Source: a virus
IMG/VR virus record: IMGVR_UViG_3300047319_002371
Location: 1-40,322 of that record
Direction: 5' to 3' (one strand)
DNA length: 40,322 bases
Numbering within the stretch: position 1 is the first letter of the stretch; each line of letters opens with the position of its first letter. Below, in pieces: positions 1 through 40,322 of the stretch. Both the position numbers and the translations under genes were made by a program. The notes under the pieces were generated by a model that ran no database searches, was not told the origin of the DNA, and saw only the letters and a list, made by a program, of their open reading frames with translations.

Positions 1-159
1 GTGACCAGCCGCGCGATCATCGTCATCGGCATCATGCTCCTCGCCGCCAGCTTGGCGATGGGCCGCACCGATTACCTCTTGGTCAACTGGGGCGCGTTCT
101 TAGCTGGCGCGATCTTGGTGATCGTCGGCACGGGGCGAATGTTTTTCTTGGAGCGCTGA
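1..159 (+). CDS. Small two-helix membrane protein, possible holin
   Basis: Reading from the GTG at base 1 gives 52 residues with two hydrophobic stretches (about residues 5-20 and 27-47) joined by a short polar turn (GRTDY), ending in an Arg/Glu tail. That is the size and topology of small phage holins. It lies two genes upstream of the GH19 endolysin, which makes a lysis role plausible. The frame is open to the window edge, so the true start may lie outside. I do not recognise a specific family; holin is an inference from topology and position. Confidence 0.5.
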   Translation: MTSRAIIVIGIMLLAASLAMGRTDYLLVNWGAFLAGAILVIVGTGRMFFLER

Positions 160-200
160 TCGTCATAGCCTAGTCGCGCAAAAGGGGCGATGATAAGACT

Positions 201-218
201 CACGTCGCAACGGACGTG
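201..218 (+). promoter_or_regulatory. Small hairpin directly upstream of a ribosome binding site
   Basis: CACGTC (201-206) and GACGTG (213-218) are perfect 6-bp arms around a 6-base loop, ending one base before the GGAGG that serves the ATG at 232. It could modulate translation of the next gene, or be chance in GC-rich DNA. No U-tract follows, so it is not a terminator. Confidence 0.25.
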
Positions 219-231
219 GGAGGATCATCGC

Positions 232-654
232 ATGCCGCAAGCCTACTGGATCATCCCGCTTGAGGGCGGACGCATCGACAACAGCCTACCTGGCGGCGGG
301 GGACATCCCAGCCAGCCGATTTATCATCCTGGTCATCCTGCGCATGGTTATCCGGTCGATCCTAGTTACGATCGGCCGATTCATCATCCGGGGCACCCAG
401 ATCACGGACTTCCGCCTGGGTCGAGCTCCGGTCATCCCGGCAACCGGCCGCCGTGGAGCGGCAATTACCCGAGCGGTCAGCCGGTTCCTCCCGACACCAT
501 CAACCCGCCCTTGCCGGATTATTTGCCTGAGCCCTACGACGACAAAATCATTGTCGCGATCAAGCGTCCCGACGTGACCGAGTGGCGCGTGACGGCGTAT
601 GACGTGGATTCGGGAATCGACAATTCGCTGCCGCCTGCTCCCGAACCGAAGTGA
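232..654 (+). CDS. Pro/His/Gly-rich repeat protein
   Basis: A 140-residue protein of low complexity. It carries repeated HPGHPxHGxP-type units (about residues 30-65) and the phrase IDNSLP both near the N-terminus and near the C-terminus. The start at 232 is chosen over the in-frame ATG at 190 because GGGAGG sits 8 bases upstream of it. No enzyme motif or membrane segment is visible. Similar Pro/His repeat proteins occur in phages of alphaproteobacteria without known function; a disordered virion or lysis-linked role is only a guess. The GTG of the endolysin overlaps its stop by four bases, so the two are translationally coupled. Confidence 0.75.
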   Translation: MPQAYWIIPLEGGRIDNSLPGGGGHPSQPIYHPGHPAHGYPVDPSYDRPIHHPGHPDHGLPPGSSSGHPGNRPPWSGNYPSGQPVPPDTINPPLPDYLPEPYDDKIIVAIKRPDVTEWRVTAYDVDSGIDNSLPPAPEPK

Positions 655-1217
655 TCGACCGGGACAAATTCTTCGACGCGATACGGGAGAGTCCGTTTCA
701 GGGCGTGCTCTCCCAGCGTCAAGTCAATGGAATGAACGATCTTCTGGACACCTGGGAGGTCCACCACCCCAACAAGGACATCCGGTGGCTCGCGTACGCG
801 CTGGCCACCGCCTTCCACGAGACGGCGCAAGAGATGCAGCCGATCGAGGAATACGGCAAAGGCAGCGGCAAGGAATACGGCGTGCCGGCCGGCCCCTACA
901 ATCAGTGTTACTACGGCCGCGGTTTCGTTCAACTCACCTGGTTCGAGAACTACGAAAAGGGCGAGAGCGTCTTGATGCGCAACTACGGCGTCATCTGCCC
1001 GATGGTGGAATACCCCCATCGCATGCTCGAGACCGTGCCGAGCGCGCTTGTGCTCTATGACGGGATGATCGACGGCTGGTTTACCGGCGTCGGCTTGCCA
1101 GATTTCTTTAATGCCGATAAGGAGGATCCGGTCAACGCGCGGAAAATCGTGAACGGGCTCGACAAAGCTGAGCTTATCGCCGGCTATTATTGGGATTTTA
1201 AGAAAAGTCTCATCTGA
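651..1217 (+). CDS. Endolysin, GH19 chitinase-like peptidoglycan hydrolase
   Basis: A 188-residue protein with the family-19 glycoside hydrolase signature: AFHETAQE (residues 55-62, catalytic acid Glu57) followed by YYGRGFVQLTWFENY (87-101), the substrate-cleft motif. Phage GH19 enzymes cleave the glycan strand of murein and act as endolysins. There is no signal peptide or cell-wall-binding domain, so release to the periplasm would need a holin; the two-helix protein at 1-159 is a candidate. The start is GTG, overlapping the previous stop (GTGA). The domain call is confident; the lysis role rests on family knowledge and size. Confidence 0.88.
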   Translation: MIDRDKFFDAIRESPFQGVLSQRQVNGMNDLLDTWEVHHPNKDIRWLAYALATAFHETAQEMQPIEEYGKGSGKEYGVPAGPYNQCYYGRGFVQLTWFENYEKGESVLMRNYGVICPMVEYPHRMLETVPSALVLYDGMIDGWFTGVGLPDFFNADKEDPVNARKIVNGLDKAELIAGYYWDFKKSLI

Positions 1218-1225
1218 GAGGCTGA

Positions 1226-3604
1226 GTGGAACGGATCTTCGCGAGTTTCAAGGACTCGGGCGGGGGCAACACCTCCTCCTACGATCCATTCGACCCCGAT
1301 TCCAAGGACGAATATATCCAGGCGATGATCAAGGACTCTCGCGATTACGAGGGTTCCGTGCTCGCTGGCGACCGCGACTACGCCCAGAAATATTACTACG
1401 GGCTGCTGCCGACGCTCGACGGCAATGACAACAATCCCTGGTCCGACACCACGATCATCCAGGACGCCAACGCGACCTATAACCAGGTCGAGAATCAGAC
1501 TCAGGACGAAGCCAACCGTTCGAAATACGTTTCGACCGACGTCCGCGATGCGGTGATGATGATGCTGCCGAGCCTGATTCGGCTATTCGGCGCGTCCGAA
1601 TCTCCGATTGAGCTCGTTCCGCGCGGCGCGGCCGAAAGCGACATGGCGACGCAGGCCACAAGCTACGTAAACTACACTTTCTGGAACGATAATCCGGGGT
1701 TTTTGCTGCTCTACGGCGCTTTCAAGGACGCGCTGACGGTTCGCACGGGCTACCTCAAGTGGTGGACCGACACCCGAAAGGAGTATCGGACGAAGGAATT
1801 CACCAACATCACTGCGCAGCAGATCCAGCAGATTTTGAGCGAGGATCCGACGGCGAAGCTGGCTGAGATGGGCCAGCCGATCATGCCTCCGACGCCGCCG
1901 CCGCAGATGCAGCCACCGCCCGGGCCGCCTGGCGCGATTCCGGGCATGGGGCCCCCTGGCGGAACTCAACCCCCCGGTATGCCGCCAGGGACCGCCATGG
2001 CGCCGATGCCGCCGCCCCCGATCTATGATCACGTTGTCTTCCGCTACGAAGTGTCGAAGCCGATGATCAAGGTTTGCGGCGTGCCGCCGGAAGAGATGCG
2101 GCTCGACCGTTACGCGCGGACGTTTCGCGAGAGCCGGCTTGTCGGCCACGAGCGCGTGGTCCCGGTCGATGAGCTCACCGCGATGGGCTACAAGCGCGAC
2201 GACTTGCTCGAGTACATCCAGAGCCAGTCGACGCCGGAAATGACCCAGGAAGCGCAGCTGCGCAATCCCGGCCGGATGATGGCGACGCGGATTGGCGACG
2301 GTGTGATGTACGGCGAATGGTATGTCCGCGTCGATGAGGACGGCGACGGCTTTGCCGAGCTTCGCCACGTCATCACGATGGGCGAGAACGCCGACATCAT
2401 CTCGAACGCGCCGGCGAACCGGATCAAGTTCGCGCTGTTTAGCTGCGATCCGATCAGCCACACGATCGTGGGCGACAGCCTGGCCGACTACATCATCGAC
2501 ATTCAGCGGCTGAAGACGAACCTCTCGCGTGCGGTGCTCGACTCGGCGGCCGAGAGCATTAATCCGAAGACGGTGATCAACGAGCTCAACGTCAACGTGG
2601 ACGACGCGCTCAACGACGATCTCGGCGCTGTCATCCGGGTGCGCGGCGATCCGAACGCTGCGGTAATGTACACCAACACGCCGTTTCTCGGCCAGCAGAT
2701 CATGCCGGTGATCGATATGGTGAACGACGTTCTGCAGCGCCGCACCGGCCTGTCGGACGCCGCGCGCGGCTTGGATCCGAAGCAGCTGCAGTCCTCGACG
2801 CAGATCGGCGTCGAGGCAATCATTAACGGTCAGCAGGAGCGCACCGAGCTTGTCGCGCGCGTGCTTGCGGAGACGGGCTTCAAGGATCTGTTTGTCGGGT
2901 TGTTCAACGAGATCTGCGAGAACCCGAACCAGAAGCGGACGCTGAAGCTCAACGGCAACTGGGTCGACTACGACACCTCGACCTTCGACGCCTCGATGTC
3001 GGTTGAGGTCAATCCGACGCTCGGCAAGGGCTCGGACAGCGTGAGGCTGATGACGCTGCAGCAGATCAAGCAGGATCAGCAGGCGATCGTCGCACAGATG
3101 GGGTTGTCGAATCCAATCTGCGGCGTGGTTGAGATGCTGAACACCGAAACGGACATGCTGGCGATCGCGAACATCAAGAACGTGAATCGCTACTTCAAGA
3201 TGCCGAATCCGCAGCAGCTGCAGCAATTGTACAGCGCGCCAAAAGAACCCGATGCGATGACGTTGGCCGCCCAGGCGCAGTACCAGAAGGTCAAGGCCGA
3301 CGCAGCCGAGGCGTTGGGCGATCAGAACCTTCGCAAGGCGCAGCAGGATCAGGACCACGCGCTGGCGATGGCGCAGCTGCGCGAAAGGACGCTGAACGAC
3401 CAGGCGCAACTCAATCTCAAGGCCGATCAGATTCACGCGCAGCATACTCAGGCGCTTGGGCAGATGGCGGCCGATATGTTCAAGACCGCGCATGACGGCG
3501 CGATCGACGTGCATCAGACCCATGTCCAGGCCGCGAGCGACCAAGCGGTTGCGGCTCAGCAGGCCGAGGCGGCGAAGGCGAGCCAAGACGGGGGCGGGGG
3601 ATGA
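1226..3604 (+). CDS. Portal protein
   Basis: A 792-residue protein with the layout of podoviral portals. The N-terminal half contains DAVMMMLPSLIRLF and the core ends with RRTGLSDAARGLDP plus QSSTQIGVEAI (about residues 500-540), a segment typical of P22/SU10-like portals. A Pro/Gly/Met-rich insertion lies at about residues 212-268. The last ~130 residues are Gln/Ala-rich and probably coiled coil, like portal barrels that extend into the capsid. Portals form the dodecameric vertex through which DNA is packaged and ejected. The start is GTG after GAGAGG. It precedes the scaffold and capsid genes, the classic head-gene order; the terminase normally found upstream is not in this window. Confidence 0.9.
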   Translation: MERIFASFKDSGGGNTSSYDPFDPDSKDEYIQAMIKDSRDYEGSVLAGDRDYAQKYYYGLLPTLDGNDNNPWSDTTIIQDANATYNQVENQTQDEANRSKYVSTDVRDAVMMMLPSLIRLFGASESPIELVPRGAAESDMATQATSYVNYTFWNDNPGFLLLYGAFKDALTVRTGYLKWWTDTRKEYRTKEFTNITAQQIQQILSEDPTAKLAEMGQPIMPPTPPPQMQPPPGPPGAIPGMGPPGGTQPPGMPPGTAMAPMPPPPIYDHVVFRYEVSKPMIKVCGVPPEEMRLDRYARTFRESRLVGHERVVPVDELTAMGYKRDDLLEYIQSQSTPEMTQEAQLRNPGRMMATRIGDGVMYGEWYVRVDEDGDGFAELRHVITMGENADIISNAPANRIKFALFSCDPISHTIVGDSLADYIIDIQRLKTNLSRAVLDSAAESINPKTVINELNVNVDDALNDDLGAVIRVRGDPNAAVMYTNTPFLGQQIMPVIDMVNDVLQRRTGLSDAARGLDPKQLQSSTQIGVEAIINGQQERTELVARVLAETGFKDLFVGLFNEICENPNQKRTLKLNGNWVDYDTSTFDASMSVEVNPTLGKGSDSVRLMTLQQIKQDQQAIVAQMGLSNPICGVVEMLNTETDMLAIANIKNVNRYFKMPNPQQLQQLYSAPKEPDAMTLAAQAQYQKVKADAAEALGDQNLRKAQQDQDHALAMAQLRERTLNDQAQLNLKADQIHAQHTQALGQMAADMFKTAHDGAIDVHQTHVQAASDQAVAAQQAEAAKASQDGGGG

Positions 3605-3888
3605 CCGACGAGGTCGACTTCTTCGCGCCCGACGCTCGAGCGAATGACAGCTCGGCTAAGCGGGAGCTCAGCAATGAGGCGACTGAGCTTCTCGACAAGA
3701 ACAGCGTGTTCATGCTCGCCGTTCGGTCGCTGCGCATTCAGTGGTTCAACGAACTTATGAACGCAAAGGACTGGGAGACGAAGGATGATTTGACGCGCCG
3801 GCTCCAGGTTCTGACCGCGGTGCCGCAGGAACTGCAGCGCTTCATCACCGACTACAAGTTCGCATTGAACAAGAGGAAGCATGGCTGA
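3601..3888 (+). CDS. Small conserved-type head-region protein, unknown function
   Basis: A 95-residue soluble protein, acidic at the N-terminus and basic at the C-terminus, predicted mainly helical. Its ATG overlaps the portal stop (ATGA) and its end overlaps the scaffold start by 8 bases, so it is translated as part of the head operon. No motif is recognised. The position between portal and scaffold suggests a role in head assembly, but nothing in the sequence proves it. Confidence 0.75.
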   Translation: MTDEVDFFAPDARANDSSAKRELSNEATELLDKNSVFMLAVRSLRIQWFNELMNAKDWETKDDLTRRLQVLTAVPQELQRFITDYKFALNKRKHG

Positions 3889-5089
3889 CGGCGACGACAA
3901 CGCAGCTAGCGCCTTTCAGCGCGCGATCGATCCGGCTCAGAGCGCCAGCGAGCAACCTGCGCAGCGTCAGCCGGCGACGCGGGCTCGCGATGATGGCGGC
4001 CGGTTCGCCGCGGTCGCGGAGCGTCCGACGCCGTTGTTTGAGATGCGGGTCGTTGAAGGCGATCCGGAAACCGGAGACACCAGCGACGGCGGGGATGACA
4101 CCCGCTTGCGCGATCGCGAGAGAGGAATAGCAGATGGCTGGATTGACGAGAGGCAAGACCGCGAAGCTCAATCACGATCCCGCCAAGCGCCCGCCCAAAC
4201 TGAAGGGAAGAGTGGCGAACGACCTGTACAGCCAGACAACGACGAGGAGCGCGATGCTGCCGCCGCCGACGACGGACACGCAGGAGCCGAGGATGAGCCG
4301 GAAGGCGAAGACGCCGTCGATGAAGAGGATGAAGAGCCGCAGTATGAGATAACCGTCGACGGCCAACCGACCACGGTTTCGCTTGGCGAGCTCCGCGACG
4401 GTTATATCCGTACGGCGACATTTCACTCGCGCCTGAACAAGGTCAACGAGAGCCGCGCTGTCGTTGATCAGGAGAACGCGCGAGTCGCTCAACTGCGCGA
4501 CCTCTACGTCAGGGGGCTGCAGTTTCTCGATGAAGACCTTCGCCAGATGTCGCCTCCCGAGCCGAATTGGGATGAGGAATTTGCGCGGGATCCGCAAGGG
4601 GCTCATCTCAAGCAGAAGGGCTTCCAGAATTTTCACAACAAGCTCGCGCTGATCAGGCAAAACAGAGCCTGGGCGATCCAGAATGGGCGTGAGGAGAACG
4701 ACCGGCGCAGCGCGCAATATGCGTCGGAGCAGTTTACACAATTCGTCCAAGATCATAATAAGCTGATCAAGGACGAGCCATCACTGCGGCGAATCATCGG
4801 CGGGATGCGGCAGACTGCATTGGCCGAGGGGTTCAACGAGCAGGAGGTGGCCGGTGTGTACGACAAGAGGATGCTCAATATCCTTTTGAAAGCGCACCTC
4901 TACGACCAAGGGATGGCGGTAAGACCCCAAGCGGTCATCTCTGGTAAAGGCAAGGCGTTGGTACCCGGTTCCGCTAGGCCCATTAATGGGAGTGCAGGAC
5001 GCCGGAACATCGACGAAGCCCAGCGACAACTCGCTCGCACAGGAAAGATGGAAGACGCCGAAGGCTTCTTCCAGAGGCTTCTCAGATGA
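3881..5089 (+). CDS. Scaffolding-type head assembly protein
   Basis: A 402-residue protein with a disordered, very acidic first half (Asp/Glu-rich about residues 115-150), then VDGQPTTVSLGELRDGYIRT (about 155-175), a segment recurring in phage scaffold proteins, then long helical heptad-like regions. Scaffolds line the prohead during capsid assembly and are lost or cleaved before packaging. The position directly before the major capsid gene supports the call. Base composition falls towards the 3' end (from about 4690), continuing into the capsid gene. There is no protease domain, so it does not look like a protease-scaffold fusion. Confidence 0.8.
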   Translation: MADGDDNAASAFQRAIDPAQSASEQPAQRQPATRARDDGGRFAAVAERPTPLFEMRVVEGDPETGDTSDGGDDTRLRDRERGIADGWIDERQDREAQSRSRQAPAQTEGKSGERPVQPDNDEERDAAAADDGHAGAEDEPEGEDAVDEEDEEPQYEITVDGQPTTVSLGELRDGYIRTATFHSRLNKVNESRAVVDQENARVAQLRDLYVRGLQFLDEDLRQMSPPEPNWDEEFARDPQGAHLKQKGFQNFHNKLALIRQNRAWAIQNGREENDRRSAQYASEQFTQFVQDHNKLIKDEPSLRRIIGGMRQTALAEGFNEQEVAGVYDKRMLNILLKAHLYDQGMAVRPQAVISGKGKALVPGSARPINGSAGRRNIDEAQRQLARTGKMEDAEGFFQRLLR

Positions 5090-5105
5090 TCCGGAGTAAA
5101 CCAAC

Positions 5106-6116
5106 ATGGCAAAGATTGTTAACGCCTTCACGACATACGACGCGAAAGGTAATAGGGAAGATTTAAGCAACGCGATCTACAATATAGACCCGTTCGATAC
5201 TCCAGTTATGTCTGCTATACGCAGGCGTAACGTAAAGAATCGAATTTTCGACTGGCAGATCGAAAATCTAGCCGCCGTTGATCTTAACAACGCCCAATAC
5301 GAAGGCTTTGCTCTCAGCCCGAGAGTCTCACAACCTACGCTTCGGCAGAATAACGTCACACAGATCTCCGAGCGTGACGCGACAGTCTCCGGATCGCAAG
5401 AAGAGGCTGATGCGGCAGGCAAAGGTTCCGAAATGGCGCACCAGATGGCTATGTCCAGCAAGGTGCTCAAATCGGACATGGAATCGATCATGTGCAGCCG
5501 GCAGCAGCGGGTCGACGGCGATGCTCCGCAAGCGACGTCGCCGCGCACCACTGAGTCGATTCCGCACTGGATTGCTCGAGCTCCTGCGCCAAGGCTCGGA
5601 CTGACGGCTGGCCAGGGCGGCGCGGTCGCCGGCTACACCACCAGCTTGCCGACGGCGGCCGGCACGCTGACGGGCGACGCGCCGTTTGCCGCGGTGTCCG
5701 GCGGCAACCAGCTTCAGGTCACCGAAGCTATGTTGGGCCAGGCGATGCAGAACGCGTACACCAACGGCGCGTCACCGACGCTCTGGATCGTGCCTCCTGG
5801 TCCGAAGCGGACCATCTCCACCTTCACCGGCCGAAGCACGACGCAGGTTTTGGTGGGCAAGACGGAAGTCGTTTCAACCATCGACGTGATCGCGACCGAC
5901 TTCGGCAGGATCAAAGTCGCGCCGTCGCGCTGGTTGCCGACCGATCTCGGCCTCTTGATCGATCCGGACTACATCGCGGTCGCTTTCTTCAGAGCCTTTC
6001 GACAGTACCTCCTAGCGAGAACCGGCGACGCCGAGCAGCGAATGATCGTCGTTGAATGGGGGGTCGAGATGCGAAACGCTGTGGCCAATGTTCTGTTCAA
6101 CGGCATCAAAGCGTAG
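5106..6116 (+). CDS. Major capsid protein, SU10/DUF5309 family
   Basis: A 336-residue protein recognisable by DLSNAIYNIDPFDTPVMSAI near the N-terminus and by RQYLLARTGDAEQRMIVVEW near the C-terminus, both typical of the SU10-type HK97-fold capsid family. About 400 copies of such a protein form the icosahedral shell. The ATG at 5106 has GGAG 10 bases upstream. The first ~380 bases are markedly AT-richer than the rest (by my count 24 of 60 G/C at 5161-5220 against 47 of 60 at 5641-5700), which suggests a recombination junction inside the gene. Confidence 0.92.
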   Translation: MAKIVNAFTTYDAKGNREDLSNAIYNIDPFDTPVMSAIRRRNVKNRIFDWQIENLAAVDLNNAQYEGFALSPRVSQPTLRQNNVTQISERDATVSGSQEEADAAGKGSEMAHQMAMSSKVLKSDMESIMCSRQQRVDGDAPQATSPRTTESIPHWIARAPAPRLGLTAGQGGAVAGYTTSLPTAAGTLTGDAPFAAVSGGNQLQVTEAMLGQAMQNAYTNGASPTLWIVPPGPKRTISTFTGRSTTQVLVGKTEVVSTIDVIATDFGRIKVAPSRWLPTDLGLLIDPDYIAVAFFRAFRQYLLARTGDAEQRMIVVEWGVEMRNAVANVLFNGIKA

Positions 6117-6412
6117 TGTCCGAGCGCAAGCGCATATATCGCGACGCCGACGGCGTCCGACGCACCATGGTCTGGGACGACGAGGACCCTAATCAGGTCT
6201 CCGTCGTCACGGAGCAGGACGTAGAGCCGATCCTCGATGGCATCCATCGCGACCGCGAGATCATGACGCATGGCGTCAACAAGCTCGCCGCTCGTATTCC
6301 GGTATCGATTTACGAGCGCGCGATCCACCAGCAATGGGACGAGGACGACTGGACGCGCTGGCTCAATTCCGACGAAGGGGCGCCGTGGCGCGTGTGGCGA
6401 GGGAGAGTCTGA
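6116..6412 (+). CDS. Small head-region protein, unknown function
   Basis: A 98-residue acidic protein. The GTG at 6116 shares its G with the TAG stop of the capsid gene, the only start that avoids a long overlap. It contains VSIYERAIHQQWDEDDW followed by a short C-terminal WRVWRGRV. Similar small proteins commonly follow the SU10-type capsid gene, but I know no assigned function. Placed between capsid and Ig-like genes, it may take part in head completion. Confidence 0.7.
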   Translation: MSERKRIYRDADGVRRTMVWDDEDPNQVSVVTEQDVEPILDGIHRDREIMTHGVNKLAARIPVSIYERAIHQQWDEDDWTRWLNSDEGAPWRVWRGRV

Positions 6413-7011
6413 TGAGCGTGAGCTATAGCCAATTCCAGCAGGAGGTCGCTCTCCAGGTGTTGAAGTTCCGTTGGTATTCCACGGTCGCCAATCCGACTCC
6501 CCCGGCCGCGGTCAACGCCGAGCTCAACGCTATTTCGACGGCGTTGGCGAGCGATACGACAACGCACGACGAGACGATTGAGAATCCAGCCTCAACTGCG
6601 GTGCAGTTCGGCAATCTCGCCAATACCGACTTCACCGACCTGATCCTCTATCATGTCAACAAGGGCAAGGCCGGCAATCTCAGCAACGCCACGATGGCGC
6701 AGGCGATCGACGGCGTCACTGGGGCCCTGGCGCCTCCGGGCGTGGTCGATGTTCCCTTTCTCTACGGCGTACCGCCTTACGCCAATGGTTCGGTGCTCAC
6801 CTGTACGCAGGGCAATTGGCTTGGCACGCCGACCACTAAGAACTACCAATTTCGCCGTGACGGGGTGAACTTTGGATCAAATTCGACCACCTCGACCTAC
6901 ACCATCGTCACCGCGACGGATTCCGGCCACAGCATCGATTGCGTAGTCACGGCAATCAACGGGCAAGGTTCGACCATAGCGCCGGCTTCCAACGCGATAC
7001 GGATTCCGTGA
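6412..7011 (+). CDS. Ig-like domain virion protein
   Basis: A 199-residue protein. Residues about 1-110 are helical and unrecognised. Residues about 118-199 form an Ig-like beta sandwich of the phage type: GSVLTCTQGNW, YQFRRDG, then DSGHSIDCVVTAING with the two Cys expected of the fold. Such domains decorate capsids or tails and can bind carbohydrate loosely. The position right after the capsid genes favours a head decoration or head-tail completion protein. The ATG overlaps the previous stop by one base (TGATG). Confidence 0.75.
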   Translation: MSVSYSQFQQEVALQVLKFRWYSTVANPTPPAAVNAELNAISTALASDTTTHDETIENPASTAVQFGNLANTDFTDLILYHVNKGKAGNLSNATMAQAIDGVTGALAPPGVVDVPFLYGVPPYANGSVLTCTQGNWLGTPTTKNYQFRRDGVNFGSNSTTSTYTIVTATDSGHSIDCVVTAINGQGSTIAPASNAIRIP

Positions 7012-7184
7012 TGACTCAGCTTGGCGTTGAGACGATAGGCGCACTCAAGTCCTCCCCCTTGTTGCTCGTCGTCGTGGTTCTCAACGCCGGGATGATTTTT
7101 GCGCTGCTGTGGGTCGCGAACGTGCAGCGAGATGAACGTCAGACGCTGACCCGGATGCTGATCGACTGCGGAAAGGCGCCATGA
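7011..7184 (+). CDS. Small single-pass membrane protein
   Basis: A 57-residue protein with one strong hydrophobic helix (SSPLLLVVVVLNAGMIFALLW, about residues 14-34) followed by a charged tail and a single Cys near the end. It begins at a TGATG overlap with the previous gene. Small proteins of this layout occur in virion gene clusters of alphaproteobacterial phages and prophages; they may assist lysis, but no family can be proven here. Confidence 0.7.
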   Translation: MTQLGVETIGALKSSPLLLVVVVLNAGMIFALLWVANVQRDERQTLTRMLIDCGKAP

Positions 7185-7185
7185 C

Positions 7186-7437
7186 ATGTGCGGGTTTGGA
7201 ATCGGTACGATCTTTCAGGTGGCGATCTTCGTTATCGTCATCCTGGTTGTCCTGGCGCTGCTTCGCGTTCTGCTCGGTGGCTGGTTTGAGAGCATCACCA
7301 GCGCGCCTTACTGGAACATCATTCAGATCGTCATCGGCGGCGTGGTTGCGATCCTCATTCTGCTGTTCCTCTGGCGTCTCGCTGAGTGTGCGGGCGTGTT
7401 TGGCCGGGTTGGGCTGGCGTCGGTGGGGCTCGCATGA
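7186..7437 (+). CDS. Small two-pass membrane protein, possible holin
   Basis: An 83-residue protein with two hydrophobic helices (about residues 8-30 and 43-66) separated by an amphipathic loop with Trp. It starts one base after the previous gene and its stop overlaps the adaptor ATG (ATGA). The topology fits a holin or an accessory membrane protein. Three small membrane proteins (1-159, 7011-7184 and this one) compete for the holin role in this window; the sequence alone does not decide. Confidence 0.7.
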   Translation: MCGFGIGTIFQVAIFVIVILVVLALLRVLLGGWFESITSAPYWNIIQIVIGGVVAILILLFLWRLAECAGVFGRVGLASVGLA

Positions 7438-8060
7438 CCGACTTCTCCGACTTCATCGCTCAGATCAAGGAATGGCAGAATCGCCAAGACTGGTCGGACG
7501 CGCTCGCGACGTCTTTTGTTCGGATGAGTGAACAAAAGTTCAACGCTGAGCTCCGCGTCGGCCGGATGATTCAGACTGATGACGGTCTGATTGCCGCGCG
7601 GTGCGCGCCATTGCCGGATGACTGGATCGAGATGAGCCTGGTTAGGCTCGCCAACGTTTCGACGCCGACGGGATTCTATCCGATCCATTACCGGCCGCGT
7701 GACGAGTTTTTCAAGCTGCCCGACAAGTGGTCAAACGGCTTCTACACGATCGAGGGTCGCCAGATTTTCTTCGGCGGGCCGCCGGATGCGACTGAAGGCC
7801 AGACGGTCAGGATCTCATACTACGGCGAGGTTCCGGTCTTCTCGGACGACCAGGACAGTTGGATCTACACCAAATACCCGAGCCTCTATCTCTCGGCGGC
7901 GATGATGCACGCGTACATGCACGCGGTTGGCGAGGAGCAGTCCGCGGCGATGGCGAAGCAGCTGGTCGAGGATGGGATTGCAAAGCTCAATGCTGAGTGG
8001 GCTTACGCCAAGGCGAGCGGCTCGCGGCTGACGCGGACGATGAGGAGGAGCTTTGGATGA
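7434..8060 (+). CDS. Head-to-tail adaptor protein, SU10 type
   Basis: A 208-residue protein with the pattern of SU10-like adaptors: a helical start (DFSDFIAQIKEWQNRQDW), FVRMSEQKFNAELRVGRM, a beta region around FYTIEGRQIFFGGPPD with VRISYYGEVPVFSD, and a C-terminal helix after YPSLYLSAAMMHA. Adaptors of this type dock on the portal ring and join it to the tail nozzle in short-tailed phages. The start ATG overlaps the previous stop. Together with the SU10-type capsid it makes a podovirus virion likely. Confidence 0.82.
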   Translation: MTDFSDFIAQIKEWQNRQDWSDALATSFVRMSEQKFNAELRVGRMIQTDDGLIAARCAPLPDDWIEMSLVRLANVSTPTGFYPIHYRPRDEFFKLPDKWSNGFYTIEGRQIFFGGPPDATEGQTVRISYYGEVPVFSDDQDSWIYTKYPSLYLSAAMMHAYMHAVGEEQSAAMAKQLVEDGIAKLNAEWAYAKASGSRLTRTMRRSFG

Positions 8061-8131
8061 AGCTCTTCTTCTTCGCGCTGGCGCTGATGTTTGTTACCGC
8101 GATTCCGGCGCAAAAAGGGAGCTTCGCATGA
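8057..8131 (+). CDS. 24-residue signal-peptide-like ORF
   Basis: ATG at 8057 overlaps the adaptor stop and its own stop overlaps the ATG at 8128, both by ATGA. GAGGAG lies about 9 bases upstream of the ATG. The peptide is a Lys followed by a hydrophobic stretch and an AIPAQ end, resembling a bare signal peptide with nothing behind it. It may be a real micro-peptide that carries ribosomes to the next gene, or the leftover start of a secreted protein like its two downstream neighbours. Confidence 0.45.
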   Translation: MKLFFFALALMFVTAIPAQKGSFA

Positions 8132-8928
8132 GACGTCGTGACATCCTTGGCGGTATTGCCGCGCTCATTCCTGCCCGCGCGCTGGGGGCAACCGTTCTTT
8201 CGACGTGCGGTACGGCGAACTACACTGCGGGAACGCCTGGGAATTTGACAGTCGATACTACTGGGGCTGTGTGTGTCAGCGGCAGCGGGTCTGGCGGCGC
8301 GCCGAGCGCGCCTACAACCGTCTGGTCCGCCGCCGACGCCACCGCCAACGGGTTCGCGTTGTCCAACGGCGGGCTGACAGTTACGGTCACGACGGGAGCG
8401 CTTGTCGCGTGGCGAATGATCAGGGTCACGACAAGCAAGACATCTGGTAAATATTATATAGAAACGCTTATTCTCGCGACGCCAACGGCGTCCAGTCATG
8501 TCGGATTGGCGTCAAGCGGGGTTAATATCGCTACATACCTTGGGTCTACCAACTACTCGTTTGGTTGGGCGCCCGCTGGCAACGTATTCAAAAGTGCGGG
8601 CTTTACCGGGCCAGATGCGGCAAGTCCGGTCGGATCGGCAGCGGGTCCTCCCCTTGTTCTAGGACTGGCTGTCGATTTTACCTCGAATAAGGTTTGGGTC
8701 GCGTACAACAATATTTGGTTGACTCCCAGCGGCGGCGGCGCCGGCGATCCCGCTTCTGGAGCCAACCCGACCACAACTTTCGATCCGGTCATGGTCGGGC
8801 CGTTGTTCTTCGCCATGTCGTTCGGCGTGCCAGCGCTCAGAACAACTTCTGATACTTGGACCCTCCAACCCACGGGCGCTACCCAGGCATTCGCCCCTCC
8901 AGCGGGATTTACACCATGGGACGGATGA
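8128..8928 (+). CDS. SPRY-like tail-region protein with Tat-like signal
   Basis: A 266-residue protein. The N-terminus has three Arg and a hydrophobic stretch ending ARALGA (residues 1-21), resembling a twin-arginine or Sec signal. A module with two Cys follows (C27 and C49, LSTCG...VDTTGAVCVSG). Residues about 65-265 read as a SPRY/B30.2-type beta sandwich: SGKYYIET, SSHVGLAS, YSFGWAPAGN and VLGLAVDFTSNKVWVAYNN. SPRY-like folds in phage tail genes are usually recognition domains. The next gene shares the Cys module. Why a virion protein would carry an export signal is unclear; it could be secreted from the infected cell instead. Confidence 0.65.
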   Translation: MRRRDILGGIAALIPARALGATVLSTCGTANYTAGTPGNLTVDTTGAVCVSGSGSGGAPSAPTTVWSAADATANGFALSNGGLTVTVTTGALVAWRMIRVTTSKTSGKYYIETLILATPTASSHVGLASSGVNIATYLGSTNYSFGWAPAGNVFKSAGFTGPDAASPVGSAAGPPLVLGLAVDFTSNKVWVAYNNIWLTPSGGGAGDPASGANPTTTFDPVMVGPLFFAMSFGVPALRTTSDTWTLQPTGATQAFAPPAGFTPWDG

Positions 8929-10058
8929 TCCTTTTCGCCGCTGTCGTCGTCGCGCTTTTCTGGAGCGGCTCGTCGGCCTATGCGCAGCAGGCCAATGTAG
9001 TGAGCGCTTGCGGCTCGGCGGCTCCATTCGGCTCTCCGGCCCCCGGCGGATCGTTCTTCCCTGCTGTCGATCCTGGCGGCGGGCTTTGCCTTTCCGGCGG
9101 CGCGTTAGGGGCAAAAACCGCCATTTTGTTTTTGAATACGGGTGAAAGCAACGCCGACGGCAGGGGATTAATGACCGACGCCTTGCCTGTCGATAAGTTG
9201 CCGGGGGCGCGATTGCAGGTTTTTTACAGCAATTTATTTACGCCGTTAGCGATCGGCGTCAACAATAGCGCTGATCCTACCAACTATTTCGGCTGCGAAC
9301 TGGGCTGGCTGTCCGCCGTTAATGCCGGTCGGGTAGGGACGGTCCCGGTTTTCTTGCTCAAAGCGGGCTTTGGCGGCACAAAGATCGCTCAATTCGCCCC
9401 CGGCGACGCCTCTGGCATCTGGACCACCATTGTCATCAATTACAACAACGCGATCACGCAGATCAAAAGGCAAGGATACACCAACGTCACGACCGTTGTG
9501 ATGTACTCGCAAGGGATCAACGACGCCCTTGCCGGAACCCCGGTTGCAACGTGGACGACGGCGACGCAGAATTATTTCGCCACCCAGCTGCGCCCGCTGG
9601 TCGGGGCAAATTCGCTGATCATTATGAGCAAATTTTCCGCCGCCTACGCGACGTACAACGCCGCGATGGACAACATTGCGGCAGTTGACCCATTGACCAA
9701 GACCATCTTCGGCGACGACGGGTTGTGGCAAGGCGACGGCGCTCATCGGACTTACGCCGGGTATCGGCAATGGGCCGAAGAATACATGGACGCTTGGCTT
9801 TTGCCGTCTGGGCAAAGCCCCGTTCCGGCGACTGCGCCTGCTGGCGGCAGCGGTTTTGGAACCGGGACGGTCACAGTGACGATCACGCCGGCCCAAGGGG
9901 AGGATGTCTATTACTCCACCGACGGTTCAGACCCTTTGACGGCGGCGAAGAAATATACGGGTCCGTTCACCGTCACCGCGCCAGCGACGGTCAAGGCGCG
10001 CGGCGTTCTATTTAACAAGGCGTCATCGACAATTGTTACTAACGCTTATGGAAGTTAA
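8925..10058 (+). CDS. SGNH / sialate-O-acetylesterase-like enzyme with chitobiase-type C-terminal domain
   Basis: A 377-residue protein. Residues 1-20 form a signal peptide ending AYA; a Cys-pair module follows (C29 and C55). Residues about 65-295 match carbohydrate esterases of the SASA/SGNH type: GESNADGRG (block I, nucleophile Ser75), YSQGINDA (block resembling QGxxD), and GDGAHRTYAGYR (Asp271/His274). Residues about 316-375 resemble the CHB_HEX C-terminal domain (VYYSTDGSDPLTAAKKYTGP). Such enzymes remove acetyl groups from surface sugars, so it may be a tail decoration or secreted enzyme modifying host polysaccharide. The start at 8925 (ATGA overlap) is preferred over the ATG at 8916. 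Confidence 0.75.
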   Translation: MILFAAVVVALFWSGSSAYAQQANVVSACGSAAPFGSPAPGGSFFPAVDPGGGLCLSGGALGAKTAILFLNTGESNADGRGLMTDALPVDKLPGARLQVFYSNLFTPLAIGVNNSADPTNYFGCELGWLSAVNAGRVGTVPVFLLKAGFGGTKIAQFAPGDASGIWTTIVINYNNAITQIKRQGYTNVTTVVMYSQGINDALAGTPVATWTTATQNYFATQLRPLVGANSLIIMSKFSAAYATYNAAMDNIAAVDPLTKTIFGDDGLWQGDGAHRTYAGYRQWAEEYMDAWLLPSGQSPVPATAPAGGSGFGTGTVTVTITPAQGEDVYYSTDGSDPLTAAKKYTGPFTVTAPATVKARGVLFNKASSTIVTNAYGS

Positions 10059-10069
10059 GAGGCAGGAAA

Positions 10070-10438
10070 ATGACCGGCTTATCCTCAGCGGGCGAGACCG
10101 CAACCCTCGCGCCCCTCACCACAACCTGTTATGTCTCATTGCACACGGCCGATCCGCTTGATACCGGCGGCAGCGAGGTGACGGGCGGCTCTTACGCGCG
10201 TCAAGGGCCGGTCGCCTACACCAACACCGGCAATAACCCGACAACCGCCAGCAACACCGCGATTATCACCTATCCGGCGGCGACGGCGGCGTGGGGGACG
10301 GTCTCTTACTTCGGCGTCTGGACGGCGGCCTCGGGCGGGACATTCCAGGGCTCGGGCGCGCTAGTCACGCCGAAGCTGGTCAACTCGGGCGACACCGCGC
10401 GCTTCCCCGCCGGCGCGCTGACGATTACGGCGCAATGA
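10070..10438 (+). CDS. Minor tail or fibre protein, Gp80-like
   Basis: A 122-residue beta-rich protein with YVSLHTADPLDTGGSEVTGG followed by SYARQ, a pattern seen in small phage tail-fibre proteins (Gp80-like), and a C-terminal part describing a jelly-roll-like sheet. AGGCAGGA sits just upstream of the ATG. It opens the fibre cluster 10070-13079. The role in the fibre (adaptor or base) is inferred. Confidence 0.65.
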   Translation: MTGLSSAGETATLAPLTTTCYVSLHTADPLDTGGSEVTGGSYARQGPVAYTNTGNNPTTASNTAIITYPAATAAWGTVSYFGVWTAASGGTFQGSGALVTPKLVNSGDTARFPAGALTITAQ

Positions 10439-10439
10439 C

Positions 10440-10835
10440 ATGGCGGCGTCGCTCTGGGGCAAAGGGCTCTACGGTAAGGGCCTCTACAGCCAGACGCAGA
10501 CGCATGACCTTTCGGGCAATCTTCGCCCGGTAGTCACCCTCTCCGCCGACTTCGATTTTGGCACGCCGACGATCCGGACTCTTGCGGGCGCTTTGACGCC
10601 CCAGGTTGCTCTCTCCGCCGCTAGCCTTGGTGTGACGCGCAATCTCGCAGGCTCCATCGCCTTGGCGACCGACATCGAGGGCGACCTCGAACTCATCCTT
10701 GGCGATTTGGTGGGCGGCGTGTCCTACACCGTAACATTCGCGGCCGCTTTGGACCTCGTCTCAGAACCTTTGTGGCAAATGACGACGCCGTGCGATCCGG
10801 TCGACTGGGAAGAAAGCGCGCTCTGCAATGGCTAG
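10440..10835 (+). CDS. Beta-repeat tail-region protein, unknown function
   Basis: A 131-residue protein starting MAASLWGKGLYGKGLY, then alternating hydrophobic strands with repeated L-S/A-G-x-L motifs (SGNLRPVVTLSA, AGALTPQVALSA, AGSIALATD), about three copies of a 20-25-residue unit. The C-terminus is acidic with two Cys. The repeats suggest an elongated beta structure typical of fibre shafts. The next ATG lies inside its end (8-base overlap). No family recognised. Confidence 0.65.
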   Translation: MAASLWGKGLYGKGLYSQTQTHDLSGNLRPVVTLSADFDFGTPTIRTLAGALTPQVALSAASLGVTRNLAGSIALATDIEGDLELILGDLVGGVSYTVTFAAALDLVSEPLWQMTTPCDPVDWEESALCNG

Positions 10836-11462
10836 CACCTTAAACTACGGATGGACCAAACCCGTTGTCGGTGGTGACGCCGATGCTTGGGGCGGCGAGA
10901 TCAACACCAACTTCGACGGCATCGATTCGACCGTCTTCGCCAAGCTGTCTGACGCCAGTACGGGCGGCGCATTCTACGGCCGCAAGAGCGGCGCATGGGC
11001 GCAGCCCGACCATACCGCCATCACCGACTGGGCGGCGACGCTCGCCCCCTATGCGCTGACCACGGCGCTTTCGAGCTATCTGCCCCTGACCGGCGGCGCT
11101 CTCAGCGGCGGCCTCGTCGTTGGCGGGCCGGCTGATCTCAAGACGCAAACCGTTACCCAATCGGGCGCGGCGCTCGCGATCAATCGGACGCTGGGCGAAA
11201 ACTGCACGCTGTCGCTGACGGCTTCGATTACGGGTGTAACGGTAACGGGTTGGCCTGCGTCTGGCATAACAGGGAAGGTGCGCCTGATCATCGCCAACAC
11301 CGGCGCGTTCTCGATTGCTGGCTGGCCTGCTGGGACGATCTGGCCGGGCGGGACGCAGCCGACGATCACCTCGGGCGCGGGCAAGAAGGACATCGTTCTG
11401 CTGATGTCCGACGACGGCGGGGCGACCGTCTACGGCTCGGTGGTGGGGCAGGATTATCGCTG

Positions 11463-11463
<1 letters not shown>
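10828..11463 (+). CDS. Tail fibre protein
   Basis: A 211-residue protein. The N-terminus (YGWTKPVVGGDADAWGG then EINTNFDGIDSTVFA, about residues 7-37) is a known type of phage fibre attachment segment and is paralogous to the start of the collar protein at 12459. A collagen-poor shaft (YLPLTGGALSGGL, about 85-97, common in fibre shafts) precedes a beta-rich C-terminal head. It overlaps both neighbours by a few bases. Fibre is confident; the receptor is unknown. Confidence 0.75.
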
Positions 11464-12455
<992 letters not shown>

Positions 12456-12458
12456 GAT

Positions 12459-13079
12459 ATGCCCGATACCCAGACCGTTCATTTTCGATGGATCATGCCA
12501 GAGGTTGGCTCGGCCGCCACGACCTGGGGCGGGTCGCTCAATGGGGATTTGGCGGACATTGATACGCAGGTGTTCGCTGCGCAACAGGCGGGCTTGCCAA
12601 TCGGTTCGATTTCGATGTTTGCGGGCGTTGGTCCTCCTCCCAACTGGCTCATCTGCGATGGCCGGTCGCTTTCAACGACGGCCTACGACAAGCTGTTCGC
12701 GGTCATCCTCTATACCTATGGCGGTTCGGGAGGGAGCTTTAATCTGCCCAATATGCAAGACAAGTTCGCCATCGGCGCGGGTCCAAGCCACACCGTAGCG
12801 GCGACCGGGGGCGAGGCGACGCATGTTTTGACGACGGCTGAGCTGCCCGCGCACACCCATACCATCACCGACAAGCAGCACACGCATGCCGTCAACAATG
12901 TGATGGCGAACGCCAGCGGCGGCCATCAGGGCACCGGGGCCAGCGGCCAGAATATCGTCAACGTCACCACTCAGCCGGCCTTTACCGGCATTACCGGCAC
13001 CAACGCGACCGGCTCGGGGACGCCGCACAACAATCTTCCGCCCTACCTGGTCCTCAACTTCATCATCAGGGCGTCATGA
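12459..13079 (+). CDS. Phage tail collar domain protein
   Basis: A 206-residue protein. The N-terminal anchor (FRWIMPEVGSAATTWGGSLN) matches that of the fibre at 10828. Residues about 45-105 are a tail collar domain: PIGSISMFAGVGPPPNWLIC, DGRSLS, YGGSGGSFNLPNMQDKF. The C-terminal part holds HTHTITDKQHTH (about 131-142), a His arrangement like the metal-binding centre of short tail fibres, and ends NNLPPYLVLNFIIRA, a classic collar-family ending. It probably forms a trimeric receptor-binding tip. Confidence 0.85.
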   Translation: MPDTQTVHFRWIMPEVGSAATTWGGSLNGDLADIDTQVFAAQQAGLPIGSISMFAGVGPPPNWLICDGRSLSTTAYDKLFAVILYTYGGSGGSFNLPNMQDKFAIGAGPSHTVAATGGEATHVLTTAELPAHTHTITDKQHTHAVNNVMANASGGHQGTGASGQNIVNVTTQPAFTGITGTNATGSGTPHNNLPPYLVLNFIIRAS

Positions 13080-14911
13080 GCAGCAAGTTTCTTCCAATCG
13101 ACATCCCAGGAGGCGTCGTCGCTAAGGCGACGAAGAAACAGCAGTCCAGCAATTGGGCCGAAGTCAACCTGGTTCGTTGGCAGGCAGGGCAGATGGCCCC
13201 CGTCGGCGGACAATCCCAATATGATTTTAGCTTCGCCTCCCGCTGCAAGGCGATCCACGGCTGGTACGATCTCAATTTCCTGTATTACACCGCGTATTTG
13301 TGCGAGCAGAACCTTTACATCGAAACCAACGGCGTCCTGACCGAGATCACGCCGGTCGACGGGATTGCCGCGCCGACAGGATCGGTAGGCGGTTACGGCG
13401 ACGGCTACTACCAGGATGGGGTTTCTCTGTACGGCAAGTCGCCCAACCCGCCCTTTGCGCAACAAGTCAGTGAACTGCCCGACGCCTACAGCCTCGATAA
13501 TTTCGGGCAGATTCTCTATGCGATGACTTCGGCCGACGCACGGCTGTTGAAGTTCGATCCGACGCTGCCGCCAGCATCCACCGTCGTCACGCTGCGTGGC
13601 AGTCTGCCGTGGTCAATTGGCGCGCTGACGATAACCATGGGTCAGTCGAATCCTTCCGGCGCTACCTCGGTCCTGCCCGGAATGACCGTGTTCAACAACA
13701 CGACCAAGCTAGCGGTCGGCACGGTGTCGAGCTTTCCCGTTGGATCAACGACGTTGACATTAACGGCGGGGGCGACGAGCGCGAGCACCTCGCGGCGTCA
13801 TATCAAGGACAAGCTGGCGTTCACGCCTGCGCCTGACTACGCCTTTATCAAGGCGGCTGCGCAGACGGCGGATTCAGGCCGCGGAACGGTTCCGCTCGGC
13901 CGCTGCTTTGTCATCACCCCAGAGCGCTTTGTCATCATTTTCGGCTCGTTCCAGGACGGCACCGACAGTACTGCCGACAATGGGGGCGGCGGGTTCAATC
14001 GTTTCGCTTGGTGCGACCAGGAGAATCCGGGGGCGTGGGATTATTCCAACGTCGTCAGCCAAGCGGGCTTCCTCGATGTCGAGCCGTCGAGTCCGATCAT
14101 CACCGCGCTCTGCACCCGAACCGGAACGCTGATCTGGACCGGAAAGAAGGTTTATCGCTCAAGGTTTCTCGGCGCTCCTTACATCTACAATTGCGAGGAG
14201 TTAGGGGACAACTGCGCTCCCTGGTCGCCGCAAAGCGCCACCACGACGACGGCGCTGGCGCTGTGGATGTCCGATCAAGGGATGTTTTCCTACGACGGCA
14301 CGTCGGTTCTTCCCGTAGCGTGCTTGGTTTGGGCCTGGATCCTAGACGACGTCGATCCCTTGACCGTGCGCGAGCAATCCTGCTGCGCGCATGTCTCGGA
14401 CTTTTCCGAGTTTTGGTGGTTCTTCCCGCAGAACGGCCAGCCTTACAACACCAGGGTGGCGATCTACAATTACAAGGAAGGATGGTGGTCGCAGGGAATC
14501 ATGTCCCGTTCGGCCGGCAACACCTCGGCCTATAACGCCTACACCGTCATGGCTGACGGCTTAATAGCGTTCCGGCACGAGCTCGGCTCGGTCTACGGCA
14601 ACGCCGATTTGCCGTGGGCGGAAACGTTCGATTTGAATCTTGGCCAGCAATTGATAACGGTCAAGCAACTGATCCCGGACATTGAAGGCGATATCGAGAA
14701 CGTTCAGTACACGTTGTTCTATCGCAATTCACGCAGCACGGGAGCGCCGGAAAACCAAACTCGACCGGCTCAGGTGCGGCCAGACGGCTACGTCGACTTC
14801 AGGACGACCGGCCGCGACATTCGGTTGCGGTTCGAACTCATCGGCCCGGAGGTGAATAACGTCACCGTCGGAGCTCACCTGATCGACGCGGTTCCGCGGG
14901 GAGATCGCTGA
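13076..14911 (+). CDS. Probable tail nozzle / stabilisation protein
   Basis: A 611-residue protein beginning MSSKFLPIDIPGGVV with NWAEVNLVRWQAGQMAPVGG, a start typical of large podoviral tail proteins of the gp10/nozzle kind. The middle contains beta-propeller-like repeats (VYRSRFLGAPYIYNC, ALWMSDQGMFSYDG, NTRVAIYNYKEGWWSQG). In short-tailed phages such a protein plugs into the adaptor ring and forms the tail nozzle. The assignment rests on start motif, size and neighbourhood; the gene order (adaptor, fibres, nozzle) is somewhat unusual. The ATG overlaps the collar gene by 4 bases. Confidence 0.65.
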   Translation: MSSKFLPIDIPGGVVAKATKKQQSSNWAEVNLVRWQAGQMAPVGGQSQYDFSFASRCKAIHGWYDLNFLYYTAYLCEQNLYIETNGVLTEITPVDGIAAPTGSVGGYGDGYYQDGVSLYGKSPNPPFAQQVSELPDAYSLDNFGQILYAMTSADARLLKFDPTLPPASTVVTLRGSLPWSIGALTITMGQSNPSGATSVLPGMTVFNNTTKLAVGTVSSFPVGSTTLTLTAGATSASTSRRHIKDKLAFTPAPDYAFIKAAAQTADSGRGTVPLGRCFVITPERFVIIFGSFQDGTDSTADNGGGGFNRFAWCDQENPGAWDYSNVVSQAGFLDVEPSSPIITALCTRTGTLIWTGKKVYRSRFLGAPYIYNCEELGDNCAPWSPQSATTTTALALWMSDQGMFSYDGTSVLPVACLVWAWILDDVDPLTVREQSCCAHVSDFSEFWWFFPQNGQPYNTRVAIYNYKEGWWSQGIMSRSAGNTSAYNAYTVMADGLIAFRHELGSVYGNADLPWAETFDLNLGQQLITVKQLIPDIEGDIENVQYTLFYRNSRSTGAPENQTRPAQVRPDGYVDFRTTGRDIRLRFELIGPEVNNVTVGAHLIDAVPRGDR

Positions 14912-15606
14912 TGGTCGCCTCGACGGTCACGCCTCCTGCCGCCCAGCCGCCGCCCGAATTGCCGCCGTTGCCTGGAGTTCCGCAGGCGCTGCCCGATTAT
15001 CTGCGCCGGTTTTCGCTGTGGTGCCGCAATGGTTTTGCCGACAAGTTCGGCCTGCAGTCAGCGACGCCGCATGTTTACGCGACGTCAGCGAACGGCAGCG
15101 TCTTCAAGATCTCGATCAGCGATTCCGGACTTTTGCTTTCGACTGCGATCACGCCTGGCTCCGGCAAGGAGACGACGCCGATCATCACTTTCACGCCGCT
15201 AACGACGGCGAACTCGGTGTCGAGAACGCATGGCGGTTCGGTTGGGAGCGGTTCTTCCTATCAAATGGCGGGATTGGCGCTGACATTTACGCCGGGGTTC
15301 GAGACTCAAGCGATGGCGATTGCGACAGGCGCGATCACCAATAGCGTCGCCAACGGCGAGACCGACGTGGTGGTTTGCTTTGGCGCGGGGACGGCTCCCA
15401 CGACTGGAGCGGCTTTGACGGGGACGATCATTGGTTCGGCGGCGCAGTATGTCGCCCCGACCGCGGGAGCGTCGGGAAGCTTTACGGCGACTGGAATCGC
15501 GACGGCTTTGACCCCGACCCCTTATTGGTTCGATGTCGCGGTCAAGGCGGTCAGCGGAATTGGCTCGGCAAGCAATATCACTCTGACCGTGTCGGGGTTG
15601 CCATGA
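14911..15606 (+). CDS. Tail protein with receptor-binding-like C-terminal head
   Basis: A 231-residue protein. A Pro-rich start (PPPELPPLPGVPQALPDYL, residues about 12-30) leads to a helix LRRFSLWCRNGFADKF, which looks like a virion-docking segment. The C-terminal ~130 residues are beta-rich and contain GTAPTTGAALTGTIIGS and TPYWFDVAVKAVSG, patterns of trimeric fibre head domains. GGGGAGA precedes the ATG, which overlaps the nozzle stop (TGATG). The exact position in the tail is unknown. Confidence 0.65.
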   Translation: MVASTVTPPAAQPPPELPPLPGVPQALPDYLRRFSLWCRNGFADKFGLQSATPHVYATSANGSVFKISISDSGLLLSTAITPGSGKETTPIITFTPLTTANSVSRTHGGSVGSGSSYQMAGLALTFTPGFETQAMAIATGAITNSVANGETDVVVCFGAGTAPTTGAALTGTIIGSAAQYVAPTAGASGSFTATGIATALTPTPYWFDVAVKAVSGIGSASNITLTVSGLP

Positions 15607-15962
15607 CCGCGCAGCCCTATCACGCCAAGCTCTCCAAGGCGCTCGAGCGCCAGGGCGGCTTATGGACGCTGCACGACATCCTCGAGCGGATCGCGGACGG
15701 GCGCATGCAGTCGTTCGTTGAGAACAATTCCTGGATGGTCACTCAGATCTCGGTCTTTCCGCGCCGTCGAGTGCTCGACGTCATCGCGCTGGTGGGCGAC
15801 CTTGCGGATCATCGCGGCTTGGACGGCCAGCTGGTGAAGTTCGCAAACAAAATGAACATCGACCTGGTTTCAGCCTATGGTCGCCGCGGATGGCTCCCCT
15901 TCGGGACCGCGCTCGGCTGGAAGGTCCACGCTACAAACTACCTGTTCACCAAGGAATTGTGA
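15603..15962 (+). CDS. Conserved-type small phage protein, unknown function
   Basis: A 119-residue protein starting at an ATGA overlap. WTLHDILERIADGRMQSF and then WMVTQISVFPRRRVLDVIAL describe an alpha/beta fold found in small proteins near tail and ejection genes of many phages; such proteins have a GNAT-like feel, but no acetyl-CoA-binding motif can be seen. Function unknown. The next gene follows after one base. Confidence 0.7.
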   Translation: MTAQPYHAKLSKALERQGGLWTLHDILERIADGRMQSFVENNSWMVTQISVFPRRRVLDVIALVGDLADHRGLDGQLVKFANKMNIDLVSAYGRRGWLPFGTALGWKVHATNYLFTKEL

Positions 15963-15963
15963 G

Positions 15964-17244
15964 ATGGGCGGATCCACCACAACCCAGGACACCCAGCAGC
16001 AGCAAACTACACAGCTGCCGCCGTGGATTAATGATGCAGCGCAACAAAATTACGCCTTTGCTCAGAACGTCGCGATGCAGCCGCTGCAGCAATACCAGGG
16101 CCAGATGGTGCCTGATATCGGCCCGCAGATGCAGCAAGCGTGGGACACGTCAGCGACCGCGGGCAACGCCGGCATCCCGCAGTTCAACGCGGCGACCGCA
16201 GGCTACGCTGGAGCGCTCGGGCAGACGCCGATGAGCATCACGCCGGCGCAACTCTCGGGTCAGAATCTGTCCGCTTACATGAACCCGTATACTCAGTCGG
16301 TCATCGACGCGACCTTGCCAATTTACCAGCAACAGCTGGGGCTGAACCAGGATGCGCAGCAGAACGCCGCCGCGTCGTCCAACGCTTATGGCGGCAGTCG
16401 GCAAGGGATCCAACAGGGCGTGACTCAGGCCCAGGGCGCGCAGGGCATGGCTCAGATGGCGGCGCAATTGAATCAAGCCAATTATACCCAGGCGGTGCAG
16501 GGGGCCGAGTTCGACGTCGGGGCGCAGAACACGGCGTTCGCACAGAACCAGGCGGCGCAGCAGGCGAAGATCAATTCCGACATCCTGGCGGCGTCGGGCC
16601 TGGCCTCGACCGGCACCAACCTGGCTCAGCAGGCGAACAACGCCTTCAACATGCAGAACACCGCTGGCTCCGAGCAGATGCAATATGCGCAGTCGCAGAT
16701 CAACGCCGATCAGCAGAAGTTTACCCAGGCCTTCAATTATCCGCAAACGCAGATGGGGATCCTGCAGAGCGCGCTCGGCATGACGCCCTACGGCACCTCG
16801 ACCACTGGCACCGGCCAGACTCAGACCACGACGCCGTTCGACTGGGGCTCGCTGGCGACCGCCGGCATCGGCGCGCTTGGTTCGGTCTTTGCCGGCAAGG
16901 GCCCCACCTCCGACAGGCGGCTGAAGAAGAATCTACAGAAAGTCGGCGAGCATAAGCCGACCAAGACGCCGATCTACGCCTACAACTGGAAGGGCGAACC
17001 TCCGGGAGCGCCGAAGTCGCTCGGCCCGATGGCGCAGGATCTGCAGAAGACTATTCCGGGTTCGGTCGCCAAGCATCCGACAACTGGCGTGCTCCACGTC
17101 CATCCGGCGGTGCTCGGCGCGCTGGCTCGACCGGCGCCGGCCGGCACGATCGGCGCGATGGCGGCGGGTCAGCCGGTGTGGCGAAAGCATGAGCAACGGC
17201 GCCGGATGAAGGCGCCTCAGATTCATGGGGCGCTCAGTGGCTAA
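15964..17244 (+). CDS. Ejection/pilot-type protein with S74-like C-terminal domain
   Basis: A 426-residue protein. Residues about 1-300 are Gln/Ala/Asn-rich and helical (YMNPYTQSVIDATLPIYQQQ is a repeatedly seen phage ejection-protein phrase), with a possible membrane-inserting helix near WGSLATAGIGALGSVFAGKG. Residues about 316-385 resemble the S74 intramolecular chaperone: SDRRLKKN (Ser316 and Lys321 are where the self-cleavage pair sits) and KTPIYAYNWKGEP. S74 domains normally fold tail-spikes and then cleave off. Here one caps a probable DNA-ejection protein. The domain is short and may be degenerate. Confidence 0.65.
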   Translation: MGGSTTTQDTQQQQTTQLPPWINDAAQQNYAFAQNVAMQPLQQYQGQMVPDIGPQMQQAWDTSATAGNAGIPQFNAATAGYAGALGQTPMSITPAQLSGQNLSAYMNPYTQSVIDATLPIYQQQLGLNQDAQQNAAASSNAYGGSRQGIQQGVTQAQGAQGMAQMAAQLNQANYTQAVQGAEFDVGAQNTAFAQNQAAQQAKINSDILAASGLASTGTNLAQQANNAFNMQNTAGSEQMQYAQSQINADQQKFTQAFNYPQTQMGILQSALGMTPYGTSTTGTGQTQTTTPFDWGSLATAGIGALGSVFAGKGPTSDRRLKKNLQKVGEHKPTKTPIYAYNWKGEPPGAPKSLGPMAQDLQKTIPGSVAKHPTTGVLHVHPAVLGALARPAPAGTIGAMAAGQPVWRKHEQRRRMKAPQIHGALSG

Positions 17245-18823
17245 CGTCGTCTACACGGGCTTCGATCCGGAATTCGGCAGCCGGCTGGATCAGCTGATCG
17301 CGCTCGCCAAGAAGGAGGGATACGATCCCAAGCTAATCTCAGGCACGCGCGCGGCTTACGGCTGGCCGGGGATGAAAGGCCAGTCGCAAGAGGATCTTTA
17401 CAACCAGCTGGGCAAGCCAGGCGGCCCGAGGAAGGCGGCGCCGCCCGGTTATTCTGCGCATAATTACGGCCTCGGCGGCGACGTGACGGGGATTCCGCAA
17501 TCCGAGCTCGAGCGCCTAGCTCCGCAAGTGGGATTGAACACCATTTCGGGCGACCCGAATCACGTCGAGTTGGCGAACTGGCAGAAGGAGGCGTCGACTC
17601 AGCCTAAGAGCACGCCGTGGAGCCAGGTTGCGGACGTGCCGTCGGAATACGCCATGAACGCGAGCGCGCCGGGCGGCGGCGGGTTCGCCATTCCCGGCAC
17701 CACGATCACGATCGGCGGCGGGGCGCCGACTCCTGGTGCGCTGGCTGAGAAGGGGCCCGAGAACGCCGGCGGCGGCGGCGCGGCGAAGCCTGGCGAGCCG
17801 ATGGACACTCGGCAGCTGGTGTTCAACAAGCTGATCGCGGCCGGCCTTGCTCCGCACCAGGCGCTCGGCGTGCTCTACAGCCTCGGCGGCGAGAGCCATG
17901 CGAGCCTGGACACCACGGCCTATAATCCGAACGATCCGGGCGGCGCGCTCGGTATCGGTCAGTGGAACGGAATCAGGCGCAAGCGGCTCGAAGGCGCAGT
18001 CCCTGACGGCGGCTCGGTCACCGATCCTGGTTTTCAAAGCGACTTCCTCGTCGGCTCGATCGCGGACAAGAATCACGTCGACTACCAGCCAGGCGTGCTC
18101 GACGCGCTGAAGAACGCCAAGACCGCAGAAGAAGCCAATAAGATTTGGACGTCGAAGTTCGAGCGTCCGCTGGTCGATAATTCGGCGCAGCGATTCAAAA
18201 ACGGCGCGGCCGTCGGCTCGCTCGACGCCGACAACAATTTCGTTCCTGGCTCGGCTCCATCCTCGAACACCTCGGTTGCCAGCAGCCAGCCAGGCGGCGC
18301 GAGGAACGACATCGCCGTGCCAGGCACGCAGGCTGCGGCGAACCAGGCCGCCGCCGATAACCAGTCGCTGTTCGGCCGCTTCACCCAGGGGCCGATCGAT
18401 CCGGCGACCGGCAAGCCGACGCCTGGCGCCACGACTCCGATGGCGCAGATCGCGGAGGCGGTGCTCAACAACACCAAGAACACCCAAGCGAAGGTCGCTG
18501 ACGCCGGGCCCGAGAAGACGGCGCTGTCGGATATGCCGGCGCCGATGGCGCGCAACGTGAGCCCGATGGGCGGCGCGATGCTGCCGAACGTCCCCCAGAC
18601 CTACGGGCAGACGCTGAATTCGTTCTCGCGCCCCTTGACCTACAACGCAGCCCCTCCCCAAGCCCCACAGACGGCCGCTGCCGGCTTTCAGGGCGGCTTT
18701 GGGCCTCAGACCCCTGGCGTATCGCTGAACAGCCTCCCGCCCATGCCTACGGACGCGCTGGGGCGGATCCGCCCGCTGACGCTAGACGAGTACGGATACC
18801 AAGGAGCCGGTTATGCCAGCTAA
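17225..18823 (+). CDS. Two-domain virion peptidoglycan hydrolase (M15-like peptidase plus tail lysozyme)
   Basis: A 532-residue protein. Residues about 10-120 resemble M15/VanY-type zinc peptidases: SGTRAAYG, then SAHNYGLGGD with ligands His79 and Asp86, then DPNHVEL with His113 and Asp110. After a Gly-rich linker, residues about 195-330 match the phage tail lysozyme domain (QALGVLYSLGGES with candidate Glu223, then GGALGIGQWNG). The last ~200 residues are Pro/Ala-rich and unstructured. It would cut both peptide stems and glycan during DNA entry. The ATG at 17225 overlaps the previous gene by 20 bases; GTG at 17237 is an alternative start. Confidence 0.78.
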   Translation: MGRSVANVVYTGFDPEFGSRLDQLIALAKKEGYDPKLISGTRAAYGWPGMKGQSQEDLYNQLGKPGGPRKAAPPGYSAHNYGLGGDVTGIPQSELERLAPQVGLNTISGDPNHVELANWQKEASTQPKSTPWSQVADVPSEYAMNASAPGGGGFAIPGTTITIGGGAPTPGALAEKGPENAGGGGAAKPGEPMDTRQLVFNKLIAAGLAPHQALGVLYSLGGESHASLDTTAYNPNDPGGALGIGQWNGIRRKRLEGAVPDGGSVTDPGFQSDFLVGSIADKNHVDYQPGVLDALKNAKTAEEANKIWTSKFERPLVDNSAQRFKNGAAVGSLDADNNFVPGSAPSSNTSVASSQPGGARNDIAVPGTQAAANQAAADNQSLFGRFTQGPIDPATGKPTPGATTPMAQIAEAVLNNTKNTQAKVADAGPEKTALSDMPAPMARNVSPMGGAMLPNVPQTYGQTLNSFSRPLTYNAAPPQAPQTAAAGFQGGFGPQTPGVSLNSLPPMPTDALGRIRPLTLDEYGYQGAGYAS

Positions 18824-19667
18824 TCTTCCCTATCCGCTGCAGTTCGATCCGACCCAGATGACGAACCCCTACACCCAGTGGGCTGGCGTTGGGATGCCTT
18901 GGTACGGCTCGACCATCGATGCGATCGGCACCTACGGCAGCCAACTTCCGGGCGACGCGCTGGGGAATGAGGATCAGAGCTACATCGACGCCAATAACGC
19001 CGCGCAGGCGACCTATCAGCAGCAGCAGGCGGACTATCAGACGGCGCTCGCCGCCTACAATGCTGGCGGGGGCGGCTCCTCGACGCCGGGCACTACGATC
19101 AACAACACCGGCGGGAGCTCGGCGGCGAGCGGGTTGCCGCAGGCGCAACAAGACGCCCTGGGGCAATGGGGGCCGGCGATCAGCGAGCTCACGGCCAACT
19201 ACCAGGCTTCGCCAGAAGGCCAGGCGATGGCCAACAATCCCAATGCCGCCTTGATAGGTTATATTCAGGGGCAAAATCAGAACATGCAGGCGTATCCGCA
19301 GGGTAACGCTGGCGGCTTCGGATCCGGCAACAGCGGCCCGCTGAGCGCGGCCCAGCGGGACCAGATGACCAATAACGCCATGCAGATCCAGCAGCTACAG
19401 GCGCAGGGCGCCCCTGCGCCCTCGGGTCCAGCCCCGCCCACGGCGCCGACGCCCCCAAACATGACCCAGGCTTATCTCAGCGCGGTGCAGCGCCCTAACT
19501 ATGTCGTGACGCCAGGCGCGAACGTGCAGCAAGCTCAGCCGCCGTCGCAGCAGTCGAACGTGCTCCAGCAGTTCCTGGCCAACTGGCAGCAGGGCGGCGG
19601 CAACACCCAGGGGGCAGGGAACTACAATAACAAGGGGTTCTTCAATGGTTTGGCGGGGAACGTGTGA
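18813..19667 (+). CDS. Gln/Asn/Ala-rich probable virion (ejection-module) protein
   Basis: A 284-residue low-complexity protein with Gln-rich helices (NNAAQATYQQQQADYQTALA, about residues 62-81), Gly/Ser linkers and a Pro-rich middle (APSGPAPPTAPTPPN). No enzyme motif. AAGGAG lies 7 bases before the ATG, inside the end of the lysin gene. Composition and location between lysin and larger ejection proteins suggest an internal virion protein. Confidence 0.65.
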   Translation: MPANLPYPLQFDPTQMTNPYTQWAGVGMPWYGSTIDAIGTYGSQLPGDALGNEDQSYIDANNAAQATYQQQQADYQTALAAYNAGGGGSSTPGTTINNTGGSSAASGLPQAQQDALGQWGPAISELTANYQASPEGQAMANNPNAALIGYIQGQNQNMQAYPQGNAGGFGSGNSGPLSAAQRDQMTNNAMQIQQLQAQGAPAPSGPAPPTAPTPPNMTQAYLSAVQRPNYVVTPGANVQQAQPPSQQSNVLQQFLANWQQGGGNTQGAGNYNNKGFFNGLAGNV

Positions 19668-20023
19668 TGGAGCACCGCCTTCAGCTTCAGCTCGATCTTC
19701 GTTCGAGCGAGTCTCGGCAGCGGGTTTTCCTTCATGGCGCCGAGATTGGCGTCTGGAAGGATCCGGAGCCGTCGGCGGCGAGGTGGCTGATCGACAATGG
19801 GAAGGCGGACCGAGCGGACACGCTGCAGTTCTATCGCGGCGACGATCCGGCTCTTCGCGGCCAGGCGGGCTGGCTTGCCGACAGGAAAGTGCGGGAAGAC
19901 GACAAGCATTCTCCGACCTTCGTCAAATGGGCGCCATTTCCCGTGACGCGGCGCCCGCCTAGGACGCCCAAGTCTGACTCTCCGGTCCTAGGGATAGCCA
20001 AAACCAAGAAAGGGCGCTCCTGA
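19667..20023 (+). CDS. Small conserved-type virion-region protein, unknown function
   Basis: A 118-residue basic protein. The ATG at 19667 overlaps the previous stop as TGATG; a GTG three bases upstream is an alternative start. The first 90 residues alternate strands and helices (VFLHGAEIGVWKDPEPSAAR, DTLQFYRGDDP); the tail is Lys/Arg/Pro-rich. No family recognised. Confidence 0.65.
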   Translation: MEHRLQLQLDLRSSESRQRVFLHGAEIGVWKDPEPSAARWLIDNGKADRADTLQFYRGDDPALRGQAGWLADRKVREDDKHSPTFVKWAPFPVTRRPPRTPKSDSPVLGIAKTKKGRS

Positions 20024-20373
20024 TGCCCAACCCCGCCGATATCCTGTCCCTGAAGACCGACGAGGACCCCGACGACCTCCTGCGCATGCAGCTGGCTCAG
20101 AACCAGGGCGCAAACCTCGCCGGCGCCCCCCAGCCTCCCGGAACTCCCACCGGCATGCCGATGCAGGGGCCCTCGCCTAACGTGCCAGGACCGCTCGCCG
20201 CGCTTGCGCCGCCGCCAGGGAAGCCGCGCATCAAGCTCTTGACCCCGCCGACGAAGCCGAAGGTCAAGCTGAAAGCGAAGAAAGCTAAGCCGCGGATCAA
20301 GCTGAAGGCCCCTCCGACCTCGGCCCTGCAGAGCTTCCTGGACACGATCGGAAGGACGACCCGAGATGCCTGA
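20023..20373 (+). CDS. Pro-rich protein with basic KPRIKL repeats
   Basis: A 116-residue protein. Residues about 35-66 are Pro/Gly/Met-rich; residues about 66-100 carry three copies of a basic unit (KPRIKL, KPKVKL, KPRIKL) spaced by PP or KA segments. Such positively charged repeats often contact DNA or polyanions. The start overlaps the previous stop (TGATG) and the next ATG lies inside its end. Probably an internal virion protein; DNA contact is inferred from charge alone. Confidence 0.65.
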   Translation: MPNPADILSLKTDEDPDDLLRMQLAQNQGANLAGAPQPPGTPTGMPMQGPSPNVPGPLAALAPPPGKPRIKLLTPPTKPKVKLKAKKAKPRIKLKAPPTSALQSFLDTIGRTTRDA

Positions 20374-21982
20374 CGCCAACACGCCCGTACCCGCAGGGAA
20401 TATGGGCAACTTCCTCCTCAACGGCATATGGGGGGACAATCCGCGGCAGGACGTAGCAAACTGGGCTGACGAGAATCTGCTCCGCAATCGCACCGCTGTC
20501 GGCCTGGACGTCAACGGAAACCTTCTGCCCGCGCCCGCGCCGGGAACGGCCCCGGGCGTCGGCTCGGGTCAAATTACCGGGCCGCCGCAGGATCCGACCG
20601 CAGCGATGGCGCAAGTCTCCGGAATGATGAAGCCCGGTCAGGAGCCGAACAACCTCAAAACGCCGCATAGTCTCGGCGCCCTTTTGATGGCGATGAGCGG
20701 GCGCGAAGAAGCCGCGGCGGGGCTGCAGCAATCGCTCGCCCTCGCCGGCGCGGCGATCAGTCGGCCCGAGAACCGCGAGCGGTCGTTCAGGGCGCTCTCT
20801 CCTGGGGCGCCGACCAATGCGATGGGGCTCGGCCAACAGTTGATGGCGATGTCGAGCCAGACGCAGGGCCAGGACCGGATGAACGCGATCGGCCAGATGA
20901 TCATGGATCCGCAGCGCGGGCCGGCGCTGGCGACGTCGCTTAATTTCGGATCATGGGAGCAGTTGAAGGCCGCCTTCCAAGCGGATCCGGCCAACATCGG
21001 CAAGATCGTCATGGATTACAATCAGCAGACTCAGCCCGTTAAGAGCCTGGAGCAAGTCACCAATTTGCAAGGGAAGCTCAAGGCTAGCGGCGCTAACGAC
21101 AGGGAGGTCAATCTGCTGACGCCGTCTTTGATTGCCGCCGTCGGCCCCGACTTCGCTCAGAAGGCGATTCAAGACGCCGGCTCTTATAGCGCTTCGCACG
21201 GCGGCAAGGCGGCGCCCTGGGTCGGGCCGGACGGCGTCAACGTGGCCGCTTATGATCAGTGGTCATCGACACAGAGGGCGATCAAGGCCAACCAGATCGA
21301 TACGGCCTCAACCGCGGCATCCTCGCTTGCGTCAACGAATACACTGCGCCAGAAATTGAGTGATTTGCGAAACGACTCAGACCTGACAAGAGTTTTGTCG
21401 CTGCCTCCGGACACCGCAGAGAAGGTGGCCTTTCAAGCGGCGCTCGATGACCAGAGCAACGATTGGAAGAAAAACGTCGCGACCGTGGTGCTTACAGATC
21501 CAGGAGCGATGCGCGTTCTATCCGAGCTAAAGGAGATCAACGGCAAGGAATATAGGGGCGCTATCGAGAGCATACTTGGACATGGATTACGTCCCTCGCA
21601 GACGGAAGTTACGGCGGTGAGATCTGGTTTTGGCCAGACTAATAGGGTTTTGAATTTTGGCAGCATGAAGGATTATCAGGCGCAAGCTATCGATCCGCTT
21701 CTTAGCTACGTGGACGAGGCGCAGGCCAAGCTTTACGGCGACCGCGGAGATATTGAAAACGCCCCCGATAGGGTGAAACCATTCTTCGATCCCTCCTACC
21801 TGACTGGGGGATCCATGCATCTCGATGATGGTAAGGCGCCGCTGGATTGGGAGAAGGGCATCAACAAACCGATGCCGCCTGAGTTGGCGGCCGCGGCGCA
21901 GGCGAGGATGGAAAAAGAGCCGAAAAACGCTTTTGCCATTCGTGATCAGTTGCGTCGTCAGGGATATCGGGTGGAATTCTAA
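20366..21982 (+). CDS. Large internal virion/ejection-type protein, unknown function
   Basis: A 538-residue protein with a disordered Pro/Gly N-terminus (residues 1-100), a hydrophobic Met/Ala-rich segment (LGALLMAMSGREEAAAG, about 104-120) and long helical stretches to residue ~470. No catalytic motif is seen. Size, composition and place at the end of the late operon resemble podoviral ejection proteins that travel into the host with the DNA. The 3' part is less GC-rich than the 5' part. Confidence 0.65.
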   Translation: MPDANTPVPAGNMGNFLLNGIWGDNPRQDVANWADENLLRNRTAVGLDVNGNLLPAPAPGTAPGVGSGQITGPPQDPTAAMAQVSGMMKPGQEPNNLKTPHSLGALLMAMSGREEAAAGLQQSLALAGAAISRPENRERSFRALSPGAPTNAMGLGQQLMAMSSQTQGQDRMNAIGQMIMDPQRGPALATSLNFGSWEQLKAAFQADPANIGKIVMDYNQQTQPVKSLEQVTNLQGKLKASGANDREVNLLTPSLIAAVGPDFAQKAIQDAGSYSASHGGKAAPWVGPDGVNVAAYDQWSSTQRAIKANQIDTASTAASSLASTNTLRQKLSDLRNDSDLTRVLSLPPDTAEKVAFQAALDDQSNDWKKNVATVVLTDPGAMRVLSELKEINGKEYRGAIESILGHGLRPSQTEVTAVRSGFGQTNRVLNFGSMKDYQAQAIDPLLSYVDEAQAKLYGDRGDIENAPDRVKPFFDPSYLTGGSMHLDDGKAPLDWEKGINKPMPPELAAAAQARMEKEPKNAFAIRDQLRRQGYRVEF

Positions 21983-23172
21983 TGGCCGATCCTCTCGATC
22001 CTCTCAATAACCTCAAACTTCCTTACGATTACAGTAAGGGAGACGCTCAACCCACTGTCTCCTCCCAACCATCGATTACAACTCAGCCACAGACGCCGGT
22101 TCCATCTCATCCGGACCTCGATAAGGTCGTGGTCCCTTACAAGCCGGAAGAAGCCGGCGGCCAAACAACCACGCAGACGACCACGACGCCTACAGCGCCC
22201 AGCAGCTGGTCGGATTATCTGCGTGTCGGAGGGAATGAGGCGTTCATTCCCAATACGTTAGATCGAGTCTTGGCGACGGCTAGTGGAACCGACTTCGCTA
22301 CCCAGCATGCGAAAACCGTCCAAGCAGAACAGAATATGGGCCTCCCGGCGACTCTCGCCGCCAAGACGGCGGGTCAGTACGCGAATATTGCACGCGTGGT
22401 TCCGTATGTCGGCAGTAACCCTGCCTTCCAGGGAATGGTGTCTGGCGCTGGCCGGGAGATAATGGCGGGCGACTTCAGTCCCTTCGACATCGCCAAGCAG
22501 GCTGCGGAGGAAGCCGGCCTATCTTACGGCGGCGCTGCGGTTGGGAAATATCTCTCCGGTGGCGTGAAAGCGCTCAGGGACAAAAACCCGGAAGACCTTC
22601 TCGAAGCGGCCACGAGAGCGGCCCAGAGCGCTCTCAATCGAGGCGATATGGCGGCGTACACGAAAAGTATTCGCGACATGGCTGGCATAACCAACCTTCA
22701 AAAGCTGAGCGATGCTGGCACGGGCGCTGCGACCTTAGCGAAGCAGTATGCTTCTTCCGCTACGGGAGCGGCAAAGGACGCCTATCAAGGCATTGTCAAT
22801 GCAGCCAGCCCTTCTGGCGTTGTTCCACAATTGGCAAAGCAAGCGGCGAGCGGCGCTCTAGCCTATGGCGCGCACGCGCTTTCCGGCAGTTTACCCGCGG
22901 CCTACACCGCCTATCAAATGGGAAAGACGGGTCTCGATTGGGCCGGATCCGCGATCCGAAACTCCAACGTTCAGCACGCGATCGACTCGGCTTATCCAGC
23001 AGTCAGCAGTTATGTGAAAACAGCCGTCAACCCGGAGAATTACGGACAATTCGGTGGGGCGCTCGCGCGCAGCGCTGCTAGCGATTTGGGTTCGATCTAC
23101 AGCGGAGCGATTAAGCCGGCCATAGACAAGCTCAAGACTGTTTCCCCCCGCAGTCTTTATGGGAGTCCTTGA
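21982..23172 (+). CDS. Last late gene: Ala/Gly-rich ejection-type protein
   Basis: A 396-residue protein. The first 75 residues are Thr/Pro/Gln-rich and disordered; residues about 105-350 hold several amphipathic or mildly hydrophobic helices rich in Ala and Gly (YANIARVVPYVGSNPAFQG, ASGALAYGAHALSGSLPAAY). This is the style of proteins that insert into the envelope during DNA ejection. It closes the + strand operon, starts at a TAATG overlap with the previous gene, and its 3' end overlaps the opposing gene 23132-23326 by 41 bases. No family recognised. Confidence 0.6.
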   Translation: MADPLDPLNNLKLPYDYSKGDAQPTVSSQPSITTQPQTPVPSHPDLDKVVVPYKPEEAGGQTTTQTTTTPTAPSSWSDYLRVGGNEAFIPNTLDRVLATASGTDFATQHAKTVQAEQNMGLPATLAAKTAGQYANIARVVPYVGSNPAFQGMVSGAGREIMAGDFSPFDIAKQAAEEAGLSYGGAAVGKYLSGGVKALRDKNPEDLLEAATRAAQSALNRGDMAAYTKSIRDMAGITNLQKLSDAGTGAATLAKQYASSATGAAKDAYQGIVNAASPSGVVPQLAKQAASGALAYGAHALSGSLPAAYTAYQMGKTGLDWAGSAIRNSNVQHAIDSAYPAVSSYVKTAVNPENYGQFGGALARSAASDLGSIYSGAIKPAIDKLKTVSPRSLYGSP

Positions 23173-23326
23173 GGATCAAGTCGAGAAAAACAGCCGTCCC
23201 GATGACGCCCATGCCTTCCTCTGGGATGTCTTGTTGCAGCGGCCTTTGATACCTGTGCTCGTAACGCCACCGGCTCAAAGCGCAAAGCAGCCCTGCTACG
23301 ATAATCAATCCAATCCCGAATAGCAT
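23132..23326 (-). CDS. Small membrane protein
   Basis: A 64-residue protein with an N-terminal hydrophobic helix (LFGIGLIIVAGLLCAL) followed by a basic stretch and a second short hydrophobic patch. AAAGGA lies 7 bases upstream of the ATG. It converges with the late operon, overlapping its last gene tail to tail. Weak -35/-10-like sequences (TTGCAA, TAAATA, 17 apart) lie about 30 bases upstream. Function unknown. Confidence 0.55.
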   Translation of the reverse strand: MLFGIGLIIVAGLLCALSRWRYEHRYQRPLQQDIPEEGMGVIGTAVFLDLILKDSHKDCGGKQS

Positions 23327-23429
23327 TGCGTTGTCCTTTCGAGTAGCTATTTAGGCGCTATCGAGGCGGATTGCAAGACCCTAATGAGTCGGATCGTCCA
23401 ACCCATCAGGGCTCGCCGGTGAGGCAGGT

Positions 23430-24074
23430 TCAAAGATCCAATTCGTCCTGAGACTCGCTGTCCGTTTTTACATCGAGAATTGCTTGAGCGGCGCCGTTCA
23501 TCGGCAATAAATTCGTCATAGCCATACTGCGTGCAATATCTCGCTGAACCATACTGAACTCTTGGCTGAGCTGCTGCGATTCAAAATCGATCCGGAGCGC
23601 ATAACGCTCAATTTCCCGATTGAGCGTCGTAATTCGCAACTGCAATCCGATAGGGAGTTTCTCCAAATCGAGACTGCTGTGAAGTTGATCGAGGAGGTTT
23701 TTCTTAGTCTTGACTAGGCTTTTGATTTCCGCCGGCAATTTGTTCGCCTTAAGGGCGAAGGCTTGGTTCGTGCGTGAAACTCTATAGTTAATTCCATGAG
23801 TCTTTACGGAAACGTGAAATGGCTCCTTTTTATCAGCCAGCCACGAAGGACTTGATGCGGTGTTGTTGATTTTGTTGCGCAGAATGTTGCGTGCAGCGTT
23901 GCGCTCGTCGTTTCCTACGTTGGGTTTGAGAAACCCTGACGTCACGCCCCACCGGTCAAACTGATCGACCGTGATAATAAGAGATTTTTCCGGATCAGAA
24001 GGTAAGGCGAAATGGGCGATGAAGGCGTCTGTTTCTACGATGCCTGTCCTTCCCTTGCGCGGCGACATAAACAT
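23430..24074 (-). CDS. Unknown protein with central coiled coil, low-GC gene
   Basis: A 214-residue protein. A well-formed GGAGG lies 10 bases upstream of the ATG in an AT-rich leader. Residues 1-90 are alpha/beta (LIITVDQFDRWGVTSGFLKP, then NDERNAARNILRNKINNTA) and residues about 105-180 are Lys/Leu/Glu-rich and likely coiled coil. I do not recognise the family. The gene is visibly less GC-rich than its neighbours (28 of 60 G/C at 23701-23760 by my count), pointing to separate acquisition. The FDRWGV...GFLK region with an Arg/Asn-rich helix could be a DNA-binding domain, but that is speculation. Confidence 0.75.
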   Translation of the reverse strand: MFMSPRKGRTGIVETDAFIAHFALPSDPEKSLIITVDQFDRWGVTSGFLKPNVGNDERNAARNILRNKINNTASSPSWLADKKEPFHVSVKTHGINYRVSRTNQAFALKANKLPAEIKSLVKTKKNLLDQLHSSLDLEKLPIGLQLRITTLNREIERYALRIDFESQQLSQEFSMVQRDIARSMAMTNLLPMNGAAQAILDVKTDSESQDELDL

Positions 24075-24126
24075 GATATTTTATCCTCCTTCGTTGTCGC
24101 TCTCCCGAGCGGTTGCGTTGAACCTT

Positions 24127-24166
24127 GCGGCCTCTGAGACTAAGGTTTCAGAGGTCGCTTGCTTTT
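24127..24166 (+). terminator. Hairpin with T-tract, + strand orientation
   Basis: GCGGCCTCTGA (24127-24137) pairs with TCAGAGGTCGC (24148-24158) over 11 bp with one G-U wobble and a 10-base loop, followed by TTGCTTTT. The T-tract follows only on the + strand. On the - strand the stem has one mismatch and no T run, although it lies just after the ParB-gene stop. It may stop + strand read-through from the late operon before the early genes. Confidence 0.5.
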
Positions 24167-25700
24167 AAAGCCCGAACTTTTTCCGCAGACCATTGAAGAT
24201 GTCGAGCATCTCGCCAATGCGTTGAATGGCGTCGAGATCCATAGGGAAGAGCGACTTGTCATAAGGCCAGTTTTTCTGCTCTTCGATGATCTTGTCGAAC
24301 GCGTTCTCGGCTTGTTGAAGGCCCCGCCGAATCACCGTCCAATGCTCGTTCACGCGATCGATATGACTCGATTGAAGGAGCCGCGCCTGCTCAGCCTGGT
24401 TGGTTTCCCGCTGTAGTCCGAGCCCTTTTTCAATTACGGCGCCGACCAGGGCTTCAATGGTGTTGCTGCCTAGGTCGCGGCCGCTTCGCTTTTCGTGCCC
24501 GTCGATTTCCGCACGAATTTGTTTTGCGAGCTCGAGTTGCTTGTTTACGGGGATGACGTAGCGACCGCCTTCAGACAACACAGAAGCGCGGAACGCTGCT
24601 TCATGCGACGTCAAACGAAAGACATGAATACAGTCAGGATCGTAGATTCGGTCGAGCTCGCGCTGCGCCTTAACGGCCTCGGCCTCTTTCCTCCGGCGCT
24701 CGGCTTCAGCCTTTTCGTCGGCCTTGCGTTTGGCTGCTGTCTTTTGAGCCTCGGCGCGCTCCTTCGCCGCCTGTTCTCGGCGCTCAGTCTCGGCCTTTTG
24801 AGCGCGCTTATGCGCCGCTGCCGCTTCTTTGCGGCGCTCCTCAGCTTCGCGCGCCGCTTGTTTCGCCGCTTCCTTGCGAGCGCCTTCGGCAGCGGCAGCT
24901 TTAGCCTTAGCGGCCTCGGCCTTCTCGCGAGCAACTTCTTCCGCTCGAGCCTGGCGTTCAAGTTCAGCCTTGGCGCGCTCTTCCGCGCGGACGCGGGCGG
25001 CTTCTTCGCGCTCCTCGGCTTGACGAATCTTCTCTTGCGCAGCCTTCTCCGCGGCGTCTCGTTCGATACGGAGCGCCTTAACTTCTTTGAGCGCGTCAGC
25101 AACGATGCGCCCCATGATGCCGCCCTGTTTGAGTGCGGCGAGAGCCTGTTGAATTGGCCCTTCACCCAGCATTTCGGCTTTTGCGTCGGCGGCCTTGCGT
25201 TCCTTGCGTTCCTCGAGGCCGAAGCCATTGATGGCTCGGTAGATGATTTCTCGGCCGGGGCCCTGTTGGGCGATGTGATCCTGCGCGATACCGAGAGTTT
25301 GCGGTGAAGAACCCTGTAGAAATTTACGGGCTTCTTCGCCTCCCAGCAGGATCGCTTTCGATACGATCTTCGCGTAGGCCGCGACGCTGTCCTGGGTGGC
25401 GCCGGCGTTGAAGCCGCGTTGGGTCATGTTTTCCAAAGTCATGATCCCGACCATTTCGTTGTCGGTATAATTATCGACAACGGCTTCGATCTCGGTCAGG
25501 CCAGCGCGCCTCGCGGCTTCGAGGCGATGGTGGCCGGCGGCGAGTTCATAGCCACGATGGGCGCGGCGGGCGGTAACGCCGGAGAAGAATCCGAACTCAT
25601 CGATAGACTGTTGCAGGCGCCGCACCTGTTCGTCATCAATGGGGTAGAGGGTGAAATCCCGAAACGGATTTGCGGCGATTTCCTTTATCTTAAGCTTCAT
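24165..25700 (-). CDS. ParB/Spo0J N-domain protein with long coiled coil
   Basis: A 511-residue protein. Residues about 5-95 are a ParB/sulfiredoxin-like domain with the nucleotide-binding motifs GHHRLEAARRAG (56-67) and ENMTQRG (90-96). Residues about 190-370 are almost pure Ala/Glu/Lys/Arg heptads, a ~180-residue coiled coil; the last 130 residues are unrecognised and mixed alpha/beta. ATG at 25700 is preferred over GTG at 25709 because GGAG sits 8 bases before it. It is the only gene behind the strong promoter at 25764-25791. Phage ParB-domain proteins act as partition, regulatory or nuclease proteins; which applies here is unknown. Confidence 0.8.
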   Translation of the reverse strand: MKLKIKEIAANPFRDFTLYPIDDEQVRRLQQSIDEFGFFSGVTARRAHRGYELAAGHHRLEAARRAGLTEIEAVVDNYTDNEMVGIMTLENMTQRGFNAGATQDSVAAYAKIVSKAILLGGEEARKFLQGSSPQTLGIAQDHIAQQGPGREIIYRAINGFGLEERKERKAADAKAEMLGEGPIQQALAALKQGGIMGRIVADALKEVKALRIERDAAEKAAQEKIRQAEEREEAARVRAEERAKAELERQARAEEVAREKAEAAKAKAAAAEGARKEAAKQAAREAEERRKEAAAAHKRAQKAETERREQAAKERAEAQKTAAKRKADEKAEAERRRKEAEAVKAQRELDRIYDPDCIHVFRLTSHEAAFRASVLSEGGRYVIPVNKQLELAKQIRAEIDGHEKRSGRDLGSNTIEALVGAVIEKGLGLQRETNQAEQARLLQSSHIDRVNEHWTVIRRGLQQAENAFDKIIEEQKNWPYDKSLFPMDLDAIQRIGEMLDIFNGLRKKFGL

Positions 25701-25763
25701 CTGCAACACTCCAGGTGGCCCTTTCGTTTTTGAAAAAGAGCGTCGGTTTCGTTGAACATGTCT

Positions 25764-25791
25764 GTTATAGAGGACACAAAGAGTGTGTCAA
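25764..25791 (-). promoter_or_regulatory. Sigma70-type promoter for the ParB-domain gene
   Basis: On the - strand TTGACA (25791-25786) and TATAAC (25769-25764) are separated by 16 bases. The -35 is a perfect match and the -10 has five of six. It reads towards the ParB-domain gene, leaving a leader of roughly 55 bases. Confidence 0.7.
25773..25789. promoter_or_regulatory. Operator-like palindrome inside the promoter
   Basis: GACACA (25773-25778) and TGTGTC (25784-25789) are perfect 6-bp arms around 5 bases. The site fills the spacer and runs into the -35 of the promoter, where a bound protein would block RNA polymerase. The ParB-domain protein itself or one of the HTH proteins are candidate binders; none is proven. 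Confidence 0.45.
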
Positions 25792-25792
25792 G

Positions 25793-25807
25793 CGGTTTTT
25801 TAAACCG
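25793..25807. repeat. Inverted repeat at the helicase stop codon
   Basis: CGGTTT (25793-25798), three T, AAACCG (25802-25807): a perfect 15-base palindrome covering the stop of the SNF2 helicase and abutting the ParB promoter. It could be a second operator half or part of a weak terminator for the upstream operon; no clear T-tract follows on the - strand. Confidence 0.4.
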
Positions 25808-27197
25808 GGGCCGCGGCCTTCAATTTCGAGAAGACGGCGGCGTAGAGATCTTCTTTTTTCTGCAGCGCGCGGACCACGCGCCGGTCGAGCTCGGTGCCCG
25901 CCAGATCGATGTAAAGCACGTTCTCGCCGCGCTGCCCGCGCCGGTGGATCCGGTCCTCGACCTGGGTCCGGGTGTCGAGCGAGTAGCTGTTCTCGAAGAA
26001 AATCATGGTCGAGCAGTGGTCGCGATCGTCCTCGCCGCCGAGCAGGGTATGCCCGTACTTGGTCGCTTCGGCCTGGCCGAGAAGCACGCGACAGTCCGGA
26101 TCGGTGTTGAAGCGCTCCTTCTGCTCCGCGATCTCCTCGGGCTTCATGCCGCCCTTGATGTAGGCCGGCTCGTCCAGGTTGCCGAAGAGATAGAGAAGAT
26201 CGAACACCGCCCGGTGGCGATAGATCACGATCGCCTTGCCGGGGATCTGCTCGAGGAGGTCGCGCAGGACGGTCAGCCGCGGATTCTGCGTCGGCTGGAC
26301 GAGCTCGCGCACCGCCTGGCCCTCATCGATAATGAAGCCACACTGAATCTGGCTCAGCTTCTCGTATTTCGTCACCGCGACGTCGACGGCGACGTTCCCG
26401 GTTTCGAGCTCGAGCACGAACTCGTCGTGCATCTGCTTGTACTGCGCCGCCTGCTCGCCGGACATCTCATAGGTCCGGATCGAATAGTCCTTGCGCGGCA
26501 GATCCGGAAGCCAGTCGGACTTGTGCGCCTGGAACACCGCCGGCGACATCGCCGCAGCCAGATCCTCGGCGTTCTTGACCCCGACGACCTGTTTATTCTC
26601 CCAGCCGCCCATGACGCAGAAGGTGTTCCGGAACGCCCAGAACTTCATGCCCTTGAAAAGGCCGAGCGCCTGCAGCTGCGGGTAGAGGTCGTTCGGACCT
26701 TGCGTTTGTGGCAAGCCGGTCAGGCAGCGCGTCAACGTCGCCTCGATCGCCAGCGCGAGCGCCGCCTTGGTCTGCAGGCTGTCGTGCGTTTTGATCTGAA
26801 TCGACTCATCGAACACGACCATCGTCGGCTTGATCCGCATCCAGGCCGTGAGGCGCAGGAGGACCGCCGGCGCGCGGATCGCCTCGTAGTTGATGACCAG
26901 GATCGGCGGCTTCTCGTATTTGACGATCGACAGCCACTTCTCGTTTGCCTTCGCGCCAGAGACGAAGACATGGACGTCGAAGTTGAGGCCGTGCTTCTCG
27001 ACCTCGTCGGCCCAGCCTTGCTTGAAGCTGTTCGGCGCCACGACGATCATGCGAGTGGCGATCCGCGCCTCGACTGTGCGGCGGAACTCCTCGAGCGCGG
27101 TCAGCGTCTTGCCGAGCCCCATTTCCATAAAGTAACCGACGCCGCGCTTGCCCCTGGCGAACTTCAGCGCTTCGACCTGGACCGGATCGAGTTGCAT
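25800..27197 (-). CDS. SNF2-family helicase/ATPase
   Basis: A 465-residue superfamily-2 ATPase. Motif I is FMEMGLGKTLTA (Lys30), motif Ia IVVAPNSFKQGW, motif II VVFDESIQIK (DES in place of the usual DExH), motif III LTGLPQTQGPNDLY, and motif VI QVEDRIHRRGQRG near residue 425. The overall length is that of compact phage SNF2 proteins without extra domains. Such enzymes translocate on duplex DNA and may remodel replication or recombination intermediates. It ends the operon that begins at the 30896 promoter; the ATG overlaps the previous stop (ATGA). Confidence 0.9.
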   Translation of the reverse strand: MQLDPVQVEALKFARGKRGVGYFMEMGLGKTLTALEEFRRTVEARIATRMIVVAPNSFKQGWADEVEKHGLNFDVHVFVSGAKANEKWLSIVKYEKPPILVINYEAIRAPAVLLRLTAWMRIKPTMVVFDESIQIKTHDSLQTKAALALAIEATLTRCLTGLPQTQGPNDLYPQLQALGLFKGMKFWAFRNTFCVMGGWENKQVVGVKNAEDLAAAMSPAVFQAHKSDWLPDLPRKDYSIRTYEMSGEQAAQYKQMHDEFVLELETGNVAVDVAVTKYEKLSQIQCGFIIDEGQAVRELVQPTQNPRLTVLRDLLEQIPGKAIVIYRHRAVFDLLYLFGNLDEPAYIKGGMKPEEIAEQKERFNTDPDCRVLLGQAEATKYGHTLLGGEDDRDHCSTMIFFENSYSLDTRTQVEDRIHRRGQRGENVLYIDLAGTELDRRVVRALQKKEDLYAAVFSKLKAAAPV

Positions 27198-27376
27198 CAG
27201 TGCGGCCTCTTCGTCATCTCGCGCTCGATCAGAAGCCTCGCCACTGCGATTGCCCCAAACGCCTGCCCCAGCGCGAGCGCGGCGCTGTCTGACAATACCT
27301 CCGGTAGATTGCTGCGCAGCGCAGCCAGGGCGTCGAACGCGATTTCGACCTGTTCCAAGACTTCAGGGAGTTCCAT
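27197..27376 (-). CDS. Small helical protein, unknown function
   Basis: A 59-residue acidic-to-neutral helical protein (LPEVLEQVEIAFDALAALRS). The ATG at 27376 lies inside the end of the preceding gene, and its stop overlaps the helicase start (ATGA). Coupling to the helicase suggests a partner role, which is only an inference. Confidence 0.6.
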   Translation of the reverse strand: MELPEVLEQVEIAFDALAALRSNLPEVLSDSAALALGQAFGAIAVARLLIEREMTKRPH

Positions 27377-27680
27377 TGGCCTTCTCCATCCGGACGGTCG
27401 GAAGCGAGCGCACCAGGCGATGAATGTCGTCTTCGATGGTTTTGTCGGGTTTCGGCGTCGGGCCAAGACGCTCCTGGCAGAATCCGATGATGTCCTCCCA
27501 GTGCTTGCGATGGTTCTCGTCGCCGTAAACGATGCGCGCGATCCGCGTAAAGATCTGACTGATCGCCTCAAGACTCGCTGCGTTAAGCTTTATGCCATCG
27601 CCGTCGCCAACGTCGTTTTTGAGCTTCTGCGCTAAAGCGGCGACGTCGCTGAAGTCACCGTGGGTCTTTGTCTTATCCAT
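27363..27680 (-). CDS. Small soluble protein, unknown function
   Basis: A 105-residue protein, starting at the ATG at 27680 with AAGGA about 10 bases upstream. Contains FSDVAALAQKLKNDV and a helix FTRIARIVYGDENHRKHWED. No motif recognised. It overlaps both its neighbours, in keeping with a polycistronic early operon. Confidence 0.65.
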   Translation of the reverse strand: MDKTKTHGDFSDVAALAQKLKNDVGDGDGIKLNAASLEAISQIFTRIARIVYGDENHRKHWEDIIGFCQERLGPTPKPDKTIEDDIHRLVRSLPTVRMEKANGTP

Positions 27681-28045
27681 TCGAGCCAATCCTTCAGGGT
27701 TTGAGCGCACGGCTCCCCGCCGCCAGGAGGCCAGGAGCCGCCCTTGGACGCCTCCCTGGCCCATTCGTGGATGAACATGAGCTTGGTCTTCGGATCCCAT
27801 CCGATGAGGCAGCAGAGGCCGCCTGCCGCCTGGTAGTTATTGCCCTCAACCCACTGCCGCAGCGTCGGAGCGAACTTTTGATAGTGGGCGAGCTTGCCCT
27901 CGGCCAGGAGATGCGGATGGCCGGGAAACTTGATCGACATGTCGAGGAGGCCGAGCGCGTACTTATCCTCGTGCCGCCGCGCGTAAGCGCCGAGCTCCTT
28001 ACAGTCGCTGACGAGCTCTGCTTTGTAGCGAGACTCAAGGTTCAT
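27632..28045 (-). CDS. Conserved-type phage protein, unknown function
   Basis: A 137-residue protein. AAAGGA precedes the ATG at 28045 by 7 bases. It contains RYKAELVSDCKELGAYARRH near the N-terminus and NYQAAGGLCCLIGWDPKTKL with a Cys pair, followed by a Pro/Gly turn and a Trp-rich helix (LKDWLEWIRQRP). No catalytic signature is clear. Its end overlaps the next gene by 49 bases. Confidence 0.65.
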   Translation of the reverse strand: MNLESRYKAELVSDCKELGAYARRHEDKYALGLLDMSIKFPGHPHLLAEGKLAHYQKFAPTLRQWVEGNNYQAAGGLCCLIGWDPKTKLMFIHEWAREASKGGSWPPGGGEPCAQTLKDWLEWIRQRPTVTSATSPL

Positions 28046-28239
28046 TCGTATTCCTTTCGAATCTCCTTGATTGCGGCGAGCAATTCGCGCGTGAAGTCGA
28101 TGAATCCTTCCGGCGTCATCGGGGCGTCTTCGAACGCGTCTCCGCAGTAGCGTCGCAGCGTCGCCGCGTCGGGAAAGAACGTCGCAATCGTTTCGAGCGC
28201 CTCGATGAACTCGTCCGCTTGTTTCGCTTCCTTTTTCAC
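28042..28239 (-). CDS. Small helical acidic protein
   Basis: A 65-residue protein (ADEFIEALETIATFFPDA, then FIDFTRELLAAIKEIRKE), all predicted helix. ATGA overlaps on both sides tie it to the operon. Function unknown. Confidence 0.65.
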   Translation of the reverse strand: MKKEAKQADEFIEALETIATFFPDAATLRRYCGDAFEDAPMTPEGFIDFTRELLAAIKEIRKEYE

Positions 28240-28451
28240 TCAATCCTCCAGAGCCGCCACATACGAGGCTCGCCTTCAAGCATTCGGCGGCAGTACTTCC
28301 AGCCATGACGCTCGCAGTGGCGCTGCAGCGCGGCGGCCTCATTGACGCCGCCGACAAAGCTGTCCCCCACCTCCATGCGCGAGAACTGAGTTGGGGCTTT
28401 ATTCTTCGCGCGCGGAATCGGAATCCCTTTTTCGAATTCGATGTCGCTCAT
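28236..28451 (-). CDS. Small protein of the DUF7303 kind
   Basis: A 71-residue protein. The pattern EFEKGIPIPRAKNKAPT, then MEVGDSFVGG, then a helix with HCERHGWKYCRRMLEGEPR and a closing WRLWRIE recurs in small phage proteins (DUF7303-like). The start at 28451 overlaps the previous stop (ATGA) and is favoured over 28487. Function unknown; the basic C-terminal half could touch nucleic acid. Confidence 0.65.
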   Translation of the reverse strand: MSDIEFEKGIPIPRAKNKAPTQFSRMEVGDSFVGGVNEAAALQRHCERHGWKYCRRMLEGEPRMWRLWRIE

Positions 28452-28648
28452 GCTTCCTCGTAGAAGTTGCGTTCTTTTTTTGGACATTCCTCGCGCAGAA
28501 GAGCGAGGCAGCGCCGGATCGAAGCCTCGCCGGTTCCGAAGCTTTCGGTGCTATGGCCGCAGCGGCTGCAGACGACCTCGACGCCGTCGACCGTGCGGCC
28601 CTCGTCGTTCTCGAGTTCGACCTCTTCGACTTCGCAGGGGACGTTCAT
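28448..28648 (-). CDS. Small zinc-finger-like protein
   Basis: A 66-residue protein with VVCSRCGHSTESFGTGE, then RRCLALLREECP. Four Cys (CxxC plus two more) and a His suggest a zinc-stabilised ribbon. It is a common type of phage accessory protein with no assigned role. ATGA overlaps link it to both neighbours. Confidence 0.68.
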   Translation of the reverse strand: MNVPCEVEEVELENDEGRTVDGVEVVCSRCGHSTESFGTGEASIRRCLALLREECPKKERNFYEEA

Positions 28649-29235
28649 GGCTTCAGCATCATTTCGAGGGCGGTCTTCATCGCCTGGACCGACTGCATGA
28701 GGTGCATCCGGATTTGCATCGCCGGCGGAGTGCTCACCTCGCAGAGCTCGCGCGCCGATTCGGCATGTTGGATCACCAGGTCGAGCGCATCGCTCATCAG
28801 CTCGAGCTTGAGCGTGCTCATCGCCGCCTGCAGATCTGGCCGCCCGTGCTCATCCATCGCCTGGATAACGACTTGGGTTGCGAATTCGATCATGGCGGGA
28901 TGATCGCCGGCGACCTTGGCGAACCCTGCTTGCGGATCGACGTGGCCGAAACTGGCCTCTATGTGGCGAATAAGCGCTGTGGTCATGATCGGCTTCGCCG
29001 TCGGCCGTAGCGTACGCAGCGCGGGCTTCCCCATTCGCGTGAGGAAGGAGCGGCCGAGATGCTCGACAAAGTCGTTGGTTAAATTGCCGCCGCCAGGATG
29101 AGTCGCCGGCGCGTAATAAGCCTCGCTCGGGTTTGCAACCGCCCAGCCGAATTCAAGCCGCTGGAAGGCGATCAGCGGTTCAAAAGCGACGAGGATAAGG
29201 AAGCGCTCAAAGTCGATCTTTGCGGGCAGTATCAT
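28645..29235 (-). CDS. Helical protein, unknown function
   Basis: A 196-residue protein from the ATG at 29235 (an earlier in-frame start at 29286 would overlap the preceding gene by 80 bases). The N-terminal 60 residues include FERFLILVAFEPLIAFQRLE; the C-terminal half is rich in Met and helical (MQIRMHLMQSVQAMKTALEM). No motif recognised. Confidence 0.65.
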   Translation of the reverse strand: MILPAKIDFERFLILVAFEPLIAFQRLEFGWAVANPSEAYYAPATHPGGGNLTNDFVEHLGRSFLTRMGKPALRTLRPTAKPIMTTALIRHIEASFGHVDPQAGFAKVAGDHPAMIEFATQVVIQAMDEHGRPDLQAAMSTLKLELMSDALDLVIQHAESARELCEVSTPPAMQIRMHLMQSVQAMKTALEMMLKP

Positions 29236-29395
29236 TGGGCTTCTTCTCGCGGATGAGGCCAGGGTAAAATCGGGCGTAGAGCGCAAGCTTGGCCTGCGCG
29301 ACCTTACGGATCTTGGAATCCCCCCGACGGTCCTCAGCCAGGGCGATCAGCTTGCGCAGTCGCTCGATCGTCGGACGGTCGGGGGCGGTATCCAT
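29207..29395 (-). CDS. Small basic helical protein
   Basis: A 62-residue protein, Arg/Lys-rich (TIERLRKLIALAEDRRGDSK). The ATG overlaps the stop of the DDDIPF protein gene (ATGA). Function unknown. Confidence 0.6.
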   Translation of the reverse strand: MDTAPDRPTIERLRKLIALAEDRRGDSKIRKVAQAKLALYARFYPGLIREKKPNDTARKDRL

Positions 29396-30288
29396 CAGAA
29401 TGGAATGTCGTCATCGATGACGGCGCTATCTTTCTGCATTATCGGCGTCGCTCCGCGGTCGGACGAAGCGTCGTAGCGGCGGGGCGCGCGGTGCGTCTCG
29501 CTGGCGTCGACTTCCTCCTCCTCGTCGGCGCTCGCGAACGCGACGTCCTTCCAGGCCGCGAACATCGGTTCGGTGATCGCGCTGAGCGCCTCGTCGGTGT
29601 AGCCGTCGCCACGGTATTTGTAGCCGTAGTAGACCTCGCCGGTCGGGCCCTGGTTGCGCACCGAGCAGATCTTGTAGCGCTGGAAAAACGGGTTGGTCGG
29701 CTTGGCGTCGACCATGGCGAACAGCTTGCGCGCCTCTTTCACGCCGGAGCGAGTGTTGAGGCTCAGCGCGAGCGTGTTGTAATCCGGCAGGAACCAGAGA
29801 ACTTCGAAGGTCAGCGTTGCGGCCGGCGGCGATTTCGGATCGTCGTCGCGGCTGGTGCCGAACTCCGCCAGGCCCGACTCGCGCACCGTGCGCGCCGTCT
29901 TCCAGGTGTAGGTCTTCGGGTTCATCGGGAAGCGAACCTGGAACACGCCGTCAGGCGGATCCCAGTGGATGAAGTCCCGCGCGCGGGCGAGGATGCCGCG
30001 ATCTTCGCCGGGGACGCGCGGCGCCCAGAGGTTATAGGTCTGGCGGCGCATGATCGGCACCGCGAGGATCTCGGGTCCCAAGCTCTCGGTGAGCGTGGTG
30101 TGCCAGAACTCGCCGGCCTTCGCCTGCCCGGGATAGTCGGCGCACTCGGGCGAGGTCGCCTGCAGAAGCTTGATGCGCGGCAGCATCCGCTGCCTGGGAT
30201 CGATGTCGCCCCAGTTCACGTTTTTCGGCTTTCCTTGGAGGTGGGCCGGCAGAGCGGACTTGCTCGCCGGCACGATGTCGTTCGCCAT
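29395..30288 (-). CDS. Putative ssDNA-binding-type protein with DDDIPF tip
   Basis: A 297-residue protein. A conserved-looking core begins LPAHLQGK and contains PRIKLLQATSPEC, GEFWHTTLTESLGPEILAVP, YNLWAPR, DRGILARA and DFIHWDPPDG. The C-terminus is acidic and ends VIDDDIPF, the same tip that SSB proteins use to recruit partner enzymes. Proteins of this build occur in replication clusters of many phages; ssDNA binding is likely but not shown. I chose ATG 30288; ATG 30327 (overlapping the previous stop) is possible. It sits in an operon with an SNF2 helicase. Confidence 0.7.
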   Translation of the reverse strand: MANDIVPASKSALPAHLQGKPKNVNWGDIDPRQRMLPRIKLLQATSPECADYPGQAKAGEFWHTTLTESLGPEILAVPIMRRQTYNLWAPRVPGEDRGILARARDFIHWDPPDGVFQVRFPMNPKTYTWKTARTVRESGLAEFGTSRDDDPKSPPAATLTFEVLWFLPDYNTLALSLNTRSGVKEARKLFAMVDAKPTNPFFQRYKICSVRNQGPTGEVYYGYKYRGDGYTDEALSAITEPMFAAWKDVAFASADEEEEVDASETHRAPRRYDASSDRGATPIMQKDSAVIDDDIPF

Positions 30289-30323
30289 GACGGGTTTGCC
30301 TTCTTTCAAAGTGTAGCGGGGTT

Positions 30324-30818
30324 TCATCGCGAGCGTCGCAGCGATACTGAGCGGACGACCGACGTGGTGAAGACATCGTCCGGAAGCTCGCGGCCGGTTT
30401 CCTCGACCTCTTTGCGCGCCCACGCGCCCAGTGTCGGCGCCGGCACGGTTTCGATGATCATGCCGCCCTGGCCGTGCTCGCGCAGATAGTCGAAGCCCTT
30501 CTGCTTATCGACCATCGAGCAATTCCACTTGCGGGTCAGACTGACCAGGCCGTAGCCGACGACGCGGACATTCTGGATTCCGTGCGCGTCGAAGATCTCT
30601 GGGATTTTGGTGTAGGAAAGATCCTGCTCCAGCTTGGAGATGTCCGCGACCGAAGCGCGGAACGCCTCGCCTTCCTCACGCAGATCGGCGTAGGCGCGGA
30701 CCAGGTCGGCGGGATCGTCTTTAGCGATGGAGTCCTGCACTTCGGCCTGCAGGAGAGCTTTCGCGGTTTCGAGCGCTTGCTTGACCGCTTCGCAAGCGGC
30801 CATCGTGTCCGGTTTCAT
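30324..30818 (-). CDS. Coiled-coil protein with phage-type C-terminal module
   Basis: A 164-residue protein, first gene after the 30896 promoter. GAGGA lies 8 bases upstream of the ATG. Residues about 5-65 are an antiparallel-looking coiled coil; then IPEIFDAHGIQNVRVVGYGL and FDYLREHGQGGMI follow, a layout common in phage proteins next to DDDIPF-type proteins. It ends with a basic VRSVSLRRSR. Role in DNA metabolism inferred from operon only. Confidence 0.68.
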   Translation of the reverse strand: MKPDTMAACEAVKQALETAKALLQAEVQDSIAKDDPADLVRAYADLREEGEAFRASVADISKLEQDLSYTKIPEIFDAHGIQNVRVVGYGLVSLTRKWNCSMVDKQKGFDYLREHGQGGMIIETVPAPTLGAWARKEVEETGRELPDDVFTTSVVRSVSLRRSR

Positions 30819-30872
30819 CGTTGTGTCCTCGTTGCTTTTGCTTGTTCGGCTTTCACGAACTCGCTAAGCAAC

Positions 30873-30901
30873 GAAATAGACACTCGATAAAACTATGTCA
30901 A
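30873..30901 (-). promoter_or_regulatory. Promoter for the replication-type operon
   Basis: On the - strand TTGACA (30901-30896) is followed after 17 bases by TATTTC (30878-30873). The -35 is perfect, the -10 weak (3 of 6). The TGA of the upstream gene (30900-30898) lies within the -35. GACA/TGTC half-sites occur in the spacer and -35, echoing the other promoter at 25764-25791. It reads into the gene starting at 30818. Confidence 0.5.
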
Positions 30902-31542
30902 CCCGTTCGGCTAAATAATTTCGACAGGTCGAGCATGCCCTGTTTGGTCTGGGCGTTACGGCCAAGCGGGCCGTTGCCTGCCGGCAGGTTCTGGCGGTCG
31001 TTCAGATCAGTGATCCAGGGTACTTGCGGCGCGGCCGCGGCGACCGCAGCTTTCTGGCGCGCGTGAGGATCGGGTCTTGGCGTGGCCGAAGGCGTTCCGG
31101 TGGGCGCGCGTCGATCGTAAGGGGTAATTGGCGCTGGTAGTGGGCTGGTAGGCGTCGGATAGCCGCTGCCGATGCCGCCGCCGGCGTAGGCCGCGACCGC
31201 GGGCGGCACGATCGGCGCTGCCGCAGGATGCAAAGCAGCATTGATGCCGGGATCATATCCTCCGCTTGCCCCGCCCCCACCGCCGGAGCCGCCGCCAGGT
31301 CCGCGTGCAACCATTGAGGCCATCATCGCCGGTGGCGCAGGACGAGCCGTGAGGCTGTCCTTGAGCGCGCTAGCCTGAGCGCCGGCAATTGGCGTCGTCG
31401 GTCGCCCCTGGTCGTCTACGCCGCCTGCCATCGCCTGCGACATCGGGTTGACGTAGTTCCACAGGTTCATCAACCATGGCGGCATATTGCCAGGAGTGTT
31501 GAGACCAGCCTGGGGCGAACCGGCGCCGTAGGCGTTACTCAT
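30898..31542 (-). CDS. Gly/Pro/Ala-rich protein of virion style
   Basis: A 214-residue protein starting at an ATGA overlap. It is low complexity: PGNMPPWLMNLWNYVNPMSQ near the N-terminus, then GPGGGSGGGGGASGGYDPG and long Pro/Ala runs. The style resembles the ejection-module proteins on the + strand more than the enzymes around it, yet it lies in the - strand operon. No family or enzyme motif seen. Confidence 0.6.
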   Translation of the reverse strand: MSNAYGAGSPQAGLNTPGNMPPWLMNLWNYVNPMSQAMAGGVDDQGRPTTPIAGAQASALKDSLTARPAPPAMMASMVARGPGGGSGGGGGASGGYDPGINAALHPAAAPIVPPAVAAYAGGGIGSGYPTPTSPLPAPITPYDRRAPTGTPSATPRPDPHARQKAAVAAAAPQVPWITDLNDRQNLPAGNGPLGRNAQTKQGMLDLSKLFSRTG

Positions 31543-31912
31543 GACGCCGCTGGCCCTCGAGCTGCTTCTGCTTGTCTTCCTCGCGCTCGGCATGAAGGCC
31601 AGGGACCGGTCGGCCGCCGGGGCGGTCTTCCGGCGCGCGGCCGTCGCGCGCTTCCTTCCAGGCTTCGACGCCTATCTTGTCCATCTCGGCCGACTCTCGT
31701 CGCTGAATCTCCGCAATGGTGTCGGGATCGCGCGAGCCGTCCTCGATCGGCAGACCTTTGACGCCGATGATCGGCGGATGCTCTTCGGGATGGTGTTGCG
31801 GATCGACGTGCGGCTCGATGTGACCGCCGCGAACTGCGGGCGGCGGATGGTCGTCGGCGCGCGTGCGCAAGGGCGGGGGAGGCGGGGGAGCTTTGTGCGG
31901 AGGCTGGGCCAT
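31535..31912 (-). CDS. Pro-rich acidic-basic protein, unknown function
   Basis: A 125-residue protein with GGAG 8 bases before the ATG at 31912. It begins with a run of six Pro after HKAP, continues with His/Pro-rich HVDPQHHPEEHPP and ends charged (REEDKQKQLEGQRR). It looks disordered throughout. A reading frame shifted by one base is also open across it but is Arg/Ser-rich and lacks this start signal. Confidence 0.6.
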   Translation of the reverse strand: MAQPPHKAPPPPPPLRTRADDHPPPAVRGGHIEPHVDPQHHPEEHPPIIGVKGLPIEDGSRDPDTIAEIQRRESAEMDKIGVEAWKEARDGRAPEDRPGGRPVPGLHAEREEDKQKQLEGQRRHE

Positions 31913-31932
31913 GAAACGACTCCTGGTCGAAA

Positions 31933-32226
31933 TCACCGCAGACCATCGCCTAACGCGCGCAAAAGCACAATGCCCTTGAATCGTTCATCGCCCGGCTCGC
32001 CCCAATCGATAACCTCGAGCGTCGGGACAATCACTTTTTGTTCCGGAGCAACGTTGACAGACGCTGACACACGCTGGGGCAAAGCTGACACGCGCCACAC
32101 TTTGTACGCGTTTCGCCCTTGACCGCACATTTGCGGTGTGTGGTATTTCCATATCTTGTAGCAATGCGCTTCAGTTGGCGCCGATGCTGCGATCAGCAGT
32201 AAGGCGAGCAGGCTCCTCGGCAACAT
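31933..32226 (-). CDS. Small secreted two-Cys protein
   Basis: A 97-residue protein with a clear Sec-type signal peptide (RSLLALLLIAASAPTEA, cleavage before HCYK) and the pattern CYKIWKYHTPQMCG, a Cys pair found in small periplasmic proteins of alphaproteobacteria and their phages. GGAGG precedes the ATG. It overlaps the methyltransferase gene by 56 bases. A periplasmic role during infection is likely by signal alone; function unknown. Confidence 0.68.
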   Translation of the reverse strand: MLPRSLLALLLIAASAPTEAHCYKIWKYHTPQMCGQGRNAYKVWRVSALPQRVSASVNVAPEQKVIVPTLEVIDWGEPGDERFKGIVLLRALGDGLR

Positions 32227-32803
32227 GGTCCCTCCAGCTGATACGCGACATGGTGAAGATGTCGCCGTGGCGTTTGGCCGGGTGAAAGAAAAACCAGGCG
32301 AACGGCATCGCGCCGACCTTGAGCTTCGATCCCGTCCAGCCCTCGCGATGCATCATCGGCAGGCGCTCGATCCCGACGAAGACGTGACGCAGATGCGCCA
32401 TGATGTCGGAACGGCCCGCGCCCTCGAGCGCCATCAGCCGAAGGAGCACAATCACGGGCGCGTCGAGCTCGAGCCCCTTGCGGATGAAATGGTCGGCCAG
32501 GCGATAGGGCGGGTTAGTGACGATCGCATCCAGGGAACGCAGCCGTTTGGCTTCGAAGAAATTAATGCCGACATTAATGTCGGCGTCTCTGCCCTCGTAA
32601 TCGACTAGGTCGTGCGCAACGACATGCCAGCCTTCACGCTGGAGTTCGCGCTTGATTGCACCGCGGCCAGCCGCCGGCTCGAAGATGATTGGAAACTGAT
32701 CGAGGATCCCTGTCCGAATCAACGCGTGCGTGGCGCACGCCGGCGTCTCATAAAGGTCGTCGCCGCGGTCCTTGAACGCGCCTCGATCGGCCCCCTGCCT
32801 CAC
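32171..32803 (-). CDS. DNA adenine-type methyltransferase
   Basis: A 210-residue protein. FEPAAGRGAI (residues 41-50) is the SAM-binding motif I and DAIVTNPPY (92-100) is the catalytic motif IV typical of N6-adenine (or N4-cytosine) methyltransferases. LYETPACATHAL before motif I fits as the motif X-like region. There is little room for a large target-recognition domain, as in small orphan phage methyltransferases that shield phage DNA from host restriction. GTG at 32803 overlaps the previous stop (GTGA) with GGAAGGG upstream; GTG at 32821 is an alternative. Confidence 0.82.
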   Translation of the reverse strand: MRQGADRGAFKDRGDDLYETPACATHALIRTGILDQFPIIFEPAAGRGAIKRELQREGWHVVAHDLVDYEGRDADINVGINFFEAKRLRSLDAIVTNPPYRLADHFIRKGLELDAPVIVLLRLMALEGAGRSDIMAHLRHVFVGIERLPMMHREGWTGSKLKVGAMPFAWFFFHPAKRHGDIFTMSRISWRDHVAEEPARLTADRSIGAN

Positions 32804-35355
32804 TTGTCGCGTCCCTTCCACGCCGTGATCGGATCGCCATACTGATAATCGTTGGGCATGTCGTCGTTGATATCGAGCCGCCAGCGAGAATGCAAGGGGA
32901 CGCCGAGATAGTCGCCATAGAGGCGTTGCAGAGCCCCTATCTTGTACTTGAACAGGAACGGCGAGCCCTCGAGCGGCCGCGTGATGATTCCGGCGTCGAT
33001 GAACTCGCTCAAAATGTCCTCGCCGTTGATCCGGCGCAGCCCCATATCCTTCACGACCGCCACGACGCGCGTCGACAGCTGCGGCATCTCGAAGGGCATC
33101 GCAATGTCGTGCCCGCTGTGGATCGTGCCGTCCTCGAGGATAGCCTTGGCGACCAGCTGCTTGTCGGTCAGATGCTTGCGCGCCACCTCGATATCGCGCA
33201 TCGCGGAATGGGTCAGATCCTCGACCTCGGACATCTTCGACGGCGCGTGATCCATCAGGATCCGAACATAAGCCTGGCGCACGTCGTCGCGGCGCAGGAA
33301 CTCATCGAACGCCTCGTAGAACGGCTGAATCTCGCGTAACCGCCAATCGTTAAACTCAGTCGGCAGCATGCCCTCGGTGAGCGGCGAGATCGACGTGACC
33401 TGGAACAGCCCGCGGTCGTCGCGGCCGCGGGATATGCCGGGGTTGGCTTCGTTCGAGGTGAAGGCTAACCTGGCGAAGATGGTGTAGGTGGTCGCGTCTT
33501 GCCCCTTGATCTCGCCGGAAACCCGGACGCCTCGGATCAGACTCTTGAGGACTTCCGCATTGTCAAAATTCGATACGAATTCGTCATGACTGACCCAGAG
33601 CCGATTGAGATAGCCGGCGATGTAGAACTGGCCGCCGAGAGCGCGCACGCTGGCGGTGTCGGCGTACTTGCCGAAAACAGCCTGGGCGAAGGTGGTGCAG
33701 AGAAAGCTTTTCCCGGTGCCTTGGTCGCCGGTGCAAACCAGCGCGACTTGCTGTTTCCGGCCGGGATGTTTCAGCGTCCACCCAAAGTGAGCTTTGATCC
33801 ATTCGATGCGTGAAGTGTTCCGATTGGTGACCAGCGCCAGCATGTGGTCGAGCTTGTCGATACACTCTGTGCGGAGCGCGGCCTCGATGGTCTTGGCGGG
33901 CCTGACGTAGAGTCCAGCCCAGGAATTGAAGATCAGGCGCGAGTGCTCGGGCGCATAGTCGTTGTCCGGGACGGTCAGGCCTTCGCGGGTAACGCGAACA
34001 ATAGAGCCGGGCGCATGGTCGGGATAAACCTCAACGTCGGTGACGTCCTGGCGCAGCTTCGACTTGATGAAGATTGGGAACGCCTCGACCGGCTTTTTCT
34101 TGGTCTGGATAAGGTCGGGGGCGTGGCGAAGGAGGAGGCCGTCTTTGCCGAAAATGAATTGGCTCTGTCCTTCGCGGAAGGCTTGGCGGTCGATAAATTC
34201 GTTAGAGCGAGAGTGGAAAAGATACCGCTCGGCAAAGTCCTCAAGCAGGCTTGAGTCGGCCCCGACGTTGAGCACGCCGCGCAGCGCTTTCTGAGCTTCC
34301 TCGCCCAACATGCGAGCGAGCGCCGACCAGCCGGCGACATCGACGCGGCTCGGATCGGCCTCGAGCCGCCGGCGAGCGAACTGGAAGAACCCCAGGCATT
34401 CCTCGTGGCCGACCAGTTGCCCGGAGCGCGAACAGATGAGTCTGATGACCGCTTCGGCGTGCGTCGGATCGGCAACGATGGCGCGCGAGGCTTTCGAGAA
34501 CGCGACGTTCTGGTTGATCGCTTGGCCGTCGCGAACCATTCGAGCGAGCCACTCGCAGAACGCTCGGCGCGTCGCGTAATCGTCCCAGGCTTTGGGGGAG
34601 ACGATGTTGAGGATGCTGGCGTAGGCGGTCGCTCGCAGGATGGCGAAGTACTCGACCAGCGGAGGGGCTGTTTCCCGGGGCTTGGACAGCCCCTGGCCGA
34701 CCTCGTCGCGCCACTCGATGGGATCATAGTCCTTGCCGTTCGGGGCCCACACGAGGCTCCCTGGCATGAGCGTGGTGACGGGTTTGCCCTTGGAGCTCCT
34801 GGTGACCGGCGGGGCGTAGCGGATGACCACGCCGCGGCGCGCGGCGTCGAGCGTGAAGGCCTTTGGCTTGAAGCTTGAGTAGTCGTCATCGAGCCGCTTG
34901 GCCTCGTCGTCGCGCAGCTTGAACAGGATCGAGGTTGCAATCGGCCGCGAGCGCTTGCCGAAAGCGAATCTCGCGCTGAGCCCCAGGGCCGCGCAGGCGG
35001 CGAAAAAGCACTGGTTCAGCGTCTGGTCAGAGCCGAAAAAGGTGACCTCGACCACGCCTTGCTGCAGGAATAGGGCGCAATTCAAGCGCTGCTTACGCGG
35101 ATCGTTGCGCCAAATATCGAGATCCGGATCGGTAACGTGGAGCTGTTCGCCGTCGTCATTATCATCGCCGGGAATCCGCTCGTCGCCGCGGGGCAGGCAA
35201 TAATGGGCAGCCGAGCCGAGTTGCCGCCAGGCGGTGCGGGTATAGAGCCGCTGCTCCATGATCGCCGGCTTTTGCTCTTCGGGGATGTCTAGGAAAAACG
35301 CCTCGTCGTCCACGGGTTGCAGATGCGGCGGCGGGGGGTTAGATTGGCGGGGCAA
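32800..35355 (-). CDS. Primase-helicase, DUF5906/D5-like
   Basis: An approximately 850-residue protein. The C-terminal third carries an SF3-like helicase core: ALVCTGDQGTGKSFLCTTFA (Walker A, encoded near 33705-33740), LWVSHDEFVSNFDNAEV (Walker B), EIKGQDATTYTIFARLAFTS with SNEANPG (sensor). This is the DUF5906 layout of phage primase-helicases. The N-terminal half is not clearly assignable but may hold the primase part. The start is uncertain: TTG 35535, TTG 35355, GTG 35313 and ATG 35259 are all in frame and none has a good RBS. It probably initiates and unwinds during phage replication. Confidence 0.82.
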   Translation of the reverse strand: MPRQSNPPPPHLQPVDDEAFFLDIPEEQKPAIMEQRLYTRTAWRQLGSAAHYCLPRGDERIPGDDNDDGEQLHVTDPDLDIWRNDPRKQRLNCALFLQQGVVEVTFFGSDQTLNQCFFAACAALGLSARFAFGKRSRPIATSILFKLRDDEAKRLDDDYSSFKPKAFTLDAARRGVVIRYAPPVTRSSKGKPVTTLMPGSLVWAPNGKDYDPIEWRDEVGQGLSKPRETAPPLVEYFAILRATAYASILNIVSPKAWDDYATRRAFCEWLARMVRDGQAINQNVAFSKASRAIVADPTHAEAVIRLICSRSGQLVGHEECLGFFQFARRRLEADPSRVDVAGWSALARMLGEEAQKALRGVLNVGADSSLLEDFAERYLFHSRSNEFIDRQAFREGQSQFIFGKDGLLLRHAPDLIQTKKKPVEAFPIFIKSKLRQDVTDVEVYPDHAPGSIVRVTREGLTVPDNDYAPEHSRLIFNSWAGLYVRPAKTIEAALRTECIDKLDHMLALVTNRNTSRIEWIKAHFGWTLKHPGRKQQVALVCTGDQGTGKSFLCTTFAQAVFGKYADTASVRALGGQFYIAGYLNRLWVSHDEFVSNFDNAEVLKSLIRGVRVSGEIKGQDATTYTIFARLAFTSNEANPGISRGRDDRGLFQVTSISPLTEGMLPTEFNDWRLREIQPFYEAFDEFLRRDDVRQAYVRILMDHAPSKMSEVEDLTHSAMRDIEVARKHLTDKQLVAKAILEDGTIHSGHDIAMPFEMPQLSTRVVAVVKDMGLRRINGEDILSEFIDAGIITRPLEGSPFLFKYKIGALQRLYGDYLGVPLHSRWRLDINDDMPNDYQYGDPITAWKGRDK

Positions 35356-35471
35356 CCGTTCTCTCGCGGGGTTTGGTTGAGGGGCGCATCCTGGGCTTAG
35401 CGTTGGGCCCGAAGATGCGCCCCAGCCATGCCTGGGGGCAAGAGAGTCGGTTCGCGCTATCCCTGAAATCT

Positions 35472-35702
35472 TTATCGAGACTCGGACGACAACGCTGGCG
35501 CGTACAAATCCATATTGGCGAGCGCAATGACGCAATCGACCTCGGTTTTGCCCGGATGGTCGAACATCAGAAGTTGGAGCGTGGCTTCATAGGCGCGATT
35601 GTCCCAGTCGCGATAACGCGGCGCGAGCTTGCGACATAGATCCCAGTAGTAATCCTCGTAGTCGGAGCGCCCGCGCTTAGGCGGCGGGCCGTCTCTTGAC
35701 AT
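35472..35702 (-). CDS. Small protein, unknown function
   Basis: A 76-residue protein with a basic start (PPKRGRSDYEDYYWDLCRKL) and an acidic/hydrophobic C-terminus (TEVDCVIALANMDLYAP). The ATG overlaps the upstream gene by 26 bases and there is only a weak RBS. No family recognised. Confidence 0.6.
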   Translation of the reverse strand: MSRDGPPPKRGRSDYEDYYWDLCRKLAPRYRDWDNRAYEATLQLLMFDHPGKTEVDCVIALANMDLYAPALSSESR

Positions 35703-35889
35703 TTTCGAGCTCGGTTTCGGTCTTGGCGAGGCCTTCAGCGACCTCGGTCCATTTGTCAGCCAGGAACTCGTTGAGCGGCCTCTGCGCTTCCGCCCGCGCC
35801 ATCGCTTGCTGTTTCAGGTACTGGAGCAGTTGCTCCGGTTCGTCCAGCGCGAGGGCCACGGCGATTGATCCGGCGATGTCGGCGGTCAT
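35677..35889 (-). CDS. Small helical protein nested over the end of the HTH gene
   Basis: A 70-residue helical protein (EPEQLLQYLKQQAMARAEAQ). AAAGGA lies about 10 bases before the ATG. Its first 134 bases overlap the end of the HTH-protein gene in a different frame. Codon positions and a proper RBS favour this being a real gene. Function unknown. Confidence 0.6.
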   Translation of the reverse strand: MTADIAGSIAVALALDEPEQLLQYLKQQAMARAEAQRPLNEFLADKWTEVAEGLAKTETELENVKRRPAA

Positions 35890-36208
35890 GGATTTTGTTT
35901 CCTTTCATGAGGGCTTGCAGATCGGCGTTGACGCGTTCGGTTTGCTCTTCGGTAATGACCTCGGACCAGACGCGCTCCTTGCCAAGGCGATTGAAGGCGT
36001 CCTTGACGCTTTGATGCGCCGCAGTGTGCTCCCAATTGGCGATGTAGTAGATGGCGTTGGCGCGCACGTCGAACAAGCGGGCCAGGATTTTGGCGGGCAC
36101 GCCTTCAAGCGTAAACGCGTAGATCGCGAGTTTTTCCGCGCTGTTAAGCTTTCGGTCGCGCGAATTGCTCTTGGCGTGAGCGAGGGCTTCTCTGTCAAGT
36201 TCAACCAT
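35756..36208 (-). CDS. HTH DNA-binding protein
   Basis: A 150-residue protein. Residues about 20-57 hold LNSAEKLAIYAFTLEGVPAK with ILARLFDVRANAIYYI, a helix-turn-helix of the kind in which a short loop (GVPAK) separates helices. GAGGAGA precedes the ATG at 36208. The last ~45 residues (after KGNKIHDRR) are Arg/Pro/Gly-rich and overlap the next gene by 134 bases, so they may be a late extension after loss of an earlier stop. Could be a regulator of the early operon or a nucleoid-type binder. Confidence 0.6.
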   Translation of the reverse strand: MVELDREALAHAKSNSRDRKLNSAEKLAIYAFTLEGVPAKILARLFDVRANAIYYIANWEHTAAHQSVKDAFNRLGKERVWSEVITEEQTERVNADLQALMKGNKIHDRRHRRINRRGPRAGRTGATAPVPETASDGAGGSAEAAQRVPG

Positions 36209-36231
36209 TGTGCATATCTCCTCGATCAGCC

Positions 36232-36259
36232 AATATAAGCGCTAGCGAGGATCACGCAA
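36232..36259 (-). promoter_or_regulatory. Possible promoter for the HTH gene
   Basis: On the - strand TTGCGT (36259-36254) and TATATT (36237-36232) are 16 bases apart, with the HTH ATG at 36208 after a GAGGAGA. The -35 is only a 3-of-6 match, so the evidence is weak. Confidence 0.3.
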
Positions 36260-36488
36260 CGTCGCCTGGCTTGAGGGGCTTGATCCGATTATTGATCCAC
36301 TCGCAATTGGGCAGATCGGTCGAGGGAGTGACGCGCGTCCGCATCCACGGATATTGCAGGACAAGGCTCATCAGATACATCAGCGCTTCGTCGTAAGTCG
36401 AGAAGCGATTGCCGCTGGGGACGAATGTGACCTCGTCCTCGGCGCGCGCTTCGGGGGCGAACGATTGCGGCTCGTCGAGCTCGGTCAT
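36252..36488 (-). CDS. Small acidic protein, unknown function
   Basis: A 78-residue protein with an acidic start and a Tyr/Leu-rich helix (YDEALMYLMSLVLQYPWM). The ATG overlaps the previous stop (ATGA). No motif recognised. Confidence 0.6.
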   Translation of the reverse strand: MTELDEPQSFAPEARAEDEVTFVPSGNRFSTYDEALMYLMSLVLQYPWMRTRVTPSTDLPNCEWINNRIKPLKPGDVA

Positions 36489-36778
36489 CGGTCCATCTCC
36501 TCGTCGCGCGCGTCGTCTGGATCGCGCTCGGGCGGACCATCGACGTCGTTAGTGTCGTAGTCATCCTGAGCAAGCTCCCATTGAGCGAACGGAATCTTTT
36601 TGGCTTCGATCACAGCGTCGAAAAGGGCGTCCTCCTCGCTCGAAGCCTCGACCTCGATCCAGGTTTCGGCAAAGATTTCGCGGGTTACTTTGACGCGATA
36701 GACGCCGCGCCGTGGCGAACCGTGCTTGCGGTAATATTCGTCCTCGGGGGTTTCGAGCTTCCATTCATCGTAAGTCAT
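36485..36778 (-). CDS. Small acidic protein with ribbon-helix look
   Basis: A 97-residue protein. YRVKVTREIFAETWIEVEAS with SEEDALFDAVIEAKK gives a beta strand pair and a helix as in small DpnD/PcfM-like folds; the C-terminus is Asp/Glu-rich. GGAG lies 8 bases upstream of the ATG. Function unknown. Confidence 0.62.
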   Translation of the reverse strand: MTYDEWKLETPEDEYYRKHGSPRRGVYRVKVTREIFAETWIEVEASSEEDALFDAVIEAKKIPFAQWELAQDDYDTNDVDGPPERDPDDARDEEMDR

Positions 36779-36783
36779 TTGCT

Positions 36784-37053
36784 TTACTCCGCGGGGGTTG
36801 GATCGTAATTGTCGATGAAGGCGTCGAGGCCTTCCAAGTGCTTGGCCATGATGCTGAGCTTTCCGGCGTAGTCGTAGTCGCCGGTACGCAGCGCATAGGC
36901 CATGGCGTGGTCATCGATGACCTCGGCCAGGATCTGAACCAGATCCTCGACATGGCTGCCGGCGCCGTTGACCAGAATCGCGAGAGAGGCGCGCAAGGTA
37001 GCGTCCCTCGCGCCGGCGAGCGCTTTGATGGTTTCGGTGTTGGTGATGGACAT
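36784..37053 (-). CDS. Small helical protein, unknown function
   Basis: An 89-residue protein of all-helical character (HVEDLVQILAEVIDDHAMAY, AGKLSIMAKHLEGLDAFIDN). AAAGGA precedes the ATG at 37053 by about 9 bases. The 72 bases upstream are AT-richer than average and might carry a promoter, but no clear pair of hexamers is seen. Confidence 0.62.
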   Translation of the reverse strand: MSITNTETIKALAGARDATLRASLAILVNGAGSHVEDLVQILAEVIDDHAMAYALRTGDYDYAGKLSIMAKHLEGLDAFIDNYDPTPAE

Positions 37054-37125
37054 TGGCTTGATCCTTTCTCGAGCGTGCGCTTGAGTATCGAATGTGGGGC
37101 TTATCGATTATTATGCAAGTGAGTG

Positions 37126-37317
37126 TTAGCGTTTTTCTGTGGATACCCGCATCTCAGCCAAAAGCTTGATGAAGGCGTGCTCGAGGTTCTCGAGCCTGGC
37201 GTTGCAGCCGGCAGTGATGCTCAGCCGGTCGCGCTGATTGAGGCGCGGGAAGGTTTCCATCGCGGCCGCGATCTCGCGCGCCAGGTTGGCGATGTTGGCG
37301 GCGTGTTCGTTGATCAT
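37126..37317 (-). CDS. Small helical protein, unknown function
   Basis: A 63-residue protein (ANIANLAREIAAAMETFPRL, LENLEHAFIKLLAEMRV). Starts at an ATGA overlap with the upstream gene. No motif recognised. Confidence 0.6.
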   Translation of the reverse strand: MINEHAANIANLAREIAAAMETFPRLNQRDRLSITAGCNARLENLEHAFIKLLAEMRVSTEKR

Positions 37318-37511
37318 GGCAAGCCCAATCGCTGGCGCGCGTAGGCGTCGGCCTTAGCGTGATCGGCCATCATGCGGCTCGAGATGAATTTGCGATCACG
37401 GTTGAAGAACGAAACAACCCATTCGCCCCTGACCTGACGAACGTGAGCCTCGCAGGCCATAAGCCTATCGCCTCCGGCGCGTCGATAGGTGTAGTCGGTT
37501 TCGTGGTTCAT
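37314..37511 (-). CDS. Small basic protein, unknown function
   Basis: A 65-residue protein with VRGEWVVSFFNRDRKFISSR (a strand pair) and a C-terminal helix (AKADAYARQRLGL). It resembles the many tiny accessory proteins of phage early regions. ATGA overlaps on both sides. Confidence 0.6.
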   Translation of the reverse strand: MNHETDYTYRRAGGDRLMACEAHVRQVRGEWVVSFFNRDRKFISSRMMADHAKADAYARQRLGLP

Positions 37512-37720
37512 CGCTCTAGGTCCACATAGTTTCGCAGCCGGCGAAGCTCGGCGTAATAGCCGGCCAGGAAGGCGTCGCCAGCGGCCGCGGACATGGTCTC
37601 GGCTATCTTGAGGGCAAAGGCGCGCGAGAGGTCGCCAGCGGCCATCCTGAGCCCTTCACGGTAGGCGTCGGTATAGGCGCGATAGTCGGCGGCCGTGGCG
37701 TTGGTTGAGTGGATGGTCAT
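37508..37720 (-). CDS. Small helical protein, unknown function
   Basis: A 70-residue protein (DYRAYTDAYREGLRMAAGDL, then LKIAETMSAAAGDAF). ATGA overlaps link it to both neighbours. Function unknown. Confidence 0.6.
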   Translation of the reverse strand: MTIHSTNATAADYRAYTDAYREGLRMAAGDLSRAFALKIAETMSAAAGDAFLAGYYAELRRLRNYVDLER

Positions 37721-37890
37721 GGCGTTGTCTCCTTAACGAGGGCAAGCGAGCGATCGACGACGGTTTCGATGATGACGAAGTCGTCGGGGCGAGAGAACGA
37801 GGCGACGAACGCCTCGGCGTTGGCGCGGGTTGAAAAGGCCTGGGCGTAAGGGCCCTCGTCGTCAGTGTAGGTCACGAGAAAGACGGTCAT
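37717..37890 (-). CDS. Small protein, unknown function
   Basis: A 57-residue protein. AAAGGAG lies about 6 bases upstream of the ATG at 37890. VFLVTYTDDEGPYAQAFST and FVIIETVVDRSLAL suggest a small beta-alpha-beta unit. Longer in-frame starts exist upstream but lack an RBS. Confidence 0.62.
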   Translation of the reverse strand: MTVFLVTYTDDEGPYAQAFSTRANAEAFVASFSRPDDFVIIETVVDRSLALVKETTP

Positions 37891-37942
37891 GGCATGCTCC
37901 TTTGGGTCAGGGGGTCTAACGAGGCGCGCGCGCCCTTTCCTT

Positions 37943-38209
37943 TCACGAGACATAAATCCAGATATTCCGGCCTTCGCAGCCATCGCTAACGGTACGGCCG
38001 ACAAACGCCTCGAAGGTGGCTTGGCTATTGTCCATCCTGCGACAATCGTAACGCACATGATGACAGTAGCCCTTGCGCCCATACCAAAGGCGCGCGACAC
38101 GATCAGCAATCTTCCCAGCAGCGTCTTCACGGTTTTCGGCGCGGATTCGCTTAAGCGGATTGTAGGTTGTTCCTGTGGTTACGCGGTAAAGATTGGTTTG
38201 CGTTGTCAT
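37943..38209 (-). CDS. Small protein with repeated Cys/His, unknown function
   Basis: An 88-residue protein. LYRVTTGTTYNPLKRIRAEN leads to a helix and to KGYCHHVRYDCRRMD, a Cys-His-rich patch, then SDGCEGRNIWIYVS. Three Cys and two His could bind a metal. RBS is weak (GAGAG). The codon use is AT-richer than its neighbours. Confidence 0.6.
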   Translation of the reverse strand: MTTQTNLYRVTTGTTYNPLKRIRAENREDAAGKIADRVARLWYGRKGYCHHVRYDCRRMDNSQATFEAFVGRTVSDGCEGRNIWIYVS

Positions 38210-38219
38210 GCTGCTCTCG

Positions 38220-38318
38220 CTATTTTTTGGATGCCCAAATAGGCTTTGGCGTGCGCGCCGCCCGTCCTGGCGCGCTGGCTTGGCGTTGCGGGCTCTCGCG
38301 GGGTTGCGGAGTTACCAT
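38220..38318 (-). CDS. Possible 32-residue basic peptide ORF
   Basis: ATG at 38318 opens a frame with PQPRESPQRQASAPGRAART and a KPIWASKK end, just downstream of a promoter-like pair. It fills an otherwise empty 140-base gap and has the feel of a coding tail, but no convincing RBS is present. Could be chance. Confidence 0.25.
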   Translation of the reverse strand: MVTPQPRESPQRQASAPGRAARTPKPIWASKK

Positions 38319-38335
38319 CCAAGTCCGATAAGAGT

Positions 38336-38363
38336 GATATAATGAGTGGCTATCGATTGGCAA
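38336..38363 (-). promoter_or_regulatory. Probable promoter for the small-gene operon
   Basis: On the - strand TTGCCA (38363-38358, 5 of 6) and TATATC (38341-38336, 4 of 6) are 16 bases apart. The -35 lies in the end of the zinc-ribbon gene, and the site reads into the gene at 38209 and those after it. Confidence 0.4.
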
Positions 38364-38544
38364 GAGAGTAGGACGATTTATTTTTGCAGCGATCACAGAC
38401 AGTGTGGCGAGCGTTTTTCGGCTGCCAGCGCGTCCGGCATTGCGTGCAACTGCGCGGCTTTGGAGCGGGAGGCGGCGCAAAACCGCAGATGGAGCAAAAG
38501 GCCGCGCCTGGATGCATAGCGACGTCGCAATAGGGGCAGACCAT
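38350..38544 (-). CDS. Small double zinc-ribbon protein
   Basis: A 64-residue protein with four CxxC pairs: CPYC, CSIC, CTQC and CDRC, giving two zinc ribbons separated by a Pro-rich linker. AAGGA precedes the ATG at 38544 by about 9 bases. Such proteins bind nucleic acids or partner proteins; a regulatory role in early transcription is plausible but unproven. It follows the HTH gene after 4 bases. Confidence 0.7.
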   Translation of the reverse strand: MVCPYCDVAMHPGAAFCSICGFAPPPAPKPRSCTQCRTRWQPKNARHTVCDRCKNKSSYSLANR

Positions 38545-38548
38545 GAGC

Positions 38549-39151
38549 TCAATCCTTCGGATTAATCATGTTGATGAAAGCGCTGTAGGCCTCGGTTGAG
38601 GTGGCGTAGCCACGGCCTTGGCGCTCGGGATCGCCTTGCCAGCGAATATGCTCGGGCTTGATATGACCGCGACCGGGTTCGAACGTGGTTCCCCACAGCC
38701 AGCCGACTGGGGGCTCGGTCGAAAGGCGAACAGTGAACTCCCATTTCGAGCCGCCGTATTCGGTCGCTTGGTGCGAGCCGGCGAATCGCTTGGCGTTGGG
38801 CCGAATGGCGCCGGGGGGCTTCGGCGTGGTTTGTTTAAGCCGAACTTGCTCTGCAGCGGCCGCAACCCGATCGCGAATAAGCGGAGTCGCGTATTTTCGG
38901 ACGAACGCTTCATCGCCCAGATTGCGACGCTCGCGAGCGACCGCAGGATAACGAATCTGGCCTCCAATGTGCTTGCCAGCATGGCGAAGGTACGAGACGG
39001 TCGGCGTAGAGAGCCCGGTCGCGATAGCGACCGCTTCGTTCCCAACTCCACACATAAGCGCCGCGTGATAAGCGCATAATTCTTCAAATAGCATTCGTTG
39101 ATTAGTTCTTGCTATTTGGCTTTCCACAATATCGGCAAACGGATTTTCCAT
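38549..39151 (-). CDS. HTH-domain protein, probable regulator
   Basis: A 200-residue protein. Residues about 34-60 contain MCGVGNEAVAIATGLSTP followed by TVSYLRHAG, a helix-turn-helix. The middle is Arg-rich; the C-terminal half is beta-rich with PPVGWLWGTTFEPGR. GAGGA lies 5 bases upstream of the ATG. The 290-base AT-rich region before it has inverted repeats that are candidate operators for it. It may act as an early regulator; DNA binding is likely, target unknown. Confidence 0.65.
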   Translation of the reverse strand: MENPFADIVESQIARTNQRMLFEELCAYHAALMCGVGNEAVAIATGLSTPTVSYLRHAGKHIGGQIRYPAVARERRNLGDEAFVRKYATPLIRDRVAAAAEQVRLKQTTPKPPGAIRPNAKRFAGSHQATEYGGSKWEFTVRLSTEPPVGWLWGTTFEPGRGHIKPEHIRWQGDPERQGRGYATSTEAYSAFINMINPKD

Positions 39152-39189
39152 TTTTCCTCACAGACTATGCAGGGAATCATTGTTTATCA

Positions 39190-39195
39190 GTTATA
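39190..39195 (-). promoter_or_regulatory. Possible -10 box for the HTH gene
   Basis: TATAAC on the - strand about 39 bases upstream of the ATG at 39151. No good -35 lies 16-18 bases further upstream, so the promoter would be weak or activator-dependent. Confidence 0.3.
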
Positions 39196-39239
39196 GGTAT
39201 CAGAATCAAACAAAACTACACGCGAGAGAACATGAAGAA

Positions 39240-39287
39240 CGGTACTACCGCAGTGCACCATTTTTGTTCGCAGGTGCGGTAGTACCG
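39240..39287. repeat. 13-bp perfect inverted repeat
   Basis: CGGTACTACCGCA (39240-39252) and TGCGGTAGTACCG (39275-39287) are perfect complements separated by 22 bases. Each arm also contains a near-palindrome (GGTACTACC). It could be a pair of binding sites for a dimeric regulator, about two helical turns apart, or a cruciform at an origin. A long hairpin is possible but no T-tract suits a terminator. Confidence 0.6.
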
Positions 39288-39333
39288 AAATAAAAATCTC
39301 ACGCGCGTAAGTTGGAGGCGATTAGATACCAGT

Positions 39334-39351
39334 AACCAAAAAACTTTGGTT
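39334..39351. repeat. 7-bp inverted repeat with related third copy
   Basis: AACCAAA (39334-39340), AAAC, TTTGGTT (39345-39351), plus a direct AACCAAA at 39410-39416. Possible regulator sites or a minor hairpin. Confidence 0.45.
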
Positions 39352-39444
39352 CCCTGATTAGCTATATCGGGAGGCCAACGGAGACAGACTCAACGCCGGA
39401 TTCAGAGTGAACCAAATCCAGCGCCAAGTGTCAATTACAAGCGG

Positions 39445-39504
39445 TCAAACGTACCCCGCAATCAATGCGAACGCGGCGAATGCCAAAGCTAAGGCCAGCA
39501 TCAT
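39445..39504 (-). CDS. 19-residue hydrophobic micro-ORF
   Basis: ATG at 39504 overlaps the stop of the Gp88-like gene (ATGA). The peptide is one hydrophobic helix (LALALAFAAFALIAGY) and nothing else. The coupling pattern matches that of real genes here; the size makes it uncertain. Could be a membrane micro-protein. Confidence 0.35.
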   Translation of the reverse strand: MMLALALAFAAFALIAGYV

Positions 39505-40322
39505 AGCCGCACCACAAAGCCCGACGTATCAGACTTCGCCTTGCGCCCCTTAGGCGAAAGCCCAATGATCACGCCGCCCTTCGGGTCCAAATGCCGCAAA
39601 TCGTGCTTATCGCCGTCAACCACTCGCCAGTGACGGTCGCTGTTCTCAAAGGCGTATAGGCTAGGCATGCCGTCCCCAAAAACCACCGCAACATTCCCGC
39701 CGGCCTCAAGCACCCGAAGGCATTCCGCCTCGTTTGTCTCCGAACGGCTGAACGTCAGGTGATAGTTCGATGGCCAGGTCTTATCGGTCGCACAGCGCAA
39801 AGCCCGCTTGACCGACTTCGTGTAGTCAACAAACTGAACGTGAGGGAACATGGCGAACACATTCGGGTGCTCAACGCCACTCAGCATGTCCCGAACGATG
39901 GGAAACGTGGCCAAACTAGCCGCGTCAATCCGTATGCCCTCCCATCCAATATCGGTCGCCCCGTTCAAGCGAACGCAGAGTTTGAGGCCACGCCGTTTGG
40001 CTTGGCGCTCGCAAGCGTATATCGCCTTGACCATGTGAGACATGAACGTCGCACGGTCGTTCATGAATTCACGCGCCTTGCGCTGTCTCGAGGCGCGGGC
40101 CGCGTTTGTGCCTGTCTCGAGCTTATCGTTCGCGAGCATGCCTGCTTGTCCGCTGTACCATCCAAGGCACAGGGCCAAGCAGCCCGCGCTGGCGTGGGGG
40201 CAAAGGTTTCCGACGCCGGCCGTTGACGCGGGGGCCATGTAGTTGATAGCGTTTAGGTAGCCGTAGCCTTGGGCTTTGACGGCCTTGGGCGAGTCGACTG
40301 AAAAGAAGCGTGAGCTTGACAT
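39501..40322 (-). CDS. Gp88-like cysteine protein, possible radical-SAM relative
   Basis: A 273-residue protein whose ATG is the last three bases of the window. FFSVDSPKAVKAQGYGYLNA is followed by NLCPHASAGCLALCLGW, a Cys cluster (C-x6-C-x3-C) like that of phage Gp88 and Gp37/68-type proteins, which are thought to be related to radical-SAM enzymes. Later segments (RLNGATDIGWEGI, NVFAMFPHVQFVDYTKSVKR, YHLTFSRSETNE) fit a barrel-like alpha/beta fold. Substrate and role in infection are unknown. Confidence is in family resemblance, not function. Confidence 0.7.
   Translation of the reverse strand: MSSSRFFSVDSPKAVKAQGYGYLNAINYMAPASTAGVGNLCPHASAGCLALCLGWYSGQAGMLANDKLETGTNAARASRQRKAREFMNDRATFMSHMVKAIYACERQAKRRGLKLCVRLNGATDIGWEGIRIDAASLATFPIVRDMLSGVEHPNVFAMFPHVQFVDYTKSVKRALRCATDKTWPSNYHLTFSRSETNEAECLRVLEAGGNVAVVFGDGMPSLYAFENSDRHWRVVDGDKHDLRHLDPKGGVIIGLSPKGRKAKSDTSGFVVRL

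Follow-up and report, generated by a model that had tools for sequence, protein, structure and literature searches.

The particles and tail parts of tailed phages are taken to be made and assembled in the cytoplasm. The portions of the literature consulted on signal peptides in tail proteins do not describe fibre proteins with signal peptides as a class, and the nearest reports concern bacterial proteins: as far as the consulted portions of these papers go, phage-fibre-type folds were reported for secreted or envelope-acting proteins, i.e. Pantoea WceF (PMC7949094) and the chimeric fibres of Bdellovibrio (PMC10769870). Concerning gene order, the structural cluster described here can be likened to that of the Ralstonia podophage GP4, SU10 and LUZ24-like phages, with the same adaptor and Gp80 order. 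Its nearest isolate is the Ochrobactrum phage vB_OspP_OH, whose major capsid protein (MCP) is 64% identical; this phage has no genes between the adaptor and the Gp80-like protein, whereas a cassette coding for two proteins with predicted export signals is present there in the DNA analysed here.

The window, that is, the whole 40.3-kb virus contig under analysis, originates from a soil phage and carries portal, scaffold, MCP, SU10 adaptor, Gp80, collar and ejection genes, the pair being located among its tail genes. No integrase was found among the window proteins scanned. Its MCP is up to 98% identical to those of IMG/VR contigs. In most relatives where Gp80 was found, its gene begins 0-14 nt after the adaptor, vs. 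2 kb in the window. Since this gap is filled in the window and absent in most relatives, the pair represents an insertion at a variable site; and because most relatives do without it, it counts as an accessory, not as a core part of the tail. Before the adaptor, two small ORFs with hydrophobic membrane segments (6939-7184 and 7186-7437), candidate holin or lysis genes, have homologues in relatives. The features of the locus are the following.

7386 to 8060, plus strand: SU10-type adaptor gene, directly upstream of the cassette, with no export signal
8057 to 8131, plus strand: 24-aa ORF, MKLFFFALALMFVTAIPAQKGSFA followed by a stop, putative remnant signal peptide of a small first gene "a" (DNA alignment with a-genes)
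8128 to 8928, plus strand: protein 1 ORF, 266 aa, with twin-arginine-like signal, Cys module and SPRY domain
8128 to 8190, plus strand: predicted export signal of protein 1, MRRRDILGGIAALIPARALGA, inside a ~74-nt insertion relative to the ancestral gene
8191 to 8286, plus strand: Cys module of protein 1, with C27 and C49 (profiles and alignment)
8314 to 8925, plus strand: SPRY (B30.2-like) beta-sandwich domain of protein 1 (AlphaFold2 model, Foldseek, signal-less homologues)
8925 to 10058, plus strand: protein 2 ORF, 377 aa, with Sec-like signal, Cys module, SASA-type SGNH esterase and CHB_HEX_C/Fn3-associated domain
8925 to 8984, plus strand: predicted Sec-type signal peptide of protein 2, MILFAAVVVALFWSGSSAYA (sequence, rule-based scan)
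8988 to 9098, plus strand: Cys module of protein 2, with C29 and C55 (63% identity to the L097b module; E=1.1e-6; aligned with L100b)
9126 to 9797, plus strand: SASA (sialate/carbohydrate acetylesterase-like) domain of protein 2 (Pfam PF03629, 4.7e-10)
9858 to 10049, plus strand: C-terminal CHB_HEX_C_1 / Fn3_assoc domain of protein 2 (Pfam, 1.7e-11 / 1.1e-11)
10070 to 10438, plus strand: Gp80 (podophage GP4 fibre I) gene, flanking the pair downstream

The ORFs of proteins 1 and 2 are joined by an ATGA overlap. A ribosome site is clear at start 8128 (AAAAAGGGAG) and weaker at start 8925 (GGGACGG); wrong start sites were considered and dropped, since 8128 has both a clear ribosome site and an ATGA overlap, and signal peptides recur in the relatives. 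Protein 1 begins with MRRRDILGGIAALIPARALGA^TVLSTCG and reads MRRRDILGGIAALIPARALGA-TVLSTCGTANYTAGTPGNLTVDTTGAVCVSG; its signal is twin-arginine-like, with a visible RRxIL motif and an Arg in the c-region, and no Tat profile match was reported for it in Pfam or NCBIfam at E<=0.1. As for protein 2, it begins with MILFAAVVVALFWSGSSAYA^QQANVVSACG, a classical Sec-like signal, reads MILFAAVVVALFWSGSSAYA-QQANVVSACGSAAPFGSPAPGGSFFPAVDPGGGLCLSGG, and possesses a third cysteine, C124. Its SASA domain covers residues 68-291, including the GESN nucleophile motif (S75) and DGAH (D271/H274). The SPRY domain of protein 1 was modelled with a pLDDT of ~70 and matches PDB SPRY structures with target-normalised TM values of ~0.6-0.7. 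The preliminary description of this DNA had proposed two adjacent ORFs with signal-peptide-like starts, a shared Cys-pair module (C27/C49 and C29/C55) and, beyond it, SPRY-like and esterase domains. All of this holds: AxA-type signal ends are kept by the relatives, the module is borne out by profiles, shuffles and alignment, and the two domains by Foldseek (E ~1e-7) and Pfam SASA, respectively. Single-sequence scans of IMG/VR with protein 1 or protein 2 gave no match, and a PDB sequence search with protein 2 gave none that was significant. Among isolate phages, no match was found to protein 1 or to the small a-protein, and merely weak partial matches to protein 2 and L034b.

The module follows the export signal in both proteins and is ~32-40 residues long. 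When either N-terminus is shuffled with its composition kept, the module pattern, V[VL]xxC[GA]...[DN]xxGxxC, turns up in about 1e-5 of the shuffles; chance was dropped as an explanation of the match on this frequency and on the profile results. A profile built without both window sequences matches protein 1 at E=6.5e-5. Protein 2 was matched weakly by the early profile (E~0.06), at E=1.1e-6 once the closer relative L097b had joined it, protein 2 itself being left out, and at 7e-9 with L097b alone, whose module is 63% identical. Only V3, C7, G26 and C29 are invariant among 20 aligned copies. Every copy found, in the window and in 14 further contigs, stands behind a signal peptide. Pfam, PHROGs and NCBIfam do not contain the module, and no copy was met in two scans of 84,980 genomes of bacteria and archaea. 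AlphaFold gave at most a weak hairpin for the 37-aa module (pLDDT 55, pTM 0.24).

Module-alignment scans of IMG/VR revealed at least 14 further contigs carrying a gene pair, a and b: L034, L058, L083, L084, L085, L086, L092, L093, L097, L100, L105, L106, L107 and L108. L034 and L058 first came from an MCP scan; other locus numbers repeat some of the 14 contigs, and some b genes are cut by the contig end. Gene a codes for a signal peptide and the module, to which a Pro-rich or charged tail is usually added (73-96 aa), with the exception of the 48-aa product of L097, which is a bare module with no tail. Gene b codes for a signal peptide, the module and a variable receptor-binding-type domain. 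Most pairs overlap by ATGA or GTGA, and in L097 gene b begins just past a. In the podophage contigs, the pair is placed after the adaptor. L100 is a different phage type, with Erf- and RecE-like genes; as it has the pair too, the pair has moved between phage types. Behind the module were found SPRY (window, L083 and L086), a domain LamG-like by appearance (L034 and L058), a 10-Cys domain (L084, L085, L092, L093 and L105-L108), a fibre containing additional Cys pairs (L097), an adhesin-like region rich in glycine (L100b, phrog_863) and the esterase (window). SPRY also occurs with neither signal nor module in L012, L025, L061, L064 and L039, which makes signal plus module an add-on to a fibre domain. 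By eye, the window ORF 11457-12455, glycine-rich, adhesin-like and devoid of a signal peptide, resembles the post-module region of L100b. The a/b cassette and its module have no entry in the libraries searched; the fold families themselves are known. The profile search of phage contigs, with its 14 additional cases, and the invariance of both cysteines in the 20 copies support two points of the preliminary description, namely that these residues should be conserved if meaningful and that a disulfide-type cap module has been reused; the conflict it saw with cytoplasmic virion assembly is also upheld.

The 24-aa ORF at 8057-8131, missed in the preliminary description, overlaps the protein 1 gene by ATGA and would be what is left of a third cassette member, upstream of the other two. 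It was compared with L034a, MKHLFFVLALVFVTSAHGQ, and the window was aligned at the DNA level with the a-genes of L034, L083, L097 and L092. Positions 8057-8112 match the start of the a-genes; ~74 nt are inserted next, after which an a-type module resumes. The insertion closes the old frame with a stop and supplies a ribosome site, an ATG start and the twin-arginine-like segment that now heads protein 1. Judging from this alignment, the window has lost gene a and kept its predicted signal peptide, and the ancestral Sec-like signal is replaced by a putative twin-arginine-like one. The exchange of one signal sequence for another, with a signal still present, speaks for selection acting on export. 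The broken gene a also indicates that the full cassette is not essential.

These a-genes bear on the idea of a lysis cassette, in which the Pro-rich a-protein would work in the manner of an outer-membrane spanin, with the b protein as a passenger. The a-proteins are small, predicted to be exported and Pro-rich like Rz1-type spanins, and putative holin-like membrane ORFs and an endolysin-like ORF are found upstream of the adaptor. Against this, the copies share no lipobox consistently: Thr or Pro frequently precedes the first Cys, whose partner does not vary. Besides, the window retains just the signal peptide of a, and L097 has the bare module; a lysis function is therefore very improbable. 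Lipoprotein or spanin identity was rejected separately, as the lipobox [LVI]-x-[AGS]-C is absent from the h-region end and the pre-Cys residue is A, S, T or P. In the b-proteins, the first Cys lies well past the AxA site.

Export signals were called by rule and eye (n-region charge, hydrophobic h-region, small residues at -3/-1), and both window proteins and their relatives show these properties, with AxA-type ends right before the mature start in nearly all module-protein copies. A rule-based scan with no Cys filter found signals in 13 of 183 fibre-zone ORFs vs. 8 of 732 ORFs outside this zone, and these 8 include several transmembrane proteins. The cysteines tell a similar story: their number in the mature protein, which ranges from 2 to 22, is even in 28 of the 29 complete signal-peptide proteins vs. 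24 of the 79 Cys-containing signal-less fibre-zone proteins (Fisher 1.9e-10, on a sample that is not independent). Some members of this set were first spotted in a scan requiring two Cys, most of them being also found in the unfiltered one. When collapsed to about 13 families, 12 of 13 are even. The sole odd exception is protein 2 of the window, with three Cys; the complete b-proteins of L106-L108, found later, have 10 each. An even-Cys preference was described for exported proteins of Gram-negatives (PMC7678975). A high Cys content does not always go with a signal, since the related spike of L081 has no signal, yet holds 16 Cys.

A rule-based call does not separate a short anchor from a signal, and the N-termini could be uncleaved membrane anchors or virion-binding helices, with an incidental Cys module, an alternative also raised in the preliminary description. 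The AxA-type ends, found immediately ahead of the mature start in almost every copy, the non-homologous replacement of this segment in the window, and the Cys invariance and parity, which fit an oxidising compartment, make it improbable. Real export of both proteins, as predicted from their sequences, is instead supported, on the grounds that SPRY occurs with or without the cassette, that the signal was replaced in the window and that Cys counts are even.

Other proteins of this phage group also bear putative signal peptides. Large spike-like proteins with signal peptides are found in L034, L083, L086 and L097, and their N-termini have no match in isolate phages. These signal peptides (L083:7318, L086:3782, L097:4923 and L034:13013) keep a Cys just before the AxA site, in the contexts AAGC, AASC, ATSC or AAIC followed by AVAQ, AYAQ or AHAQ, and may be either Sec/SPI signals or a loose lipobox with lipidation. 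Long signal-peptide proteins were also found in the fibre zone of L006 and L020. Upstream of the adaptor, L006:11075-11440 (121 aa) and L026:11101-11496 (131 aa) code for small signal-peptide proteins with exactly two mature cysteines, a predicted second family of small exported phage proteins. In L097, where four signal-peptide genes are close together, a 114-aa signal-peptide protein with two Cys (4277-4621) lies between gene b and the spike. Finally, sister phages possess signal-peptide proteins of ~240 aa with a C-terminal PEP-CTERM/exosortase motif (Pfam PF07589, above the gathering score), the candidates being L042:4297-5016, L045:4366-5088, L052:1527-2237 and L055:15-734. In L042 and L045 these genes precede the major capsid gene by several kb; the literature search gave no paper in which "phage-encoded" and "PEP-CTERM" were paired. 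From these sequences, the group appears to direct several of its proteins to the envelope of the host.

The spike-like proteins are relevant to another explanation, i.e. that proteins 1 and 2 are true tail fibres maturing in the periplasm: they would be exported for disulfide formation, wait there and dock on progeny at lysis. The pair's genes lie between adaptor and fibre genes, the signal-peptide spike-like protein is the only big spike seen in the clusters of L083, L086 and L097, a related N-terminal region starts the signal-less spike of L081, and fibre domains are shared with signal-less proteins. P22 tailspikes are able to join particles in vitro, which counts in the same direction. Docking would require a site that binds the virion; proteins 1 and 2, however, are devoid of the N-terminal "(N)YGWTKP..G...TWG" region of signal-less fibres, most relatives do without the pair, and the consulted portions of the literature offer no precedent for post-lysis docking. 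We regard this explanation as possible but rather unlikely; the broader proposal that a tailed phage routes part of its fibre set via Sec/Tat and Dsb, lets it fold in the periplasm and joins it to particles only at lysis, assembly being split over two compartments and the cassette being a portable tag, is slightly less likely still and is put forward tentatively.

Probably, the pair is instead a mobile "export-and-cap" cassette, in which a signal peptide and a one-disulfide module precede receptor-binding or glycan-active domains acting outside the cytoplasm. This is drawn from gene order, overlap, module homology, Cys invariance, signal replacement, domain sharing and cysteine parity, and the window proteins would most likely be produced late in infection and act outside the cytoplasm, locked by a disulfide, in glycan binding or deacetylation. 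Against the export-and-cap cassette speak the signals, judged by rule and eye, with no Tat profile match for protein 1; in addition, the tail-gene location suggests a virion role, which such a cassette does not need. Its predicted part (actual export, disulfide, ligand, enzyme activity and biological benefit) would run as follows. Both proteins would be made together with the late tail genes and transported into the oxidising periplasm, by Sec for protein 2 and by Tat or Sec for protein 1. The signal would be lost there and the module cysteines would pair via the Dsb system. Acting outside the cytoplasm, on the envelope first and in the surroundings after lysis, protein 1 may bind a surface glycan or other ligand and protein 2 may strip acetyl groups from surface polysaccharide. 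They may stay free or join virions at lysis. As a benefit, the producing cell or its debris would stop capturing phage, or neighbouring cells would become accessible.

The presence of the cassette on fibre-type domains would imply either a two-compartment assembly route or secreted phage proteins editing the host surface; the preliminary description had offered periplasmic assembly, secretion that modifies the host surface and mere reuse of the cap as readings, each of which may hold. Through the sequence of the module, such proteins can be looked for among phage genes that lack annotation. As compared with known systems, the best Foldseek match of protein 1 is the tail fibre of Burkholderia phage AH2, of the same SPRY/B30.2 fold (BFVD, E 2.5e-10); unlike known phage tail-fibre SPRY domains, the one described here follows an export signal and a Cys module, both lacking in sister-phage homologues. 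Protein 2 shares its domain and the GESN and DGAH motifs with SASA-type carbohydrate O-acetylesterases (PF03629), from which its enzyme activity is predicted, but it differs from them in carrying the phage Cys module and in sitting among tail genes. As for WceF and the Bdellovibrio fibres, likened here by description only and from the consulted portions of the reports, they are encoded by bacterial genes, whereas the proteins of the window are encoded by phage genes within a tail cluster.
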